Below are positions 1 to 64,000 of a stretch of 64,000 bases of DNA, in pieces. The stretch lies in the NCBI RefSeq assembly GCF_001632775.1, contig NZ_CP015249.1, positions 4,134,686 to 4,198,685 on the forward strand. The letters run 5' to 3'. Made by a program: the position numbers and the translations under genes. Below the pieces are notes generated by a model. That model had not been told where the DNA came from. It saw only the letters and a program-made list of their open reading frames with translations, and did no database searches. How positions within the stretch are numbered: the first letter of the stretch is position 1; each line of letters opens with the position of its first letter. This stretch comes from Dokdonella koreensis DS-123 (GTDB taxonomy: Bacteria; Pseudomonadota; Gammaproteobacteria; Xanthomonadales; Rhodanobacteraceae).

Positions 1-1
1 C

Positions 2-589
2 GTCGCCGCCGACCGCGTGTTCGCGAACGGTTTCGACGACAGCGGCGACGGCCTCTGCGGCGGCGCGCTGCGCACGTACGACGATGCCGACGCCTTCCTG
101 GCCGAGGTCGCGCCCGGCGCGCACCGCAATGCCTTCACCGGCCTGCGCAGCGGCTACGTCCACGGCCCGCTGGCGTTCGGCGACGGCGGCTTCACCTATA
201 CCGTCATCGGCGCGCCGGCGGGTTTCTTCGGCAACCTGTTCCTGTTCGCCGGTGCCGGCATGCTCGCGCCGATGGGTCCCGGCGAGGACAGTTCGCTGAC
301 GATCACCTTCACCGGCGCGCCGGTGACCGCGCTCGGCGGCAACTTCTGGGGCCAGTCGTTCTTCGTCTCGGCCAGCATCGAGGAGAACCTGCAGCTGCCC
401 ACGCCGATCGTGTTGACGCTGGACGACGGCACCGTCGAGACGTTCACCGCGACCAGCCAGCGCGACTTCCGCGGCTTCGTCGCGACGCGGCCGATCCGCA
501 GCCTGACCGTCACCGCGCCGGTGCCGCTGCCCGACGGCGACCACGCCTGGGGCGTGTTCGACAACCTGGTCGTCGGCCGCACCCGCTGA
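2..589 (+). CDS. Secreted protein, 3' part of a longer gene (function unknown)
   Basis: The frame is open from base 2 with no start inside the window, so this is the C-terminal 195 residues of a longer protein. It begins with a DRVFANGFDD motif, the same short tag-like motif seen in several secreted proteins of this window. About 180 residues of beta-rich sequence follow (TLDDGTVETFTA, WGVFDNLVVG), with the look of a PEP-CTERM or choice-of-anchor-like lectin fold. No C-terminal membrane helix or sorting signal is visible. It converges on the next gene across a GC-rich hairpin. Function is not recognised; extracellular location is inferred from composition and from the shared motif. Confidence 0.75.
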   Translation, partial: VAADRVFANGFDDSGDGLCGGALRTYDDADAFLAEVAPGAHRNAFTGLRSGYVHGPLAFGDGGFTYTVIGAPAGFFGNLFLFAGAGMLAPMGPGEDSSLTITFTGAPVTALGGNFWGQSFFVSASIEENLQLPTPIVLTLDDGTVETFTATSQRDFRGFVATRPIRSLTVTAPVPLPDGDHAWGVFDNLVVGRTR

Positions 590-606
590 GGCGCAACCCG
601 TCCTGG

Positions 607-628
607 GCGCGCGGCGCAGGCCGCGCGC
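607..628. terminator. GC hairpin between convergent genes
   Basis: A 9-bp perfect stem (607-615 with 620-628) closes on a four-base GCAG loop. It lies between two convergent stop codons and abuts the stop of the minus-strand gene at 629. There is no T-run on either side, so intrinsic termination is plausible but not certain. Confidence 0.45.
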
Positions 629-1471
629 TCAGGTATGCCCCAGCCGCGGGTCGTCGTAGTAGTCGTTGACCTGGTTCGGATTCGCGCAGCCGCCGGTCGA
701 GCCGAGCATGCGTTCGCCCTCGACGCGCTGGAACGCCGGGTCCTCGTTGTAGACGTTGCGGTAGATCGCGATCACGGTCAGCGGATCGGTCGCGAACGAG
801 GCGGTCTCGCCGTCGTACTCGGCCGCATCGCGCGCCGCGGTGTCGGCCGCGTCCTGGCCGTGATGGACCACCGTATTGGTCGTGTTGGCGAACCGCAGGT
901 TGCGGTCGCCGTCGTAGATCGCGGTTTCGAGGACCAGCCCCTGCGGACCGACCGCATGCATCGTCAGCTTGGCACCGCCGTCCAGCAGTACCGAACGCCG
1001 GGAGCCGTCCCATTCGGGCTCGCCGCCCCAGTCCTTGATGTGCTTGCCGTTGAGGTTTTCGTGCGGGTCGCCCCAGTGCTCAACCGTGTTGAAGCCGAAC
1101 GGATCGGTCACCGTGATCGTGTGGTGGTCGATCTTGATCGTGTAGCCGGCGCGCGTCACATACGCCATCGGCGAGCCGGCGCCGCCCGGCTGCGCCAGCG
1201 TGCCGCGCTCGAACGCGTCGCGGAACAGCGACCGCGGACACTCGGTAGCGGCCATCAGCGGCACGCCGCCGAGTGGGATCCCCAGCGTCCAGCGTTCCGG
1301 CACCGCGGGCTGCGCGGCTGTCGCGGCGGTGCCGCTGCCGCAGAGGGTCGCGACCAGCAGCGCCAGCGCGACACCCTGGCGCCGGCCGGACCGAACCGGC
1401 CGGCGGCGGGTCGTGCCGGGGTAGCGGGTGGAAGCGAACGAGCACGCCATCATCATCGGACCGGTCCTCAT
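629..1471 (-). CDS. Secreted protein with GDPH motif (DUF1521/MIIA-like)
   Basis: 280 residues. An arginine-rich n-region precedes a hydrophobic stretch (about 33-53) ending in alanines, a probable signal peptide; the exact start is uncertain because several ATGs lie at the front. Residues 82-89 (LFRDAFER) match the tag motif found in other secreted proteins here, unusually close to the N-terminus. Residues 134-137 are GDPH within EHWGDPHENL, followed by a glycine- and aspartate-rich segment and beta strands (VLLDGGAKLTMHA). This resembles the calcium-induced autocleavage (MIIA, DUF1521) domain of NopE-type proteins or a von Willebrand D-like domain, where the D-P bond of GDPH is cut. The family call is by motif and layout only. 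Confidence 0.6.
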   Translation of the reverse strand: MRTGPMMMACSFASTRYPGTTRRRPVRSGRRQGVALALLVATLCGSGTAATAAQPAVPERWTLGIPLGGVPLMAATECPRSLFRDAFERGTLAQPGGAGSPMAYVTRAGYTIKIDHHTITVTDPFGFNTVEHWGDPHENLNGKHIKDWGGEPEWDGSRRSVLLDGGAKLTMHAVGPQGLVLETAIYDGDRNLRFANTTNTVVHHGQDAADTAARDAAEYDGETASFATDPLTVIAIYRNVYNEDPAFQRVEGERMLGSTGGCANPNQVNDYYDDPRLGHT

Positions 1472-1610
1472 ACGGGGCGCGCCGCGCTCGGCGCCGTCGG
1501 TCTCTCTGCGCAGAACGGCGGCCGATCGGCTCAGGCCGGCGCGAGGCGTCCCGGATGTCGATGCGAACGGGGCGGCTCGGGAGCCGCCGGCGTCCTGCGC
1601 GGCCGGGCGC

Positions 1611-2492
1611 TCAACCGATGCAGTGCGCGAGGAAGGCCTGCAGCGCCTCGGACAGGCGCTTCTTCTCGTGGTGGACGAACGAGAACGGCCGGCTCAGCCG
1701 CGGCAACGTCGTCGGCAACACCACCAGCCGGCCCAGATCCAGCAGATCGCGCACGACGCTGCGCGAGAGGCAGCTGACGCCCAGCCCTTCGGCGACCGCG
1801 TACTTGATCGCCTCGGAGCTGCCCAGCGTCATGTCGGCCGGCAGGTGGTCGAGGTGCGGCAGCAGCGCCTGTTCGACCGCCTCGCGCGTGCCGGAGCCCG
1901 GTTCGCGCAGCAGCCAGCGCACCTCGCGCAGGCGACGCAGCGGCAGGCGCCCCTGCGCCGCGCTGCGCGCCAGCGGATGGGTCGGTGCCGCGACCACCAC
2001 CAGCTCGTCCTGGCGCCACGGGATCACCGTCACCGCGTCGGCACGGCAGGGCCCTTCGATGAAGCCCAGGTCCACCTCGAACGCGGTCACGGCGTTGACC
2101 ACCTCCAGCGTATTGCCCACGCGCAGGCCCAGCCGCGCCTCGGGCCACTGCGCCCGAAAGCCGGCGAGCAGGCCCGGCAGCACGTAGTTGCCGATCGTGG
2201 TGCTGGCCGCCAGGCGCAGGTCGGGCCGGCCGGCCCCGCCGAACGCGGCCTCGATGTCGCGCGCATCGTCCAGCAGCGCCACCGCCGCCGGCAGCAGAGC
2301 CCGGCCGCGATCGTTCAGCAGCAGGCGGCGGCCGATGCGATCGAACAGCCGCGCATCGAGCGCGCGCTCCAGCTCGGCCAGCGCGACGCTGGTCGCCGAC
2401 TGCGACAGCGCCACGCGGTCCGCCGCCGCCACGGTGCTGCCGGTCTCGGCCACCGCACGGAAGATCTGCAATTGACGCAAGGTCAGCCGCAT
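1611..2492 (-). CDS. LysR-family transcriptional regulator (YeiE-like)
   Basis: 293 residues, normal LysR length. The N-terminal winged helix-turn-helix begins MRLTLRQLQIFRAVAETGS and covers about residues 1-60. A periplasmic-binding-protein-like effector domain follows from about 90 to 290 (LRLAASTTIGNYVLPGLL). It is divergently transcribed from a YeiH-type transporter with 109 bp between starts, the same arrangement as enteric yeiE/yeiH, so it probably controls that transporter and itself. The effector is unknown. The two inverted repeats in the shared intergenic region are good candidates for its binding sites. Confidence 0.9.
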   Translation of the reverse strand: MRLTLRQLQIFRAVAETGSTVAAADRVALSQSATSVALAELERALDARLFDRIGRRLLLNDRGRALLPAAVALLDDARDIEAAFGGAGRPDLRLAASTTIGNYVLPGLLAGFRAQWPEARLGLRVGNTLEVVNAVTAFEVDLGFIEGPCRADAVTVIPWRQDELVVVAAPTHPLARSAAQGRLPLRRLREVRWLLREPGSGTREAVEQALLPHLDHLPADMTLGSSEAIKYAVAEGLGVSCLSRSVVRDLLDLGRLVVLPTTLPRLSRPFSFVHHEKKRLSEALQAFLAHCIG

Positions 2493-2500
2493 ACCGCCAT

Positions 2501-2535
2501 CTATCGATAAAGTACATAGATTCTATTAGAAGAAT
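2501..2535. promoter_or_regulatory. Candidate LysR operator between divergent genes
   Basis: Two inverted repeats sit side by side just upstream of the regulator start: CTAT (2501-2504) with ATAG (2516-2519), a T-N11-A type LysR box, and ATTCT (2520-2524) with AGAAT (2531-2535) around a 6-bp spacer. This is an AT-rich patch in an otherwise GC-rich region, where both divergent promoters should lie. Assignment to the LysR protein is inference from position. Confidence 0.5.
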
Positions 2536-2601
2536 CCGTTTTATGGATATGAGGCAAGCTGCCAGAGTGCGCGCCCGCTACGTCCAACCGCTCGCGCACC
2601 C

Positions 2602-3669
2602 ATGTCCTCCGTCGTTCCCGCCCTCCCCGCCCGCCACCCCTGGCTGGCGCGCCTGCCCGGGCTTGCCCTCGCCGCCGCGATCGCCGCGGCCGCCACCCTC
2701 GCCGCCGGCCATCCCTGGCTGCAGGGTCACGGCATCGGCGCGCTGACGCTGGCCATCGTCATCGGCATGGCGGTGGGCAACCTTGCCCCGGCGCGCTGGC
2801 TGGGCGCCTCCGCATCCGGGCTGGCGTATGCCAAGCAGACGCTCCTGCGCCTGGGCATCGTGCTGTACGGCCTGCGCATCAGCTTCCACGACGTGGCGGC
2901 CATCGGCGTCGCCGGCGTGCTGATCGACGCACTGGCGCTGGCCAGCACGTTCGCGCTGGCCTGGCGGCTGGGGCCACGCCTGTTCGGCCTGGACCCGACG
3001 ACGTCGATGCTGGTCGGCGCCGGCGGCGCGATCTGCGGCGCCGCCGCGGTGATGGCGACCGCACCCGTCGCGCGCGCACGCGACGAGCAGGTCGCCGTCG
3101 CAGTCGCCACGGTGGTGGTGTTCGGCACGGTGGCGATGTTCCTGTATCCGCTGCTGTACACACTGGCCGGCTCGCTAGGCGCCGATGTCTCGCCGCTGCA
3201 CTACGGCGTGTATGCCGGCTCCACCGTGCACGAGGTGGCCCAGGTGGTCGTCGCCGGCCGCGCAGTCGGCGAGCAGGCCGCCGACGTCGCCGTGGTCACC
3301 AAGATGGTCCGCGTGATGATGCTGGCGCCGTTCCTGCTGCTGCTCTCCGCCTGGCTTGCGCGCAAGGCCCCGGAGCCGGCCGCCGGCGCCAGCCCCGCCC
3401 GGCTGCACGTGCCGTGGTTCGCGCTCGGCTTCATCGCCGTCGCCGGCATCCATTCGCTCGGCGTGCTGCCCGGGCGCGCGGTCTCGATCGGCGTCGAACT
3501 CGACGCGATCATCCTGGCCACCGCAATGGCCGCCCTCGGCGCCAGCACGCGCATAGCCGCGATCCGCCGTGCCGGCCTGCGTCCACTGGCGCTGGCCGGC
3601 ACGCTGTTCGCGTGGCTGATCGTCGGCGGGCTGGCGATCAATGCGGCGGTGTGGGGGCTGCTGGGCTGA
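2602..3669 (+). CDS. yeiH: YeiH family putative sulfate exporter (UPF0324)
   Basis: 355 residues with about ten hydrophobic segments, the normal length for the PSE/YeiH family of inner-membrane transporters. Family-typical stretches are visible: GLRISF, the glycine-rich GGAICGAAAVMA, GSTVHEVAQVVVAG and KMVRVMMLAP. Members are annotated as putative sulfate exporters, but the substrate is not firmly established. The gene stands divergent to a LysR regulator as in enterobacterial yeiE-yeiH, so regulated efflux of a sulfur compound is a reasonable inference. An 8-bp hairpin (3709-3716 with 3727-3734) lies about 40 bp after the stop and may end the transcript. Confidence 0.9.
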   Translation: MSSVVPALPARHPWLARLPGLALAAAIAAAATLAAGHPWLQGHGIGALTLAIVIGMAVGNLAPARWLGASASGLAYAKQTLLRLGIVLYGLRISFHDVAAIGVAGVLIDALALASTFALAWRLGPRLFGLDPTTSMLVGAGGAICGAAAVMATAPVARARDEQVAVAVATVVVFGTVAMFLYPLLYTLAGSLGADVSPLHYGVYAGSTVHEVAQVVVAGRAVGEQAADVAVVTKMVRVMMLAPFLLLLSAWLARKAPEPAAGASPARLHVPWFALGFIAVAGIHSLGVLPGRAVSIGVELDAIILATAMAALGASTRIAAIRRAGLRPLALAGTLFAWLIVGGLAINAAVWGLLG

Positions 3670-3849
3670 GCGAAGACCCCGTACCGGTTCCACACGGTTG
3701 CCCGCCGGATCCAACGCAGACCTGCTCGTTGGATGAGGCGTCGCCGGGAAGGTCGTAGATCGATCCGCTCTTGCGTCACCTTCAATCTGGCACCGACGGC
3801 AAGGCCGCTGCCCGGGCAACACATCCCGTAGCCCGCCACGTCGAACGGG

Positions 3850-4020
3850 ATGCCTGGTGTCGCGCCGCCGCCCGAACTCGATCGCGTGCTCCGCGGCTGC
3901 GAACGCGCAGGCGCGCAAGCGACGCCGCTGCTCCACCCCGCTGGGCTCGTGCTGCAGGGCAATCGGCCGCCGCCACACGTCAACGTCCTGGTCCGCCCCG
4001 TCTTCAAAGGCGGGCATCGA
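3850..4020 (+). pseudogene. Decayed partial copy of the SnoaL/NTF2-like gene at 8405
   Basis: Read on the plus strand, this stretch encodes MPGVAPPPELDRVLRGCERA, then GLVLQGNRPP. It aligns in order with PGVALPADLDRVLRDYERA and GFVLQSNRPP of the intact protein at 8405-8935. About a dozen bases are missing in the middle, there is no signal peptide upstream, and similarity fades after the NRPP block. The rest of the 400-bp gap between yeiH and the ATPase gene holds nothing I can recognise. Duplication and decay is the simplest reading; the ~4.5 kb distance argues against a simple tandem copy. Confidence 0.6.
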
Positions 4021-4069
4021 CCTTGCAGGGGCGTCATGATCGACCGTCGCTCTCCACCACCGCACCTGG

Positions 4070-5230
4070 CTACCGCTCCGGCCAATACCACGCCGGCGCA
4101 TCCAACATCCCCTGACCCACGATCCCGGTCTGGCTGAACTGCTTCTCCAGATGGATGCTGTTGCAATCGGCTTGCGCCTCCAGGGCCGCGATCAAGCGCG
4201 AGGCATGCGACACCACCCAGACCTGCGTGCTGCGCGCCCCATGCGCGATCAGCCGTGCCAGCGCCGGCAGCAGGTCCGGATGCAGGCTGGTCTCGGGTTC
4301 GTTGAGCACCATCAGTGGCGGCGGGCGCGGCGTGTGCAAGGCGGCGATCCACAACAGATAGCGCAGCGTGCCGTCGGACAATTCCGCCGCCGACAACGGC
4401 CGCAGCAATCCGTGCTGGGAGAACTCCAGCGCGAAGCGGTCGCCGTCACCGACCACCGCCACGCGCGTTCCGGGAAAGGCATCGTCGACCGCCGCCGCCA
4501 GCGCACGCGCATCGCCGATCTCGACGATGGTCTGCCACGCCGCGGCCAGATCACGGCCGTCGTGGCTGAGCACCGGCGTGCGCGTGCCCAGCTGCGGCTG
4601 GCGCGCCGGCGCTTGCAGGTCGCTACGGAAATGATCGTAGAACCGCCAACCGCGGATGGTCTCGCGCAGGCTCAACACTTCCGGCGCGGCCTGCGGGTCG
4701 GCGAGCTGGGCGAACACGCTCTCGAACAGGCTCACGTGCTCGGCCGCCACCCGCCAGCCGCGGCCCGCACGCACCCGCGCCATCGGTCCGCGCCGGTCCA
4801 ACAGCACGTTCGACTGGCGCAGGAACGGCCCGCTCCAGATCACCTCGCGCTTGATCTGCGGATCGTGGGCGAAACGCGACAGGCTCGGCTCGGGCAGGCC
4901 CAGGTCGATCGCGTAGCCGTAGTCGTCACCTGCGAAACCCAGTCGCAACGACACCGGCGCGGTGCGCGGACCGCCCTGGATCGGCACTTCGCCGCGGCGC
5001 ATGCGCGCACTGATCGTCTCCGGCCCGGCCCACAGCGTCGACTGAAGCCCGCCTTCACGTGCGAGCGCCGGCACCACCCCGCCCTGCGCGGTTTCGGACA
5101 ACAGCCTCAGCGCGCGGTACAGGTTCGACTTGCCACTGCCATTGGCGCCGGTGACGACGTTCAAGCGCCCCATCGGCAGCACCAGGTCGCGCAGGGATCG
5201 GTAGTTGGCGACGGCGAGCGTAGTGAGCAT
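4070..5230 (-). CDS. RecF/SMC-like AAA ATPase (COG4637-type)
   Basis: 386 residues from the chosen ATG at 5230, which starts MLTTLAVANYRSLRDLVLP, the usual N-terminus of this family; an upstream in-frame extension of 54 residues has low-complexity composition and was rejected. Walker A is GANGSGKS at residues 28-35. An ABC-like signature is ELSDGTLRYLL, and Walker B is PLMVLNEPETSLHPDL near residue 325, followed by the switch histidine region VVSHASRL. These are the parts of a RecF/Rad50-type ATPase head without a long coiled coil. Such stand-alone predicted ATPases act on DNA or in defence, but this one has no nuclease partner beside it, so no specific role is claimed. Confidence 0.85.
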   Translation of the reverse strand: MLTTLAVANYRSLRDLVLPMGRLNVVTGANGSGKSNLYRALRLLSETAQGGVVPALAREGGLQSTLWAGPETISARMRRGEVPIQGGPRTAPVSLRLGFAGDDYGYAIDLGLPEPSLSRFAHDPQIKREVIWSGPFLRQSNVLLDRRGPMARVRAGRGWRVAAEHVSLFESVFAQLADPQAAPEVLSLRETIRGWRFYDHFRSDLQAPARQPQLGTRTPVLSHDGRDLAAAWQTIVEIGDARALAAAVDDAFPGTRVAVVGDGDRFALEFSQHGLLRPLSAAELSDGTLRYLLWIAALHTPRPPPLMVLNEPETSLHPDLLPALARLIAHGARSTQVWVVSHASRLIAALEAQADCNSIHLEKQFSQTGIVGQGMLDAPAWYWPER

Positions 5231-5502
5231 TGGCGATGAACCACGAGATGGGCGGGCCAGCCTGCGCGGCGCGCGTCTCACCGGTTGCGCCGCGACGCCG
5301 GCCTGGCACGATGACAACGATTCGAGACGCGGCCCGGCAAGCGGACAGGGCGCACCGCGGCCCCCTTCAGCCGCGGTTGTACCCGCACCCACCGCGTGCG
5401 TCTACGCTCGCCTAGGTGCAAATCAGAGGAGCGTCGAGTTTTCCCGGGCGACAAGACGACGCTACCCCCGAGCGCGCTCCCCTGTTCTCGATTCCCCGCC
5501 CT

Positions 5503-6936
5503 TCAGACCTTCGCCTGCTTCCACCGCCCGCGCGTGAACAGCCACAGCGTGAACAGGCCGACCGAGGTCTCGGACACGAACACGCCCCAGAACACGCCCA
5601 GCTCCTTCCAGCCGAAGTGGATCGCCAGCAGGTAGCACAGCGGAATCTGGATCAGCCAGAAGAACACCACATTGATCTTGGTCGGCGTGATCGTGTCGCC
5701 GGCGCCGTTGAACGCCTGCACCGTCACCATCCACCAGCCGTAGACCCATAGCGCGTACGACAGGATGCGCAGCCATTCCGCGCCGACCTTGACCACCTCC
5801 GGGTCGCTGCTGAAGAACGCGACCAGCGGCTGCGGGAACGCGAAGAACAGCACCGACACGCCGATCAGGTAGGCCATGTTGTACCAGCCGATGCGCCACA
5901 CCGACGCCTCGGCACGATCGGCGTGGCCGGCGCCCAGGTTCTGTCCCACCAGGGTCGCGGCCGCATTGGACATGCCCCAGGCCGGCATCATCGTGAACAT
6001 CATGAGGCGGATCGCGATGGTCGCGCCGGCCACTGCCGTGCTGCCGATCTCGGCGAGGATGCGCATCAGGAAGATCCACGCCGTCATCGCCACGATCATC
6101 TGGCCGATGCCGCCGAGCGAGGTGCGCACGATGTTCCACAACGCTGCACCGCGCCAGACCAGCTGCGCGAGGCTCACGCGGATGTGCTTGCCGCTGTGGA
6201 ACAGCATCCAGAGCTGGTACAGCACGCCGCAGCCACGACCGATGGTGGTAGCGATCGCTGCGCCTTCGATGCCCAGCGCCGGCACCGGGCCGAAGCCGAA
6301 GATCAACAGCGGGCACAGCAGGATGTTGAGGCCGTTGGACAGCCACAGCACCCGCATCGCGATCGCCGCGTCGCCGGCACCGCGGAAGATCGCGTTGATC
6401 ACGAACAGCAGCACGATCACCGCGTTGCTGCCGAGCATCCATTGCGTGTAGCGGTAGCCGTGCTCGATCGCCCAGGCGTCGGCGCCCATCAGCCGCAGCA
6501 GGTCCTGCGCGTAGAAGATGCCGACCAGCGCCGGCAGCACCGACACCAGCAGGGCGACGAAGATCGCCTGCACCGCCGTGATCGCCGCCTCCTCGCGCTT
6601 GCCCTCGCCGATGCGCCGCGCCACCACCGCGGTCACCGCCATCGCCAGGCCCATCGCCACCGCATAGAGCAGGAACAGGTAGCTCTCGGTCAGGCCGACC
6701 GTGGCGACGGCCGAGGGGCCGAGCTTGGAGACGAAGAAGATGTCGACCACCGCGAAGGTCGACTCCAGCACCAGCTCCAGCACCATCGGCACGGCCAGCA
6801 GGAACACCGCGCGGCGCAGCGGGATGCGGGTGTAGTCGGCGTCGGTACCGCGGACCGCGTCGCGCAGTTCGCGCCACAGCGAGTGCGGCGGGTGGGCGGC
6901 GGTGGCGGAACCGGATGCCGGTGTTTCAGGGGTCAT
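5503..6936 (-). CDS. MATE family efflux transporter
   Basis: 477 residues with twelve predicted membrane helices in two halves, the standard size for multidrug and toxic compound extrusion proteins. Typical segments are PMVLELVLESTFAVVDIFFV in helix 1, the MGLAMAVTAVVARRIGEG loop, and NAAATLVGQNLGAG in the second half. It should export cationic or aromatic compounds by Na+ or H+ antiport across the inner membrane; the substrate cannot be told from sequence. It is a single gene, with about 270 bp of unassigned sequence after the divergent ATPase start and 330 bp before the next gene. Confidence 0.93.
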   Translation of the reverse strand: MTPETPASGSATAAHPPHSLWRELRDAVRGTDADYTRIPLRRAVFLLAVPMVLELVLESTFAVVDIFFVSKLGPSAVATVGLTESYLFLLYAVAMGLAMAVTAVVARRIGEGKREEAAITAVQAIFVALLVSVLPALVGIFYAQDLLRLMGADAWAIEHGYRYTQWMLGSNAVIVLLFVINAIFRGAGDAAIAMRVLWLSNGLNILLCPLLIFGFGPVPALGIEGAAIATTIGRGCGVLYQLWMLFHSGKHIRVSLAQLVWRGAALWNIVRTSLGGIGQMIVAMTAWIFLMRILAEIGSTAVAGATIAIRLMMFTMMPAWGMSNAAATLVGQNLGAGHADRAEASVWRIGWYNMAYLIGVSVLFFAFPQPLVAFFSSDPEVVKVGAEWLRILSYALWVYGWWMVTVQAFNGAGDTITPTKINVVFFWLIQIPLCYLLAIHFGWKELGVFWGVFVSETSVGLFTLWLFTRGRWKQAKV

Positions 6937-7231
6937 TGCTTGCTCCTGGGCTTCGGGCGCCCCGACGCAGGGTACGGCGCCGGGCGGAAAATCGGGGGTG
7001 ACGCCGCCACGACGTTCGGCAGGGCGCGGAATCGACAGGGCACAGGAGCAGGGTCACGCTTTCGACGGTACCGGCGCCAAACATTCGCCGCGGAGCACTC
7101 CGCGTTGCCGCCCGCTCCCAGATCGCCTCGGACGGCTAAGCTGGTCGCGGGCGGCCGACAAGGCAGCGCGACAGATACCAGCCCAGCCTCAGCTCTGTCC
7201 AGAACACGCTCCGTCCGAAGAGGGTTGTCAC

Positions 7232-7266
7232 TTGACACATTTCGATGATTAGCTAACTATCGCACC
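7232..7266 (+). promoter_or_regulatory. Promoter and palindromic operator of the ArsR gene
   Basis: TTGACA at 7232-7237 is a perfect -35 box. With a 17-bp spacer, the -10 is AACTAT at 7255-7260, placing transcription start near 7267, which is the ATG itself. No Shine-Dalgarno sequence precedes that ATG, so the mRNA may be leaderless. An 8-bp palindrome, TTAGCTAA (7249-7256), overlaps the -10 and is a likely autorepression site. Confidence 0.55.
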
Positions 7267-7563
7267 ATGAGCCAGGTCTTCAGAGCCCTTTCCGACCCTA
7301 CCCGCCGGCGGGTGCTGCAGCTGCTACGCGACGGGCCGATGAGCGCCGGCGAGCTCAGCGACCAGTTCGACGTCTCCAAGCCGACGATGTCGGCGCATTT
7401 CGCGGTGCTGAAAGAAGCCGACCTGGTGCATGCCGAGAAGGCCGGCAAGTCCGTCATCTATCACCTCAAGCTCTCGGTGCTCGAAGAAGCCTTGCTGGGC
7501 TTCGTCCATTCGTTCGGCCTGGGCACGCAGGCGCCGAAGCTCAAGAAGGAGACTGCACGATGA
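7267..7563 (+). CDS. ArsR/SdpR-family autorepressor
   Basis: 98 residues, one winged helix-turn-helix domain: SQVFRALSDPTRRRVLQLL, then recognition helix VSKPTMSAHFAVLKEADLV and a wing ending VIYHLKLS. The family hallmark of metal-sensing ArsR proteins (ELCVCD in the recognition helix) is absent, and the sequence fits the SdpR autorepressor branch. It overlaps the next gene by 4 bp (ATGA), so the two are translationally coupled, as sdpR-sdpI are in Bacillus. By analogy the membrane protein may sequester the repressor; that is inference. Confidence 0.88.
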   Translation: MSQVFRALSDPTRRRVLQLLRDGPMSAGELSDQFDVSKPTMSAHFAVLKEADLVHAEKAGKSVIYHLKLSVLEEALLGFVHSFGLGTQAPKLKKETAR

Positions 7564-7934
7564 ACAGGGAGCTGCTCTCGGACCTCGCCTGGGGCGGTGG
7601 CATTCTCGTTCTGGCGCTCGGCGCGAGTTTCGCGCGCAAGCTCGGCTATATCGATGCCGACACGGTCACGCGGATGGTCATGGGCGCCACGGGACTGATG
7701 GTCGCCTGGTTCGGCAACCGGATGCCCAAGCGGATCGTGCCGAGCTCACGGGCTCGTCAGGCTGCGCGCGTAGGAGGCTGGACCATGACGCTGAGTGGCC
7801 TCGTCTATGCCGGGCTGTGGCTGTTCGCCCCGATTCAACTCGCGGTAGCGGGCGGATGCAGCGCGGTCATGGCAGGGATAGCCGTGACGCTGGGCTACTG
7901 CCTGTCGCTGCGGGCCAAGGCAAAGGCCTCCTAG
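7560..7934 (+). CDS. Small membrane protein, possibly SdpI-like
   Basis: 124 residues with about four hydrophobic segments (8-25, 37-50, 75-90, 93-115). A GNRMPK motif follows the second helix, and an ARVGGWTMTLSGLVYAGLW stretch recalls the GNYLPK and (H)RFGGWLF blocks of SdpI-family immunity proteins, but the N-terminal half of SdpI is missing. Coupling to the ArsR-type gene supports an SdpI-like signalling or immunity role. No sdpC-like toxin gene is nearby. The family assignment is tentative. Confidence 0.6.
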   Translation: MNRELLSDLAWGGGILVLALGASFARKLGYIDADTVTRMVMGATGLMVAWFGNRMPKRIVPSSRARQAARVGGWTMTLSGLVYAGLWLFAPIQLAVAGGCSAVMAGIAVTLGYCLSLRAKAKAS

Positions 7935-8081
7935 TTCCGGATGGTCATGCAGCCGGACAACTTCACCGCTGCGAGCGAAACCACGTGGTCATTGATTCGA
8001 ACCAATGCCACCTCGCAGTGCGGCCTCGCTCAAACGTCAGGTATTTCACGTGCCAGCAGGCACATTCATGGGAGCGTGAAC

Positions 8082-8270
8082 ATGACTGCATCCGATGACA
8101 AGACTCAGGAAAAGAAGCCTCTTGCCGGCGCCGGGATCGCTGTCGGCATCGCCATCGGCGTGGCACTCGGCGCGGCCTTTGACCAGCTTGCGCTCGGCAC
8201 GGCGTTGGGCGCCGCGTTCGGTGCGGCGATCGATGCTGTATCGCATGCAAGGCGCAAGAAGGAACGGTAG
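8082..8270 (+). CDS. Small glycine-zipper membrane protein
   Basis: 62 residues. The ATG at 8082 follows a GGAG ribosome-binding site at 8071-8074. A charged N-terminus (TASDDKTQEKK) is followed by two hydrophobic segments rich in GxxxG and AxxxG spacing (GAGIAVGIAIGVALGAAF, then GTALGAAFGAAIDAV) and a basic tail (RRKKER). Such glycine-zipper proteins insert in the inner membrane, often as oligomers. No specific function is recognised. Confidence 0.65.
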   Translation: MTASDDKTQEKKPLAGAGIAVGIAIGVALGAAFDQLALGTALGAAFGAAIDAVSHARRKKER

Positions 8271-8404
8271 CTCCGCTCGCCCGGCCTGCTACCCGCGCAC
8301 GCTCTCGGCCGGCTGGCACACTGTTCCCGGGCTGATCGTCGGCGGTACGATCCTGCGCGGGAAATCCCCGGTGAAGGTCCACGAGCTTGAGAGGAATCGA
8401 CTAG

Positions 8405-8935
8405 ATGGTAGTGAATCGTCCCATCCTCGTTATCGTCGCCCTCGGCGCCATGCTGATGGCGGGACCGCTCCTTGGACAGAGTGCCCCGGAACCGGTCCCG
8501 TCCGCAGAGGTCCCCGGCGTCGCGTTACCCGCTGACCTGGACCGCGTGCTTCGCGACTACGAGCGCGCATGGCGCGCGGGCAACGCGGCAGCCCTCGCCG
8601 CGCTGTTTGCCGAGGATGGGTTCGTGCTGCAGAGCAACCGTCCGCCGATCCGCGGACGCTCCGCCATCCGGACCGCCTATGAAGGCAACAGCGGCGGTTC
8701 TCTGCGGCTGCGCGCGCTCGCGTTCTCCGCCGGAGAAACGACCGGCTACATCATCGGCGCATACGGCTACGGCGACGGGCCCGGCGACACGGGAAAGTTC
8801 ACCCTCACCCTGCGCCGCGCGCCCGGCGAGCCGTGGCTGATCTTCTCGGACATGGATAACGCGAACGCGCCACCGCGGCAGCGCAGCGCACCGGGCACAC
8901 CTTCGCCGGCCGAACTCCCGGCGGCAGGAAACTGA
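8405..8935 (+). CDS. Secreted SnoaL/NTF2-like (DUF4440) protein
   Basis: 176 residues with a signal peptide (residues 1-25, ending LLGQ-SAP). The core (about 45-150) is an NTF2-like cone: LDRVLRDYERAWRAGNAAALAALFAEDGFVL with the usual G-S-A-I-R block (RGRSAIRTAY) and a closing strand WLIFSDMDN. Family members are isomerases, polyketide cyclases or binding proteins; the active-site residues vary too much to assign a reaction. The ATG is preceded by GAGAGGAA. A decayed relative lies at 3850-4020. Confidence 0.8.
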   Translation: MVVNRPILVIVALGAMLMAGPLLGQSAPEPVPSAEVPGVALPADLDRVLRDYERAWRAGNAAALAALFAEDGFVLQSNRPPIRGRSAIRTAYEGNSGGSLRLRALAFSAGETTGYIIGAYGYGDGPGDTGKFTLTLRRAPGEPWLIFSDMDNANAPPRQRSAPGTPSPAELPAAGN

Positions 8936-9001
8936 TTCCGATCCAGAGTTGCCCTGACCCAGATTTTCTCGACCTAGCTCAGCCACTTGACCACCTTGCC
9001 G

Positions 9002-9553
9002 ATGAACAAGCAATACAACTGGCAATACCTCGCCTTTTGTTCGTTGGTTGGTTTTGTGATGGCAGCCATTTGTCTCGTGAACCTAGACCCCAAGGCTGGC
9101 ATCGCAGCGGAAGACACATTGCTAGAAGCGACTGGCAAGGTGGCTTGGATAGAGGAATACAAATATGGAACCCGCTTCAGGTTAGCGGGGATCAGCGAGC
9201 GCTTTGACTACTTATCCAAAGCCAAGGGGATGGGTGCGGTCCGGAATGCACTGAACCAAGCGGGCGATAGGGTTGTTTCCATCCGCTATGAGCGCAAAAC
9301 CCACGGGCCAGTATATTCAGATGACCGGTACCATAACGTATGGGAACTGACCGTTGGAGATCGTGCGATCCGCACGTACGCTGCGTCCGCAGCCGCCTGG
9401 GAGTCTGACAATCGGCTGGTTCCATGGCTGGGGTCTGCAACGGGCTTCTGCGGCTTAGGTCTGGGCTATGCCGCTTGGCGTATGCGCCGGACAGCCCAAC
9501 AGCGCACCTTAGTCGATGATCCCCGCCTTGCGAGCTCCCACCGAGCAAAGTGA
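9002..9553 (+). CDS. Two-TM membrane protein of unknown function, low GC
   Basis: 183 residues from the ATG at 9002 (an upstream in-frame TTG at 8987 is possible). A first membrane helix (about 8-27) precedes an extracytoplasmic beta-rich domain of about 100 residues (ATGKVAWIEEYKYGTRFRLAG). A second helix follows near 140-160 (VPWLGSATGFCGLGLGYAAW) with a basic tail. The layout resembles DUF3592-type membrane proteins, but I do not recognise it firmly. Base composition is clearly AT-richer than the genes before it, and it opens the low-GC island running to about 12.2 kb. Confidence 0.6.
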   Translation: MNKQYNWQYLAFCSLVGFVMAAICLVNLDPKAGIAAEDTLLEATGKVAWIEEYKYGTRFRLAGISERFDYLSKAKGMGAVRNALNQAGDRVVSIRYERKTHGPVYSDDRYHNVWELTVGDRAIRTYAASAAAWESDNRLVPWLGSATGFCGLGLGYAAWRMRRTAQQRTLVDDPRLASSHRAK

Positions 9554-9739
9554 CCCCACCCCGTTTCCGCCAAAAGAAATAGTCGGGCCATATAATAAAT
9601 CAATATAAATTAGCAGTGTGACTGCCGCGAATCGAGAACGCATTCTTCAGGTCGTGTAAGCCGAGACCTACAAGCTACTGGCGGCGCGGCCTGTGCCTGC
9701 AAATCACGAGAATAGGTACAAATTGGCTAGAGGGTCGAC

Positions 9740-10336
9740 ATGACAAGAGAAAGGATGGACCTAAGCTCGCTGAACAATAATGTCAGAAAATCCCGCTTGA
9801 TTGTTGTCCTTGCCATTGTATTTACTTTTAGCTTTTATACGATCTGGTTTTGGATCATCCATGGCGGCAATATTTCAAATAGCGCAGATGCTTGGGGGCA
9901 GTTTGGAGACTATGTTGGCGGAATCCTTAACCCATTAGTTGCATATTTCGCTTTTTATTGGCTAACGCACTCTATCTTATTGCAAAAAGAAGAGTTGCAA
10001 GATACGCGAATGGCGTTGCAGGAATCCTCGAAGTCTCATGCAGCACAAGCCGATGCCGCGCAAGTATCTGTTCGCGTAGCGGCCATCACTGCGCTAATAA
10101 ACTTAATTGCGGCTGAGATCCAAATTAAGCGACTTCACATCCAGTTTCTGTCGGAACAGGCCTTAAGTGGAACTCGCCCATCTTATCGCTCGCTCGATGG
10201 CGACATCTTGGATGGCAATGGTCTAAACAAGACTATTGCTGGCCTCAGTAAAGAAGTCTCCGTGCGCATAGAAGAAAGTTTTGTTTACGAATCCGAGCTG
10301 AAGAAACTAATACCCCCTGATAATTTATCTCAATAA
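9740..10336 (+). CDS. PutAbiC-like membrane protein (putative phage abortive infection)
   Basis: 198 residues. Two membrane helices (about 20-42 and 60-80) flank the signature WGQFGDYVGGILNPLVAYF, typical of putative abortive-infection membrane proteins (PF16872-like). A coiled coil follows (LLQKEELQDTRMALQESSKS), then a helical cytoplasmic domain. Proteins with this FGD-xGG-xLNP block are common in defence islands, but the mechanism is unknown. Low GC, and neighbours include a nuclease-like protein, which fits a defence context. The 186 bp upstream are AT-rich and contain TATAATAAAT at 9591, which probably belongs to a promoter. Confidence 0.65.
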   Translation: MTRERMDLSSLNNNVRKSRLIVVLAIVFTFSFYTIWFWIIHGGNISNSADAWGQFGDYVGGILNPLVAYFAFYWLTHSILLQKEELQDTRMALQESSKSHAAQADAAQVSVRVAAITALINLIAAEIQIKRLHIQFLSEQALSGTRPSYRSLDGDILDGNGLNKTIAGLSKEVSVRIEESFVYESELKKLIPPDNLSQ

Positions 10337-10359
10337 AATCATGTTCTTATAATATAACT

Positions 10360-10461
10360 ATGGAAGTAAATGTCTCGCTCGAGTCGAAGGTGACCAGCCT
10401 CGTGGCGATGGCAGCTGCATCTAAGGGCGACATGGCAAAGGGTGAGCAGGCTGCCGCCTGA
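10360..10461 (+). CDS. Possible 33-residue leaderless small protein
   Basis: An ATG at 10360 opens a 33-codon frame (starting MEVNVSLESKVTSLVAMAAA). A perfect TATAAT at 10348-10353 would start transcription at about 10360, that is, at the ATG. There is no Shine-Dalgarno site. It may equally be the front of a truncated gene. The remaining sequence to 10710 is AT-rich, and I see no convincing gene in it. Confidence 0.2.
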   Translation: MEVNVSLESKVTSLVAMAAASKGDMAKGEQAAA

Positions 10462-10710
10462 TACTCCTGACAAGCTCAAGCATCTCACGAGTATCAGCTG
10501 TTCGTTTGGCTACTCGGCGAGCAGCAAGAAGTTGCGGGCCATTGCCCCAGAGGGGAAACTAGCCAGGCCGACAGCGACTGTCCGTATCCGACAACATTGG
10601 GTAGTTCGCTGCCCGGCAACGCACTATTTATCCATGCGGCGGCTTTACCGCTCGCTCAATGATTCTAGAGCCCGCACTGCTTCACGGCGCGGCCCAATAC
10701 TTACTTTGCA

Positions 10711-11283
10711 ATGACCCGCCCTCGCGAACTGAAGCCTTGGGAACGATACGAAGCTCTCGCTAAGGAGCTATTGAACCGCTTTGCCTCTGAGTTCGGGGTG
10801 GAACGATTTGAAGGAAAGCAGCGGATATATGGTTCAAGCGGCACTGAGTGGGAAATTGACGCTAAAGGTGTCACCTCTGGTAGCGCGCGGGTTGTGGTTG
10901 TGGAATGCCGCAGAACGAACAATCGGCAGTCCCAGGCTAACATTGGCGCTCTCGCATTTGTGTTGAGAGATACTGGGGCGGACGCGGGAATTATTGTTTC
11001 GCCTCTTCCACTCCAGGCTGGGGCTAGGAAAGTTGCAGAGTCTACGAATATTTATCATGTGCAGATAGATGCTTACAGCACATCGGAAGATTTCGCCATG
11101 AGATTTCTCAATAGACTTTTTATGTTAGTCACAGACTCTGCAACCATGCGAGCCGAAACATTTTGTGTCGTTCATCGCTTATGCAGCTTATGTGGCAGGA
11201 CCTTCGAGGTTCGAGAGAATGAGAAGCAATGTAGTGTATGCGCGGACGCCCGATCCCCGGATAAATTTCGTAGAGGGATTTGA
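10711..11283 (+). CDS. PD-(D/E)xK nuclease-like protein (Mrr-type) with zinc ribbon
   Basis: 190 residues. The N-terminal 125 residues fit a restriction-endonuclease-like fold: helix YEALAKELLNRF, strand-turn YGSSGTEWEID with candidate catalytic D50, then VVVVECRR with E65 and R67 in place of the usual E-x-K. A later GADAGIIVSPLPLQAGA segment is typical of Mrr-like domains. The C-terminus carries two CxxC pairs (C158/C161 and C174/C177), a zinc ribbon. It probably cuts or binds DNA; the Lys-to-Arg change could mean weakened catalysis. It sits two genes after a PutAbiC-like protein in a low-GC island. Confidence 0.7.
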   Translation: MTRPRELKPWERYEALAKELLNRFASEFGVERFEGKQRIYGSSGTEWEIDAKGVTSGSARVVVVECRRTNNRQSQANIGALAFVLRDTGADAGIIVSPLPLQAGARKVAESTNIYHVQIDAYSTSEDFAMRFLNRLFMLVTDSATMRAETFCVVHRLCSLCGRTFEVRENEKQCSVCADARSPDKFRRGI

Positions 11284-11315
11284 GAGGCGGAAGACAGCAT
11301 GTCTTTCCAGTTCCT

Positions 11316-11513
11316 TTATGAGCGCGCTCTCTCACGAACTTGCTCCAGGGATTCCTCTAGCAACTCAAGAACATCCACCATATGAGTGTCGCCCAGCTCG
11401 CTATGTCGATCAGGCGTCGTATAGTGAAGTATTAAGACGGTAACAAGCGATCTTGCTCGCGAAGCGATTTGATCGATTTGCTCGAAACGTTCCACCACGG
11501 AAGAGGACGACAT
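11316..11513 (-). CDS. Small helical protein, function unknown
   Basis: 65 residues, transcribed against its neighbours. A strong AAGGAG site lies 7 bases before the ATG, which is the main reason for calling it. The sequence is almost all helix (VERFEQIDQIASRARSLVTV, then VDVLELLEESLEQVRERA), with no membrane segment and an acidic C-terminal half. It resembles small soluble proteins scattered in pseudomonads and xanthomonads. The 229 bp from 11514 to the XRE start contain no other gene but hold the operator-like repeats described separately. Confidence 0.5.
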   Translation of the reverse strand: MSSSSVVERFEQIDQIASRARSLVTVLILHYTTPDRHSELGDTHMVDVLELLEESLEQVRERARS

Positions 11514-11679
11514 GAAGAGCTCCTTATCTTTTGAGCGTACCTTGCACTTACCGACATTGATGAGCGGAACTCAATGCACGATTAAAGGCCTTCGCCGCTT
11601 CTCGGCGAACCTTTGATAGGCGCACACATTCCGCAGAACGCTGATTCCACCAAGCACCTCCAAGGCCCTGGTTTGAACA

Positions 11680-11700
11680 CTATAGGTTGTAGCTCTATAG
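11680..11700. promoter_or_regulatory. CTATAG repeats upstream of the XRE gene
   Basis: Two copies of the palindrome CTATAG (11680-11685 and 11695-11700) are spaced 15 bp start to start, about 1.5 helical turns, 43 bp before the XRE-family ATG. Position and symmetry suggest an autoregulatory operator. An adjacent TATAGAT could serve as a -10 box. Confidence 0.35.
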
Positions 11701-11742
11701 ATATCAATAGGGTGTTATCCCTCTTTTCTGGGAGACCACCTC

Positions 11743-12027
11743 ATGGCGGCGAAGAACTCATTGGCGGCTGCACTAAGAATGGTCAGAAAAGCGCGCGGCT
11801 TGAGCCAAGAGTCATTCTCTAACGTGTCCAGCCGCACGTACTTAAGCGCCTTAGAGCGCGACCTGAAGAGTCCAACTCTAGGAAAGTTAGGTGAGTTGTG
11901 TGAGGTTCTAGATATTCACCCTCTTGTGCTCGTCGCGTTGGCCTACGCCGATGCCAATCCACGCAAGGCAGGTCAGTTGCTGACGCAAGTGCGCCAAGAA
12001 CTCGATAGCCTAGCCTTAAGTGGGTAA
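11743..12027 (+). CDS. XRE-family helix-turn-helix regulator
   Basis: 94 residues. The Cro/CI-type HTH covers about 5-65: LAAALRMVRKARGLSQESFS, then YLSALERDLKSPTLGKLGEL and CEVLDIHPLVLVALAY. The C-terminal 25 residues form a short helix. A GGGAG site precedes the ATG. As the last gene of the low-GC island it may control the island genes or only itself. The 210 bp after it, up to 12237, show no gene. Confidence 0.85.
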   Translation: MAAKNSLAAALRMVRKARGLSQESFSNVSSRTYLSALERDLKSPTLGKLGELCEVLDIHPLVLVALAYADANPRKAGQLLTQVRQELDSLALSG

Positions 12028-12237
12028 GTAGGAGATTTCTTACACCGAGATTCGGCCTTTAGCCATAGCCACAATTGCCAGTTGCAGCACATAGTATTTG
12101 CCACCGGAAGCATGCGCCGCGCTTGTGGTGCTGGCCAGGATGGCTTAGCTGCGCCGGTACATTAGTAGGACTTCAGTCGGAGCCGGCTCTTTGGCTGCTC
12201 GACGTCGCTACTAACGGCACTTTCGCTTCTGAAAGCT

Positions 12238-12924
12238 TCAGCTGTCACGCCGGCATTTGCTAACAAGGATCACCGATGCCGGCCGCTGGGTCGCCGGATG
12301 CACCGGCTCGCACAGCGCCTCCAACGCCAGCCCATACCGCACAAACAGCACCACCCAGCTCTCCAACGTCCGGAAGTACCACGGCGGCGCGTCCACGAAA
12401 TCTCCGTCGATGCCGCTCCAGGAACCCTCACGCCAGCCGTCGCGATAGGGTGCCTCGCCGCAGGCGACGAGCGGATGCAGCGTCTGCACGATGAAACGCC
12501 CGCCGGCCACCAGCAAGCCCGGTAGCGCCGCGAATACCTGCTCCACCGACTGCTCGCCCAGCAGCGCGAAGTTGCAGACCACCGTGTCGAACGGCCCGCC
12601 GGGCACGCCGGCGGCGAGCTGCTCGTAGGCGACGACGTGGAACGGCCCGTCGCCCTGCTGGCGCGCGGCCTCGACGAGGGCGGGCACGGCGTCCACGCCG
12701 GTCACGGCGATACCCTCGGCGGCCAGGGCGCGGGCGAGCCAGCCTTCGCCACAGCCGAGGTCCAGCACGTAGCGCGGTGCAGCCTCTTTCACGGCGGCGA
12801 CGATCGCGTGGTCGGTGACCAGGCGGCGGCTCTCGATGCGCTGCTCGCGCACGGCGGCTTCCCAGGGGGCGGCGTTGCGCAGCCAGGCGGCCAGGATCGC
12901 CGCGTCGTGGGGTGAATCGCTCAT
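12238..12924 (-). CDS. Class I SAM-dependent methyltransferase
   Basis: 228 residues from the ATG at 12924, chosen because GGAG lies 8 bases upstream; an upstream frame adds 19 residues without a good site. Motif I is YVLDLGCGEGWLARALA, followed by the acidic end of strand 2 (VTGVDAVPALV) and motif IV-like FDTVVCNFALL. A late HPLVACGEAPYRDGWREGSW block is shared with small-molecule methyltransferases. GC content is back to the chromosomal norm, marking the end of the island. Substrate unknown. Confidence 0.85.
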   Translation of the reverse strand: MSDSPHDAAILAAWLRNAAPWEAAVREQRIESRRLVTDHAIVAAVKEAAPRYVLDLGCGEGWLARALAAEGIAVTGVDAVPALVEAARQQGDGPFHVVAYEQLAAGVPGGPFDTVVCNFALLGEQSVEQVFAALPGLLVAGGRFIVQTLHPLVACGEAPYRDGWREGSWSGIDGDFVDAPPWYFRTLESWVVLFVRYGLALEALCEPVHPATQRPASVILVSKCRRDS

Positions 12925-13035
12925 CGGGCACTCCGGGGCCGGCACGGCCGGCCTGGCGAGACCGCCGAGTCTACTGCGCACGGCCGGTGGCGCGGGCCGG
13001 CTAACCGAATCGCCCCGAGGTGCATCCTAGGGGGC

Positions 13036-13590
13036 ATGGCAGATGACGAAGCGGCCTGGCTGGAGCGGGCCACCCAGGGGGATACGCAGGCATTCCGGCG
13101 GCTGATCGACCCCCAGGTCGACCGGCTGTTCCGCGTCTGCGCGCGCATCACCGGCGATCGCGCGCTGGCGGAGGACGCCCTGCAGGAGGCCTTCATCAGC
13201 GCCTACCGCCACCTGGGCCGCTTCGACGGGCGCGCAGCGTTCTCGACCTGGCTGCACCGGATCGCGGTGAATGCGGCGCTGGAGCAGATGCGCCGGCGCG
13301 GCCGGCACGAGGTGCTGCAGGCCGATAGCGACGAGGACGACGTGCTGGCGGTGATGGAGGCGGCGCCGGGCCCGGAGCGCCATGCCGCCAGCGCGCAGAT
13401 CGGCCGCGGCATCCAGGCGGTGCTGGCCCGGATGAGCAGCACCGAGCGCACCGCCTTCGTGCTGCGCCACCACGAGGGGCAGTCGCTGGAGGACATCTCC
13501 GCGGCGCTGTCGCTCAACGTCAACGCCTGCAAGCAGGCGATCTTTCGGGCCGTGCGCAAGCTGCGTGCGGCGATCGAACCCGCGGGATGA
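13036..13590 (+). CDS. ECF sigma factor (sigma-70 family)
   Basis: 184 residues. Region 2 (FRRLIDPQVDRLFRVCARIT, EDALQEAFISAYRHLGRFDG, FSTWLHRIAVNAALEQMRRR) and region 4 (RMSSTERTAFVLRHHEGQSLEDISAALSLNVNACKQAIFRAVRKL) are both complete, separated by a short linker as in ECF sigma factors. It overlaps the next gene by 4 bp, and that gene encodes a membrane protein fitting an anti-sigma factor. The sigma factor is therefore probably held at the membrane and released by an envelope signal; the signal is unknown. Confidence 0.93.
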   Translation: MADDEAAWLERATQGDTQAFRRLIDPQVDRLFRVCARITGDRALAEDALQEAFISAYRHLGRFDGRAAFSTWLHRIAVNAALEQMRRRGRHEVLQADSDEDDVLAVMEAAPGPERHAASAQIGRGIQAVLARMSSTERTAFVLRHHEGQSLEDISAALSLNVNACKQAIFRAVRKLRAAIEPAG

Positions 13591-14360
13591 ACACCATGAC
13601 TCCGATCAGCGACGACGACCTGGTTCTCTACTTCTACGACGACGGCCTCGATGCGCCGCAACGGGCCGCGATCGCAGCGGCGCTGGTGGCCTCCGCGCCG
13701 TTGCGCGCGCGGCTGGTCGCGCTGGAGGCGACGCTGGCGCTGGCCGATGCGACGCCGGTGCCGGTGGCGGACGTGGATCTTGGCGAGCGGCTCTGGCGCC
13801 GGATCGAGCCGCGCCTGCGTCCGGCGTCGGTCCGGCCCACCTGGCTGCGCCGGCTGCGGGCGGCGCTGGCGCTGCCGGCGCCGCCGCGGCTGGGCTGGGC
13901 CGCGGCCTGCGCGCTCGCGCTGGCCGTCGGCGTCGGCTTCTTCGCCGGCCGCCAGAGCGCACCCACGCCCGATGAAGCCGCGCAAGCGCGTGCCAACGCC
14001 GCGGCCGCGCGCGTGCTGGACGCCTATGTGGCCGCCCACCTGCGCACGACGGAGGGCGTGCTGCTGACGGCCGGCAACAGCGCCGATGCCACCCTGCTGG
14101 CCGGCAATCGCGAACGGGCCGCCGCGCTGGTCGCGTCGAACCGGCTCTATGCCCGCGCCGCCGCGCAAGCCGGCGACCTGGTGCTGGCCGATTTCCTGCA
14201 GCGGCTGGAGCCGGTGCTGCTGTCGCTGGCTAACCGCGCGTCATCGGCGCCCGTCGAAGTCGATGAAGGCCTGCGTGACTACCTGCGCGACACCGACCTG
14301 CTGTTCCAGGTGCGCGCAACCCAGGTCCGGCTCGATCACCAGCGCGTGCAGCGCACCTGA
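13587..14360 (+). CDS. Putative anti-sigma factor, single-pass membrane protein
   Basis: 257 residues. The N-terminal 90 residues are cytoplasmic and acidic (SDDDLVLYFYDDGLDAPQRAAI), like the start of RseA or zf-HC2-less anti-sigma domains. One membrane helix lies near residues 109-126 (WAAACALALAVGVGFFAG). The remaining 130 residues are periplasmic and helical (AYVAAHLRTTEGVLLTAGN). No zinc-binding HxxxCxxC is present. The role is inferred from the 4-bp overlap with the sigma factor gene and the topology. Confidence 0.7.
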   Translation: MNTMTPISDDDLVLYFYDDGLDAPQRAAIAAALVASAPLRARLVALEATLALADATPVPVADVDLGERLWRRIEPRLRPASVRPTWLRRLRAALALPAPPRLGWAAACALALAVGVGFFAGRQSAPTPDEAAQARANAAAARVLDAYVAAHLRTTEGVLLTAGNSADATLLAGNRERAAALVASNRLYARAAAQAGDLVLADFLQRLEPVLLSLANRASSAPVEVDEGLRDYLRDTDLLFQVRATQVRLDHQRVQRT

Positions 14361-14378
14361 AACCCTGAGGACCCCGGC

Positions 14379-15605
14379 ATGACCCGATTCGGAACCCCCC
14401 TGCTCGCCCTGGCGCTGGCCCTTGCTGCCGGTCCGGCGTCGGCCGTCCTGGACGATGGCGCCATGGCGCCGACGGACCAGGCGGCCAACCGCCTCTACTG
14501 GCAGGCGCAGTCGGCATTGCGCGATGCGGACTGGACCACCGCGCTGCAGCGCTTCGAGCAGCTCGAACAGCAGCTGCGCGAGCGCGAGCCGCGCAGCGCC
14601 GATGCCGCCCTGTACTGGCGTGCGCATACGCTGGTCCAACTGCGCCGCACCACCGAGGCCCGCGCGCTGGTCGAGCGCCTGCACCGGGAGTTTCCGGCCA
14701 GCCGCTGGGGCAAGGACGCCGATGCGCTGGTCGCACCCGGCAAGCCCGCCGCGGCGGCGGCGGGTGCAGCGACCGTGAGCGAGCAGGACGACCTAGCGGA
14801 CGCCGCCGTAGAGGCGCTGCTGACCGCACCGCCCGATCGCGCGATCCCGCTGCTGGGCAAGGTCCTCAAGAGCCAGCGGCCGTTGCGCACCAAGCAGCGC
14901 GCGTTGTTCGTGCTGAGCCAACTCGGCGACGCGCGCGCGCTCGACGCGGTGATCGAGGTGACGCGCAGCACGGCCGATCCGGCCCTGCGCGCCGAGGCGA
15001 TCCGCATCCTCGGCATCGGCGGCGACCCGCGCGGTGCCGAGCGCCTGCGCGAGCTCTATGCCGGCAGCACCGACGCGGCCGAGAAGCGCCAGGTCATCGA
15101 TGCCTGGCTGATCGCCGACCGCAAGGACCTGATGCTGGCGGCGGCACGCAGCGAGTCCGATCCGGTGGTGCGCGAGCACGCCGCGCAGATGCTCGGCGCG
15201 ATGGGCGCGACGGCGGAACTGGGCCAGTTGTTCGACGCGACGACCGACCCGGCGGCGCGCAGCGCGATCGTGCGCGCGCTCGGCATCGCCGGTGACGGCA
15301 CACGCGTGGCGGCGATCGCCGGCGATACGAAGCAACCCGAGGCCGTGCGCGCTGCCGCGCTGGAAGCGGTGGGCCTGTCCGGCCACGGTGCCGAGCTGCT
15401 GGCCGGCCTCTACGCCAAGGCCGACACCGCCGCGCTGCGCGACGCCACCCTGCGCGCGATGCTGATCGCCGATGACAGCGCCGGCCTGAAGCGCCTGTAC
15501 GGCGAGGCCAAGACGCCGGACGAGAAGAAGGCGGTGCTGCGCGTGCTCGGCATGGTCGACAGCGATGCCACGCTGGACCTGATCGAGCGCGCGCTGGGCG
15601 ACTGA
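14379..15605 (+). CDS. Secreted HEAT-repeat protein
   Basis: 408 residues with a signal peptide (1-23, ending GPASA). Residues 30-110 look like TPR-type helices (YWQAQSALRDADWTTALQRFEQLEQQL). From about 145 onward, HEAT-like repeats of roughly 31 residues follow, such as TKQRALFVLSQLGDARALDAVIEV and RAEAIRILGIGGDPRGAERLRE. It begins 18 bp after the anti-sigma gene, so it belongs to the same operon. A periplasmic scaffold or sensor role for the sigma/anti-sigma pair is an inference. Confidence 0.8.
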   Translation: MTRFGTPLLALALALAAGPASAVLDDGAMAPTDQAANRLYWQAQSALRDADWTTALQRFEQLEQQLREREPRSADAALYWRAHTLVQLRRTTEARALVERLHREFPASRWGKDADALVAPGKPAAAAAGAATVSEQDDLADAAVEALLTAPPDRAIPLLGKVLKSQRPLRTKQRALFVLSQLGDARALDAVIEVTRSTADPALRAEAIRILGIGGDPRGAERLRELYAGSTDAAEKRQVIDAWLIADRKDLMLAAARSESDPVVREHAAQMLGAMGATAELGQLFDATTDPAARSAIVRALGIAGDGTRVAAIAGDTKQPEAVRAAALEAVGLSGHGAELLAGLYAKADTAALRDATLRAMLIADDSAGLKRLYGEAKTPDEKKAVLRVLGMVDSDATLDLIERALGD

Positions 15606-15742
15606 GCGCAAGTCCGCCCACCCGGGATGGCCGCGTCGAAGCGGCGGTCCCGGCGCACACCGGGCGGCCGCGGACGATGCGGCCTTCCCCACCCCTGCCC
15701 AGCGGCCGCACCGCTGCGGCCATCCACGACGAGGAGAACCCG

Positions 15743-16729
15743 ATGAACACCCTGCAAGCCAGCCTCTGGCTGCTCGCCGCCGCGTGCGCGAGCGGCAGCA
15801 TTGCCGCCGAACCCACGCTGAAATCCCAGGTCGCCGCCGCCGACGGCTGGGTCGGCTACCGCGTGGCGGCGGTCGCCGGCGCCGGTCAGTCGTGCTGCTA
15901 CACGATCGCGCGGGGCGGCGCGCGCACGGCCGGCTGCCGGTTGGACGGCGGCACTGCGCACGGCAGCACGATCGTGACCGCGGCCCCGTCGTCCGCGGAC
16001 GCGGCACTGGCGGTGTACCTGCACGTCAAGGACGGCGTGGTCGACACGGTGCGCGCGTGGTCGGCCAGTTGTCCGATCGAGGATGCCGCCGCGGTGCGCT
16101 GGATCGATCCGGTCGTGCCGGCCGAGAGTGTCGCGCTGCTGGCGCAGGCCACCGACGGCGACGGCAAGGCCGGCGAGCAGGCGCTGGTCGCGATCGCCCA
16201 GCACGCCGATGCGAGCGCGACGGCCGCACTCGAGCGCAACGCCGAGCCGGGGCGCCCGCGCGAACGGCGCGAGCAGGCGCTGTTCTGGCTGGGCCAGATG
16301 CGCGGCGCGGCCGGCCTGGCCGCGATCCTTCGCCACGCGCGCAGCGATCCCGACGCGGACCTGCGCGAGCATGCGGTGTTCGCGGCCTCGCAATCGAGCG
16401 CCGAGGGCGCCTATGCGGCGGTCCGCACGATCGCGCGGGAGGACGCAGCCGACGCGGTGCGCAGCCGCGCCTTGTTCTGGATGGCGCAGATGGATGCACC
16501 GGCGGCGGCCGACGACATCCTCGCCGCCCTTTCGCGCGAAGCGTCCGAATCGGTGCGCGAACAGGCCGTGTTCGCGTTGTCGCAGCTCGACGACGGCCGC
16601 GGCGAGGAGGCGCTGATCGCGGTGCTGCGGGGCGACCAGCCGCGCGAGGTCAAGCAGCGCGCGCTGTTCTGGCTCGGCCAGTCGGGCTCGCCGCGGGCGC
16701 TGGCGTTCTTCGACGACGTGCTGCGCTGA
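15743..16729 (+). CDS. Secreted HEAT-repeat protein, second copy
   Basis: 328 residues; ATG 15743 follows GGAG at 15732-15735. Signal peptide 1-21 (ends SIAA). An N-terminal domain of about 130 residues contains paired cysteines (SCCYTIARGG, ASCPIED). Five or so HEAT repeats then share a near-identical core: EQALFWLGQM, EHAVFAASQS, SRALFWMAQM, EQAVFALSQL and QRALFWLGQS at about 31-residue spacing. Its partner upstream is a more divergent HEAT protein. Both lie in the sigma-factor operon, which ends here at a strong hairpin. Confidence 0.82.
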   Translation: MNTLQASLWLLAAACASGSIAAEPTLKSQVAAADGWVGYRVAAVAGAGQSCCYTIARGGARTAGCRLDGGTAHGSTIVTAAPSSADAALAVYLHVKDGVVDTVRAWSASCPIEDAAAVRWIDPVVPAESVALLAQATDGDGKAGEQALVAIAQHADASATAALERNAEPGRPRERREQALFWLGQMRGAAGLAAILRHARSDPDADLREHAVFAASQSSAEGAYAAVRTIAREDAADAVRSRALFWMAQMDAPAAADDILAALSREASESVREQAVFALSQLDDGRGEEALIAVLRGDQPREVKQRALFWLGQSGSPRALAFFDDVLR

Positions 16730-16767
16730 TCGCTGCCGCAGGCGGTCAGGGCCGCCCGCGGCAGCGA
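16730..16767 (+). terminator. Hairpin directly after the sigma/HEAT operon
   Basis: Immediately after the stop codon, 16730-16739 pairs with 16758-16767 (10 bp) and 16741-16745 pairs with 16752-16756 (5 bp), with one A-C mismatch and a TCAGGG loop. No T-run follows. The length and position suggest a transcript end or mRNA stabiliser. Confidence 0.55.
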
Positions 16768-16852
16768 GCGTGGAAGCGCGTGCCGCTCCAGCGGTACGCG
16801 CAGGCGTCGTCCCGCCGGGGGCGCCGCCGGTTTCCCATCCGCGCGGCGATGC

Positions 16853-17716
16853 TCAATCGGCGCCGGTCGTGCGCAGGCCCTCGCCGCTCCAGCGGGCGCC
16901 GGGCAAGGTCCACATCGGCGGCAGCTTGGCGAACGGCGGCCGCCGATGGATCGCCAGCGCCGCGGCCAGCCGGTCGTCCACGCCCAGCTTGTCGTAGACG
17001 ATGCGCAGATGGCTTTTCACCGTGTCCAGGCGGATGCCGAGCAGCTGCGCGATCGATTCGTTGGACTTGCCCTCGGCGATCCAGCGCGCGACGTCGCGCT
17101 GGCGCGTCGTGAGATCCGGGCACAGGTGGATCAGCCGCTCCACCGGCGGCATCGTGCGCGCGGTCCGTTCCAGCGCCTGGCGATAGAGCCGGGCGACATG
17201 CCCGCGAAGCTCCTGCATCCGGTCGCGCTCGGTGTCCGAGAACGCCGGCTCCCCGACCACCCGGTGGGCGGACACGGACAGCGCATAGCCTTCGTTGACG
17301 ATGAGGAAGGCCATCTGCCGGTGCGCCCCGCTCGGCAGGTAGGCCTCCTGCGCGATCGGCAGCGCCATGTACTCGGCGTCGCTGAAGAAGTCGGACTCGC
17401 GCAGCACGCGCTCGCCGAAGAACACCGGGTCCCGGGCCCAGAAGGGGTGGCTGCGGGCATGCCGCATGTACGCGGCCGCCAGCCGCGTACGCCGTTCCGG
17501 ATCGGGGTCCGGCCGCGAGAACTCGGCGCGGAACTCGCCGGAACCGGTATGGAACTCGGTATAGGCGACGATCTCGCTCCGGGCGGCCACGGACACGCAG
17601 TCGAACACCTCGCGCGGCAAGACATGCAGGTCCGGCTCGGCCGCGTACAAGGCGATCACCCGGCGCATGAAGCCGGCCTCGGATTCACTGTGATCGGCTT
17701 CTGACTTCGTCATCAA
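16853..17716 (-). CDS. LuxR-family transcriptional regulator
   Basis: 287 residues. The C-terminal HTH (about 204-250) is clear: LTTRQRDVARWIAEGKSNES, IAQLLGIRLDTVKSHLRIVYDKLGV. The N-terminal 190 residues are a sensor-like region without recognisable phosphoacceptor or acyl-homoserine-lactone signature (EIVAYTEFHTGSGEFRAEF). It is a solo regulator whose nearest neighbours are the sigma operon (convergent) and the secreted-protein cluster (divergent); it could control the latter. From 17717 to 18008 there is no gene, only the promoter region. Confidence 0.88.
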   Translation of the reverse strand: MMTKSEADHSESEAGFMRRVIALYAAEPDLHVLPREVFDCVSVAARSEIVAYTEFHTGSGEFRAEFSRPDPDPERRTRLAAAYMRHARSHPFWARDPVFFGERVLRESDFFSDAEYMALPIAQEAYLPSGAHRQMAFLIVNEGYALSVSAHRVVGEPAFSDTERDRMQELRGHVARLYRQALERTARTMPPVERLIHLCPDLTTRQRDVARWIAEGKSNESIAQLLGIRLDTVKSHLRIVYDKLGVDDRLAAALAIHRRPPFAKLPPMWTLPGARWSGEGLRTTGAD

Positions 17717-18008
17717 CTCACCCCAACGTGTGATAGCCCGGATCGCCGTGTAGGCCTACCCTCGCCTCCGTAGCCGATGCCGCATTTGCGCGGGTTTCCA
17801 CATTCGCACCGGGCAGCCGTTGCGCGGCATCGCCGTGGGCGCTCGCGCGGCCGCGACGTGCCTGCGAAGCGTATCGGCATTCGGTTGCGGCCGGATTCGA
17901 AGTCGGTCACGGCTTCGCAACGGTTGCCCGGTGCCGCGTTCAGCCTGGGGCCGCGGTCCGGGCCGAGGGCGTGATTTCCCGTTGACCCGGTCCCGAGGAA
18001 GCCGACGA

Positions 18009-18207
18009 TGGCCGCGCCGAACACCCGATCCCTTCGACGTGCCCCGCTGAGCGGGGCCCTGCTGCTGGCGCTGGCGCCGCTGGCCCCGCCGGCGGCGACG
18101 GCACCCGTCACCTCGCCGCCGCCCGGCCCGAGGGCGCGCACTGCGACATCGGCGCGGTCGAGCCGGACCTGATCTTCCGCGACGACTTCGACGGCGCGAA
18201 CGCATGA
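18009..18207 (+). pseudogene. Relic of a secreted beta-helix protein (signal peptide plus C-terminus)
   Basis: An ATG at 18009 opens a signal peptide (SGALLLALAPLAPPAATA) that soon runs out of frame. The +1-shifted frame ends GAHCDIGAVEPDLIFRDDFD, then GANA and a stop at 18205-18207. CDIGAxE is the usual end of CSLREA and beta-helix secreted proteins, and LIFRDDFD is the tag motif of this window. The pieces therefore look like the two ends of one gene with the middle deleted and a frame shift between them. No ribosome-binding site is needed to explain it. Confidence 0.55.
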
Positions 18208-18224
18208 ACCCCAGGACATCCCCC

Positions 18225-21200
18225 ATGAGATCGATCGCGCTCCTGCATGCCGTCGCCGCGCTCGCGGCCCTGGTTTCCACGCCGGCCCTGGCCGACTACG
18301 TGATCGCGCCATCGGGCGGCGACATCACCGGCGCGCGCCTGTCGGCGCAGCTGGCCGAGGGCGACGTCACGCTCACCGCCGCGTCGGGCGATGTCGTCGT
18401 CAACGATACGGTGAGCTGGAGCGCGCACACGCTCACGCTGTCGGCGCCTTCGGGCAACGTGAACGTGAACGCGGTGATGACCGCCGCAGGCTCGGCCGGC
18501 CTGTCACTTGAAACCGACGCGTCGGAAGCCGACGGCGGCGTGGCCATGGCGCTGACCGGCGGCGGCTTCACCGGGCGCGTGGATTTCACGGGAACCGGGC
18601 AAAGCTACCGCGTCAACGGCACGCCCTACACGCTGATCCATACCATGGCCGAACTGGAAGCCATTCGTCCCGCCAGCGGCACCATCAACGGCGCCTACGC
18701 GCTGGCGGCCGATGTGGACTGGAGCGATGTCATCAGTACCACGCCGCTCGGTATTCTCGGCGGCAGCGATCGGTTCGACGGCCTCGGCCATCGGCTGCTC
18801 GATCTCGTCATCCCCGGGAATACCGACGATACGGGACTGTTTTCCAGCGCTGACGGGGGCGCCGTGATCCGCAACCTCGGCGTGCGCGGCGGCAGCGTGT
18901 CGGGCGGCGGGTGGGTCGGTACGTTGGTCGGCAACAGCTCCGGCGTCATCGCCCGCGTCTATTCCACGGCCGACGTCTCGGGCACTCTGTTCGTCGGCGG
19001 TCTGGTGGGCTTCCACAGTGGCAGCGGCAGCCTGATCGCCGATGCCTGGGCCGGCGGCAACGTGACCGGCACGGGCGCGGTCGGCGGCCTCGTGGGCACC
19101 ACCTATCCCGGCAGTGCCGTCGACAACGTCTGGGCCAGCGGCAACGTGACGGGCACCTCGTCCAGCATCGGCGGGCTGGTGGGAGCCGCCGACGTCGGCA
19201 GTACCCTGCGCAACGCCTATGCCACTGGCAATGTGGCGGGCAGCCTCGAGGTCGGCGGCCTCGTGGGCTACAACCGGGGCCTCGTCGAGCATGTCTTTGC
19301 CACCGGCGGTGTTTCGGCCAGCAGCAACAGCTATGTCGGCGGTCTGGTGGGCCACAACCCAGCCGGTGCCGGCGGCAGCGTCAGCGACGGTTGGTTCGCC
19401 GGCGACACGCCCGGCGCGCACCCGGACAATGGCGCCGGCACGGCGATTCCCCTGGCGAACCTGATTTCGGCGTTGCCGGGCGGTTTCGACGCCGCCGTGT
19501 GGGCCAGCCAGAACGGCAAGACCACGCCGTACCTCAAATCCGTGCCCGGCGCGGTGTACGTGAAGGCGGAAAGCGCCAGCGCCGGCAGCGCGCGGGTCTA
19601 CACGCCGGTGACCACGCTGGAGCAGTTGCAGGCGGTCGGCAGCGATCTGGCCGGTCACTTCGCGCTGTTCGACGACATCGACGCCACGGCCACCCGCGAC
19701 TGGAACGGCGGCGCGGGCTTCGTGCCGATCGGCAATTGTGCCGGCGGCTTCACCGGCCGGTTCGACGGCCTGGGGCACGTGGTCGGCAACCTCGCCATCG
19801 ACCGGGGCGACACGCTCTGCGTGGGCCTGTTCGGCGCCATCGACGCCGGCAGCGTGGTGCGCAACATCGGCGTCGATGGCGGTTCGGTTACGGGGATTTC
19901 CATGGTCGGCGGACTGGTGGGCTACAGCGCGGCGGGGACCATCGACCATGCCTTCGCCACGGCCGAGGTGGCCGCGGACACCCAGTACGGCGGCGGCCTG
20001 GTGGGTTTCACCACTGGCGAGGTGAGCCACGCCTACGCCACCGGCCGCGTGACGGTCGCGGGCGACGGTGCCGGAGGACTGACCGGCGGCAACCGCGGCG
20101 CCATCAGCCGCACGTGGGCCAGCGGCCAGGTGACCGGCAATGGCACCTACGTCGGCGGACTGGTCGGCCTGGCCATGGACGGCACCGTCAGCGACGCGTA
20201 CTGGGACCGCTTCAGCACCGGCCAGGCCAGCGCGGTCGGCTTCGTCAACGCCAACGCCACCGTCACCAACCTCAATCCCGTCACCAGCGACCCGGCGCAA
20301 AGCGGTGCGGCCGACTACGCGTTCCGGCAAGGCGCCTACGACACGGCGTCGGGCCAGGCGCTCGGTACGTTCGGCAACACGCCGGGCAGCGCCACCTGGA
20401 CGATGGTGGACGGCGCTACGCGCCCGTTCCTGCAGATGGAACATGCGACGCGCATCGGCACCGCACATCAGTTGCAGTTGATGTACATGGCACCGGACGC
20501 GCACTACACGCTGGCGCGCCACGTCGACGCCGGCGAAACCGGCCGCAGCGACGGCACGCCGGCCGGCGGCAATGGCATGTGGCCGGGCACCGGCTTCGTG
20601 CCGGTGGGCAGTGACGCCACACCATTCAGCGGCAGCTTCGACGGCCGCTACCACGTGATCGGCGACCTGCGCATCGCCGCGCGCAGCGCGGCCGACTTCG
20701 GCGTGGCCGGCCTGATCGGCGAACTGAACGGCGGCACGATCCGCCGCATCGGCCTGTTGCGTCCGCGCATCGAGCTGACCGGCAGCGGCAGCTACGCGAT
20801 GGCCGGCGCCCTGGTGGGCTATATCAAGGACGCAGGCGACGTGGAAGAGAGCTTCGCGCTCGATGCCGACGTCAGCGCCGTCAACAGCAACCCTTTTGCC
20901 AATGTCGGAGGGTTGGTCGGCTACAACCAGGGCACGATCCGCAATGCCTATGCCACCGGCATCGTGCGGGCAACCGCCGCGGACCTGGCGGCGGCAGGCG
21001 GCCTGCTCGGCGTGCACCAGGGCGCGAGCCTGGATCGCGTCTATTCCACCGCCACAGCGTCTGCATCGAGCACCACGCATGCGCCCCATGTCGGCGGCCT
21101 GGTCGGCAGGAGCCTCGGCGGCGACACCACCAACAGCTTCTGGGACACGGACGCCAGCGGGCAAGGTGCCAGCGCGGGCGGCACCGGTCTTTCCACGCTG

Positions 21201-22199
21201 CGCTGGCTCTCGCAAGGCCCGATCGCCACCGGCCTGTGGGACACGGCCGCGACCTGGGTGGCCGGCTATCCATATCCGGTGCTCAACGGCTTTCCCCACG
21301 TGCGCGTGGTCGCGCAGGGCGCGCACGTGATGCAGGGCGTGCCGGCGGTGAGCGTGGATGCGTACGCCATCGTCGACCAGGATGGGCTCGATGCGAGCGC
21401 AGGGGTCGATGGCGCGCCGTCATGGTTCGCCGATCCGGCACTGGCAGCCGGCGCGACCGCCAACGTCGGCGGCACGGGCGTGACGGTGCGCGATTCGGTC
21501 CATCAGCGGACCTACATCGGCTCGGGCGTGGTGACGTCGACGGCCTACACGGTCGGCGGCACGGTGGCGGGACTGGCGAGCGGCCAGACCGTGCAGATCC
21601 AGATCAACGGCGGCGATACGCAGGTCGTCTCGGCGGATGCGCCGGCATTCACGTTTGCACCGCTGGCCAACGGCACGGCGTGGACGGTGACGGTGTCGCA
21701 GCAGCCGGCCTCGCCGCTGCAGCGCTGCGCGGTGACATCACACGCGAGCGGCGTCCTGGCGGGTGCGGACGTGGACGACGTCGGGGTGACGTGTACGACG
21801 GCTGTGCTGACGCTCACGCTGACGCAGGCCGCCCCTGACTACGTGACCTACGGCCGGATCGTCGACTACATCGTCACGCTGTCCAACAGCGGCAACGGCC
21901 CGGCGGTGAACGCCGCCGTGAGCGCCCGCTTCGGCGGCGGCGCGGACGTGGGCGCGGCGACGTGGCAGTGCATCGCCGGCAGCGTCGATGCGAGCTGCAC
22001 ACCCTTGGGCAACGGCGCGATCGACGACCACGTGACGGTCCCCCCCGGCGTGTCGATGACCTGGTTGATTCACGTCCCGGTCGCTACGCACACCCCCGCC
22101 GGAACGCTCGACTTCCGCTTCGAGGTCGAAGGGCTCGATCCGGTCGTCGACGTGGCGACGGTCGTGCTGTTCCGCGACGACTTCGAGGGGACGCCATGA
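18225..22199 (+). CDS. Large secreted GLUG-repeat protein
   Basis: 1324 residues from ATG 18225, which has AGGA 8 bases upstream; an in-frame ATG at 18204 lacks one. Signal peptide 1-18 or so (STPALA). Residues 20-120 are haemagglutinin-like beta sequence (VTLTAASGDVVVNDTVSW). About 150-1020 hold many GLUG-type repeats (IGGLVGAAD, VGGLVGYNRG, NAYATGNV), which form a beta-helix. The last 150 residues are a DUF11-like beta sandwich (YGRIVDYIVTLSNSGNG) ending VVLFRDDFEGTP. No anchor or autotransporter barrel is present. GLUG proteins are usually surface adhesins or peptidase-associated; here adhesion is a guess. Confidence 0.88.
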   Translation: MRSIALLHAVAALAALVSTPALADYVIAPSGGDITGARLSAQLAEGDVTLTAASGDVVVNDTVSWSAHTLTLSAPSGNVNVNAVMTAAGSAGLSLETDASEADGGVAMALTGGGFTGRVDFTGTGQSYRVNGTPYTLIHTMAELEAIRPASGTINGAYALAADVDWSDVISTTPLGILGGSDRFDGLGHRLLDLVIPGNTDDTGLFSSADGGAVIRNLGVRGGSVSGGGWVGTLVGNSSGVIARVYSTADVSGTLFVGGLVGFHSGSGSLIADAWAGGNVTGTGAVGGLVGTTYPGSAVDNVWASGNVTGTSSSIGGLVGAADVGSTLRNAYATGNVAGSLEVGGLVGYNRGLVEHVFATGGVSASSNSYVGGLVGHNPAGAGGSVSDGWFAGDTPGAHPDNGAGTAIPLANLISALPGGFDAAVWASQNGKTTPYLKSVPGAVYVKAESASAGSARVYTPVTTLEQLQAVGSDLAGHFALFDDIDATATRDWNGGAGFVPIGNCAGGFTGRFDGLGHVVGNLAIDRGDTLCVGLFGAIDAGSVVRNIGVDGGSVTGISMVGGLVGYSAAGTIDHAFATAEVAADTQYGGGLVGFTTGEVSHAYATGRVTVAGDGAGGLTGGNRGAISRTWASGQVTGNGTYVGGLVGLAMDGTVSDAYWDRFSTGQASAVGFVNANATVTNLNPVTSDPAQSGAADYAFRQGAYDTASGQALGTFGNTPGSATWTMVDGATRPFLQMEHATRIGTAHQLQLMYMAPDAHYTLARHVDAGETGRSDGTPAGGNGMWPGTGFVPVGSDATPFSGSFDGRYHVIGDLRIAARSAADFGVAGLIGELNGGTIRRIGLLRPRIELTGSGSYAMAGALVGYIKDAGDVEESFALDADVSAVNSNPFANVGGLVGYNQGTIRNAYATGIVRATAADLAAAGGLLGVHQGASLDRVYSTATASASSTTHAPHVGGLVGRSLGGDTTNSFWDTDASGQGASAGGTGLSTLRWLSQGPIATGLWDTAATWVAGYPYPVLNGFPHVRVVAQGAHVMQGVPAVSVDAYAIVDQDGLDASAGVDGAPSWFADPALAAGATANVGGTGVTVRDSVHQRTYIGSGVVTSTAYTVGGTVAGLASGQTVQIQINGGDTQVVSADAPAFTFAPLANGTAWTVTVSQQPASPLQRCAVTSHASGVLAGADVDDVGVTCTTAVLTLTLTQAAPDYVTYGRIVDYIVTLSNSGNGPAVNAAVSARFGGGADVGAATWQCIAGSVDASCTPLGNGAIDDHVTVPPGVSMTWLIHVPVATHTPAGTLDFRFEVEGLDPVVDVATVVLFRDDFEGTP

Positions 22200-22261
22200 T
22201 CCGCTCCTTCGCGAACCGCCCGTCCCGCCATCCCCTCAATGCATCGATCCGGGAGCATGCC

Positions 22262-23047
22262 ATGCACCTCGCCATCCGCGCCGCATTGATCGGCTGCACG
22301 CTCTGGATGCCTGTCGCCGCCGCCGGCGAGCCGACGCTCGTGGCGACGATCGACGACGCGCACGCCTATGCGCGGTACGGGCAGACGATCACCTACGTCA
22401 TCACCTTGACCAACGAGGACCCGGCGACCGCGGCGACGGTTCCGGTTGCCGTGACGCTGTCGCCGGCCTTCGACGGCGATGCGGCGACGTGGCAGTGCTT
22501 CCCCGGCGTCGACGGCGTGGTCTGTGCGTCTGCGGGATCGGGCCTTCTGGCCGATACCGCCGTGCTGCCGCCCGGTGCGCGGGCAACCTGGCTGTTCAGC
22601 GTGCCGATGCAGGCCACGCCCAGCGAAACGACGGCCACGCTGACGTTCGCTGCCGGCGACATCGCGCCGCTGACGGATACCAACACCTTGGTGATCTTCA
22701 AGGACCGCTTCGACGTGCCCTATGCCGACGGCACCGAGGCCCTGCCGCTGCAGGACGGCGTGCGCGATGTCTTCGCGCTCGCGCCGGCGCAGGGCACGGC
22801 GATCGAGACCGTGCGCCAGTGGCGCCTACCGGACGACAGCCGCGTTCGGGCCGATCGCCTGCGGCTCGATACGCAGGACCTCGTCCGCCTTCGCCTCGCG
22901 CCGCGCGCGGGCGCGGCACGGAGCAGCGCCTGGGCGGCCGTGCATCCGGGCGCGGCGCTCGCGCTGGTCGGCGGCGATGGCGTGGTGCTGCTCGAAGGCG
23001 CCGAGCATGCGCTCCTCGTCGACCGAGGTGCCGAAGCGCAGCGGTGA
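22262..23047 (+). CDS. Secreted DUF11-like protein, paralogue of the preceding C-terminus
   Basis: 261 residues from ATG 22262 (GGGAG 6 bases upstream). An alternative ATG at 22196 overlaps the previous stop (ATGA) and would add 22 residues before the signal peptide. Signal peptide 1-21 (VAAA-GEP). Residues 24-140 match the last module of the GLUG protein block by block (YARYGQTITYVITLTN; GDAATWQCFPG; VLPPGARATWLFSVP), followed by the tag motif LVIFKDRFD at 143-151. A further 110 residues of beta-rich sequence are unmatched. Function unknown; it is evidently a duplicate secreted with or after its neighbour. Confidence 0.75.
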   Translation: MHLAIRAALIGCTLWMPVAAAGEPTLVATIDDAHAYARYGQTITYVITLTNEDPATAATVPVAVTLSPAFDGDAATWQCFPGVDGVVCASAGSGLLADTAVLPPGARATWLFSVPMQATPSETTATLTFAAGDIAPLTDTNTLVIFKDRFDVPYADGTEALPLQDGVRDVFALAPAQGTAIETVRQWRLPDDSRVRADRLRLDTQDLVRLRLAPRAGAARSSAWAAVHPGAALALVGGDGVVLLEGAEHALLVDRGAEAQR

Positions 23048-23120
23048 GGTGCATCCATAGAAGGGGCGTTCCGGCAGGGACCGGCCCGTGCAAAAAAAGC
23101 CGGGCCTGCGTGCGCTGGCT

Positions 23121-23154
23121 GACCCCGCGTACGGCCCCTGCCGCACGCGGGGTC
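23121..23154. terminator. Hairpin between convergent secreted-protein genes
   Basis: A perfect 10-bp stem, GACCCCGCGT (23121-23130) with ACGCGGGGTC (23145-23154), and a 14-base loop, lies between convergent stops at 23047 and 23159. Read leftward, a run of seven T follows about 20 bases later (23093-23100), so it is a better terminator for the minus-strand gene. Confidence 0.6.
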
Positions 23155-23158
23155 ACGC

Positions 23159-25075
23159 TCAGGAGCGCGTACCGATCAAGCGGAACGAAAAGTCCTTGCC
23201 CTGCTGGATCGCACCGAGGCAGTGCGTCAGCGTGTTCCAGGTCGGGCACGGCGCGACCTGGGCGAGCACGCCGCCGCCCGGATTGCGCCAGACCGCCTGG
23301 CGGCCGCTGATCGGCAGGTTCGGCTGCCAGAACGAGTAGTCGTTGACGAACGAAACACCGAGCCAGTAGCTGCCCGGCGCCAGCGTGCACGGCGTCGGCA
23401 GCGGCGCGGACACCAGGGCGCGCGGACCGTCCGGCGGATAGGTGAACGGCGTCGCCGCGGCGGCGCACGCCGGCGTCTCGCCGGGCAGGCCGCCGGCATC
23501 CGGATAGATCGCCAGGTCCACCTGCTGGCTGGCCGCGCCGCCCATCAGCTGGATCTCGGTGATCGTCCAGCCGGCGCCGTCGACGCTGAAGTCGTCGGCA
23601 CCCTCGGACGACCAGGTCGGGCCGGGGCCGACGCCGGCGTCCCAGCGCACCGCATAGGCGCCGCCACCCTCGCCGATGTAGTGGATCTGGTCGTAGAGCA
23701 CCGGCGAGACCACCGCCGGGCTGGCCACGAACACGGTCGTCGCCGTATTGCCGTTGCCGCCGTTCTGCGTCTGCACCGCGCGTTCCGGCACCGTGATCGT
23801 ATGGTTGCCGGCCTGGGTCGCGCGGATCGCGAACTCGATCGTGCAGGTCAGCTCGCTGCGGACGCGCACGCCGGCGCGGACTTCGACCTGGGAGGCGCCG
23901 GCGTCGGCCCGCACGAACGCGTCGGGGCAGTCGCTGTGCACGGCCGGCACGTCGGCGACGGCGACCGAGGCCGGCAGCGTGATCGTCCACGGCGCGGTCA
24001 GCACGATCTCGCCGCTGCCGAAATTGCTCAGGCGCAGCAGCAGCGGCGTCGGCTCGCCGGCCGGGACCGGAGCGGGCTCGGCGATGTCGACGGCGAGGCG
24101 GAAATCGTAGGCGTCCGCGCCGTTGAAGCCTTCCGCGAACAGCACGTCGGGGCCGCGGTTGGCTTCGGCAATCGACAGATGGTGCACGTTGACGAGGCCG
24201 GCGTCGCCGGCCAGCGTGCCGCGCGCGGTCTGCCGGTCCACCGTGAACGCATAGCTGTGGTAGTAGGTCGACTTGGGCTGGACCTCGGCGTCCCACCGGG
24301 TGCCGACCAGCCAGAGCGTGCCGTCGGCCGAGAAACCCATGTCGGCGCCGGGCAGCAGGCCGCCGGGCGGGATGCTCGGCGCGAGGTCGAGCGTGCCGAT
24401 GACGTCGTAGGCGCCACTGCGCTTGTCGATCTCGAGCAGCTGCCTGCTGAGCTCGTCGTAGCCGACCATGCGGCCGTGCGGATCGATCGCCATCGGCCGG
24501 ACGATGAGGCCGGTCAGCGGCTCGCCGACCGGACGGGCAGTGCCGGCGACAGGGTCGATCGTGTAGATGCGGCTGGCGTACGGCGGCGCCCAGGGGTCGA
24601 TCGCCATCGCGAACAGCGTGCGCGTGGTCGCATCCCAGTGCAGCGCGGACCAGCACGGGGTCGCCATGGTCTGGTAGCACCACAGCCACGGCTGGTCGGC
24701 CGGCTGCAACCGGTCGGTGAGCGGCGTCAGCGCGCCGGTGCCGGTGTCGAGCGAGGCGAAGCGGCCGCCCGGCCCGAGCAGGAACTGCAGGCCGAAGCTG
24801 TCGTCGATGAACGTGCCCATGCCGTAGTTGAGGAAGCGCTCGGCGGCCAGCGCGATCGGCAGCGATTCGATCACGCTGAAGCCGGTCGGCCAGGCCGACA
24901 GCGCACGCAGGTCGAACGCGGCGTAGGCATCGTCGAGGGCGGCGCTGCGGTCCTGGTCGATGCCGGCATAGGCCCGCAGCGCGGGTGGTGCGCCGAGCGC
25001 GGGCTCGGCGGCGGTACAGACGGCCGATGAGCCGGCGGACAGTCCCGCCAGCAGCATGATGATGGCCTTGTTCAT
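23159..25075 (-). CDS. Large secreted protein with propeller-like and beta-sandwich domains
   Basis: 638 residues; ATG 25075 has GGGGAG upstream and opens a good signal peptide (MNKAIIMLLAGLSAGSSAVCTAAEP). Residues 30-300 contain repeated units such as RIYTIDPVAGTARPVGEPLTG and LLEIDKRSGAYDVIGTLDL, a WD/NHL-like propeller pattern. The tag motif DVLFAEGFNG follows near residue 315, then a DUF11-like sandwich (VRADAGASQVEVRAGVRVRS). The final 150 residues are a domain shared with two other secreted proteins here (SSEGADDFSVDGAGWTITEI, CTLAPGSYWLGVSF, WRNPGGG). No catalytic residues are evident. Confidence 0.82.
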   Translation of the reverse strand: MNKAIIMLLAGLSAGSSAVCTAAEPALGAPPALRAYAGIDQDRSAALDDAYAAFDLRALSAWPTGFSVIESLPIALAAERFLNYGMGTFIDDSFGLQFLLGPGGRFASLDTGTGALTPLTDRLQPADQPWLWCYQTMATPCWSALHWDATTRTLFAMAIDPWAPPYASRIYTIDPVAGTARPVGEPLTGLIVRPMAIDPHGRMVGYDELSRQLLEIDKRSGAYDVIGTLDLAPSIPPGGLLPGADMGFSADGTLWLVGTRWDAEVQPKSTYYHSYAFTVDRQTARGTLAGDAGLVNVHHLSIAEANRGPDVLFAEGFNGADAYDFRLAVDIAEPAPVPAGEPTPLLLRLSNFGSGEIVLTAPWTITLPASVAVADVPAVHSDCPDAFVRADAGASQVEVRAGVRVRSELTCTIEFAIRATQAGNHTITVPERAVQTQNGGNGNTATTVFVASPAVVSPVLYDQIHYIGEGGGAYAVRWDAGVGPGPTWSSEGADDFSVDGAGWTITEIQLMGGAASQQVDLAIYPDAGGLPGETPACAAAATPFTYPPDGPRALVSAPLPTPCTLAPGSYWLGVSFVNDYSFWQPNLPISGRQAVWRNPGGGVLAQVAPCPTWNTLTHCLGAIQQGKDFSFRLIGTRS

Positions 25076-25431
25076 TGCACTCCCCAGTGTCGTTTTCTTG
25101 GATGAAGGTCTGATGCCGGATGCTCGGCTGTGGGCGCGCCTCGGCGCGTCACGGCCTGCCATGGCCTCGCGGCAGCCTGGGCCGGGGCCGTGTGACAGTC
25201 ATTCGGTGGTGGCGACAAACCAGTGACGGAGCAATGACACGCCGACGCCACGGCGGCGGGCCGCCATCGGCCACGCGGACGCGAGCGCGTCCGGGCCCTG
25301 TCCGTCATCGAGAATGCCGGGCGCGGCGCGCCGATCCGGCGTGCGCCCCGCCACCGATCAGCGGTCCGCCGGGGCCGGCAGGCGCCGGCCGGCGGGACCG
25401 ATGGCCGGGCGACCACCGGCGCGACGTGGCC
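25076..25431. other. Intergenic region with a GTCATT/AATGAC inverted repeat
   Basis: This 356-bp gap lies between the secreted-protein start and the end of the CadC-like gene and has no credible coding frame. GTCATT (25198-25203) and AATGAC (25233-25238) form an inverted repeat in a locally AT-richer patch 120-160 bp upstream of the secreted gene. It could be a regulator site, perhaps for the adjacent CadC-like protein. Confidence 0.3.
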
Positions 25432-27774
25432 CTACCGGGCGGGGACGGTCGCGTCCTCCGGCGGCCAGGTCGTCCAGGCCGCCGGCAGCGTGCGCTCGCC
25501 GGCCAGCGTGTGCGCCGCGGCGAGTGCGGCGGCCCAGGCCTCGCGCTGGCCGCGCGCATGGAACACGGCCACCTGTAGCGCGGCGCAGCCGTAGTCCTCG
25601 CCGGCCCAGGCGGCGGCGCGGCCGGCCAGCGCGGCGGCCTCGTCCAGACGCCCGCGCGCGAGCAGCCAGGGGACATAGGCGCCGGCGACCCAGGCGATCT
25701 GGGCCGGCGTGCCGGCCGCGTCGACGCGGCGCCAGGCGGCCTCGTAGAGCGCGGCGGCCGGATCGGGCCGGTGCGCGTGGTCGTTCCATTCGGCGGCGGC
25801 CAGCGTCAGCAGCGGCGAGGCCTCGGCGGTGCCGGCCACGTCATAGGCCGGTTCGCGCGGCAGCGGCGCGGTACCGAGCGCGATGCGGGCCTGCTGGCGC
25901 AGCCGCAGCAGGTGGGCGTAGCGGTCGTGGCCGGGGCCGGCCGGCCAGGTCGCCAGCGCGCGATCGGCGGCCGCCAGCGCGTCGGCCCAGCGGCCGCGCC
26001 GCGCGGCAAGGTCGGCCTCGAAGTCGTGCAGGTAGCGCAGCACCTCCGGCCGCACCGTCTCGCGCCGCGCGGCGGTCTCGGTGAACAGGGCCTCGGCTTC
26101 GCCGTAGCGGCCGAGTGCCAGCAGCACGCGACCGCGCCGGCAGGCCACGACCAGCGAGAACGCCGGATCGGCGATGCGGTCACGCAAGGCCCAGAGCCGG
26201 TCGCTGGTCGCCAGCGCATCGGTCCAGCGCAGCAGCGCCGCCTGCGCGTCGTAGGTGGCGGTCAGCACGAACAGCAGCCGCTCGGCGGCACCGAATGCCT
26301 CGAAGCGCTCGGCCGCGATCGCCAGGTACGGCAGCGCGCGCTCGGGACGGTCGCGCTGCGCTTCGAGCACGCCGAAATTGGCCTCCACCTGGGCGGCGCC
26401 GAGCGGGTCGGCCGCCTGGCGCATCGCCAGGCGCGCCTGGCCAAGGTCGGCCGAGGCGGCCTCGTAGCGGCCGAGCGCGACCCGTGCCGCACCGCGCGTG
26501 GCCAGCGCATCGCCGAGTTCCTGCGGCCAGGGGCCGGCCGCGAGCGCCGGGAGCGCCGCGTCGAAATCGCGCTCGGCGCTCTCGAACCGGCCACGCCGGA
26601 AGTGGATCTTGGCGCGCAGCGCGATCGCGCGCGCCTGCTGCACCGGATCGGCCTGGACCTCCGGCAGCGCCAGCAGGTCGGCCAGGGCCGCTTCGGCGGC
26701 GTCGAGCCGGCCGGCGCGGAAATCGATCTCGGCCAGGCGCTGGCGCACCTCGGGCCGCTCGGCATCGGCCGGGGCGAGCTGCTGGAGGATCGTGCGGGCC
26801 GTGTCGAGCGCGTGCGCGAGCACGGCGGCCTGCGCCTGGGCCAGCCGTTCGCGCAGCGCACCGTCGCCCGGCAGTTCGCCGGGCGGTGTGCGGCCCAGCG
26901 CGGCGAGCAGACGGTCGCTGGCCTGGCGCGCCGCCTCGACCACCTCGCGGGCGCGGCCCTCGGCGCGCTGCGGCAGGCCGTCGGCCGGCACCGTCGCCAG
27001 CGTCACCGTCCAGGCGCCGTCGGCCCGATGCGCACGGCCTTCGACCAGGGTGCCGGCCTCGAGCAGGCGCGCCAGCGCGGCCCGGTCGGGTGCGGCATCG
27101 GTCATCCGGTGCAGCGCGGCGATCACGGCCTCGCTCGGCGCGACCGGCAGCGCCGCCTCACGCAGGCGGCCGGCGACCAGGTCCATCACGCCGAGCCGGA
27201 CCCATTCCTCCGACGGTCCCGCACTGACCGCGACCGGCAGCACCGCGATGACCGGGGCGGCCGCCGGCACCGGCCGCGGCGCGGTAAAGCGATGGAGCGC
27301 GCCGGCGGTAACGATCAGCAGCGCCAGCGCGAGCAAGGCCCAGCCGATGCGGCGCGGAATACGCGACGTGCGCGGCACCGCGGCGGGCGTCGCCTGCGCA
27401 GGAGGCGGCGGCTCGGACTCCGGCGCGATGGGTGCGGCCGGCACGTCCTCCACGTCGCTGGCGATCACCGGCATGATCCAGCGATAGCCGAAGCCCGAGA
27501 CGGTGCGGACCACGCGTTGCGTCTGCGCGTCGTCGTCGAGCATGCGCCGCGCACGCACGATGGTCTGGTTGAGGTGGCCGTCGGAGACGTCGACCCGGCC
27601 CCAGACCGCCGCGACCAGCTCGTCGCGGCCGACCGCGCGGTCGCGATGCTCGACCAGGTAGGCGATGCAGTCGAACACCGGCCGCGTCGGCGCGCACAGC
27701 GCAGCGTCCTTCCACAGCTCGCGCGCGGCCGGGGACAGGCGAAACGGGGGAAAGCGGTACTCGATGCGGCTCAC
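25432..27774 (-). CDS. CadC/ToxR-like membrane regulator with TPR domain
   Basis: 780 residues. Residues 1-102 are an OmpR-type winged helix (YLVEHRDRAVGRDELVAAVW, then HLNQTIVRARRMLDDDAQTQ and VSGFGYRWIMPV). A proline-rich linker precedes a single membrane helix at about 143-161. The 610-residue C-terminal part is periplasmic and built of TPR-like helices (LAEIDFRAGRLDAAEAALADLLAL). DNA binding by the membrane-tethered domain without phosphorylation is the family rule; the signal sensed by the TPR part is unknown. It lies next to the secreted protein at 23159 and the glycosyltransferase run, either of which could be a target. Confidence 0.88.
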   Translation of the reverse strand: MSRIEYRFPPFRLSPAARELWKDAALCAPTRPVFDCIAYLVEHRDRAVGRDELVAAVWGRVDVSDGHLNQTIVRARRMLDDDAQTQRVVRTVSGFGYRWIMPVIASDVEDVPAAPIAPESEPPPPAQATPAAVPRTSRIPRRIGWALLALALLIVTAGALHRFTAPRPVPAAAPVIAVLPVAVSAGPSEEWVRLGVMDLVAGRLREAALPVAPSEAVIAALHRMTDAAPDRAALARLLEAGTLVEGRAHRADGAWTVTLATVPADGLPQRAEGRAREVVEAARQASDRLLAALGRTPPGELPGDGALRERLAQAQAAVLAHALDTARTILQQLAPADAERPEVRQRLAEIDFRAGRLDAAEAALADLLALPEVQADPVQQARAIALRAKIHFRRGRFESAERDFDAALPALAAGPWPQELGDALATRGAARVALGRYEAASADLGQARLAMRQAADPLGAAQVEANFGVLEAQRDRPERALPYLAIAAERFEAFGAAERLLFVLTATYDAQAALLRWTDALATSDRLWALRDRIADPAFSLVVACRRGRVLLALGRYGEAEALFTETAARRETVRPEVLRYLHDFEADLAARRGRWADALAAADRALATWPAGPGHDRYAHLLRLRQQARIALGTAPLPREPAYDVAGTAEASPLLTLAAAEWNDHAHRPDPAAALYEAAWRRVDAAGTPAQIAWVAGAYVPWLLARGRLDEAAALAGRAAAWAGEDYGCAALQVAVFHARGQREAWAAALAAAHTLAGERTLPAAWTTWPPEDATVPAR

Positions 27775-27833
27775 GCCGGCACCTTATCGCGTCTGCCGGC
27801 GGCGGAGAAATGACGGTGCAGGCGGTCGCGGCG

Positions 27834-29030
27834 TCAGCCGCCGGCCAGCGCCTCGACCTCGGCGATCAGCCGCGCACGCACCTGGTCGCGGCTGTAGTTG
27901 TCGAGCACATAGCGGCGCGCGAGGTCGGCCTGGCGCGCGCGCTCGGCGGCGTCGAGCGCCATCGCGGCGTCGAGCGCGGCGTCGAACGCGGCCTGGTCGT
28001 GGTAGACGAAGCCGGCACCGCTGCGGGCGACGTGGTCGGCGAGGATCTCGCAGCGGCCGTTGACGATGTTCGGCGTGCCCTGCGCCATCGCCTCCAGTGC
28101 GACGATGCTCAGGCTCTCGTACGGCGAGGGCTGCACGAAGGCGACCGCGCCGGCCATCAGCGCGAACTTGCGGTCTTCCTCGACGAAGCCGAGCACGCTG
28201 ACGTTCGCGTCGTCGGGCACCTGCATGATGTTGTGCCCGGTCAGCAGCAGGCGCAGCGGCGAGGCCAGCCGGGCGGCCTTGTAGGCGGCGAACCACTGCA
28301 GCAGGTGGTCGCAGCCCTTGTTGATGTCGATGCGGCCGCAGTAGAGCAGGTACGGCGTCGCCTCGCGCGCCGGCGGCGCCGGCTCGGTGGCGACGGTCAT
28401 CGCGACGAGGTTGCCCGAATCGCGATTCCACAGCCGCCCGCCGAGGTGCCGTTCGGCCTGCGTGTTCCACAGGATGCGCGGCACGTTGCGCGCCATCTGC
28501 CCGACCGCGCGCAGGTAGGCCGGCGGCTCGTCGTGCAGGGTCGGCACCAGGCCCCAGCGGCGGTGCGGCATCGCGCGCACGCCGTCGAACGTGGTCGGGT
28601 ACAGGTAGGTCAGGAAGATCACCGCCGCGTAGTCCTCGCCGTGCTGGCGCAGGTGGTCGTAGAGGTCCGGGCAGACCGGCCCCTGTGAGCGGATGAACTC
28701 CTCCTCCAGCGCCTCGGGCCAGCCGTAGCGGTCCTGGTCCGGTGCACCCGCGGTGGCCTCGAAGCGGTCGAGCACGCGCCGGTGCAGGCGGCCGAAGTAC
28801 GGCTTGCGGCCGTGCTCGACGCGGAAGCGGCGGATCGTCACGCCGTCGCGCTGCTCGACGCCGGCCGGCAGGTCGTTGTCCCAGCGGATGTAGTCCATCG
28901 CCGTGGAGGTCAGCACGTCGACGGTGTAGTCGTCGGCGAGCAGGGTCGCATACTGCCAGGCATGGGCTTCGGCGCCGCCGACGAGCTTCTCGTGGCAACG
29001 CTGGACGACGATCGCGACGCGGCGTTTCAC
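27834..29030 (-). CDS. GT4-family glycosyltransferase
   Basis: 398 residues from a GTG at 29030 that overlaps the stop of the upstream gene by GTGA; this start gives the normal N-terminus VKRRVAIVVQRCHEKLVGGAE. The N-terminal acceptor domain has the GGAE loop. The C-terminal donor domain has YLLYCGRIDINKGCDHLL, VSVLGFVEEDRKFALMAGA and the E-x7-E region PSPYESLSIVALEAMAQGTP. It should add a sugar from a nucleotide donor to a glycan acceptor in the cytoplasm. It is the third of three GT4 genes in a minus-strand run, translationally coupled to the second. Confidence 0.9.
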   Translation of the reverse strand: MKRRVAIVVQRCHEKLVGGAEAHAWQYATLLADDYTVDVLTSTAMDYIRWDNDLPAGVEQRDGVTIRRFRVEHGRKPYFGRLHRRVLDRFEATAGAPDQDRYGWPEALEEEFIRSQGPVCPDLYDHLRQHGEDYAAVIFLTYLYPTTFDGVRAMPHRRWGLVPTLHDEPPAYLRAVGQMARNVPRILWNTQAERHLGGRLWNRDSGNLVAMTVATEPAPPAREATPYLLYCGRIDINKGCDHLLQWFAAYKAARLASPLRLLLTGHNIMQVPDDANVSVLGFVEEDRKFALMAGAVAFVQPSPYESLSIVALEAMAQGTPNIVNGRCEILADHVARSGAGFVYHDQAAFDAALDAAMALDAAERARQADLARRYVLDNYSRDQVRARLIAEVEALAGG

Positions 29031-30112
29031 AGGGCCGGCTCCAGGTAGCGCAGGAACCGCTCGCGCAGCACGCGGCTCGCATAGGTGGTCTGGTAGCGGC
29101 GCAACGCAGCGCCGCGCAGGGTGTCGCGCAGCGCGCCGTCGCCGAACAGGCGCGCGGCGCTGGCGGCGAACAGGTACGGGTCGTTCGAGGCCCATGACAG
29201 GCCCGCGTCGGCCAGCGTCTCGGGAATGGCGCTGGTCGCGCGCGCGACGATCGGCGTGCCGAGCGCCATCGATTCGGCCAGCGGCACGCAGAAGCCCTCA
29301 TGCTCGCTCAGCAGCATGAAGACGTGGCTGGCGAGGTAGGCCGCCTTGAGCTGGCCCTCGCTGGCGCCGTTGATCCAGCGCACGCGGCCGCCGAGGCGGT
29401 GATGGTCGATGCGCGCGCGGATACGGTCGGTGTAGACGGCCAGGCGTGGATCGATCTTGCCGAGGATGACCAGCCGCGCCGGATCGCCGTAGGCGTCCAC
29501 GTAGGCGGCGAACGCGTCGACCAGGTCGACATGGCCCTTGTTCGGCGCGATGCGGCCGACCATCAGGATGTTCTTCGCGCCGTCGGTCAGCTCGTCGACG
29601 AGATCGAGGTCGGCCTCGGCCTCGGCCAGCGCGTCGATCCGGTGGAACGGTGCCAGCACGCCGCCGCGCGCCGGCGTCAGGCCGGCCTCGACCAGCTCGG
29701 CCAGGTTGTAGCCCGAGGCCCCCAGGTACAGCTCGCAGCCGAGCGTGGCGATCGCCGCGATCTCGGCGCGGCCGCCGCGGCAGGCCTCGACGTAGTCGCC
29801 GGCGATGCCCTCGAAGAAGGCCGGCGGCGTGACGTTGTGGTACTTGACGACGCGAAAGCCGCGGCAGCGCCGCAGCAGGTCGATACCCTTCTTCCACCCC
29901 ATCGAGTAGTGGTAGATCACCAGGTCGTCGCTGCCGCCGGCGAACGCGGGCAGGCGCTCGGCCGGGTAGGTCTTCTCGCCGATGTCGCCGGCCGCGTCGC
30001 AGAAGATGCGGGTCTCGATGCCGGCGTCGACGAGGATGCGGAACATCGCCATCGCGTCGGCGCCGACCGCGTCGCGGCTGGCGATGTTGGGGATCAGGAT
30101 CGCGGCTTTCAT
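29027..30112 (-). CDS. GT4-family glycosyltransferase
   Basis: 361 residues. Donor-domain motifs: NILMVGRIAPNKGHVDLVDA, then the E-x7-E block LLSEHEGFCVPLAESMALGTP. The N-terminal half (DLVIYHYSMGWKKGIDLLRR, VVKYHNVTPPAFFEG, CELYLGASGYNLAEL) is closely similar to the next upstream glycosyltransferase, so the two are paralogues. It overlaps the following gene by 4 bp. The sugar and linkage are not determinable. It begins 109 bp after its paralogue; that short gap shows no gene. Confidence 0.9.
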   Translation of the reverse strand: MKAAILIPNIASRDAVGADAMAMFRILVDAGIETRIFCDAAGDIGEKTYPAERLPAFAGGSDDLVIYHYSMGWKKGIDLLRRCRGFRVVKYHNVTPPAFFEGIAGDYVEACRGGRAEIAAIATLGCELYLGASGYNLAELVEAGLTPARGGVLAPFHRIDALAEAEADLDLVDELTDGAKNILMVGRIAPNKGHVDLVDAFAAYVDAYGDPARLVILGKIDPRLAVYTDRIRARIDHHRLGGRVRWINGASEGQLKAAYLASHVFMLLSEHEGFCVPLAESMALGTPIVARATSAIPETLADAGLSWASNDPYLFAASAARLFGDGALRDTLRGAALRRYQTTYASRVLRERFLRYLEPAL

Positions 30113-30221
30113 CGGTACGGGCTCCGCGCGCGGCGGGAGGATCGGTTGGGGCGGCCGCTGTGCGCAGCGCGTCCGCGCGAGGCGCCGGAGCCGGTGGCGG
30201 ACGGATCGCGCGGCATCGTCG

Positions 30222-31304
30222 TCAATCGAACCGGCGCATGACGGCGGCCAGCTCGCGCTCCAGCACGGCGGGCGCGAACGCGTCGCGATAGCGCGCGCGG
30301 CCGTGGTCGACGAGGTGTTCGCGCAAGGCCGGATCGGCGTAGACGCGGCCGACCGATGCGGCGATCAGGTGCGCATCGCGGTCGTCCCAGACCAGGCCGG
30401 CGTCGCCGAGCGTCCACGGGATCGCGCTCGACCCGTAGGCGACCGCCGGCGTGCCGAGCGCGAGCGCCTCGATCAGCGGCACGCAGAAACCTTCGTGCGC
30501 GCTCAGCATCACCAGCGCGGTGGCGGCCTCGTAGGCGGCACGCAGGGTCGGTCCGTCGGCGTCGTCGATCAGGGTGACGTTGCCGCGCAGTCCGAGCTGG
30601 TCGATACGGGTCCAGAACGCATCGCCGTAGCTGGCCAGCGCCGGTGCCAGCTTGCCGACCAGCAGCAGGTGCGACTGCCCGTCGACCTCGCGCACGCAGG
30701 CGGCCAGCGCCTCGGCCAGCTCCAGGTAGCCCTTGTTCGGCACGATGCGGCCGACCATCAGCAGGAGCGGCGCGCCGCCGTTGTCGGGCAGGCGCCGCGC
30801 ATCGGGCACGAGGGCGGCCAGGTCCTCGACCGGATGGAACGGCGCCAGCACCGCCATGCGCGCCGGGTCGACGCGCTCGGCCGCGAAATCCTCGAGATTG
30901 AACGGCGAGCAGCCCAGGTACAGCTCGCAGCCGAGCCGCGCGAACGCGCTGATCTGCTTGCGGCCGTTGCCGCAGGCGGAGACGTAGCCGTCGGACCAGC
31001 CGCGGAAGAAGTCCGGCGGCGTGACGTTGTGGTAGCGCACGACGCGGCGCGCGCGGATGCGGCGGAACAGCTCCAGCGGAAAGTCCCAGGCCGTGCAGAA
31101 GTGGTAGATCACCAGATCGTCCGGCGAGCGGATCCAGCCGGCCAGGTCCTCGTGCGAGAGCACCGGCTCGTCGATGCCGTGCGCCTCCATCGCGAACAGC
31201 GCCACCTCGTGGCCCTGCGCGCGCAGCGCCGCGGCCATCTGGCGGGCATCGTTGCTGACGGCATCGTAGGCGCGCAGCCCCGGCACCAGTACCGCGATTC
31301 TCAT
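30222..31304 (-). CDS. GT4-family glycosyltransferase
   Basis: 360 residues from ATG 31304 (MRIAVLVPGL); an ATG three codons upstream is equally possible. Sequence order parallels the neighbouring paralogue: DDLVIYHFCTAWDFPLELFR, VRYHNVTPPDFFRGW, CELYLGCSPFNLEDF, LLLMVGRIVPNKGYLEL and MLSAHEGFCVPLIEALALGTP (E-x7-E). The matched length and shared HNVTPP motif point to tandem duplication with separate specificities. It starts 14 bp after the DUF4214/methyltransferase gene, so it is co-transcribed with it. Confidence 0.9.
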   Translation of the reverse strand: MRIAVLVPGLRAYDAVSNDARQMAAALRAQGHEVALFAMEAHGIDEPVLSHEDLAGWIRSPDDLVIYHFCTAWDFPLELFRRIRARRVVRYHNVTPPDFFRGWSDGYVSACGNGRKQISAFARLGCELYLGCSPFNLEDFAAERVDPARMAVLAPFHPVEDLAALVPDARRLPDNGGAPLLLMVGRIVPNKGYLELAEALAACVREVDGQSHLLLVGKLAPALASYGDAFWTRIDQLGLRGNVTLIDDADGPTLRAAYEAATALVMLSAHEGFCVPLIEALALGTPAVAYGSSAIPWTLGDAGLVWDDRDAHLIAASVGRVYADPALREHLVDHGRARYRDAFAPAVLERELAAVMRRFD

Positions 31305-31317
31305 GCGGCGCATCCGG

Positions 31318-32688
31318 TCATGGACGGCGCGCGAGCAGGGCCGGCGTGCCGTCGGCCGCGTCGACCCGGCGCACGTCGAGGAAGCCGGCCGCGGCGAGTG
31401 CCTCGGCCACCAGCGCCGGTTCGATCGTCGCGCCCGCGGCGCCACCGTCGAGCCGGTCGGCGATCGCCGCCGGACTGTCGGTGAACGCCAGCAGCAGCAC
31501 GCCGCCGGGCTGCAGCGTGCGCTGCGCCGCTGCCAGCAGGCCGGTGACCGGCAGCCGGCGCAGCACGCCGGCGAGCCCGAGCGCGGTCAGCGCGCCGAGC
31601 GCGCCGTCGCCGGTGCGCACCAGCGCGGTGGCCGGATCGTCGAGGAACGAGGGCAGGTCGCCGGCGTCCGCGGGCTCGATCGCCAGGCCGCGCTCGGCGA
31701 GCGCCGCCTGCCAGTCCTGGCCGCTGGCCAGGTCGAGCACGCGGCCGGTGCCGGCCGCGGCGGCGAGCGCATCGCGCCAGCCGGCCAGGCGCGGCGGGCG
31801 CCCGGCGTCGCCGGCCAGGTGCCGCGCCACGACGGTCGCGGCCAGCGTGCGGGCCGAACGGTTCGCCGCGTCGTCCGGATTCTCCAGCGCGGCGATCGTC
31901 TGGCGCAGCGAGGTCAGCCAGTGGTTCATGCTGAGCACGTGGTGGCGCAGCTCGTCGAGCTGGCCCTGGATGCGCGTGCCGGACAGGTCGCGCACGGCAT
32001 CGAGCGCAGTGTCCACCGCCGCGAAGCGCCGCTGCGTGGTGGTCGCCAGGCCGCCGAGTTCGACCTGGACCCGACGCAGGTCCTCACCGGCGCGGTTGAT
32101 GCGATCGAGGTGCTGCTCGATCAGGCGCTGGTGTTCGGCGATGTCGCGGGTATGGTCGTCGAAGCGCGCGTCGAAGGCCTTGCGCAGGTCGCGGGCATGG
32201 GCGACGTGATAGGTGTCCGACGCACGCAGGTGGTGCATCAGCTTGGGCAGGCCGGCCAGCGCGAACAGCCACTCGGCGACGTAGCCGAGCACCGGCACGC
32301 GGAACAGCTTGGTCAGCAGGTAGCGCGGCCGCAGGCCCGGGATCGGGACGCCGACCTCGCGGCCTTCCGGCGAATAGCGAAGATTGCCGAGGATCTCGAC
32401 CTTGCTGGCGCCGGCGGCCAGCAGCCGCAGCTGCACCAGTTCCCCGGGGCCGTCCGGCGGGCGCTTGAGCACCGCGCGGAACGCGTTGTGCAGGAACTCC
32501 AGGTGGTGCAGGCCGGACAGTTCCGGAATCGTGCGCACGCGCGGCGCATCGGCAGGGGCATCCGGCTGGGCCGCGGCCGGCGGCGCTTCGCGTCGCGGCA
32601 GCGGCGAGCGCCGGCGCGCCGCCTCGGCTTCGGCGCGGATCTCGTCCTTGATGCGCGCCAGGTAGGTGTCGTCGGTCTGTTCGGTCAC
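31318..32688 (-). CDS. DUF4214 and methyltransferase-like protein of glycan clusters
   Basis: 456 residues from a GTG at 32688 (VTEQTDDTYLARIKDEI); longer in-frame extensions are low-complexity. Residues 50-120 match DUF4214 (LEFLHNAFRAVLKRPPDGPG, VEILGNLRYSPEGREV). About 150-270 form a coiled coil (HQRLIEQHLDRINRAGEDLR). The last 170 residues resemble a degenerate SAM-methyltransferase fold (GRVLDLASGQDWQAALAERG, LQPGGVLLLAFTD), with the glycine loop weakly kept. Proteins of this build occur in O-antigen clusters, sometimes controlling chain length or termination. That role here is an inference. Confidence 0.72.
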   Translation of the reverse strand: MTEQTDDTYLARIKDEIRAEAEAARRRSPLPRREAPPAAAQPDAPADAPRVRTIPELSGLHHLEFLHNAFRAVLKRPPDGPGELVQLRLLAAGASKVEILGNLRYSPEGREVGVPIPGLRPRYLLTKLFRVPVLGYVAEWLFALAGLPKLMHHLRASDTYHVAHARDLRKAFDARFDDHTRDIAEHQRLIEQHLDRINRAGEDLRRVQVELGGLATTTQRRFAAVDTALDAVRDLSGTRIQGQLDELRHHVLSMNHWLTSLRQTIAALENPDDAANRSARTLAATVVARHLAGDAGRPPRLAGWRDALAAAAGTGRVLDLASGQDWQAALAERGLAIEPADAGDLPSFLDDPATALVRTGDGALGALTALGLAGVLRRLPVTGLLAAAQRTLQPGGVLLLAFTDSPAAIADRLDGGAAGATIEPALVAEALAAAGFLDVRRVDAADGTPALLARRP

Positions 32689-32774
32689 GGGCGGTCGATG
32701 AGGTTGGAAAGCCGGCGGACACGCGCTCGCGCGCTGTCCGGGCGAAGCTCGGATCGGAGCATCGGCTCCGGCGC

Positions 32775-33890
32775 TCACTCGCGGGACGGCACGCGGCCCT
32801 CGCCACTGCCGGCCCCGACGGCGAGCGGCATGATGCCATAGGCCCGCGCCGCGGTTGTATCGATGAGGACGTAGCCGGGCCGGGCGCCGGCGGTCAGGTG
32901 CGGCAGCGCATCGCGATAGCGCGTGCGGCCGGCGGCCCGCGCGGCCGCGAACGATGCGGCGGAGGTGCCGCCGGCCGCCAGCAGGGTCGTCTCGACGAAC
33001 TCGGCCTGCCGCCGCTCCGGGTCGACATAGAAGCCGACGAAGGCATGGCCGGGGACCAGCACCAGGAAGGTCGGGATACCGAGCCGCTCGAGCACCGAGG
33101 CGATCAGCACGCTGGCGTCCAGGCAATGGGCGCTGCCCCGCTGCCAGGTCTGGCCGGGCAGCTGCACGCGCTGGCTGTACAGGTGCGGGCCGGCCTCGAT
33201 CGCCAGCACCTCGGCCGAGTAGCGCAGCCCGCGGCGCACCAGCTCGGTCCAGACCGCCTCGGCCAGGGCCAGCCGACGGCTGCGTCCGCGGGTCCCCGGC
33301 ACGGCCTGGGCCGCCTCGGCCAGCAGGCCGGCGCGGCCCAGGATCGCGTCGACCGCGGGACTGTGCGGGTCCACGTAGGCCGCGAAGATGCCGGCGAGAT
33401 CGACCGCCTGCCCGTCGCTGGACACGTAATAGAGCGCCTCGTCCAGCCCGTGCAGGCGCACGTCGACCTCCTCCGCGGCGGCGGCGCCGGCGCTTTCGAG
33501 CCGGACCGCGAGCACCTGCCGGCGCGGCGCCGCCAGGGCCTGCACCGCGGCGGCGTCCCAGGCCAGGCGCGGCCACCACTCCAGCGACTGGCCGGCCGCC
33601 AGCCCGGTTTCCAGCACGGCCGGCGCGCGCAGGCCCGGCGTCTGCACACGCAGGCGTACGGTGCGGGCCGCACCGGGATTCTCGACGTGGATGCGCAGCA
33701 GGCCGGTGCCGCCACCGTGCGGGGCATCGCCACGGACCGCCTGCGACAGGTCGAGCGCGGGATAGAGGTCGCCCGGCGGCGTCAGCTCGACCCGCAGGCG
33801 CGGTTCGGCCGCCGGCAGCGGCGCCGTCGCGCCCAGCCAGGCGCCGAGCACGAGCGGCAGGCGCCGCAGACAAGTTGCCAGCCAGCACAT
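32775..33890 (-). CDS. Secreted transglutaminase-like protein
   Basis: 371 residues from ATG 33890 with a signal peptide (LPLVLGAWLGATAPLPAAEP). A beta-sandwich region (about 30-150) precedes the papain-like transglutaminase core. The candidate cysteine is C256 in GSAHCLDASVLIASVLERLG and the histidine is H282 in VPGHAFVGFYVD. The third residue would be E300 (FVETT), where aspartate is usual. Such exported proteins are often peptidases or inactive scaffolds for envelope polymers. It heads the minus-strand glycan run and is divergent from the lipoprotein gene; only 91 bp separate the starts. Confidence 0.75.
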   Translation of the reverse strand: MCWLATCLRRLPLVLGAWLGATAPLPAAEPRLRVELTPPGDLYPALDLSQAVRGDAPHGGGTGLLRIHVENPGAARTVRLRVQTPGLRAPAVLETGLAAGQSLEWWPRLAWDAAAVQALAAPRRQVLAVRLESAGAAAAEEVDVRLHGLDEALYYVSSDGQAVDLAGIFAAYVDPHSPAVDAILGRAGLLAEAAQAVPGTRGRSRRLALAEAVWTELVRRGLRYSAEVLAIEAGPHLYSQRVQLPGQTWQRGSAHCLDASVLIASVLERLGIPTFLVLVPGHAFVGFYVDPERRQAEFVETTLLAAGGTSAASFAAARAAGRTRYRDALPHLTAGARPGYVLIDTTAARAYGIMPLAVGAGSGEGRVPSRE

Positions 33891-33981
33891 CGGGCGACTA
33901 TCGTTGCCGCCATCACCCGTTGTCCAGCCTGCCTGCCGCTGCACGGCGGCGGATGCCCGTCCCGACTTCCCGGAGGCTTCG

Positions 33982-34491
33982 ATGCAACGCTCTGCCCTGC
34001 TCCTGCTGTCCCTGTCCATCACGCTCGGCCTCGCCGGCTGCGAGCAGAAACCGGCCGAGGCGCCGACGGCCGCGCCCGCTACCGAACCGGCGGCCGCACC
34101 AGCGGCAGCGCCCGCCACCGCTGCCACGCCGGCACCCCCTGCCGCGCTGCCGGAGGGCGAGTGCGGCGACCAGAGCGCGCTGCCGGCCGAGGAGCGCGTC
34201 GCCAACACGCCGCGCTGGAGCACCGCCAGCGAACAGGACAACTTCGGCTTCGAGGTCTTCCGCAGCGACAGCGAGACCGGCGAGTTCGCGAAGCTGACCA
34301 AGGACCCGATCCTCGGCGCCGGCACCACCGACGAGTCGCACAAGTACTCGTTCCGTGACGACACGATCGACCCGTGCAAGGAGTACTGGTACTACGTCGA
34401 GTCGATCTCCACCGCCGGCGTCCGCGAGAAGTTCACGCCGACGTTCAAGGCACCGGCCAAGCGCGTCGCGAAGAAGACCGCCACGCCGTGA
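33982..34491 (+). CDS. Lipoprotein with FnIII-like domain
   Basis: 169 residues; ATG 33982 follows GGAGG at 33972-33976. A lipoprotein signal ends in the lipobox LAGC at residues 17-20. An Ala/Pro-rich linker of about 45 residues precedes a C-terminal domain (RVANTPRWSTASEQDNFGFE, YYVESISTAGVREKFTP) that reads like a fibronectin type III sandwich. It probably sits in the outer membrane. It is 7 bp upstream of the GT39-like gene and so likely part of the same transcript. Confidence 0.8.
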   Translation: MQRSALLLLSLSITLGLAGCEQKPAEAPTAAPATEPAAAPAAAPATAATPAPPAALPEGECGDQSALPAEERVANTPRWSTASEQDNFGFEVFRSDSETGEFAKLTKDPILGAGTTDESHKYSFRDDTIDPCKEYWYYVESISTAGVREKFTPTFKAPAKRVAKKTATP

Positions 34492-34498
34492 TCCGGCC

Positions 34499-35887
34499 AT
34501 GACCGTCCCGCCCGCGCAGCTTGCGGCGCGTCGGGCGGGACGGCGCCGCTGGTCCCTGGCGGCGCTGGCGCTGCTGGCCGCCTCGCAGGCGCTGCTGTGG
34601 TGGGCGTACTACGCTGGCGGCCCCAAGCAGTTGATCGGCGACGAGGGCGGCTACCTGGCCGCCGCCCAGGCGATCCTGGCCGGCGGCCCCTGGCATGCCA
34701 GCACGATCTGGCCGCCGCTGCAGCCGCTGCTGATCGCCGCGATCACCGCGGTGGCCGGACCGCACCTGCTGGCCGTGCAACTGGTACAGACCGCGCTGCT
34801 GGCCGGCTGCGCGGCGCTGCTGCGCAGCCTGTGGCGGCGCATCGACGGCCGCGTGGCCGCCGCCAATCTCGCCGCGGCGCTGTTCCTGCTCAATCCCGGC
34901 ACGGCCGCCTACGCGCACTGGCTGTGGCCGGAGGTCGTGCACCTGTTCCTGGTGCTGGCCGTGCTGCGCCTGCTGGCGAGCGACGCATTGGTTCCGGCAC
35001 GCGCCGCGCTGGCCGGCGTCTGCACCGGCCTGGCCCTGCTCGCCAAGAGCCTGCTGGCCGCGTTCTGGCCGGTGCTGCTGCTGGCCTTCGTCGGTCGCGG
35101 CCAGGCGCGCGCGCGGCTGCTCGCGATCGCCGCGTTTCTCGCCGGCGCCGGCCTGGTCACCGCACCGGCGCTGCTCCAGGGCTGGCGCGACTACGGCACG
35201 CCGATGATCGCCGACAGCTCGGTCTACAACCTGTGGATCGGGCTGACCGATCGCTGGCGCAGCGACTACGTCGAGGACATGGGCGGCCTCACGCTGCCCG
35301 CGTTCATGGCAGCCGGCGACACGCCGCAGGCGCGCAACGCCGCCACCCGCGAGAAGATCGACGCGCTGGTCGCCGAACGCGGCCTGCTGCGGATCGCGGC
35401 CGACCAGCTCGGCCGCCAGTATTTCCGGCTGTTCAACGCCAAGACGCCGCTGGTCTCGCAGCTGCCGGGGCCGGCCTGCGCCGGTCACCTGGCGGCCTAC
35501 CGCACGGCACCGTGGCTGACCGGCACGCTGACCGCGGCCAATGCGCTGTTCCACACGCTGATCCTCGCCGGCGGCGCCTTCGGCCTGGTCGCGTGGCGGC
35601 GGCGTCCGGACCGGATCGCGCTGCTGCTGGTGCTGTTCGCCGGGTACCAGCTCGCCTTGATGCTGCCGCTGCACGTCAAGGCGCGCTTCCTGTTTCCGCT
35701 GCTGCCGATCGCCTGCGGCCTGGCGGCCAGCTGGCTGGTCTCGCTGGCGCGCCGGCGCGCGGCCGCGGCCGGCGCGGGTCCGATCGCGTTCACGCCGCTG
35801 CGGCTGGCGGCCGGCGCCGTGCTGGCCGCGCTGGTGCTGGCGCTGGCGTGGCTGGGACCGGTGCTGGACCGGACATGCCCGCCGTGA
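34499..35887 (+). CDS. GT39/PMT-like membrane glycosyltransferase
   Basis: 462 residues, about eleven membrane helices. The first periplasmic loop has the acidic pair GDEGGYLAAAQAILAGG, matching the catalytic loop of ArnT/PMT-type GT-C enzymes, followed by WPPLQPLL. GT-C enzymes use polyprenyl-phosphate sugars on the periplasmic side. It likely modifies lipid A, a glycan or a protein. The gene follows the lipoprotein directly and ends 94 bp before the first structured repeat copy. Confidence 0.82.
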   Translation: MTVPPAQLAARRAGRRRWSLAALALLAASQALLWWAYYAGGPKQLIGDEGGYLAAAQAILAGGPWHASTIWPPLQPLLIAAITAVAGPHLLAVQLVQTALLAGCAALLRSLWRRIDGRVAAANLAAALFLLNPGTAAYAHWLWPEVVHLFLVLAVLRLLASDALVPARAALAGVCTGLALLAKSLLAAFWPVLLLAFVGRGQARARLLAIAAFLAGAGLVTAPALLQGWRDYGTPMIADSSVYNLWIGLTDRWRSDYVEDMGGLTLPAFMAAGDTPQARNAATREKIDALVAERGLLRIAADQLGRQYFRLFNAKTPLVSQLPGPACAGHLAAYRTAPWLTGTLTAANALFHTLILAGGAFGLVAWRRRPDRIALLLVLFAGYQLALMLPLHVKARFLFPLLPIACGLAASWLVSLARRRAAAAGAGPIAFTPLRLAAGAVLAALVLALAWLGPVLDRTCPP

Positions 35888-35980
35888 TCGTGCTTCTTCG
35901 CTGATCTGCGGGAATCGATCGGCCCGTCGCTCTCCCTCTGGTCGTTGTTGCCGTTGCCGTGCTCTCGCCCTTGCTGTTGG

Positions 35981-36238
35981 CGCCTGAAGCGAGCCGAGCA
36001 TCGCAGGTCGGCCAGGCCGCAGAGCTGCCCCGTGTCTGAGCGAAGCGAGTTGGGGCAGCGTGCCTGGCTGGCCGAGAAGCGCAGGGGACCGGCGCGGCGC
36101 AGCCGCGGCGGCTCGCGCCGGCGACCACGGTTTTGGTTACTTTTGCCAAGACAAAGAATTTCCAGGAGAAATTCTTGTCGTCGCGTAGCGACGGCCCGGA
36201 GGGCGGCCGCCAGGGATGGCGGGCCGCAAAAGTGACCC
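35981..36238 (+). repeat. Structured intergenic element, copy 1
   Basis: Helices that can be paired: 36008-36014 with 36069-36075; 36024-36031 with 36052-36059 (8 bp, 20-nt loop); 36089-36098 with 36102-36111 (loop GCA, one mismatch); 36135-36145 with 36227-36237 (closing helix, 11 bp, one G-T). Inside the last are 36154-36162 with 36168-36176 (loop CAGGA), 36180-36184 with 36188-36192 (loop GTA), 36194-36197 with 36201-36204, and 36207-36212 with 36217-36222 (GNRA-type loop GGGA). Every helix has a counterpart in the inverted second copy, often with different paired bases. The plus strand is arbitrary. Apparent coding frames inside are by-products. It may be an RNA or a mobile hairpin element. 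Confidence 0.85.
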
Positions 36239-36355
36239 GCGCGCGCAGCGTGCGGAAGCCGTTGCTCTGATCTTCTGCTGTGGTTTTCCGATGAGGATCG
36301 CTGGCACAGAGAAAAGCCAGATCAACATCAAGAGCTTTCGTCCGCTGCGCGGCCG

Positions 36356-36612
36356 AGTCCCTTTTGCGGCAGCCATCCCTGGCCGCCGCCCTCCGGGCCA
36401 TCGCTGCGCGATGTCAAAAATGTCTCCCGGACATTTTTTGATGGGCCAAAAGGAACCAAAAGCCCTCTGCCCGGCGCAAGCCGATCCGGCTGCGCCGGAC
36501 CGGTTCCCTGCGCTTCTCGGACGAGGAGGCACGGCGCCCCAACTCGCTTCGCTCAGACACGGGGCGCCTCTGCGGCCTCCTCGCCCTGCGATGCTCGGCT
36601 TGCTTCAGGGCG
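36356..36612 (-). repeat. Structured intergenic element, copy 2 (inverted)
   Basis: Reverse-complement counterpart of the copy at 35981, about 75-80 percent identical by eye. Helices: 36357-36366 with 36447-36456 (closing); 36367-36375 with 36380-36388 (loop TCCC, GGGA on the minus strand); 36399-36404 with 36408-36413; 36416-36424 with 36430-36438; 36481-36490 with 36494-36503; 36522-36530 with 36575-36583; 36533-36540 with 36561-36568 (20-nt loop, same length as copy 1). Loops are nearly the same in both copies while stem bases change in pairs. Simple-sequence arms of GGCTTC/GGCTGT type lie outside it (36613-36665). Confidence 0.85.
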
Positions 36613-36753
36613 AAAAAAGCAAAAGCCACAGCCACAGCAACAGCCGAAGCCGAAGCCAGAGCCGGAGCTGATCCGAAGCCCAAGGATCCTGCAGATGGGC
36701 GAACCCCCTCCCTTTTTCGGTATCCTGCGCGGCCTGACCTCACCGGTTCGCGC

Positions 36754-37515
36754 ATGCGCCAACACGTCATCGAGCTGATCCTGTTCAGCACCTACGCGGA
36801 ACTGCGCGCCGAACGCGCCCGCAACTACCTCGGCATCATCTGGTGGCTGCTGGAGCCGGCGATGATGATGGGCGCGTTCTGGCTGGTCTTCGACGTGATC
36901 CTGAAGACCGGCGGCCCGGACAACCTGGCGTTCCTGCTGACCGGCCTGACGATGTGGCAGTGGATGAAGTCGTGCATCACGCACGGCGGCTACGCGATCT
37001 GGTCCAACCTCGGCCTGATCCGCCAGGCACGCCTGCCGCTGATCGTGTTCCCGCTGGTGCAGATGCTGGCCGACACGGTCAAGTTCTTCTTCATCTTCGC
37101 GCTGCTGGCGGTGATCCTCTGGCTGCTCGGCCATCCGCCGACGGTCGCCTGGCTGGCGCTGCCGGTGATCTTCGTGGCGATCTTCCTGTTCGCCGCCGGC
37201 GGCGGCTTCATCCTGGCGGCGGTGGTACCGTTCGTGCCGGACGTGCGCTTCGTGATCGAGCAGGTGCTGACCGTGGTGATGTTCCTGTCCGGCGTGGTGT
37301 TCGCGCTGACCAACATGCCCGAGAAGGTGCATGCGGTCATGCAGTGGAATCCGGTGGCCGGCCTGGTCGACGCCACCCGCGGCGTGGTGATGTACGGACG
37401 CTGGCCCGACTGGGGCGCGCTGGCCAAGGTGGCCGGCGTCTCCGCCGCCGTCTGCGCGCTCGGCATCACGATGATCGTGCGCCTGACGCCGCGCTATCCG
37501 AAGCTGGCGGCCTGA
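36754..37515 (+). CDS. wzm: ABC-2 type polysaccharide export permease
   Basis: 253 residues with six membrane helices, the size of Wzm/KpsM permeases. The N-terminal ELRAERARNYLGIIWWLLEPAM block is typical of O-antigen and teichoic-acid exporters, as is the amphipathic start. It should form the channel that moves an undecaprenyl-linked glycan across the inner membrane, with the adjoining ATPase. It is the first gene of the plus-strand operon, 2 bp before the ATPase gene. A possible -10 TATCCT lies near 36720; no clear -35 box. Confidence 0.92.
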   Translation: MRQHVIELILFSTYAELRAERARNYLGIIWWLLEPAMMMGAFWLVFDVILKTGGPDNLAFLLTGLTMWQWMKSCITHGGYAIWSNLGLIRQARLPLIVFPLVQMLADTVKFFFIFALLAVILWLLGHPPTVAWLALPVIFVAIFLFAAGGGFILAAVVPFVPDVRFVIEQVLTVVMFLSGVVFALTNMPEKVHAVMQWNPVAGLVDATRGVVMYGRWPDWGALAKVAGVSAAVCALGITMIVRLTPRYPKLAA

Positions 37516-37516
37516 C

Positions 37517-38227
37517 ATGTCCGACGAAGTCCTGATCGAGCTGGAGAACGTCGGCGTCGCCTTCAACGCCACCCGCAGCATGCGCGGCGGCCGCTACTGG
37601 GCGCTGGAGGACGTCAGCCTGCGCCTCAAGCGCGGCGAGCGGCTCGGCGTGATCGGCCGCAACGGCGCCGGCAAGAGCACGCTGCTGCGCGTGCTGGCCG
37701 GCATCCTGGAACCGGATCGCGGCCGCGTGCGGCGCGGCCCGGTCTCCTGCCAGCTGCTGTCGCTGGCGCTCGGTTTCATGCCGTACCTGACCGGCCGCGA
37801 CAACGCCGTGCTGTCGGGCCTGATGCTCGGCCTGCGCCAGCGCGAGATCATCGCCCGCCTGCCGGCCATCCGCGAATTCTCCGAGCTCGGCGATTTCTTC
37901 GACGAGCCGATCTCCAGCTATTCCAGCGGCATGGTGATGCGCCTGGCGTTCTCGGTCGCGATCCAGGTCGAACCGGACGTGATGCTGATCGACGAGGTGC
38001 TGGCCGTGGGCGATGCCGAGTTCCAGCAGAAATCCGGCGCCGCGCTGCGCGAGCGCATGCGCCAGGGCCACACTGTCGTGCTGGTCAGCCATTCGGAGCC
38101 GGAAGTAGCCAAGCTGTGCGACCGGCTGCTGTGGATCGAGCACGGCCGCAGCGTGATGGAAGGCGACCGCGACAGCGTGTTCGAGGCCTACCACCAGCAG
38201 CTGCACCTGACCGGGGCGGCCGCGTGA
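37517..38227 (+). CDS. wzt: ABC transporter ATPase for polysaccharide export
   Basis: 236 residues. Walker A GRNGAGKS (47-54), signature YSSGM (135-139, the SxG-type seen in Wzt/KpsT), Walker B VMLIDE (155-160) and the H-loop VSHSEPEV are all present. It lacks the C-terminal carbohydrate-binding domain found in Wzt proteins that read the O-antigen cap, so it is the short, KpsT/TagH-like form. Its stop overlaps the next gene start (GTGA). It energises export of the glycan made by the downstream transferases. Confidence 0.92.
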   Translation: MSDEVLIELENVGVAFNATRSMRGGRYWALEDVSLRLKRGERLGVIGRNGAGKSTLLRVLAGILEPDRGRVRRGPVSCQLLSLALGFMPYLTGRDNAVLSGLMLGLRQREIIARLPAIREFSELGDFFDEPISSYSSGMVMRLAFSVAIQVEPDVMLIDEVLAVGDAEFQQKSGAALRERMRQGHTVVLVSHSEPEVAKLCDRLLWIEHGRSVMEGDRDSVFEAYHQQLHLTGAAA

Positions 38228-38454
38228 ACGCGGAAGCCGCCACACGCCTGGCCGGCGCCGCGCGCCGCCGCGGGCTCTCGCCGCGGCAGCTGCTGGTGCT
38301 GGCGATGCACCAGATCGAGACCGGTACCGCGCCGGCGGCCGCCGCGCCGGTCGAGGCGGCCGATCTGCTGCTGACGCCACCGGCGCGCTACGCGCGCGAC
38401 GACCTGGCGCGTCTCCTGGCCCGGCTCTGGCCGGACACGCGCACGGAGCCGTGA
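38224..38454 (+). CDS. Small helical protein in the glycan operon
   Basis: 76 residues from a GTG at 38224 overlapping the ATPase stop by 4 bp; the next gene starts 2 bp after its stop. The sequence is Ala/Arg-rich and helical (RLAGAARRRGLSPRQLLVLAMHQIETG) with no membrane segment and no recognised domain. Its tight coupling on both sides argues that it is translated, although composition alone is not conclusive. It may be a small partner of the exporter or of the large transferase. Confidence 0.5.
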   Translation: MNAEAATRLAGAARRRGLSPRQLLVLAMHQIETGTAPAAAAPVEAADLLLTPPARYARDDLARLLARLWPDTRTEP

Positions 38455-38455
38455 G

Positions 38456-41122
38456 GTGCGCGGCGCGACGCTGATCGTCCTGGCCTGGAACCAGTGGCCG
38501 CTGACCCGGCAGTGCCTGGACTCGCTGCTGGCCAGCGCACCGGCCGATGCCGACCTGCTCGTCGTCGACAACGGATCGACCGACGAGACGCCGACCGCGA
38601 TCGCCGCCTACGGCGACCGGTTGCGCTACCTGCGCCTGCCGGAGAACCTCGGCTTCGTGCGCGGCATGAATGCCGGCATCGCCGCGGCGCCGCCCGACAA
38701 CGACGTCGTGCTGCTCAACAACGACCTGATCTTCACCCAGGCCGACTGGCTCGACCGCCTGCGCGATGCCGCCTATGCGGCACCCGAGCACGGCATCGTC
38801 GGCTGCCGCCTGCTGGGTGGCGAGGGCGAGCCGCGGCTGTTCCACACCGGCGGCTTCATCGAGCCGGAAGACCTGTGGGGCCAGCAGAGCGAGTCGGGCC
38901 TGCAGGAGATCGACATCGGCCAGTACGGCCGGACGCGTCGCGTGCAGGCGGTGGCCTTCGCGCTGGCCTACCTCCGGCGCGACTGCATCGATCGCATCGG
39001 CGTGCTCGACGAGGCCTTCCACAGCTACTACGAGGACACCGACTACTGCCTGCGCGCGGCCGATGCCGGTATCGCCAGCGTGGTCGCCGGCGCGGTGACG
39101 CTGCACCACGTCCAGCACGGCTCCACCCAGGACGACGGCGGCTTCCGCCAGCGCCTGTGGCAGGACAGCCGGCGCAGCTTCGCCGCGCGCTGGCAGCAGC
39201 GCCTGCGCGCGGGCTACCGCGGCACGGTGCTCTGGCAGGGCACCACCGCCACGCCGCAGGCCCATGCGCACCTGGCGCGCAAGCTGGTCTGGCGGCTCGA
39301 CGCCCGCGGCCTGCGCATGGCCTATGCGCCGGTGCGGCGCGAGGTGCTCGATGCCCAGGACTTCCGCCTGGAACTGGCCGCCCGGCGCAGCCTGCCGGCG
39401 CGTCCCGAGGCGGCGCTGTACTGCGCCGCCGAACCGCCCGACAGCGCAATCGTCGGGCGGCGCCGGCTGGCGCTCGCCTTCGGCGACTGGGACCGCGTGC
39501 CGGCGGCCTGGGCCGAGCGCTACGCGCAGTGCTACCGGCTGCTGGTGCCGGACCGGTTCCAGGCACAGGCCTTCACCAGCGCCGGCTATCGGCGGCCGAT
39601 CGACGTGGTGCCGCTGGGCGTGGATCGCGCGTACTTCCATCCGCAGGCCCGGGCACTGGCCCGGGCGCCGGACCGGACCGTGTTCCTGGCCGTCGTCGAG
39701 CGCTTGCGCCGTGACGCTCCGGAGCGTCTCGTCGCGGCGTTCCGCGCGGCGTTCCACGCCGACGATCCGGTCGAGCTGCTGGTCTACATCCGCCCGGGCG
39801 ACGACGAGCTGGCGATCCGCGAGGCCGTCGAGCGCCTGTCCGCCGGTGCCGACGCGCCGCGCATCACGGCGCTATCGGGCTGGTCGTTCCCGGCCCAGCA
39901 GCGCGCCGCGCTGATCGCCGCGGCGGACGTCGTCGTCAGCGCACGCCGCGGCGCCGGCTGGGATCCGCTGGCGCGCGAGGCGATCGCCTGCGGCCGGCCG
40001 CTGATCGCACCGGCCTACGGCAGCCAGCAGGACCTGGTGGAGACCTACGGCCATGCGGTCGAGTACCGGATGGTCGCCGACCCGGCCGAGCGCGGCGCCT
40101 TGTGGGCCGACGTCGACGGCGAGGCCTTGACGGCGCGCCTGCGCGAGGCCTTCGCGCAGCGCGAGGCCTGGCGCACGGCGGCCCTGGCGCAGGCGGACGG
40201 TTTCGCCGCCGCGCACGACCTGGACGCCAGTGCCGACCGGCTGCACGAGCAGATCACCCGCGACGGCACGTTCACCGCGCCGCAGCCGGCGCCGCCGGTC
40301 TTCGGACCGGTCGACCTGGCACGGCCGGCCGGCGGCCAGCTGGTGGTGCTCGGCATGCACCGCTCCGGCACCTCCAGCGTCGGTGGCCTGCTGGCCACCC
40401 TCGGCGTCTGGCCGGGACCGGACGAGCGCCTGCTGCGCGGGCCGGACAATCCCAAGGGCCACTACGAGCACGCCGACCTGCACATGGCCTGCGTGCGCCG
40501 CCTCGCCGCCGCCGGCGGCGACTGGCAGCGGCCACCGGTGACCGCACCGGCAGCGGCGATCGATGCGTTCCGCCGCGAGGCCGCCGCCGTGCTCGACACG
40601 CTCGAGCCGCGCCGCCCCTGGTTCATCAAGGAGCCGCGGCTGTGCCTGCTGGCGCGTGAACTGCTGCCGCTGCTGACGCGGCCGGTCTTCATCCACGTCG
40701 TGCGCGACCCGGTCGAGGTGGCCGAATCGCTGGCACGGCGCGACGGCATGCCACGCCACCAGGCATTGGCACTGTGGGAGCGCTACACGGTGGAGGCCTT
40801 CAACGCCAGCCTCGGCCAGCCGCGCGTGCTGGTCGACTACGCCGCCCTCGTCGACACGCCGCTGGCGACCGCGCAGGCACTCCATCACGAGCTGGTCGCG
40901 CTCGGCGTCGCCGGCCTGGCGGCACCGCAGGCCGAGCGCGTGGCCGACTGGATCGAGCCGGGCCTGCGCCACGGCCGCTCGCATCCGGGCGCGCTCGACG
41001 TCTTGACGCCGGACCAGCGCGCGCTGCAGGCCGCCATCGCCGACGGCAGCATCCTGGCCGAGCGCACGGCACGCCCGCTTCCGACCGACCGCGACGGCCT
41101 CTCCACGCGCCGCGCCGGCTGA
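38456..41122 (+). CDS. Fusion of GT2, GT4-like and sulfotransferase domains
   Basis: 888 residues, GTG start 2 bp after the previous stop. Residues 1-230 are a GT2 (GT-A) domain: TLIVLAWNQWPLTRQCLDSL, VVDNGSTDETPTA, LLNNDLIF and the acidic YYEDTDYC loop. About 290-600 are a GT4-like donor region (VVPLGVDRAYFHP, VVSARRGAGWDPLAREAIAC). From about 632 a sulfotransferase domain begins with the PAPS loop VLGMHRSGTSSV and the 3'-phosphate motif HVVRDPVEVAESLARRDG. One polypeptide could thus extend and sulfate the glycan. The order of action is inferred. It is followed 3 bp later by another transferase gene. Confidence 0.85.
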   Translation: MRGATLIVLAWNQWPLTRQCLDSLLASAPADADLLVVDNGSTDETPTAIAAYGDRLRYLRLPENLGFVRGMNAGIAAAPPDNDVVLLNNDLIFTQADWLDRLRDAAYAAPEHGIVGCRLLGGEGEPRLFHTGGFIEPEDLWGQQSESGLQEIDIGQYGRTRRVQAVAFALAYLRRDCIDRIGVLDEAFHSYYEDTDYCLRAADAGIASVVAGAVTLHHVQHGSTQDDGGFRQRLWQDSRRSFAARWQQRLRAGYRGTVLWQGTTATPQAHAHLARKLVWRLDARGLRMAYAPVRREVLDAQDFRLELAARRSLPARPEAALYCAAEPPDSAIVGRRRLALAFGDWDRVPAAWAERYAQCYRLLVPDRFQAQAFTSAGYRRPIDVVPLGVDRAYFHPQARALARAPDRTVFLAVVERLRRDAPERLVAAFRAAFHADDPVELLVYIRPGDDELAIREAVERLSAGADAPRITALSGWSFPAQQRAALIAAADVVVSARRGAGWDPLAREAIACGRPLIAPAYGSQQDLVETYGHAVEYRMVADPAERGALWADVDGEALTARLREAFAQREAWRTAALAQADGFAAAHDLDASADRLHEQITRDGTFTAPQPAPPVFGPVDLARPAGGQLVVLGMHRSGTSSVGGLLATLGVWPGPDERLLRGPDNPKGHYEHADLHMACVRRLAAAGGDWQRPPVTAPAAAIDAFRREAAAVLDTLEPRRPWFIKEPRLCLLARELLPLLTRPVFIHVVRDPVEVAESLARRDGMPRHQALALWERYTVEAFNASLGQPRVLVDYAALVDTPLATAQALHHELVALGVAGLAAPQAERVADWIEPGLRHGRSHPGALDVLTPDQRALQAAIADGSILAERTARPLPTDRDGLSTRRAG

Positions 41123-41124
41123 CG

Positions 41125-42621
41125 ATGGCGGCATCGCGCCTGCCGCTGCTGCTCGACGCCGACTGGGACGGCCATCGGCTGGTGCTGCGCTTCGCCGCCG
41201 ATGCCGGCCTGCCGCCGGACCGGCGCGTCGCGCTGGACCTGGACGGCACCTATTTCACCGACCTGCCGATCGACGCGCGTGGCATCGCCGCGCTCGCGTT
41301 CCCGTTCGCGCCGGCCGGCCGGCGGCGGGTCGCCCTGCTGCCGCGGCTCACGCGCGACGGGCCGCCGCTGCTCCGGCAGCCGCTGACGCTGGTCCTGGCG
41401 ACCACCGACGACGGCGCCCAGCTGCTGCCGCCGGGCGCCGATGCGATGGCACCGGCGGTCGCCGTCGTCGTGCCGGTCTACAACGCCGCCGACGACGTCG
41501 CGCGCTGCCTGGCCTCGGTGCTGCGCCACACCACCGGGCGGGCGCGGCTGATCGTCATCGACGACGCCAGCACCGACCCGGCGGTCGCGCCGCTGCTCGC
41601 GCGCTACGCCGGACTGGCGGGCGTCAGCGTGCTGCGCAATCCCGACAACCGCGGCTTCACCGCCACCGCCAATCGCGGCATCGAGGCGGCCGATGACGCG
41701 GACGTCGTGCTGCTCAATGCCGATACCGAGGTCGGGCCGCACTGGCTGACCGGCCTGCGCCGCGCGATCGCCAGCCGTCCCGACATCGCCAGCGCGACCG
41801 CCGTCTCGGACAACGCCGGGGCGTTCTCGGTCCCCGAGCTGGAATGCGAGAACGCGCTGCCGGCCGCATGGAGCTTCGAGCAGTCCGCGCGCGCGCTGTG
41901 GCAGGGTGCGGGGCTCGCCTACCCGATGCTGCCGACCGGCAACGGCTTCTGCCTGTACCTGCGCCGCGCCGCCCTCGATGCGGTCGGCCTGCTCGACGCA
42001 CAGGCGTTCCCGCAGGGCTACGGCGAGGAGAACGACTGGTGCCAGCGCGCCGCGGCGGCCGGCTGGCATCACGCGGTCGCCGGCAACGTGCTGGTGCGCC
42101 ATGCGCGCAGCCGCAGCTTCGGCCACGCGCGCCGCATCGCGCTGGGCCAGGCAGGCATGGCCGTGCTGCGGACGCGCTGGCCGCGCTACGAGGACGAGGT
42201 CGGCGCGACGCTGTTCTCCTACCCGCGGCGCGTGCTCGACTGGCGCGTGCGCCGCCTGTTCGCCGGCGCCACGGCGGCCAACGCCCCGCGGCCGCGCGTG
42301 CTGGGGCTTGCCGGAGCCGCGATGACGGATGCCGGCGCCGAGGCCTGGCACATCGAGCCGGTCGCGGCGGACGGCTGGCGGTTGCTGCGCAGCGACGCCG
42401 GCGGCGGCCGGACCGCAGTGGCCGAAGGCACCGGCCCTGCCGCGGACCTGCTGTGGGACTGGCTGCAGCGCCACGCGATCGAGCAGCTGGCAGCTGGCGG
42501 TGCGCCGTCCGCGCTGGCCGAGGCGGCCCGCGCCGCCGGTGCGCGGCTCGGCATCGACTGGTCGGACGATGGCCGCATCGCCGACAATCCGCGCTCCTTC
42601 GGAGACCCGCCGCATGCCTGA
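41125..42621 (+). CDS. GT2-family glycosyltransferase
   Basis: 498 residues. The first 110 residues are a beta-rich domain of unknown role. From residue 111 a GT2 domain follows: AVVVPVYNAADDVARCLASV, VIDDASTDP, VVLLNADTEVG (DxD-like) and GYGEENDWCQRAA, which supplies the base. The last 120 residues are unassigned. It resembles rhamnosyl- and galactofuranosyl-type transferases in layout, but the sugar is unknown. Its stop overlaps the dehydratase start by 8 bp. Confidence 0.87.
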   Translation: MAASRLPLLLDADWDGHRLVLRFAADAGLPPDRRVALDLDGTYFTDLPIDARGIAALAFPFAPAGRRRVALLPRLTRDGPPLLRQPLTLVLATTDDGAQLLPPGADAMAPAVAVVVPVYNAADDVARCLASVLRHTTGRARLIVIDDASTDPAVAPLLARYAGLAGVSVLRNPDNRGFTATANRGIEAADDADVVLLNADTEVGPHWLTGLRRAIASRPDIASATAVSDNAGAFSVPELECENALPAAWSFEQSARALWQGAGLAYPMLPTGNGFCLYLRRAALDAVGLLDAQAFPQGYGEENDWCQRAAAAGWHHAVAGNVLVRHARSRSFGHARRIALGQAGMAVLRTRWPRYEDEVGATLFSYPRRVLDWRVRRLFAGATAANAPRPRVLGLAGAAMTDAGAEAWHIEPVAADGWRLLRSDAGGGRTAVAEGTGPAADLLWDWLQRHAIEQLAAGGAPSALAEAARAAGARLGIDWSDDGRIADNPRSFGDPPHA

Positions 42622-43663
42622 CCCGGTAGCCCCGCTGCCCTACGCCCGCGCGCTCATCACCGGCATCGGCGGCCAGGACGGCGCCTTGCTGGCGCAGCAC
42701 CTGCTGGCCGCAGGGGTCGCCGTGGACGGCACCTACCGGCCCGGCGGCGCGACACCGGCCTGGCGGCTGGCAGAGCTGCGCATCGGTGCCGATCCCGGCC
42801 TGCGCCTGCATGCGCTGGACCTCGGCGACGCCGCCGCCTGCCGCGAGCTGGTCGCCGCCGTGCGCCCGCAGGCGATCTTCCACCTGGCCGGCCAGTCGCG
42901 CGTGGCCGATTCGTTCACCGATCCACTGGCCAGCATCGCCGCCAACGGCGGCTCGACCCTGCACCTGCTCGAAGCGTTGCGCAACGAAGCGCGCGACGCG
43001 CATTTCGTGCTGGCCGCCAGCGCCGAGATCTTCGGCCGGCCACGGCAGGCGCCGCAGGACGAGACCACGCCGCCGGCGCCGGCAACGCCCTACGGCGTCT
43101 CCAAGCTGCTCGCGCACACGGCGGTCGGTGCATGGCGGGCCAGCTACGGCCTGCGCGCGAGCAGCGCGATCCTGTTCAACCACGAGTCCGAATGGCGCGA
43201 CGAGGCCTTCGTCACGCGCAAGATCACACGCGCCGCCGCGCGCATCGCGCTCGGCCGCGAGGACGCGGTCGCGCTCGGCAACCTCGATGCCGAGCGCGAC
43301 TTCGGCTATGCGCCCGAGTACGTCGCCGCCCTGGCGGCGATGGCCGCCCAGCCGCACGGCGACGACTTCGTGCTGGCGAGCGGCCGGGCCGCGCGCATCC
43401 GCGCGTTCGCCACGCTGGCCTTCGCCGCCGCCGGCATCGCGCTGACCTGGCGCGGCAGCGGCGCGGAGGAAGTCGCCGTCGACGCGGCCGGCCGCGTGCG
43501 CGTGACGGTCGACCCGGGCCTGCTGCGCCCGGTCGATGCGGCGTTGCTGCTCGGCGACGCGGCCAAGGCGCGCCGCGTGCTCGGCTTCGCACCGCAGGTG
43601 GACCTGGCGGAACTGGCCCGGCGCATGGTGACGGCCGACCTCGAGCGCGAGGGCCGCGCATGA
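42614..43663 (+). CDS. gmd: GDP-mannose 4,6-dehydratase-like SDR enzyme
   Basis: 349 residues. The Rossmann motif is ITGIGGQDGALLAQHLL (15-31), with the G-Q-D-G typical of GDP-mannose dehydratases. The catalytic pair Y160/K164 is in PYGVSKLLAH, and the hallmark LFNHESEWRDEAFVTRKI begins at 187. The usual Thr/Ser triad position reads AASAEIFG (134-141). It should convert GDP-mannose to GDP-4-keto-6-deoxymannose, the precursor of rhamnose- or fucose-type sugars; an upstream GDP-mannose source is not in this window. The active-site environment is a little divergent, so a related reductase or epimerase cannot be excluded. Confidence 0.82.
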   Translation: MPDPVAPLPYARALITGIGGQDGALLAQHLLAAGVAVDGTYRPGGATPAWRLAELRIGADPGLRLHALDLGDAAACRELVAAVRPQAIFHLAGQSRVADSFTDPLASIAANGGSTLHLLEALRNEARDAHFVLAASAEIFGRPRQAPQDETTPPAPATPYGVSKLLAHTAVGAWRASYGLRASSAILFNHESEWRDEAFVTRKITRAAARIALGREDAVALGNLDAERDFGYAPEYVAALAAMAAQPHGDDFVLASGRAARIRAFATLAFAAAGIALTWRGSGAEEVAVDAAGRVRVTVDPGLLRPVDAALLLGDAAKARRVLGFAPQVDLAELARRMVTADLEREGRA

Positions 43664-44805
43664 AGGTGATCTTCAACGTCGATGCGATCACTGCGCCGCT
43701 GACCGGCATCGGCCGCTATGCGCTGGAGCTGGCACGCGGCCTGGCGCGCCACCGCGACATCGAGACGCTCAAGCTGTTCTCCGCCTACCACTGGGTCGAC
43801 GATCCGGAGCACGCGCTGCGCGCCAACCGCACGATAGCGACCTTGCGCAAGCGGCTGCCGTTCAAGACCGCGGCGCTGGAGCTCTACACGCAGATGCGCG
43901 GCACGCTGTTCCGCGCGCATACGCGGCGCATGCGCGGCTTCCTGCTGCACACGCCCAACTACGTGCTGATGCCGTTCGACGGGCCGATGCTGACGACCGT
44001 GCACGACCTGTCGTGGATGAACTACCCCGAGACGCACCCGGTCGAGCGCGTGCGCTTCATGGACCGGCACCTGCCGCCGTCGCTCGAACGCGCGCGCTTC
44101 ATCCTGACCGACTCGCAGTTCATCGCCGACGAAGCCGTCCAGCGCCTGGGCGTGCCGCGCACGAAGCTGCGCGTGATCCCGCTCGGCGTCGATCCGGTCT
44201 ATCGCCCGCGGCGGCCCGACGAGCTCGCCACCGCGCTGGCGCGGCACCAGTTGGAAGCCGGCCGCTACCTGCTGGTGGTCGCCACGCTGGAGCCGCGCAA
44301 GAACCTGGTCCGCCTGGTGCGCGCCTATGCGCTGCTGCCGGCGGCGCTGCGCGCTGCGTATCCGCTGGTCATCGTCGGCGCGCGCGGCTGGCTCAACCGC
44401 GAGCTGGAGCGCGTGCTCGGCCCGCTCGAAGCCGCCGGCGTCGCGCGCCGGCTCGGCTACGTCGACGAAGCGGACCTGCCGCTGATCTATGCCGGTGCCG
44501 GCGCCTTCGCGTTCCCGTCGCTGTACGAAGGTTTCGGCCTGCCGGTGCTCGAGGCGCTCGCCAGCGGCGTGCCGGTGCTGACGTCGAACGTCTCCTCGAT
44601 GCCGGAGGTCGCCGGCGACGCCGCGCTGACGATCGATCCGCTGGACGAGACCTCGATCCGCGACGGCCTGGTCCGTCTGCTGGAGGACGCACCGTGGCGC
44701 ACGCATGCAGCGCAGGCGGGCGTCGAGCGCGCACGCGCCTTTCCGTGGTCGCGCTGCGTCGAGGAAACCATCGCGGTCTACCGCGAGGCCTTGGCCGACG
44801 GCTGA
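43660..44805 (+). CDS. GT4-family mannosyl/rhamnosyl-type glycosyltransferase
   Basis: 381 residues; overlaps the dehydratase gene by ATGA. N-terminal MKVIFNVDAITAPLTGIGRY and DLSWMNYPETHP are typical of GT4 enzymes acting on GDP-sugars (WbdA/MtfA type). Donor site: LLVVATLEPRKNLVRLVRAY, then SLYEGFGLPVLEALASGVPV (E-x7-E). Coupling to the gmd-like gene suggests use of a GDP-deoxysugar. It is the last gene of the operon. The 285 bp after it, up to the Fur-type promoter, hold no gene I can see. Confidence 0.9.
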   Translation: MKVIFNVDAITAPLTGIGRYALELARGLARHRDIETLKLFSAYHWVDDPEHALRANRTIATLRKRLPFKTAALELYTQMRGTLFRAHTRRMRGFLLHTPNYVLMPFDGPMLTTVHDLSWMNYPETHPVERVRFMDRHLPPSLERARFILTDSQFIADEAVQRLGVPRTKLRVIPLGVDPVYRPRRPDELATALARHQLEAGRYLLVVATLEPRKNLVRLVRAYALLPAALRAAYPLVIVGARGWLNRELERVLGPLEAAGVARRLGYVDEADLPLIYAGAGAFAFPSLYEGFGLPVLEALASGVPVLTSNVSSMPEVAGDAALTIDPLDETSIRDGLVRLLEDAPWRTHAAQAGVERARAFPWSRCVEETIAVYREALADG

Positions 44806-45089
44806 CCGGCCTCGCGCGCGTCGGGTGTTCCTGCGTGCCGTACGGCGCCGCAAGGTGTTCGCTACGAGGCTGCCTGCAGCGAAGGCCGTCGGCATCCCGG
44901 CGTGCCCTGTAACGGGAACCGTGCCCGGCCTGACTCGGCGACGCTCGGGTCGATGAGAACCCCCGGCGATGCCTGCCGGACGCGCATGCGTTCTCCCGGA
45001 TGCGCGAGGCCAGGCGCCGGATGGCGCCCGCGTCGGGATCCGACCCGGGTCCGGCCCGGGGCGTCCGGAAAGCGCAGGGATGCGGCCTG

Positions 45090-45118
45090 TTGACACTCAA
45101 ATGAGAATCGTTATCATT
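45090..45118 (+). promoter_or_regulatory. Fur-controlled promoter of hemP
   Basis: TTGACA at 45090-45095 and TATCAT at 45112-45117 form a strong promoter with a 16-bp spacer. The 19-bp stretch AATGAGAATCGTTATCATT (45100-45118) is a good match to the Fur box and covers the -10. Iron-replete repression is therefore expected. Confidence 0.85.
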
Positions 45119-45148
45119 CACGACACCTCTCGCAACAGGAACGGTTCC

Positions 45149-45370
45149 ATGCTCACGACGTCCAGCCTCTCCACGGGATCGGCGCACGATGCCGCTCCGG
45201 TTCGCATCGCCACCGCCGACAGCCCACGCCCGCCGCGCGCCGAACAGCGCGCCCCGCGCATCGACAGCCAGCGCCTCCTCTCCGGTGGCCGTGAGCTGGT
45301 CATCGATCACGCCGGCCAGGAATACCGGCTGCGGCTGACCCGCAACGACAAGCTGATCCTCACCAAATAG
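45149..45370 (+). CDS. hemP: Hemin uptake protein HemP
   Basis: 73 residues; the ATG follows AACAGGA. The C-terminal 38 residues are the HemP family domain: RIDSQRLLSGGRELVIDHAG, then EYRLRLTRNDKLILTK. The first 35 residues are variable. HemP is a small protein required for, or regulating, heme receptor expression in several proteobacteria. A Fur box sits directly upstream. No heme receptor gene is in the window; unknown genes and a DUF6607 gene follow. Confidence 0.92.
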   Translation: MLTTSSLSTGSAHDAAPVRIATADSPRPPRAEQRAPRIDSQRLLSGGRELVIDHAGQEYRLRLTRNDKLILTK

Positions 45371-45627
45371 GTTCGCCCGGCCCGCAGCGGCCGATGTCCC
45401 GGATCTGCGGCGGCGCTCCCCCGCGCGTCCGCATACGCTCCAACGTCGCCTAGCCAGCCGGAAACCGTCCCGCCATCCACGGTTGCCATGCCAGCCAGCG
45501 CTCCGTTCGGAACTCCCCGGCGTCGCCGGTCCGCGGCCGCGCGCGCCATGCCCCGCCCGGCGGGGCGGCGCTCGATTCGATCCGCCATCGACCGGCCGGA
45601 CCCTTGGCCTCCAGGCAGGAAACACGC

Positions 45628-46296
45628 ATGAGCGACGGCTACCCGCTTCACGATCCAGCGCTGTCGTGGGAGCCGGCCACGACCGGCTTCGACCCGTTGC
45701 CGGCCGCCAACGACGCACCCTCGCCGGTTCGCGACGACGACCTGGTCCGCCTGGCCGACTGGCTGCCACGCCTGGGGCCGGTGCTGTGGATCCATCGGGA
45801 TCCGCGTCCGTCGCCGCACGAACGCGCCTGCATGACCGCGCGCGGCGTGATGCTGCTCGATCATCCTGCGTTGTCCGCGCTCGCGCGCAGCACCCAGGTC
45901 GTCGCCGGCTCCGCCGTGACGCCGCAGGGTCCGCGCGAATGGCTGGCCGTGCGTGACGTGCAAGGCCGTGCCCAGGCCAAGCTGTTCCTGCTGCCCGACA
46001 CCGACTACCTCGCCTGGGATCGCCTGCTCGCCGATCTCGGCAACCGGACCGACGAGGAGCCGATCGGCAGCGGCAGCCGCTGGCAGGCACCGATCACCTA
46101 CCTGCGCGGCGCACTGGCACGGCTGGGTACGCCGTGGCGCGCGAGCGTCCTGACGGTATCGGTCAACCGCCTGCCGTGGCTGCACGCGCTCGGCGCGCGG
46201 CCACCGGCGGCGATCTCGCCGCTGGGCCTGGCACTCGCCCGGCTGATCGCCACCGACGAACGCGCCGACTGGGCCGGTGCCCCGGTGTCCGTCTGA
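45628..46296 (+). CDS. Unknown protein, possibly HemS/HmuS-like half domain
   Basis: 222 residues from ATG 45628 with AGGA upstream. Soluble, no signal peptide. The stretch WLAVRDVQGRAQAKLFLLPD, then TDYLAWDRLLADLG, recalls the strand-helix at the end of a HemS/ChuX repeat (FFDxxGxAVxKxYL-x-DxxxF), and its place after hemP fits a heme-handling role. The family is not recognised firmly. It begins 257 bp after hemP; that gap shows no gene. Confidence 0.55.
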   Translation: MSDGYPLHDPALSWEPATTGFDPLPAANDAPSPVRDDDLVRLADWLPRLGPVLWIHRDPRPSPHERACMTARGVMLLDHPALSALARSTQVVAGSAVTPQGPREWLAVRDVQGRAQAKLFLLPDTDYLAWDRLLADLGNRTDEEPIGSGSRWQAPITYLRGALARLGTPWRASVLTVSVNRLPWLHALGARPPAAISPLGLALARLIATDERADWAGAPVSV

Positions 46297-46408
46297 TCGT
46301 GCATCGTCCGTCGCGCCCCGGCGGCCGCCCGGTCGCATCACGCCACCGCTCCCTGCGCCCCTTGCCGCCGGCGCAGGAGCGTCCTTTTTCGTTCCCCGAG
46401 GATTGAAC

Positions 46409-47446
46409 ATGCGCCTGCTCGCCATCGCCGCATCGGCCCTAGCCCTCACCGCCTGCGCCGGCACCGCCCCCAAGAAACCGGCCGGCGCGACGGCCGCCAC
46501 GCTGCCCGCCGCACCGGCCGTCTACACGCGTCCCTGCGCCGGCCTGCCGCCCACCGCGCAGAACACCTTCGAATGCGACCGGCGCAGCATCCTGGCGATG
46601 GCCGGCGAGTTTCGCGTGCGCTTCACGTTCGACGAGACCGCTGCGCTCGCGCCGGGCTACCAGCCCAAGGCACCGCAACGCTCGGGCGGCACCGAGCTGG
46701 TCGAGGTCGTCAGCGACGACGGCGCCAGCATCGTGCTGCAGCACATCCTGGTCATGAAGATGGGCGAGGATGTCCACGTCATCAAACACTGGCGCCAGGA
46801 CTGGCACTACCAGCCGACGCAGATCCTGCGCTATCGGGGCAACGGCCGCTTCCAGACCGAGCCCGTCGCCGCCACCGATGCCGAAGGCGCCTGGTCGCAG
46901 GTGGTCTATGAAGTGGATGACGCGCCCCGGTATGCCGGCATCGGCCGCTGGCGCCACGACGCGGGCGTGGATGCCTGGGAATCGGACCTCACGCGCCGGC
47001 CGCTGCCGCGCCGCGAGTTCACCAAGCGCAGCGACTACCAGGCGCTGGACGTTATCAACCGCCACACGCTGACGCCGGCCGGCTGGGTGCACGAGCAGGA
47101 CAACACCAAGGTCGTCCTGCGCGCCGACGGCACCGAACAGGCGCTGGCGCGCGAGCACGGCATCAACAGCTACACACGCATCACCGACCACGACTTCGGC
47201 CCGGGCCGCGCGTACTGGCGCAAGACGAAGGCCTACTGGGCCGACGTGCGCGCCGAATGGGCACGCGGCTTCGCGCTGCACCCCAGCTTCGTGCTGAGCC
47301 CGGAGCCGAACGGCGAGCCGCGCATCACCGAATTCTTCGCGCAGGCCGAGCGTGCCGGCAACGGCGAGACCGTCAGCCGTGCCGAGATCGACGCGGTGAT
47401 GACACGCTACGGACTGGCGCTGACCGAAGAATCGATCACGCCGTAA
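46409..47446 (+). CDS. DUF6607 lipoprotein, heme-locus associated
   Basis: 345 residues. The signal ends in a lipobox (LALTAC, C16). The body fits DUF6607: SILAMAGEFRVRFTFDETAA, HVIKHWRQDWHYQPTQILRY, QVVYEVDDAPRYAGIGRWRH and YTRITDHDFGPGRAYW. This family typically sits beside hemP and TonB-dependent heme receptors and is iron-regulated. The function is unproven; an outer-membrane step of heme use is plausible. A hairpin terminator follows. Confidence 0.85.
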   Translation: MRLLAIAASALALTACAGTAPKKPAGATAATLPAAPAVYTRPCAGLPPTAQNTFECDRRSILAMAGEFRVRFTFDETAALAPGYQPKAPQRSGGTELVEVVSDDGASIVLQHILVMKMGEDVHVIKHWRQDWHYQPTQILRYRGNGRFQTEPVAATDAEGAWSQVVYEVDDAPRYAGIGRWRHDAGVDAWESDLTRRPLPRREFTKRSDYQALDVINRHTLTPAGWVHEQDNTKVVLRADGTEQALAREHGINSYTRITDHDFGPGRAYWRKTKAYWADVRAEWARGFALHPSFVLSPEPNGEPRITEFFAQAERAGNGETVSRAEIDAVMTRYGLALTEESITP

Positions 47447-47455
47447 CGTCGGCTG

Positions 47456-47489
47456 CCGTCGCGCCAGCCGGCACGGTACGGCGCGACGG
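47456..47489 (+). terminator. Terminator after the hemP/DUF6607 locus
   Basis: CCGTCGCGCC (47456-47465) pairs perfectly with GGCGCGACGG (47480-47489) around a 14-base loop, followed by TTCTCTTC. It starts 10 bp after the DUF6607 stop codon. Confidence 0.75.
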
Positions 47490-47701
47490 TTCTCTTCGGA
47501 ACGGCGGCGCCACGGCGTCCTCGGCTACACCGGGGGTCGATGCGCGACCGCCCGCGCAAGCTCCGGCCCGGTGCGCGATGCGGTACGACGCCTTCGTCTC
47601 GCGCGCATGACCTGAAGCCCGCCGCCGGTATACTCGTGCACGGACGACCCGTGGCAGCGCGATCGCCTGCCGGCACCCGTCCGCCAACTGGGGGAAAACT
47701 C

Positions 47702-48067
47702 ATGTCGCATCCGATTCGCAGCGCATCGATGCTGCCGCTCGCATTCGTCCTGGCTGCCACCGCGGCACTGGCCGCCAAGGGTGATTCGAAGGTCATCTTC
47801 GTCAACCAGTCGAACTGGTCGATCAACGAGCTGTACTTCGCGCCGACCAGCGACTCGGACTGGGGCGAGGACCATCTGGGCAAGCACACGCTCGCCAAAG
47901 GCGATCAGCTGACGCTGACGGGCGTGGCCTGCGGCACCTGGGACGTCAGGGTCGTCGACGAAGACGGCGACGAGTGCATCGTCGAAAGCGTCGATCTGTG
48001 CGGCGACACCGACAAGTGGGTCATCAAGGACAGCGACCTGCTCGCCTGCCAGGCCGCGACCGAATGA
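47702..48067 (+). CDS. Small secreted beta-sandwich protein
   Basis: 121 residues, GGGGGA upstream of ATG 47702. Signal peptide 1-24 (FVLAATAALA). The mature part (KVIFVNQSNWSINELYFAPT, then GTWDVRVVDEDGDECIVESV) reads as a compact beta sandwich with three or four cysteines. Homologues of this type (small periplasmic proteins responding to salt or metal) are common in environmental proteobacteria. No function is assigned. It is probably transcribed alone; the DUF3703 gene starts 64 bp later. Confidence 0.75.
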   Translation: MSHPIRSASMLPLAFVLAATAALAAKGDSKVIFVNQSNWSINELYFAPTSDSDWGEDHLGKHTLAKGDQLTLTGVACGTWDVRVVDEDGDECIVESVDLCGDTDKWVIKDSDLLACQAATE

Positions 48068-48131
48068 TGTTTCGGCGCCGGGCGCCGGCAGCCCTGGGCC
48101 GCCGGTGCTGACCGATTCGAGGAAGACCTCC

Positions 48132-48494
48132 ATGCCCTCTTTCACGCGCGCGATCCGCCCCTACGTCGACGCCGAACTGCAGGCCGCGGATCGCGCGCTT
48201 GCCGAGGACGATGCGACGCGCGCCTTCGTCCATCTGGAACGTGCGCATGTACTCGGGCAAGCCTCGACGATCGAACACGTCCGTGTGCACGTGCGCATGT
48301 TGTACTGGGGCTTCGCACAGCGGAATCTGCGCGAAGTCCTGGGCCAGCTGCTGCGCATCGCCGGCGCGGCGACCAAGACCGTATTCGGCCTGGTGCCGCA
48401 CGGCAATACCGGCGGTGCCGACATCAGCCCATTCCGACGCATGCCGGTTCCGCCCGATCTGGACGCGCTGATCAGGCACGCTCGCGAGCGTTGA
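48132..48494 (+). CDS. DUF3703 family protein
   Basis: 120 residues. Family blocks are clear: AFVHLERAHVLGQASTIEHV, RVHVRMLYWGFAQRNLREVL and GQLLRI, then LVPHGNTGGADISPFRRMPV. Soluble and helical with several histidines. DUF3703 genes are often found with metal-efflux genes, and the His-rich HVRVH pattern hints at metal binding, but no such neighbour is here. From 48495 to 48783 (289 bp) I see no gene. Confidence 0.88.
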   Translation: MPSFTRAIRPYVDAELQAADRALAEDDATRAFVHLERAHVLGQASTIEHVRVHVRMLYWGFAQRNLREVLGQLLRIAGAATKTVFGLVPHGNTGGADISPFRRMPVPPDLDALIRHARER

Positions 48495-48783
48495 TTCGGC
48501 ACACGACCGCCGTATCGCCGCTCCAATCACTCAACGTGGCGCCGATCCGACACGGCGCGCCAGAATACGCGGCGAAACCGGGTGCCAGAAACGCACGGCA
48601 ACCCGAGGATTGTCCTGTTCGGCTGGTCTTGCACGGCGAGCTTCCGGGCTGCCGTGACGATCGGGTCGCTCGTGCGAAACCTTGCGTGCATGCGGGTTCA
48701 TCGGTCGCACGGCGACCTTCGACGAGAAGGTATGTCCCGGCGCTTCCTCGGCGTCCGGCAGCCGCTTGGACCGGGACGGGGCT

Positions 48784-49689
48784 TCAGCCTGGACACCTTC
48801 CGGCGGCCGCCTGGTCCAGCGCACGCGGCCGACTGACCGCGGCAATGAGCGTGTAGCTGACGACGAGCAGCAGGAACCACGAGCCGAGCTTGCCCAGCCT
48901 CACCATCGACCAACCATGGGTCTGGTGCGGATACGTCCACGTGCGAGTCCACGTGCCGAGATTCTCGGCGATCCAGACAAACAGCGCGACGAGAAAGAGA
49001 CCGAGCAGGAGCGGCATGCGTCGATGCACCCGCCAGATGCGGTAGTGCACCCAGCAACGACCGAACAGCACGGCGCTGGCGGCGAACAGAGCGACCCGCA
49101 GGTCGATGAACCGGTGATGCGTATAGAAGTTCACGTAGATCGCGAGAGCGAGCAGGCCGAGCGCCCAGATCGGCGGATGTCGCGTGAAGCGGAAATCGAA
49201 CAGGCGCCAGCATCGCGCAATGTAGCTGCCGATCGCGGCGTACATGAAGCCCGAGAACAACGGCACTCCGCCAATGCGGAACAGGCCGGCCTCCGGATAC
49301 GACCAGGAGCCGACCTCGGTCTTGAACACCTCCATCGCGGTACCGATGAGGTGGTACATCAGGATCACCTTGGCCTCTTCGACGGTCTCCAACCGGCTGC
49401 CGAGGAGAATGCCCTGGATCGTGAGCGCCGCGAGGAACAGGAAGTCATAGCGCGTCACGTACGCGTCGTGCGGGTAGTACAGGTGCGTCGCCACGATCAA
49501 CGCGACCATCGCCCCGCCGAACACGCAGGCCCAGGCCTGCTTGCAGCCGAAGATCAGGAACTCGGCGATACCCTCGGCAAGGCGATGACCGCGGGTGTGT
49601 GGACGCGGGCGCTTCCGGGCCGCGAGAACGCGCGCAATCGACGACCGCGTCAAGGCAGCGGTAAAACGCGGTTCGCGCATTAGGCGCAT
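48784..49689 (-). CDS. DUF817 integral membrane protein
   Basis: 301 residues from ATG 49689; an ATG three codons downstream is possible. About eight membrane helices. DUF817 signature stretches: EFLIFGCKQAWACVFGGAMV, YDFLFLAALTIQGILLGSRL, ILMYHLIGTAMEVFKTEVGS, IGGVPLFSGFMYAAIGSYIA and WIAENLGTWTRTWTYPHQ. Function unknown; the conserved polar residues in helices (H, E, K) suggest a substrate or cofactor site. No partner gene is adjacent. Confidence 0.88.
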   Translation of the reverse strand: MRLMREPRFTAALTRSSIARVLAARKRPRPHTRGHRLAEGIAEFLIFGCKQAWACVFGGAMVALIVATHLYYPHDAYVTRYDFLFLAALTIQGILLGSRLETVEEAKVILMYHLIGTAMEVFKTEVGSWSYPEAGLFRIGGVPLFSGFMYAAIGSYIARCWRLFDFRFTRHPPIWALGLLALAIYVNFYTHHRFIDLRVALFAASAVLFGRCWVHYRIWRVHRRMPLLLGLFLVALFVWIAENLGTWTRTWTYPHQTHGWSMVRLGKLGSWFLLLVVSYTLIAAVSRPRALDQAAAGRCPG

Positions 49690-49870
49690 GTGGAAGGTCC
49701 GCCCGGTTCGACCGCCGCAGTTCAACGCGAATCTGCGCGACGGCGGCGACGGTGAAATGGCGTTCTTCTGACATCGGCGGGCAGCGCGCGGGCAATTGCG
49801 TCTTCACCGGCCCGCGCGCCGGTTCGTGGATCGCCTGCTCTGGCAGACGTGGGCAGGTTGCGCGCCCGCG

Positions 49871-50962
49871 TCAGTACCACTCCAGCAACGAAATCCCCAC
49901 GCCGAAGTACCAGGCGCGGTGGTTGTAGTCGATCAGGCTTTCACCGTAGCCGTGGAACACCTGCACGTGGCCGCGCAGCTCCTCGGCGATCGGGAAGCCC
50001 CAGTCGAACTGTGCCGCACCGTGCCAGTCGCCCTTGAACGAGTTGCGGACCAGCAGCGACAGCTGATGCCGGTTCGTCACGCGGATCAGCTGCACCTCGC
50101 CGCGGCCGATGTAGTCGCTGATGTCGGGGTTGTCGTCGTCGTGGCGGCTTTCGGGAATGCGGTACCAGGGACGCAGGTTGAGGGTCCAGCCGTCGCGCTC
50201 GAAGCCGACGTTGCCGACGATGCGGTTCCAGCTGCGCGAGAACGGATCGCCGCGGCCGTTGGACTGGTGCACGGCACCGATGCCGAGCAGGCGGCCCTTC
50301 CAGCCGAACAGGTCGTAGTTGGTGCGGAAGATCAGGTTGACGTCGGGCTCGTAGTTGGTCTCGCGGAACGGGCGCGAGGTGGCGCTGTTGAAGACCTGCC
50401 AGTGCGAGACCTGGGTGTAGCCGGTCCACAGGTCGCCGTTGTCGCCGAAGATGTTCTCCCACAGCTTCGCCTTGAAGCTCAGCTGGAACTTGAGCTCGGA
50501 CCGGTCGATGTCGAGCGCGTCGGTGACCTGGTTGTCGGGCGAGGGAGACCCGGGCTCACGGTTGAGGCTGGTCGCGTAGAACGCCGGCAGCAGGTAGACG
50601 GGACGGTAGGCGCGCAGGTGGAACGTGCCGAGCTTGGAGTCCGGATCCAGCTCCCAGCGCGAGTCGAGCAACGAGACCCGGGGCTTGGGTTGCAGGCCGG
50701 TGTCGTGCCGGAAGACCTCGGGTGCGGCCTTGGCGGTCTTCGATGCGGGCTCCAGGGCTTCGGGCGGCGCGTCGGCGATCACGCCGGGGGGCAGTTCCTT
50801 GCGCCCGGCGGCGACGTCATAGCAGGCCAGGCGCGTGCTGGCGTCGGCGATCCCGACGCACTGCGAAAGATCGACTTCGGCCGCAATGGCCGGCCATGCG
50901 GCGAGCGCCAGGGCGCCGAGCGCGGCGGAGGGGACGCGGCAACGCGCGGTACTCGGGGACAT
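49871..50962 (-). CDS. pldA: Outer membrane phospholipase A (OMPLA)
   Basis: 363 residues; ATG 50962 has GGAG upstream and opens a signal peptide (ALALAAWPAIAA). A short N-terminal extension (30-95) precedes the 12-strand barrel (TFHLRAYRPVYLLPAFYATS onward). The catalytic set is H232 and S234 in AVHQSNGR and N246 in SRSWNRI, with the same 12-residue S-to-N spacing as the E. coli enzyme. The C-terminus ends in an aromatic strand (LLEWY), a normal barrel-assembly signal. It hydrolyses phospholipids that reach the outer leaflet. Single gene. Confidence 0.93.
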   Translation of the reverse strand: MSPSTARCRVPSAALGALALAAWPAIAAEVDLSQCVGIADASTRLACYDVAAGRKELPPGVIADAPPEALEPASKTAKAAPEVFRHDTGLQPKPRVSLLDSRWELDPDSKLGTFHLRAYRPVYLLPAFYATSLNREPGSPSPDNQVTDALDIDRSELKFQLSFKAKLWENIFGDNGDLWTGYTQVSHWQVFNSATSRPFRETNYEPDVNLIFRTNYDLFGWKGRLLGIGAVHQSNGRGDPFSRSWNRIVGNVGFERDGWTLNLRPWYRIPESRHDDDNPDISDYIGRGEVQLIRVTNRHQLSLLVRNSFKGDWHGAAQFDWGFPIAEELRGHVQVFHGYGESLIDYNHRAWYFGVGISLLEWY

Positions 50963-51204
50963 CGCAGCACTCCGGCATGAACTTGCAGGCGAGGGCGTGG
51001 CCTGCATAATGCGACGCTATCGACTTCGCAGGGACAGGGCAAGCAGGCTTGCAGCGGGTTTGCGGCCGCACCGCCCATGCCGATCCGTACCGGATCGCGA
51101 TCGAAGCCGGTCCAAGGCGCGCGCCCGGCGCGACGTCATCCCCAGGCCCTGCTCTGCCCCTCGCGGATGCGGCCGCCCGCCCCAAACGACGGAGGACCTC
51201 CTTC

Positions 51205-53550
51205 ATGGACCCCGCCATCGGCTTCCGCGCGCACGCGCATGGCCCACGCATCGCTTCCCGCTGGCTCTGGCTGGCCCTCCTGGCCGCCGGCTCCGCGGTC
51301 GGGACGCAACCACTGCCGCAGCGAATCAACGACAGCGGCCTGGACCTCTGCTACAGCGGCGGTGATTTCACCGCCCTGGTCGCGTGCGACGATCCGGACT
51401 GGCCCGGCCAGGACGCCGCCAGTGGCCGCGACCACTCGGCCCTGACGGGCGCCCTGGTCAAGGAGGGCGCCGGCCGCAACGGCTTCGATTTCAGCAAGGT
51501 CTCGGCGCGCGGCGACCTGCTGCCGCTGGATGCGGCGGCAGGACCCGGCATGGACGACTGGGCCTGCACGCGCGACAACGTGACGGGCCTGGTCTGGTCG
51601 ATCGACGGCGCCACCGGCGACTGGCTGCAGGCCCGCCGGGCGGCCGGAATCGCCAATGCCGACGGCGGCCTGTGCGGGCGCTTCGGCTGGCGCCTGCCCA
51701 GCGTCAAAGAGCTGCAGCAGCTGGTGGACTACGGTTCGTCGGCACCGGCGATCGATCCGGACTTCCTTCCCGCCACGGCGACGGCCTTCCACTGGACCGG
51801 CGAGCGCGCGGCGCGCGAACGCAGCTGGGTCGTCAATTTCCACGGCGGCCAGGTCAACACGCTGGCGCGCCACCGCACGGCGGCCATCCGCCTCGTGACC
51901 GGCGGCGAGGCGTTCGGCGCGCTGATCGACAACGGCAACGGCACCGTGACCGACCCGCGCAGCGGGCTGATGTGGGACCAGTGCTCGATCGGCCAGTTCG
52001 GCGGCAGCCAGTGCCAGGGCATGCCGCAGGAGATGACCTGGCAGCAGGCGCTGCAGCGCGTGCAGACGCAGAACCAGCAGGCCTGGCGTGGCCACGCCGA
52101 CTGGCGCCTGCCCAACGTCAAGGAGCTGGCGAGCCTGGCCCGTCGCGACGGTGCCCGGCCGGCGATCGACACGACGCGGTTCCCGAACACACTCGACACC
52201 GCGTACTGGACGTCCACCACGAACTGGCACGTCGGACGCATGGCCTGGGCCGTGTTCTTCGGCGAAGGGGCGGTGTTCGCGATGGACAAGACGGCGCTGG
52301 CGCGCACGCGGCTGGTCCGCACGGCGTCAGCCGCTGTCGAGGGCCGGCCGCGCGATGCCGTGTTCGCGGACGACCTGGAAGCGCCGCCGCCGCCGGCGCC
52401 GCCGCAGGCACTGCCGGTGCTGGCGATCACGACGGCCGGCGGCGCACCGATCGGTCGCGACGACTATGTCGACGCGCAGATGACGCTCGAGGGCGACGGC
52501 TTCAACCATGCCGGCGCCTTGCAGATCCGCGGCCGCGGCAACAGCACCTGGCTCATGGACAAGAAGCCCTACCGCGTCAAGCTGGACCAGAAGACACCAC
52601 TGCTGGGCATGCCCAGCAGCAAGCACTGGGTCCTGCTGGCCAACCACGCCGACAAGACGCTGTTGCGCAACTATGTGGCGTTCGAGGCCGGCCAGCGCCT
52701 GGGCATGGCCTGGACGCCGCGGTCGCGCTTCGTCGACGTGCAGCTCAACGGCGCCTACCTCGGCGTCTACCAGCTGACCGAGCAGATCCGCATCGATCGC
52801 GACCGCGTGAACATCCCGGAGCTCACGCCCGGGGACATCACCCGGCCGGCCATCTCCGGCGGCTACCTGCTCGAGCTGGACGGCCGGCGCGACTGCGCGC
52901 CGTCGGTGCAGTTCGACACGCTCCTGGTGCCGTTCTGCATCGACAACCCGGACGAGGAGACACTGGCGCCGGAGCAGTACGCCTACATCGCCAGCTACGT
53001 GCGCAATACCGAGGCGGCGATCTACAGCCCGTACTTCGCCGACCCGGTCAACGGCTACGCGGCCTGGATCGACACCGCGAGCTTCATCGACTGGTACCTG
53101 GTGAACGAACTGCTGAAGAACCAGGACGCACGCGACGGCAGCAGCATCTGGAACTTCAAGGATCGCGGCGGCAAGTTCGCGCGCGGTCCGCTGTGGGACT
53201 TCGACATCGCGGCGGGCAACCTGTTCCACGGCGTCAAGAACGATCCGTACGGCTGGTGGATACGCGGTGGCCATTGGTACGTGCGCCTGTTCGAGGATCC
53301 GGCGTTCCGCGCGGCGGTGCGGGCACGCTGGGACGCGCTCAAGGCCAGCCAGATCGACACGCTGCTGGACGCGATCGACCAGCAGGCCGATGTCTACGGC
53401 ACGGCGTTCGGCGCCAACTTCGGACCGTGGCCGGTGTTGACCGAGATCCTCTGGCCCAATGCCGTGGTGGCCGGCTCCTACGAAGGCGAGATCGCCTATC
53501 TCAAGGACTGGCTCACGCAGCGCATCGCCTGGATGGACGCGAACCTGTAG
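51205..53550 (+). CDS. Secreted DUF1566 - CotH kinase-like fusion
   Basis: 781 residues; ATG 51205 has GGAGGA upstream, then a signal peptide (WLALLAAGSAVG). Residues 40-235 and 240-380 are two DUF1566/Lcl-C-like domains (FGWRLPSVKELQQLVDYGSS; HADWRLPNVKELASLARRDG). The tag motif DAVFADDLE follows at about 384-392, then a Pro/Ala linker. From about 426 a CotH-type kinase domain begins: LQIRGRGNSTW, KKPYRVKLDQKTPLLGMP, HWVLLANHADKTLLRNYVAF, GVYQLTEQIRID, GPLWDFDIA. CotH proteins phosphorylate protein or glycan outside the cell. The fusion is unusual; the substrate is unknown. Confidence 0.85.
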   Translation: MDPAIGFRAHAHGPRIASRWLWLALLAAGSAVGTQPLPQRINDSGLDLCYSGGDFTALVACDDPDWPGQDAASGRDHSALTGALVKEGAGRNGFDFSKVSARGDLLPLDAAAGPGMDDWACTRDNVTGLVWSIDGATGDWLQARRAAGIANADGGLCGRFGWRLPSVKELQQLVDYGSSAPAIDPDFLPATATAFHWTGERAARERSWVVNFHGGQVNTLARHRTAAIRLVTGGEAFGALIDNGNGTVTDPRSGLMWDQCSIGQFGGSQCQGMPQEMTWQQALQRVQTQNQQAWRGHADWRLPNVKELASLARRDGARPAIDTTRFPNTLDTAYWTSTTNWHVGRMAWAVFFGEGAVFAMDKTALARTRLVRTASAAVEGRPRDAVFADDLEAPPPPAPPQALPVLAITTAGGAPIGRDDYVDAQMTLEGDGFNHAGALQIRGRGNSTWLMDKKPYRVKLDQKTPLLGMPSSKHWVLLANHADKTLLRNYVAFEAGQRLGMAWTPRSRFVDVQLNGAYLGVYQLTEQIRIDRDRVNIPELTPGDITRPAISGGYLLELDGRRDCAPSVQFDTLLVPFCIDNPDEETLAPEQYAYIASYVRNTEAAIYSPYFADPVNGYAAWIDTASFIDWYLVNELLKNQDARDGSSIWNFKDRGGKFARGPLWDFDIAAGNLFHGVKNDPYGWWIRGGHWYVRLFEDPAFRAAVRARWDALKASQIDTLLDAIDQQADVYGTAFGANFGPWPVLTEILWPNAVVAGSYEGEIAYLKDWLTQRIAWMDANL

Positions 53551-53554
53551 CCAT

Positions 53555-53584
53555 CGCGCCGCGCACGGTCACGGCGGCGGCGCG
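53555..53584. terminator. Hairpin between CotH and GNAT genes
   Basis: CGCGCCGC (53555-53562) pairs with GCGGCGCG (53577-53584) right after the CotH-gene stop, overlapping the 3' end of the convergent GNAT gene. No T-run; bidirectional termination is only suggested. Confidence 0.35.
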
Positions 53585-54156
53585 GACCCGGCCAGCGTGC
53601 TGACCAGCACGCGGTCGGTCTGCCGGTCGGTGCCGACGAAGTAGTCGGCGACGCCGACGTCGACGAAGGCGGACTTGGCGTAGAACGCGATCGCCCGGGC
53701 GTTGCGTTCCCATACTTTCAGCCAGAGCGTGGCGCCGCCGAACTGCACGGCGGCGACCGTGCGCACCTCGGCCAGGAGCCGCTGGCTGACACCGCGGCCG
53801 TGCCACGGACGGTCGATGTAGAGCCGGTGCAGCTCGATCGGCGCGCGGCCGGCGACGCAGGGCGGCGGCACGGCGCGCCGGACCTGGGCGTAGGCAGCCA
53901 GCTGTCCGTCACAGTGCGCCAGCAGCGTGACGACGTGCGGATCGGCCAGTTCGGCGGCCTGCTGCCGCGGCCCGAACGCGGTCGCCAGGTGCAGCGCCAG
54001 GTCCTCGGGCCGGTTGTCCTTGCCGTAGGTCTCCTCGAACGTGCGGGCGGCGAAGATCGCCAGGGCGGCCGCATCGACGGCTGTCGCCTGACGGATGCGA
54101 AGCGTCGGCAGCACCGCCGTCCCGGGCACGGTCATCGTTTCCATGGGGGTATTCAT
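53569..54156 (-). CDS. GNAT-family N-acetyltransferase
   Basis: 195 residues from ATG 54156; two later in-frame ATGs are possible and no start has a good ribosome site. Fold motifs: LRIRQATAVDAAALAIFAAR at the front, motif A IELHRLYIDRPWHGRGVSQR with the R-G-x-G-V acetyl-CoA loop, and ATLWLKVWERNARAIAFYAK for motif B. Length and order fit the RimI/Pat-type group. The substrate is not determinable. It is the last gene downstream of the subtilase, 127 bp away. Confidence 0.87.
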   Translation of the reverse strand: MNTPMETMTVPGTAVLPTLRIRQATAVDAAALAIFAARTFEETYGKDNRPEDLALHLATAFGPRQQAAELADPHVVTLLAHCDGQLAAYAQVRRAVPPPCVAGRAPIELHRLYIDRPWHGRGVSQRLLAEVRTVAAVQFGGATLWLKVWERNARAIAFYAKSAFVDVGVADYFVGTDRQTDRVLVSTLAGSAPPP

Positions 54157-54283
54157 AGTGTGGTGCGGGTCCCTCGGCACGAAGCGCAGGCACGGCCTGG
54201 CGTTCGACCGGTAGCGAAGGAGACAGGCGTGCATGCTGCGCGATCCGCCGCGACGGCGGATCGGCAGAACGCAGTGCCGGCCA

Positions 54284-57200
54284 TCAAGGATCGACCGTGA
54301 ACGTCACCGGTACGATCAGGGTTGGCTGGTACGGATCGTTGCTGTCGATGCACAGGCTCGCCCGATGCGTACCGGGCGCGAGCTGGCGCGGATCGAGCCG
54401 CAGCGTGACCGGCCGCGCGCTGCTGCCGGGCACCTGTCCCGACGCAGGAGCCAGCTGCAGCCACGGCGCCGAGCAGTCGACCGCCGCGCCGCCGATGCGC
54501 CCCTCGATGGCGAAGGCGGTATCGTCGAAGGACACGCCGATGACCCCGATCGGCGACCAGCTCGAGACGCCGTAGATCACCGGCGAGATCAGCTGGGCGC
54601 CCAGGTCGGCCCGCGTCGCCTGCAGCCAGCGCCAGTGCGCAGCGGTACCGGTCACCGGATTGGCGTAGGTCGGAAACACGCTGAGCCAGTACACGCCGGC
54701 CGCCAGGTCCACGCTCTGGCCGGCGGCGGCGAGGTCGAGCGCGATCGTGCCGCCGTCGATCGACACGCCGGCACCGTCGGCCGGCGCGGTGTAGGTCCAG
54801 ACCGCGGCACCCGGCCGGGTTTCCGGATCGCCGGCCGGCCGGCCGCCGTCGTCCGGATAGATCGCCCAGGTGACCGGCTGGTTCGTCAGCGGCGCCGCCA
54901 TTGCCAGTCCCGGCGTGCGGATCACCGTCAGCGCGGTGCGCGCACGCAGGCGGAAATCGTTGGCACTGTAGACGCCGCCGTTCTGCGTCGTCGAGCGGCT
55001 GGAGCGCACGCCGGCGCCGCCGCTGGCCGGCTGATCCCAGAGCACCGCCGCCTGATGCACGCGGGTCTGTTGCCAGGTCAGGTCGCCGCTGTCGTCGTTG
55101 GCGACGACCAGTGTGCGGCTGACGATGCCGTCGCCGATGGACGCGTGCGCCGTGACCGCCGCCGGCAGCGTCGCGATCTGCGGCCGGCCGGTGCCGGCCC
55201 GGCGGCCGGAGGCGACGACCGTCAGGTGCTGCGGCGGCGCGCGTCCGCCGACCTCGGTCAGGATCACGCGGCCGAACGCGAGCACGCCGTCCTCGGGCGG
55301 CGTCGCGGTGATCGCCAGCACCTGATCGCGACCGGGCGCCGGCGGATCGAAGCCGTCGGCGAACAGCCGATCGGCCACACCGCCGCCGGCCGGTGCGCCG
55401 GCCAGCGTGAAGGTGGCCGGCGATACGCCGATCCGCAGACCGGGCGTCTGCGCCTCGACGCTGACGGTCCATTGCCCCGGGTCGGCCAGCGTGCTGCGCA
55501 GGCCGCGTACCCAGGTGCAGCTCGGTGCGCAGTCGGTGTCGCGCAGCGACGGCAGATTGAGATCGCGCAGGTCCAGGGCGCCCACGGCCGGATCGGCGGC
55601 CAGGAAATGCTCGACGCTCTCGTCGAACACCAGGCCGGCACCGACGGCGGCGGCCACGTCGATGCGCCCGCTGCCGGCCTGATCCCAGGTCCAGGGCCGC
55701 GACCAGCTGTCGTCGACGCCGGCGGCCCTGGCGGTCGTCATCAGCGCCGAGGCGATCTCGGGCACGGTCCAGTCCGGATGCAGGCTGCGCAACAGCGCCG
55801 CGGCGCCGGCGACGTGCGGCGCCGCCATCGAGGTACCGTCGAGCGTCGCATAGCCGGGTGGCTGGCTGGACGCGGCGAAGATGCGTACGCCGGGCGCCGA
55901 GAGATTGGGCTTGGTCAGATCACGGTACGGACCGGGCGTCGGGCCGCGCAGCGAGAACACGCCGAGCGCATCGCCCTGCACCGGCGCGAGATCGGCGCGA
56001 ACCTCGGCGTTCGCGGCGACATGGGCGGCCAGCGCCTCGCCGGCGGCCAGTGCGATGCCGTAGGCCGGAATCGCCGGCTGGCCCTGGCTCTGCAGATCGG
56101 TGGCGCCGAGCGAGGGCGTCGCGCGGATCAGCACGAGCTCGGCACCCGCCGCGAACGCATTGGCGATCTGCGTGGCCGGCGCGCAGCCGGCATTGCGCAC
56201 CAGCGCGGCCGCACCGAGGAAGTAACCGGGCGGGAACGCCGGCAGGTCGGCCGGCGCGCCTTCCAGACCGGCACTGCAGCCCTCGAACATCGTCGGCTGC
56301 GCGTCGTAGTGGCGAATCGCCAGGCTCGATCGCGGCGTCAGGTTCGGCGCATCGCTGGCCTTGTAGAGCTGGATGCCGGCCAGTTCGGCCGGCGCACCGG
56401 CATCGGCGACGTCGAGCAGGCCGTCGGCCCAGACGTCGTGCGTGGTCGCGGCCACCGTCGTGACCCACGGCCCGAGGTGATTGACGCGGCCGACCGGATA
56501 CGGCTGCGACGGCGTCGTGTTACCGGCCGAGGCCGCGACGAAGATGCCGTTGGCAACCAGGTCGAGCTTGACGCGGTCCGGATCGTTCCACGGATCGGTG
56601 CCGCCGGCGATCGAGAAATTGAGCGCATCGACGTCGCCGTCGAGCAGGATGTTGTCGAGACTCGCGTAGATGCCCGAGAACGTGCAGCCGAGTCCCGGAC
56701 AGGCCTTGTAGGCGCGGATGTGCGCGCACGGCGCGACGCCGGAGACCGCGGGCCGCGCGCCGTCGGCCGCGACGAAGCTGCCGGCCGCGGTGGCGGCCGT
56801 ATGCGTGCCGTGTCCGATCGCGTCGAGCGGCTCGGGACCGTTGCAGCGGCCGTTCTCGTCGGTGCTGCCGCAGTCGACGTGGCTCAGCAGCTTGGCACCG
56901 AGCCCGTCGGCCGGACAGCTCGGATCGTCGGCGAAGGACGGGTGATCCGGCGTGATGCCGGTGTCGATCACCGCGACGACCGTGCCCTCGCCGCGGCTGC
57001 CCGGTAAGCCCGGCACGGCGAGGCCGTCCCAGACCGCATCGGCGCGGATGAAGGCCGGCGTGCGGAACGTGTCCAGATACTCCACGCCGTCCGGCCGCAC
57101 GTCGGCGACACCGGGCAGGCCGCGGATACGCTCGGCTTCAGCCGGCGTCAGCTGCGCGGCGATGCCGCTGTGACTGGCCAGGTAGTGATGCGTGACGATC

Positions 57201-57454
57201 GGCGTACGACCGAGCGCCGCGCGCATCGCCTGCGTGTGGGCACGCTGCCCGGTCACCAGCTCGACGCGCGCCTGCTCGATCGCGGCACCCGTGCGCGGTG
57301 CGCCGCCGCCGGGTCGCGACTCGAACAGGCCGGGCTCGGCGTAGCGGATCAGATAGCTGCGCGGCGCGTCGGCGTCGGCCGCGCGTCCGGGCGTCGCGCC
57401 GATCGCGGACAGCACCGCGGCGAAGAGCAGCGTCGTTCGAAGGGTGTCACGCAC
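54284..57454 (-). CDS. Secreted subtilisin-like serine protease (S8)
   Basis: 1056 residues from a GTG at 57454 that gives a proper signal peptide (TTLLFAAVLSAIGATPGRAA). An I9-like propeptide (30-125) precedes the S8 core. Catalytic residues are D164 (VVAVIDTGI), H215 (GHGTHT) and S542 (LDGTSMAAPHVAG). A PA-type insert occupies about 355-500. After the protease the tag motif RLFADGFD (about 697-704) is followed by a beta-sandwich region, part of the ADDF-type domain (SANDFRLRARTALTV, AIYPDDGGRPAGDP) and a BACON-like C-terminus (CIDSNDPYQPTLIVPVTF). It lies 119 bp downstream of another secreted-protein gene sharing these modules. Confidence 0.92.
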   Translation of the reverse strand: MRDTLRTTLLFAAVLSAIGATPGRAADADAPRSYLIRYAEPGLFESRPGGGAPRTGAAIEQARVELVTGQRAHTQAMRAALGRTPIVTHHYLASHSGIAAQLTPAEAERIRGLPGVADVRPDGVEYLDTFRTPAFIRADAVWDGLAVPGLPGSRGEGTVVAVIDTGITPDHPSFADDPSCPADGLGAKLLSHVDCGSTDENGRCNGPEPLDAIGHGTHTAATAAGSFVAADGARPAVSGVAPCAHIRAYKACPGLGCTFSGIYASLDNILLDGDVDALNFSIAGGTDPWNDPDRVKLDLVANGIFVAASAGNTTPSQPYPVGRVNHLGPWVTTVAATTHDVWADGLLDVADAGAPAELAGIQLYKASDAPNLTPRSSLAIRHYDAQPTMFEGCSAGLEGAPADLPAFPPGYFLGAAALVRNAGCAPATQIANAFAAGAELVLIRATPSLGATDLQSQGQPAIPAYGIALAAGEALAAHVAANAEVRADLAPVQGDALGVFSLRGPTPGPYRDLTKPNLSAPGVRIFAASSQPPGYATLDGTSMAAPHVAGAAALLRSLHPDWTVPEIASALMTTARAAGVDDSWSRPWTWDQAGSGRIDVAAAVGAGLVFDESVEHFLAADPAVGALDLRDLNLPSLRDTDCAPSCTWVRGLRSTLADPGQWTVSVEAQTPGLRIGVSPATFTLAGAPAGGGVADRLFADGFDPPAPGRDQVLAITATPPEDGVLAFGRVILTEVGGRAPPQHLTVVASGRRAGTGRPQIATLPAAVTAHASIGDGIVSRTLVVANDDSGDLTWQQTRVHQAAVLWDQPASGGAGVRSSRSTTQNGGVYSANDFRLRARTALTVIRTPGLAMAAPLTNQPVTWAIYPDDGGRPAGDPETRPGAAVWTYTAPADGAGVSIDGGTIALDLAAAGQSVDLAAGVYWLSVFPTYANPVTGTAAHWRWLQATRADLGAQLISPVIYGVSSWSPIGVIGVSFDDTAFAIEGRIGGAAVDCSAPWLQLAPASGQVPGSSARPVTLRLDPRQLAPGTHRASLCIDSNDPYQPTLIVPVTFTVDP

Positions 57455-57573
57455 GTGTGGAATTCCCGATCGTGTGGGAGAAGGATGCGGCTCGGCATCG
57501 AGCCGCATCCGGAATGCCGCGTCCGCGGCTGACGTCCGGAGAGAAGGCACGGCGCCGCCTCTCCGGCTGTGCG

Positions 57574-60558
57574 TCAGTCGCGCGGCGCCGCGCGGCAGGC
57601 GCCGGGCCCGCCGTCGAAGCCGTCGGCGAACAGGACGTCGTCGCAGACGTCGAACACGCGGCCGTAGACGGCGAAGCCGAAGTCACGCGCGCTGGCGTTG
57701 AACTGGTCCGGACACTGGCCGAACGTCGACCAGGCCGTGCAGCCCGCGCTCAGCTGGCCGCCGGGATTGCGCCAGACCGCCGGCTGGTTGTGCTGCACCG
57801 TGGTCTGTCCCCACAGGCCGAGCACCGGCGTGGAGATGTCGACGTCGGCGAACGACCAGACCACCCAATAGGTGCCGGGCGCGAGCACGCACGGCGAAGC
57901 CAGCCACACGCCGATCTGGTTGGCCGGCTCGCCGAGCACGTAGGCCGGCACACGCGGCGCCAGACAGACGATCTCCTCGCCGGGACGGCCGTTGCCGTCG
58001 TCGGCGTGCACGCGCAGGTTGACGTGCGACGGGAACGTGCCGTTGTTGCTGTAGGCGGTGAAGTTGAAACCCGAGACGCGCCAGCCTTCGGCGGCGGTCA
58101 CGACGAAGTCGTCGGCGCCCTCGGAGGACATGCCGGTCACGACGACCGGCGCGACGACGGTGTTGTTGAACGCGCGCAGCGGCGTATCGGCGATGCCCTG
58201 GTCGTACAGGAGCGCGTCGGCGACGATGAAGCTCACCGGCACGGCCACGTCGGGCCGGCGCGGATCGTCGCTGTGCACGCAGATCGACGCTTCGTAGCGG
58301 CCGGCCGACAGGCCCGTGCCGTCGAACGTGACGGTGACGTCCTGGCCCGGTGCACCGGCGGCGATCGCGCCGGAGGTCGGCGTCAGCGAGAGCCACGGCA
58401 CGTCGCCCGGCGCCGCGCAGCCGACGGTCGGCTTGGCCAGCGCGATCGTGCCGACCTGGGTGCCGGGGAAGCCGCCGGTCGGCGGATAGCCGCCGATCGG
58501 GGTGGACAGGCCGCTCAGCGGGTCCATCCGGCGCAGCTCGCCGACCATGACGCCACTGGAATTGACGTACGCGGCCGAGTAGTAGAGGACGCCGGTCTGC
58601 GGGTCGAACTCCAGGTCCTGGAAGCCGCCCAGTTGCAGGCCGAGCGATTCGATCGGATGCGCCTGGCCGGTCGACTTGTCGATCGCGACGAACATCTGGC
58701 CGTACAGGTCGATGCCGTACATCAGGCCGCCCGGCGAGATCGCCAGCGTGTGCACCGAGTACGGCGGGTTGAGACCCGGCCCGGTGATGTCGCCGACCTT
58801 GGTCGCGCGGCCGGTGGCGAAGTCGATCGTGTAGAGCTTCGCGAACAGGCCGTCGTTGCTGTTGAGCGCGTAGACCGTGCCGGTCAGCGGGTCCTGCGTC
58901 AGGCCGCTCCATGTCCAGCTGTCGCCACCGGAGATCCGGCCCAGCTGCGTGAACGCGCCGGTGGTCACGTCGATGGTGCCGTAGGTGCCGGGCGGGTAGG
59001 TCCAGCTGTCGTAGACGATCACGTAGAGCTTGCTGAAGTCGTTGCCGATGAACTGGCTGCCGAAGTACCAGGTGTCGACGTCGGGATTGATGATGCTGAA
59101 GGTGCCGCCGGGGTCGGCGCCGTCGAAGCCGAGGAAGCCGGCGATCGGACTGGTGCCGAAGAACGGCAGGCCGCCGGCCGGGGCCAGCGGCCGCTGGCCG
59201 GACAGCCACGGCAGGCGCGCGGCGCCGGCGAAAGCGGTAGCCAGCGAGCCGGTGGCCGCCTCGGTGCCGTTCGTCAGCGGCGGCCGGATGTAGCGCTGCG
59301 TGCGCGGGAAGTGCGCTGCCGTGCCGCCCGGTGCCTCGCCGAGATTCCAGGCCAGGTCGCGCGCGCCGACGTTGTCGATCGTCAGCGTCTTGACGACGGT
59401 CTCGCCCGGTCCGGCGACCGCCGACAGCTCGCCCGGCGCCACCGCGATCGCGGGGACGCCCGCATCGACGTGGACGGTGTTGCCGGCCGCGGTGCCGCCG
59501 ATCTCGGGCGTGTAGTTCCAGAGGATCGACTTGCCGGGCGCGAGCGACGGCAGCCGGTAGGAGTACTGCGTGTAGAGACCGGCCGGGTCGCCCTGCAGGC
59601 CGATGGTGGCGAAGGCGCCGTGGTCGGCTTCGTTACCGAATGCGGTGGCCGCGTACTCGAAGCGGATCGTGTCGCTCCCCTCCTGGAACACCACCTGGAA
59701 CCGGGCCGCCGTCTCGCTGGCGATATTGGTATTGAGGTCGTTCCACTGAACGATCAGACGCCGGTTGGGCGTCGTGCCGAGCGTTTGCGCGTAGACACCG
59801 CCGGGAGCACGGTCCAGGTCGAACCACATCGGCGCGATCACGGTGGGCACCAGCACGCGACCGAAACCGACCTGGACCGGCAGCGGCTCGTTGTAGGCGT
59901 AGCCGTAGTCGGGCTTCGAGCCGGCCTGCGGCGAGCGGCAGTCCGGATCGTCGAACAGCACGACGCCGTCGTTGCTGACGCACAGCGCCGAAGACGTGCG
60001 TCCGTAGAAGCGCAGCGGGAACGCGCTGTTGTAGGACACCAGGTCCGGCGCGGCGTCGAAGCCGATGCGCGTGCCGGTGGCGGCGATATCGACGAAGCCG
60101 GAGGCGCCGGTGTCGACGTAGTCGTAGCGCGGCAGCGTCGAGTAGCCCTTCCAGCTCGCGGTCCGCTGCACGTCGCCGACGGCGACGATCGTGCGCACGC
60201 GGCGGTGGCTCTGTCCCGGCGTCAGCGTGATCGGCTCGTAGGCCAGGATCGTGCCGTCCAGGCTGTCCTCCAGCGACTGGTGGGTCAGCGTGGTCGATCC
60301 GTTGTTGGTCAGCGTGTAGCACAGCAGCACCTGATCGCCGGTGGTCGCCTCGATCTCGGTCTCGGTGCCGCAGTGGTTGGGATCGCCAGCGAACGCGGCG
60401 ACGGTCAGCGCGAGCTGCAGCCCGCCGCCGGTCACCGCGGCAGGGGCATGCACGAAGACGTGGGCCGCCGGCGGCGCGGCCTGCAGCGCGCCTCCCGGCA
60501 GCAGCAGCGCCTGGCCGACGGCCAGCGCGGCAAGGCGGGCAAACGAGGATCTGTTCAT
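57574..60558 (-). CDS. Large secreted multi-domain protein (nidogen-like, propeller, beta-sandwich)
   Basis: 994 residues from ATG 60558, which opens a signal peptide (LAALAVGQALLLPGGALQAA). Residues 35-150 are a DUF11-like domain. About 150-330 resemble a nidogen-type module (LRFYGRTSSALCVSNDGVVL, VIAPMWFDLDRAPGG, LIVQWNDLN). A propeller-like stretch follows (LYTIDFATGRATKVGDITG), then a BACON-like domain (CVHSDDPRRPDVAVPVSF). The ADDF domain is near the end (SSEGADDFVVTAAEGWRVSG, WRNPGGQL), and the last residues carry VLFADGFDGG. No enzyme site is visible. Co-transcribed with the subtilase downstream, perhaps as its substrate, partner or coat protein. Confidence 0.85.
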   Translation of the reverse strand: MNRSSFARLAALAVGQALLLPGGALQAAPPAAHVFVHAPAAVTGGGLQLALTVAAFAGDPNHCGTETEIEATTGDQVLLCYTLTNNGSTTLTHQSLEDSLDGTILAYEPITLTPGQSHRRVRTIVAVGDVQRTASWKGYSTLPRYDYVDTGASGFVDIAATGTRIGFDAAPDLVSYNSAFPLRFYGRTSSALCVSNDGVVLFDDPDCRSPQAGSKPDYGYAYNEPLPVQVGFGRVLVPTVIAPMWFDLDRAPGGVYAQTLGTTPNRRLIVQWNDLNTNIASETAARFQVVFQEGSDTIRFEYAATAFGNEADHGAFATIGLQGDPAGLYTQYSYRLPSLAPGKSILWNYTPEIGGTAAGNTVHVDAGVPAIAVAPGELSAVAGPGETVVKTLTIDNVGARDLAWNLGEAPGGTAAHFPRTQRYIRPPLTNGTEAATGSLATAFAGAARLPWLSGQRPLAPAGGLPFFGTSPIAGFLGFDGADPGGTFSIINPDVDTWYFGSQFIGNDFSKLYVIVYDSWTYPPGTYGTIDVTTGAFTQLGRISGGDSWTWSGLTQDPLTGTVYALNSNDGLFAKLYTIDFATGRATKVGDITGPGLNPPYSVHTLAISPGGLMYGIDLYGQMFVAIDKSTGQAHPIESLGLQLGGFQDLEFDPQTGVLYYSAAYVNSSGVMVGELRRMDPLSGLSTPIGGYPPTGGFPGTQVGTIALAKPTVGCAAPGDVPWLSLTPTSGAIAAGAPGQDVTVTFDGTGLSAGRYEASICVHSDDPRRPDVAVPVSFIVADALLYDQGIADTPLRAFNNTVVAPVVVTGMSSEGADDFVVTAAEGWRVSGFNFTAYSNNGTFPSHVNLRVHADDGNGRPGEEIVCLAPRVPAYVLGEPANQIGVWLASPCVLAPGTYWVVWSFADVDISTPVLGLWGQTTVQHNQPAVWRNPGGQLSAGCTAWSTFGQCPDQFNASARDFGFAVYGRVFDVCDDVLFADGFDGGPGACRAAPRD

Positions 60559-60784
60559 GACGGCGATTCTCCCGAAGTCGAAAAGCGGACTCGGCCGGAG
60601 CGTTCCGGCCGCTGTGGCGACGCGAGGGGACCGCCGCGCACGGCACGCCCCGGAGCGGCGCGGCCGGCAGGTGGTCGAAGCGGAGAACGTGCACGATCGG
60701 CTCGCCGCGTGCCGCCGCCGGCGAATGCAGGCGGCGGACCCGGCGGCCCTCGGAAGTGCGCGCGTCACGTCCCCGCGCATGGCC

Positions 60785-60808
60785 GGATAGACGTCTATCC
60801 GCCTATCC
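60785..60808. promoter_or_regulatory. 16-bp palindrome between secreted protein and LysR genes
   Basis: GGATAGACGTCTATCC (60785-60800) is a perfect palindrome, followed by another half-site GCCTATCC (60801-60808). It lies in the 334-bp divergent region between the secreted-protein gene (start 60558) and the LysR gene (start 60893). It is the best candidate operator there; the LysR assignment is inference. Confidence 0.6.
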
Positions 60809-60892
60809 GTCGTTGTCCCTTGTGCTGCACAATGTCGGCATGTCACCGGGAAGTAAAATATTAAAAACATGCCTGCCCCATCAGGAAATCGA

Positions 60893-61840
60893 ATGACCCT
60901 GACCCTCAGGCAGCTGCGCTACGCCCAGGCGGCGGCGCGCTACGGCAACGTGACGACGGCGGCCAAGGTGCTACACGTGTCGCAGCCGTCGGTGTCGATG
61001 GCGATCACCCAGATCGAGGACCATTTCGGCAAACCGGTGTTCGTGCGCCAGCGCGGCTCGGGCGTCTCGCTGACCGCGTTCGGCCACGTGGTCATGGCCA
61101 AGGCACGCCAGCTGCTGGCCGACGCCGAGGCGCTGGAGACGCTCGGCGATGCCGACAGCGGACTGCGCGGGGAACTGGTGCTCGGCTGCTTCGAGGACCT
61201 CGCGCCGTACTGCGTGCCTTCCATCCTGGCGCGACTGCGCCGGCGCTGCCCGGCGATCGACGTGGTCGTGCGCGAGGAGGGCTTCGACACGCTCGGCCGC
61301 CACCTGGACGACGGCGCGACGGACCTGGCGATCAGCTACGACCTCGGCCTGCCGGCGAGCGCCACGGCGACCATCCTCTGCGAGCTGGCGCCGCAGGCGC
61401 TGCTGCCGTCGGACCATCCGCTGGCCGCGCGCGAGACCGTGACGATGGCCGAACTCGGCGGCGAACCGCTGATCCTGACCGACCAGGCGCAGAGCTGGCA
61501 GCACGTGCTGGAGCTGTTCCATCTGTGCAACGTGCGGCCCACGCAGGCGATCCGCACCGGCTCGTTCGAACTGCAGCGCGCGATGGTCGCCAACGGCCTC
61601 GGCGTGGCGCTGGCGTACTCGCGCCCCTACGGCGACTTCAGCTACGACGGCCGCCCGCTGGTGCGGCGGCCGATCGCCGACCCGCTGCCGTTGCAGCGGA
61701 TCGTGATCGCACAGAAGGCACGCAATGCGCTGGCGGCGATCCAGATGGTCTTCGTCGAGGAGACCAAGCGCTGGTTCGACGAGGTCTGGCCGACGATCCA
61801 CGCCGACCGCCCGGGCCGCTCCGGCGCGGCGAAACGCTAG
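60893..61840 (+). CDS. LysR-family transcriptional regulator
   Basis: 315 residues from ATG 60893, chosen over an ATG at 60869 because AGGAA lies at the right distance. N-terminal HTH: MTLTLRQLRYAQAAARYGNV, then VLHVSQPSVSMAITQIEDHF. Effector domain about 95-300 (LVLGCFEDLAPYCVPSILAR). Its stop codon (61838-61840) falls inside the terminal repeat of the adjoining element, so the last residues may be element-derived. It is divergent from the secreted-protein/subtilase operon and likely controls it. Confidence 0.9.
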   Translation: MTLTLRQLRYAQAAARYGNVTTAAKVLHVSQPSVSMAITQIEDHFGKPVFVRQRGSGVSLTAFGHVVMAKARQLLADAEALETLGDADSGLRGELVLGCFEDLAPYCVPSILARLRRRCPAIDVVVREEGFDTLGRHLDDGATDLAISYDLGLPASATATILCELAPQALLPSDHPLAARETVTMAELGGEPLILTDQAQSWQHVLELFHLCNVRPTQAIRTGSFELQRAMVANGLGVALAYSRPYGDFSYDGRPLVRRPIADPLPLQRIVIAQKARNALAAIQMVFVEETKRWFDEVWPTIHADRPGRSGAAKR

Positions 61841-62097
61841 CGCGTTTCATGGACGTTGAGGTGAGTTGAGGTGAGCTGCGTTGCGCCGCCGCGTCGTTCC
61901 GGCAAGGCGCCCGTCGCCGCCTTGGGGGGTGCCCAAGGCAAGATGGGCAACGCGGCCGGGGCGGCGCGGCGGCGCAACCCGTCGGGAAGGCCCCTGGCGC
62001 GGCGCCCGGCGGCGTTGCAACCCTTGGCCAGACGGCCAACCGGATCACCGCGCCAGAGGCCTTCGCACCCAGCTCGACGTCCATGACACGCGCTAGC
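61836..62097. repeat. 262-bp element with 25-bp terminal inverted repeats
   Basis: The left end (61836-61860) begins GCTAGCGCGTTTCATGG and continues ACGTTGAG; the right end (62073-62097, reverse complement) begins GCTAGCGCGTGTCATGG and continues ACGTCGAG. They match at 23 of 25 positions. Inside are a direct repeat of TTGAGGTGAG (61856-61865, 61866-61875) and a 14-bp inverted repeat (61880-61893 with 61965-61978). There is no transposase and no gene. Both flanking convergent genes stop within its GCTAGC ends. It resembles a MITE-like or terminator-like repeat. Confidence 0.75.
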
Positions 62098-63070
62098 AGT
62101 CCGGCGGCGGTCCGGCGGCGCCGGACACCGGCACCTGACGCCCGCTGATCAGGCAGAACCCGACGATGCCGGCGACGATCAGCAGCGCGCCGCCGAGCGC
62201 TGCCCCGCTCGGCCAGGCCTCGCCGAGGAACAGCACGCCGAGCAGCGTCGCGAACAGCAGTTCGGTGGCCTGCATCGCCTCGACCGCGGCGAGCGCCGTG
62301 GGATCGGTGCGCACCTGCTCGGTCGCGGCGAAGAACAGCACCGTCGCGATCACGCCCGAGGTCACGGCGACGCCGGCGGCCGACAGCGTCTGCGTCGCCG
62401 ACGGCGGACCGGCCTGCTGCCAGCCCCAGACGGCCAGCGCCAGCCAGGCCGGGAGGCTCATCACCGTCATGCCGAACACGCGCTGCAGCGTGCCCAGCGT
62501 CGTGCCGGTGCGCTCCAGGTGCAGCAGGATCATCCGGTTGCCGAGCGGATAGGCGAAGGCCGACACGACGACGCAGCCGAGCGCGATCCAGCCGGCACGG
62601 TCCAGCCGCCCGTCGGCATGCGCCAGTTGCAGCAGCAGCACGCCGGCGACCACCACCAGTCCGACCGCGAAGGCCGGCAGCGGGATGCGGCGACGTGCGT
62701 CGTCGTAGATCAGCGGCGACATCAGCATGCCGGCGATCACCGTGACCTGGAAGCTGCCGGCCACCAGCCAGGACGGTCCGCTGGCCGCGGCATAGGTCAG
62801 GCAGGCGCAGAACACGCCGAAGCCGACCAGGCTCCACAGCAGCCACACCCCGGCGTGGCGGACCAGTGCGCGCGGCAGTGCGCCGAGGCCGCCGGCGAAC
62901 GGCAGCACCGCGGCCAGCAGCGGCAGCGTGATCAGGTAGCGCAAGGCGGCGGTCCACGCCCAATGGCCGCCGCTGGTGGCGGCGACGCGGTTCAACACGT
63001 AGGTGAACGTGAAGAACAGCGCGGAGACCAGGGCGACCAGGATCGCCGCGAGTGCCCGGCGGCGCGTCAC
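62093..63070 (-). CDS. DMT-superfamily multidrug efflux transporter (EmrE-like, PF13536 type)
   Basis: 325 residues from a GTG at 63070 that overlaps the bioC stop (GTGA). Ten membrane helices in two halves (LAAILVALVSALFFTFTYVL; LLFATLLGVLFLGEAWPSGA with the conserved LGE). The N-terminal TYVLNRV and the paired halves match the larger EamA-like multidrug resistance exporters. Substrate unknown. Its stop is within the terminal repeat at 62093-62095, so the native C-terminus may have been altered by that element. Confidence 0.88.
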   Translation of the reverse strand: MTRRRALAAILVALVSALFFTFTYVLNRVAATSGGHWAWTAALRYLITLPLLAAVLPFAGGLGALPRALVRHAGVWLLWSLVGFGVFCACLTYAAASGPSWLVAGSFQVTVIAGMLMSPLIYDDARRRIPLPAFAVGLVVVAGVLLLQLAHADGRLDRAGWIALGCVVVSAFAYPLGNRMILLHLERTGTTLGTLQRVFGMTVMSLPAWLALAVWGWQQAGPPSATQTLSAAGVAVTSGVIATVLFFAATEQVRTDPTALAAVEAMQATELLFATLLGVLFLGEAWPSGAALGGALLIVAGIVGFCLISGRQVPVSGAAGPPPDC

Positions 63071-63963
63071 GGCGTACGCGCCCGGCGGCTGCCGCGCAGG
63101 CGCTCGATCGGGAAGCTGGCCAGGTCGCCGCCCCGCGTGCGGCGCGGCTGCCCGGGCTCCGGCGCGAAGGCCTGCGCGTAGATGACCTCGTAGGTGGCCG
63201 GCAGGCGGCCCTCGACGCGGAAGGCCTCGTAGGCCTCGATCGCACGGCGCAGGCGTGTCTTGCCGGTCAGTGCGCGGCTGCGTGCGGTATCGGCATTGGT
63301 CGCGCCGATCGCGCGCAGTTCGTGCATCAGCGTGAGCGCGTCGGCGTAGGTCAGCGTGAAGACGTCGCGTTCGAGGACCGGGTCGCGGAAGCCCGCGGCG
63401 AGCAGACCGTCGCCGACGGTCTGCAGGTCCAGGAACCGGCTGACGTGCGGCTGGTCGTCGACCGCCGAGAACGCCGCGCGCAGCTCGCCGAGCGTCTCCG
63501 GCCCGAACGTGCTGAACAGCAGCAGCCCGCCGGGCCTGAGCACGCGGCGGAACTCGTCGTGGACGGCGGCGAGGTCGCTGCTCCATTGCAGGCACAGGTT
63601 CGAATAGATCAGGTCGAAGCTCGCATCGGCGAACGGCAGCGCCTGGGCGTCACCGGCCACGCGTGCGAACGGCCGCAGCCAGCCGGCATGGCGGCGCGCG
63701 GCCTGCAGCATCGGCAGGGCGATGTCCATCGCGACCACCTGCGCCTTGCCGTAGCGCCGGCGCAGCTGCGCGGTGCCGCGGCCGGTCCCGCAGCCGACGT
63801 CGAGCACCTGTCGCGGTGTGAGCGGCAGGTGGTCCAGGCGTTCCTGCAAGCGCAGCTCGACCTCGGCCTGCAGCACGGCATGGGCTTCGTAGCTGGCGGC
63901 GGCGCGGCCGAAGGCCTTGCGCACGTGCGCGCTGTCGAACGGTGCGCCGTCCGGGCCGCTCAT
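63067..63963 (-). CDS. bioC: Malonyl-ACP O-methyltransferase BioC
   Basis: 298 residues. VRKAFGRAAASYEAHAVLQA at the front is the BioC signature, then the SAM motif VLDVGCGTGRGTAQLRRRYG (53-72), VVAMDIALPMLQAAR, and NLCLQWSSDLAAVHDEFRRV with the LQW motif. The GLLLFSTFGPETLGELRAAF block matches BioC. It methylates malonyl-ACP to enter pimelate synthesis for biotin. It overlaps bioH (upstream) and the transporter (downstream), an unusual bioHC-transporter arrangement. Confidence 0.94.
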   Translation of the reverse strand: MSGPDGAPFDSAHVRKAFGRAAASYEAHAVLQAEVELRLQERLDHLPLTPRQVLDVGCGTGRGTAQLRRRYGKAQVVAMDIALPMLQAARRHAGWLRPFARVAGDAQALPFADASFDLIYSNLCLQWSSDLAAVHDEFRRVLRPGGLLLFSTFGPETLGELRAAFSAVDDQPHVSRFLDLQTVGDGLLAAGFRDPVLERDVFTLTYADALTLMHELRAIGATNADTARSRALTGKTRLRRAIEAYEAFRVEGRLPATYEVIYAQAFAPEPGQPRRTRGGDLASFPIERLRGSRRARTP

Positions 63964-64000
63964 GCCGCGGCCTCTGTGCCGAGGAAGGCGTCGACCGCGT
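63960..64000 (-). CDS. bioH: bioH, 3' end only
   Basis: Reading leftward into the window, the last 12 codons of a gene (AVDAFLGTEAAA) end at a TGA overlapping the bioC ATG. The VDAFL ending and the tight coupling to bioC fit the C-terminus of pimeloyl-ACP methyl esterase BioH. The rest lies outside the window. Confidence 0.55.
   Translation of the reverse strand, partial: AVDAFLGTEAAA

Follow-up and report, generated by a model that had tools for sequence, protein, structure and literature searches.

A dispersed, non-coding inverted doublet with paired stem changes and a one-strand wobble bias in Dokdonella koreensis DS-123 and other proteobacteria

What kind of element keeps its loops and linkers while the stems around them change in pairs? 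This question is raised by positions 35981-36612 of the window, by which we mean the whole 64,000-nucleotide stretch of Dokdonella koreensis DS-123 DNA that was analysed. The element is intergenic and non-coding and consists of two inverted arms, A and B, which contain an inverted repeat of 238 nt (82% complementary; 35983-36220 versus 36372-36609, with 151 nt between the two halves). To its left a gene with a weak Glyco_transf_22 match, under that profile's cut-off, ends at 35887, and to its right an ABC-2 transporter gene starts at 36754. A 63-base degenerate motif derived from arm copies, with up to three mismatches allowed, matched only the two arms in the window and gave no match in 100 shuffles. 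The parts of the element are the following.

35944-35980, plus strand: left outer 6-bp-periodic array (GTTGCC/GTTGCT/TTGCTG type), adjoining the 5' end of arm A; such arrays lie at the outer ends of many DS-123 arms
35981-36255, plus strand: arm A (core 35981-36238 and hairpin P5), matched by model R1 at 130.3 bits in locus L001
35994-36007, plus strand: arm A linker 1, CCGAGCATCGCAGG, in partial pairing with linker 2 through covarying pairs
36006-36073, plus strand: arm A hairpin P2, with internal loop CGNAGA/GT and a 20-nt apical loop at 36032-36051
36072-36086, plus strand: arm A linker 2, CCGAGAAGCGCAGGG
36089-36111, plus strand: arm A hairpin P3 (GCA loop)
36135-36237, plus strand: arm A closing helix P4 (36135-36145 with 36227-36237) around module M; short arms keep P4 and lack M
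36154-36225, plus strand: arm A module M, with hairpins 36154-36176 (CAGGA loop), 36179-36193, 36194-36204 (GGA) and 36205-36225 (AGGGA)
36237-36255, plus strand: arm A hairpin P5
36256-36341, no strand: spacer between the 3' ends of the arms
36342-36612, minus strand: arm B (core 36356-36612 and P5 at 36342-36352), matched by model R1 at 146.4 bits in locus L001
36585-36598, minus strand: arm B linker 1
36519-36586, minus strand: arm B hairpin P2, apical loop 36541-36560
36506-36520, minus strand: arm B linker 2
36481-36503, minus strand: arm B hairpin P3, missing from a number of other B arms
36356-36457, minus strand: arm B closing helix P4 (36447-36457 with 36356-36366)
36369-36438, minus strand: arm B module M, with hairpins 36416-36438 (CGGGA), 36399-36413, 36388-36398 (GGA) and 36369-36386 (AGGGA)
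36613-36684, no strand: right outer 6-bp-periodic array, (AGCNNN)n on the plus strand, at 36618-36644 and 36642-36684 with period 6

A sequence-only reading had placed two arms here and described the changes between their stems as paired. Indeed, every stem and loop that it quoted was found in the sequence. The stems GCTGCCCC/GGGGCAGC of arm A correspond to GGCGCCCC/GGGGCGCC of arm B around a common loop, GTGTCTGAGCGAAGCGAGTT (36032-36051 in arm A; 36541-36560, minus strand, in arm B), and AAGAATTTC-CAGGA-GAAATTCTT at 36154-36176 corresponds to AAAAATGTC-CGGGA-GACATTTTT at 36416-36438 on the minus strand. One arm has the stem CGTCGC/GCGACG where the other has CATCGC/GCGATG, the closing helix reads GGTTACTTTTG/CAAAAGTGACC against GGTTCCTTTTG/CAAAAGGGACT with G-T among its pairs, and a GGGA loop is present in both arms. 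The arms reach beyond the limits noted earlier, through hairpin P5 to 36255, and the 6-bp arrays lie outside. These outer (AGCNNN)n arrays (35944-35980 and 36613-36684) vary in composition by locus, and similar ones occur in other genera.

Which fold do the arms share? From 50 non-redundant arms, 26 of them aligned without Stenotrophomonas, we derived a structure in which P1 (GCGA/TCGC) closes a three-way junction. The consensus linker 1, CCGAGCAYCGCAGG, pairs in part with linker 2, CCGAGRAGCGCAGGG, and P2 is built of an outer stem, the asymmetric internal loop CGNAGA/GT, an inner stem and the loop GTYTGAGCGNAGCGAGTT. On the 3' side of P2 follow P3 and then P4, with or without M, and in the window's A and B arms P5 as well. 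In the 50-arm set the constancy of linkers and loop is by construction, because the search pattern that gathered the set fixed them. Free of that bias are the DS-123 copies found by blast and 33 arms from other orders found by the covariance model; among these 33 the P2 loop followed the exact pattern in 22 and lay within three differences of one form in 25. Compared with dinucleotide shuffles, the arms fold with z scores of -4.66 and -4.67 as RNA, and arm A with -4.73 as DNA. The whole doublet of the window reaches z -22 against 20 shuffles. The folding strand cannot be read from one fold, since the opposite strand of arm A also gives z -4.45. The RNAalifold structure of a first alignment, A1, mispaired the inner P2 stem, and a hand structure was tested instead.

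The alignment used for this structure, A2, comprises 26 of the 50 arms. The others could not be aligned without gaps and were kept out, namely 16 Stenotrophomonas rows, one from Silvimonas, two DS-123 B arms lacking P3 and five oddly flanked rows. In A2, 95.8% of cells are paired and 19 of 37 pairs show change on both sides. Double-change cells number 125, where 500 shuffles average 33.1 (sd 5.1) and slid versions of the structure give 6-19. In 32 distinct arms from other orders, 92.4% of cells are paired and 33 of 37 pairs have changed on both sides, with 338 double-change cells against 105.8 (sd 7.8) shuffled and 49-84 slid; this alignment leans to the model structure, because its arms were aligned to the model. 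The covariation in other orders strengthens the fold. We also applied an R-scape-like, tree-based null in our own implementation (not R-scape itself) to 134 distinct arms, Stenotrophomonas included, drawn from 175 pattern matches of which eight could not be parsed. Seven of 18 pair columns, the linker pair among them, reached p<=0.01 per column, uncorrected for the number of columns. Of the remaining 11, four are invariant on one side and thus uninformative and seven lie above 0.01; columns o6 and i6, which are the same pair in some arms, are not among the seven at p<=0.01. The shape of the arm is thus under selection while its stem letters change. This bears out the earlier proposal of a selected fold, either a structured RNA or a DNA hairpin element, with covariation above the shuffled, slid and tree-based controls.

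Paired changes could also arise by mutation. Template-switch events occur at long near-perfect palindromes, and switching at such quasi-palindromes would copy one side of a stem onto its partner, producing paired changes with no selection on the fold; it is the one rival considered here that disputes the fold itself. One Stenotrophomonas site (L238) has been reduced to a perfect palindrome whose arms measure about 35 bp. However, template switching predicts no excess of G-T over A-C, and among the events inferred to have started from Watson-Crick pairs in the 134 arms we counted 42 G-T against 15 A-C, beside 54 other mismatches and 42 double changes (a cruder alignment, not relied on, gave G-T 99, A-C 11 and other 177). 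Nor does it predict covariation in short linker helices, yet the linker pair is TA in 97 and CG in 33 of the 134 arms, and the short linker helices covary in other orders too, through CG, GC and UA changes. A kept loop amid fast-changing stems is equally unexpected, whereas those 25 of 33 model-found arms have kept the P2 loop in exact or nearly exact form. We therefore consider a mutational artefact very unlikely.

The excess of G-T wobbles over A-C mismatches has a further consequence, namely that one strand folds, as RNA or as single-stranded DNA. It points to the strand reading CCGAGC...CGCAGGG, in single-stranded form, and is compatible with RNA and single-stranded DNA alike. Substitutions are skewed as well (C>T to G>A 30:7; A>G to T>C 11:6), and plain deamination is an incomplete account of this because the two biases share direction.

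How is the element organised in its genome? Blast found at least 53 matches to arm A in the 4.45-Mb DS-123 genome, at 26 loci or more; these counts are lower bounds, as 40 of 286 first-look candidates were scored. With arms labelled A or B by the better blast score, 23 of the 26 loci contain an A arm and a B arm that face inward, with the left arm on the plus strand, the right arm on the minus strand and the 3' ends facing each other (two of the 23 are short fragments); two loci have an A arm only and one a B arm only. The unit is thus an A-B doublet, of about 510-690 bp from arm to arm where neither arm is split or much short of its full length. The identity of full-length A copies to arm A of the window, 93-96%, hints at recent spread or conversion. 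M, made up of four hairpins inside P4, is absent from nine of 22 aligned A arms, P3 is absent from several B arms, and insertion sequences interrupt four B arms. Three B arms (L030:1730-2854; DS-123 loci 1771536, 3113272 and 1241650) carry an IS481-type insertion at one and the same position (TTTTGGCCCG^TCAAAA); in the two arms whose ends were both read, GCCCG stands on either side. Because those two differ in their P3 content, the position may have been targeted repeatedly, or conversion may have acted. At DS-123 locus 582480-583754 a different insertion sequence cuts a B arm within P2.

Beyond this genome the family is patchy. A strict pattern found it in 15 of 299 genomes of the order, DS-123 included, with none for the reversed control. 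The covariance model that the sequence-only reading had called for was built as R1 and run across the phylum, where it found the family in 13 of 398 genomes, again including DS-123, in 11 of 212 genera and in seven families as labelled in the search database; its copy numbers per genome are lower bounds, with up to seven candidates scored in each. Named genomes contributed at least 120 matching stretches, and the 80 listed are mostly from Luteimonas, Stenotrophomonas, Pseudoxanthomonas, Xanthomonas, Lysobacter and other Lysobacteraceae; among these 80, the matches from outside the order are one Silvimonas record and two contigs of a Delta4 endosymbiont metagenome assembly. The nine other Dokdonella genomes yielded short pieces only, as did 19 of the 58 genomes besides G000 and G056; none of these 19 entered the copy count. 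Since one of them, G058, turned out when read to have a related arm (L044), the pattern and blast counts are minimum values. The earlier statement that such sequences are common in Xanthomonadales therefore stands for the genera just named and fails in extent, since the strict pattern reached only the 15 genomes and the family extends to other orders. No match was found in 72,556 plasmid or 50,697 phage records (blastn, E<=0.001).

The doublet arrangement recurs in these genomes. Among close arm pairs, defined as distinct neighbours less than 450 bp apart, 76 of 77 are inverted. Those of non-Stenotrophomonas type are convergent in 44 cases, divergent in three and tandem in none, those of Stenotrophomonas type divergent in 23 and convergent in one, and those of other orders divergent in four, convergent in one and tandem in one. 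There is thus no universal end anatomy, because Stenotrophomonas doublets are mostly opposite in arm orientation. Longer clusters also occur, such as five arms in mixed orientations in one gap (L299:3112-4250). Of genes enclosed by arms, as an autonomous form might have, we saw one, a KAP-family P-loop NTPase gene with two arms on either side, at L298:3484-5004 in a genome from a different family; three further long gaps between arms also occur.

Loci are scarce between divergent genes. With composition-based gene calling, the 26 DS-123 loci lie between convergent genes in 18 cases, co-directional genes in seven and divergent genes in none, with one undetermined; in other genomes, where 77 of 123 clusters were scored and 46 were dropped because no gene call was near, the corresponding counts are 21/22/1 for the non-Stenotrophomonas type (n=44) and 16/13/4 for the Stenotrophomonas type (n=33). 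Such placement would suit a boundary element, a strong hairpin doublet between convergent genes that stops read-through or shields 3' ends from both sides and is kept by selection at each site, and one gap holds another palindrome in 13 strains that do not have the element. However, avoidance of promoters accounts for the placement of any selfish repeat, and the arms lack a T-run terminator. Moreover, towards transcripts arriving from outside, non-Stenotrophomonas arms are mostly in the folding sense and Stenotrophomonas arms mostly in reverse. A boundary function seems to us quite improbable.

The same element is present in some Stenotrophomonas genomes and absent from others. At a first gap, seen in 30 loci, nine match the whole element and three match with 70-74 extra bases (M in the two that were read); one is one-armed, one (L238) has the perfect palindrome only, four could not be scored, and 12 have both flanks and no element match between them (three of these with 436-880 bases unread). 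At a second gap, also in 30 loci, 15 match through the arm, one matches with M inserted, 13 have another palindrome and one was unread. Neither gap showed a target duplication or a clean empty site, and since the element-free gap differs (at one locus all 13 that were read have the other palindrome), the pattern is also compatible with replacement or loss. The other palindrome, which fills the gap in the strains without the arm (L334-L346), is of the kind GGGGTCGGATCCCATTCC...GGAATGGGCTCTGACCCC.

Does the element belong to a known family? The sequence-only reading knew of no named family with this fold, and Rfam 15 agreed, with no match at the gathering score in the window and 14 further loci (77605 bases); so strongly conserved a fold, which spans seven families of the phylum and occurs in Luteimonas, Stenotrophomonas and other genera, thus passes no Rfam 15 threshold. 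We also found no recognisable description of it in the open full-text literature. MITEs have terminal inverted repeats and a target-site duplication, and ERIC, RIME and bcr are larger palindromic intergenic repeats. Our element resembles these families in being small, non-coding, dispersed and structured, but here no target duplication was found at the two Stenotrophomonas gaps, the two arms A and B have diverged and other orders of the class are reached.

The element works most like a REPIN. In REPINs and BIMEs, repetitive extragenic palindromes form doublets whose movement has been proposed to depend on RAYT transposases, and the likeness lies in many intergenic copies, a nearly invariably inverted doublet with a spacer, a predicted single-strand fold and occasional longer clusters such as L299. 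In PMC3116915 the REPIN unit is an inverted doublet capable of forming a hairpin, as are 23 of the 26 DS-123 loci, with z -22 for the window's doublet. However, two defining REP features fail. A REP, as described in PMC3733652, is a palindrome of 20-40 bp that leaves GTAG or CGTC unpaired at one of its ends, and by eye no hairpin of the window's arms has such a head; moreover, the present arms run to about 150-260 nt with several helices and conserved linkers, in contrast to single 20-40 bp palindromes. A RAYT gene, according to PMC2817692, is flanked by the same repeats, whereas the two Y1_Tnp matches in the DS-123 genome (1426018-1428470) lie about 12 kb from the nearest arm piece, which ends at 1413674.

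We judge it slightly better than an even call that this dispersed, non-coding repeat is mobile and non-autonomous, its unit being a pair of long inverted arms that fold on one strand, with selection on the shape and not on the stem letters and with recognition of the fold by a factor acting in trans. Each arm folds on one defined strand into the conserved multi-helix shape; the folded single strand, as single-stranded DNA in replication or transposition or as a transcript, would, by analogy with REPINs, be the signal for a trans-acting host factor; and action of this factor would spread copies to gaps downstream of genes. The patchy spread (15 of 299 genomes in the order, 13 of 398 in the phylum) and the gaps with and without the element between Stenotrophomonas genomes argue for mobility, which we infer along with the recognition signal and the enzyme in trans. 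Against it count the lack of a clean empty site with duplication at the two Stenotrophomonas gaps, the distance of about 12 kb to the nearest RAYT candidate and the lack of an RVT_1 (reverse transcriptase) match in the DS-123 genome. Each DNA strand of an inverted doublet also carries only one arm in the folding sense, and the arm orientation in Stenotrophomonas is mostly opposite. As a case of paired, one-strand change within a dispersed repeat, the family is instructive: its unit is defined, it is present or absent at strain level, and its link to CsrA can be tested. It could also account for spurious intergenic reading frames.

The link to CsrA comes from module M. In DS-123 its first hairpin has GGA in the loop in 29 of 29 scorable copies (CGGGA 14, CTGGA 11, CAGGA 2, CGGAA 2) and its last in 30 of 30 (AGGGA 26, ATGGA 4), and the base preceding GGA is variable. 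In 11 Stenotrophomonas copies, found by stem pattern with the loops left free, AGGA occurs in 11 and GGA in 10. The arms, or at least M, may be made as RNA, through read-through or their own transcripts, with GGA hairpins that would bind CsrA/RsmA and bring about titration or anchoring at message 3' ends. The wobble bias fits RNA, GGA-type loops also occur in the L044 arms, and CsrA is encoded in five of five genomes checked. The RsmE loop is ANGGAN and the SELEX site RUACARGGAUGU in PMC7652899; the base before GGA is variable in both M and RsmE loops, and the Stenotrophomonas copy L086 contains ACAGGGATGT, which may be set beside the SELEX site. M stems are longer than the SELEX hairpins described there. 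M is also optional (absent from nine of 22 aligned A arms), its third hairpin has GGA in only 13 of 29 DS-123 copies, and copies within one genome are non-independent. It lies on the arm strand in DS-123, the only orientation sought there, but all 11 Stenotrophomonas copies have it on the opposite strand. Furthermore, no sigma-70-like site was found in 35850-36780, terminator-like sites in the window's gap number one against 1.2 expected, and at several loci, by eye, the terminator of the flanking gene lies between that gene and the element. The GGA loops are thus a lead towards CsrA/RsmA and not proof, and we regard this RNA reading as possible but unlikely. If the element does act as RNA, it would be a new kind of multi-copy regulator. 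Bolder, and distinctly improbable, is an ancient proteobacterial family of strand-specific structured inverted doublets carrying CsrA/RsmA-binding hairpins as cargo, by which a mobile repeat would become a genome-wide, multi-copy ligand of the regulator.

The weak Rfam matches touch the same hairpins. At E<=5 there were eight, the best of them on GGA hairpins, and those on P4 with M were sX7 (RF02226; E 0.0049, 26.9 bits of the 55 for gathering) and RsmW (RF02809; E 0.16, 22.7 of 52 bits), both counting in favour of the CsrA/RsmA reading. Csr/Rsm small RNAs (CsrB, RsmW) and sX7 share with the element a series of hairpins with GGA loops, in M only, but the scores fall far under gathering and here the hairpins are an optional insert in a dispersed repeat known from sequence alone. 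Three of four sX7 matches in 80 relatives lie between what we take to be recA and recX, and no arm linker was seen by eye at these three, so the element is not sX7. The other weak matches (Pseudomonas P4 RNA, IRES, snRNA and snoRNA models) were taken as chance.

In the DS-123 and Stenotrophomonas copies the GGA hairpins always face transcripts that come in from outside; L044 breaks this pattern, and it was dropped as a rule. Another Rhodanobacteraceae genome has GGA hairpins in an M-like series, read on the minus strand (L033:1487-1600), where no arm linkers were visible by eye. The L044 arms, from another family of the order, have by eye the loops AGGGAT, AGGAT and AGGA; at L044:1390-1550 the same linkers are present, but three GGA-loop hairpins sit within P2 and P3.
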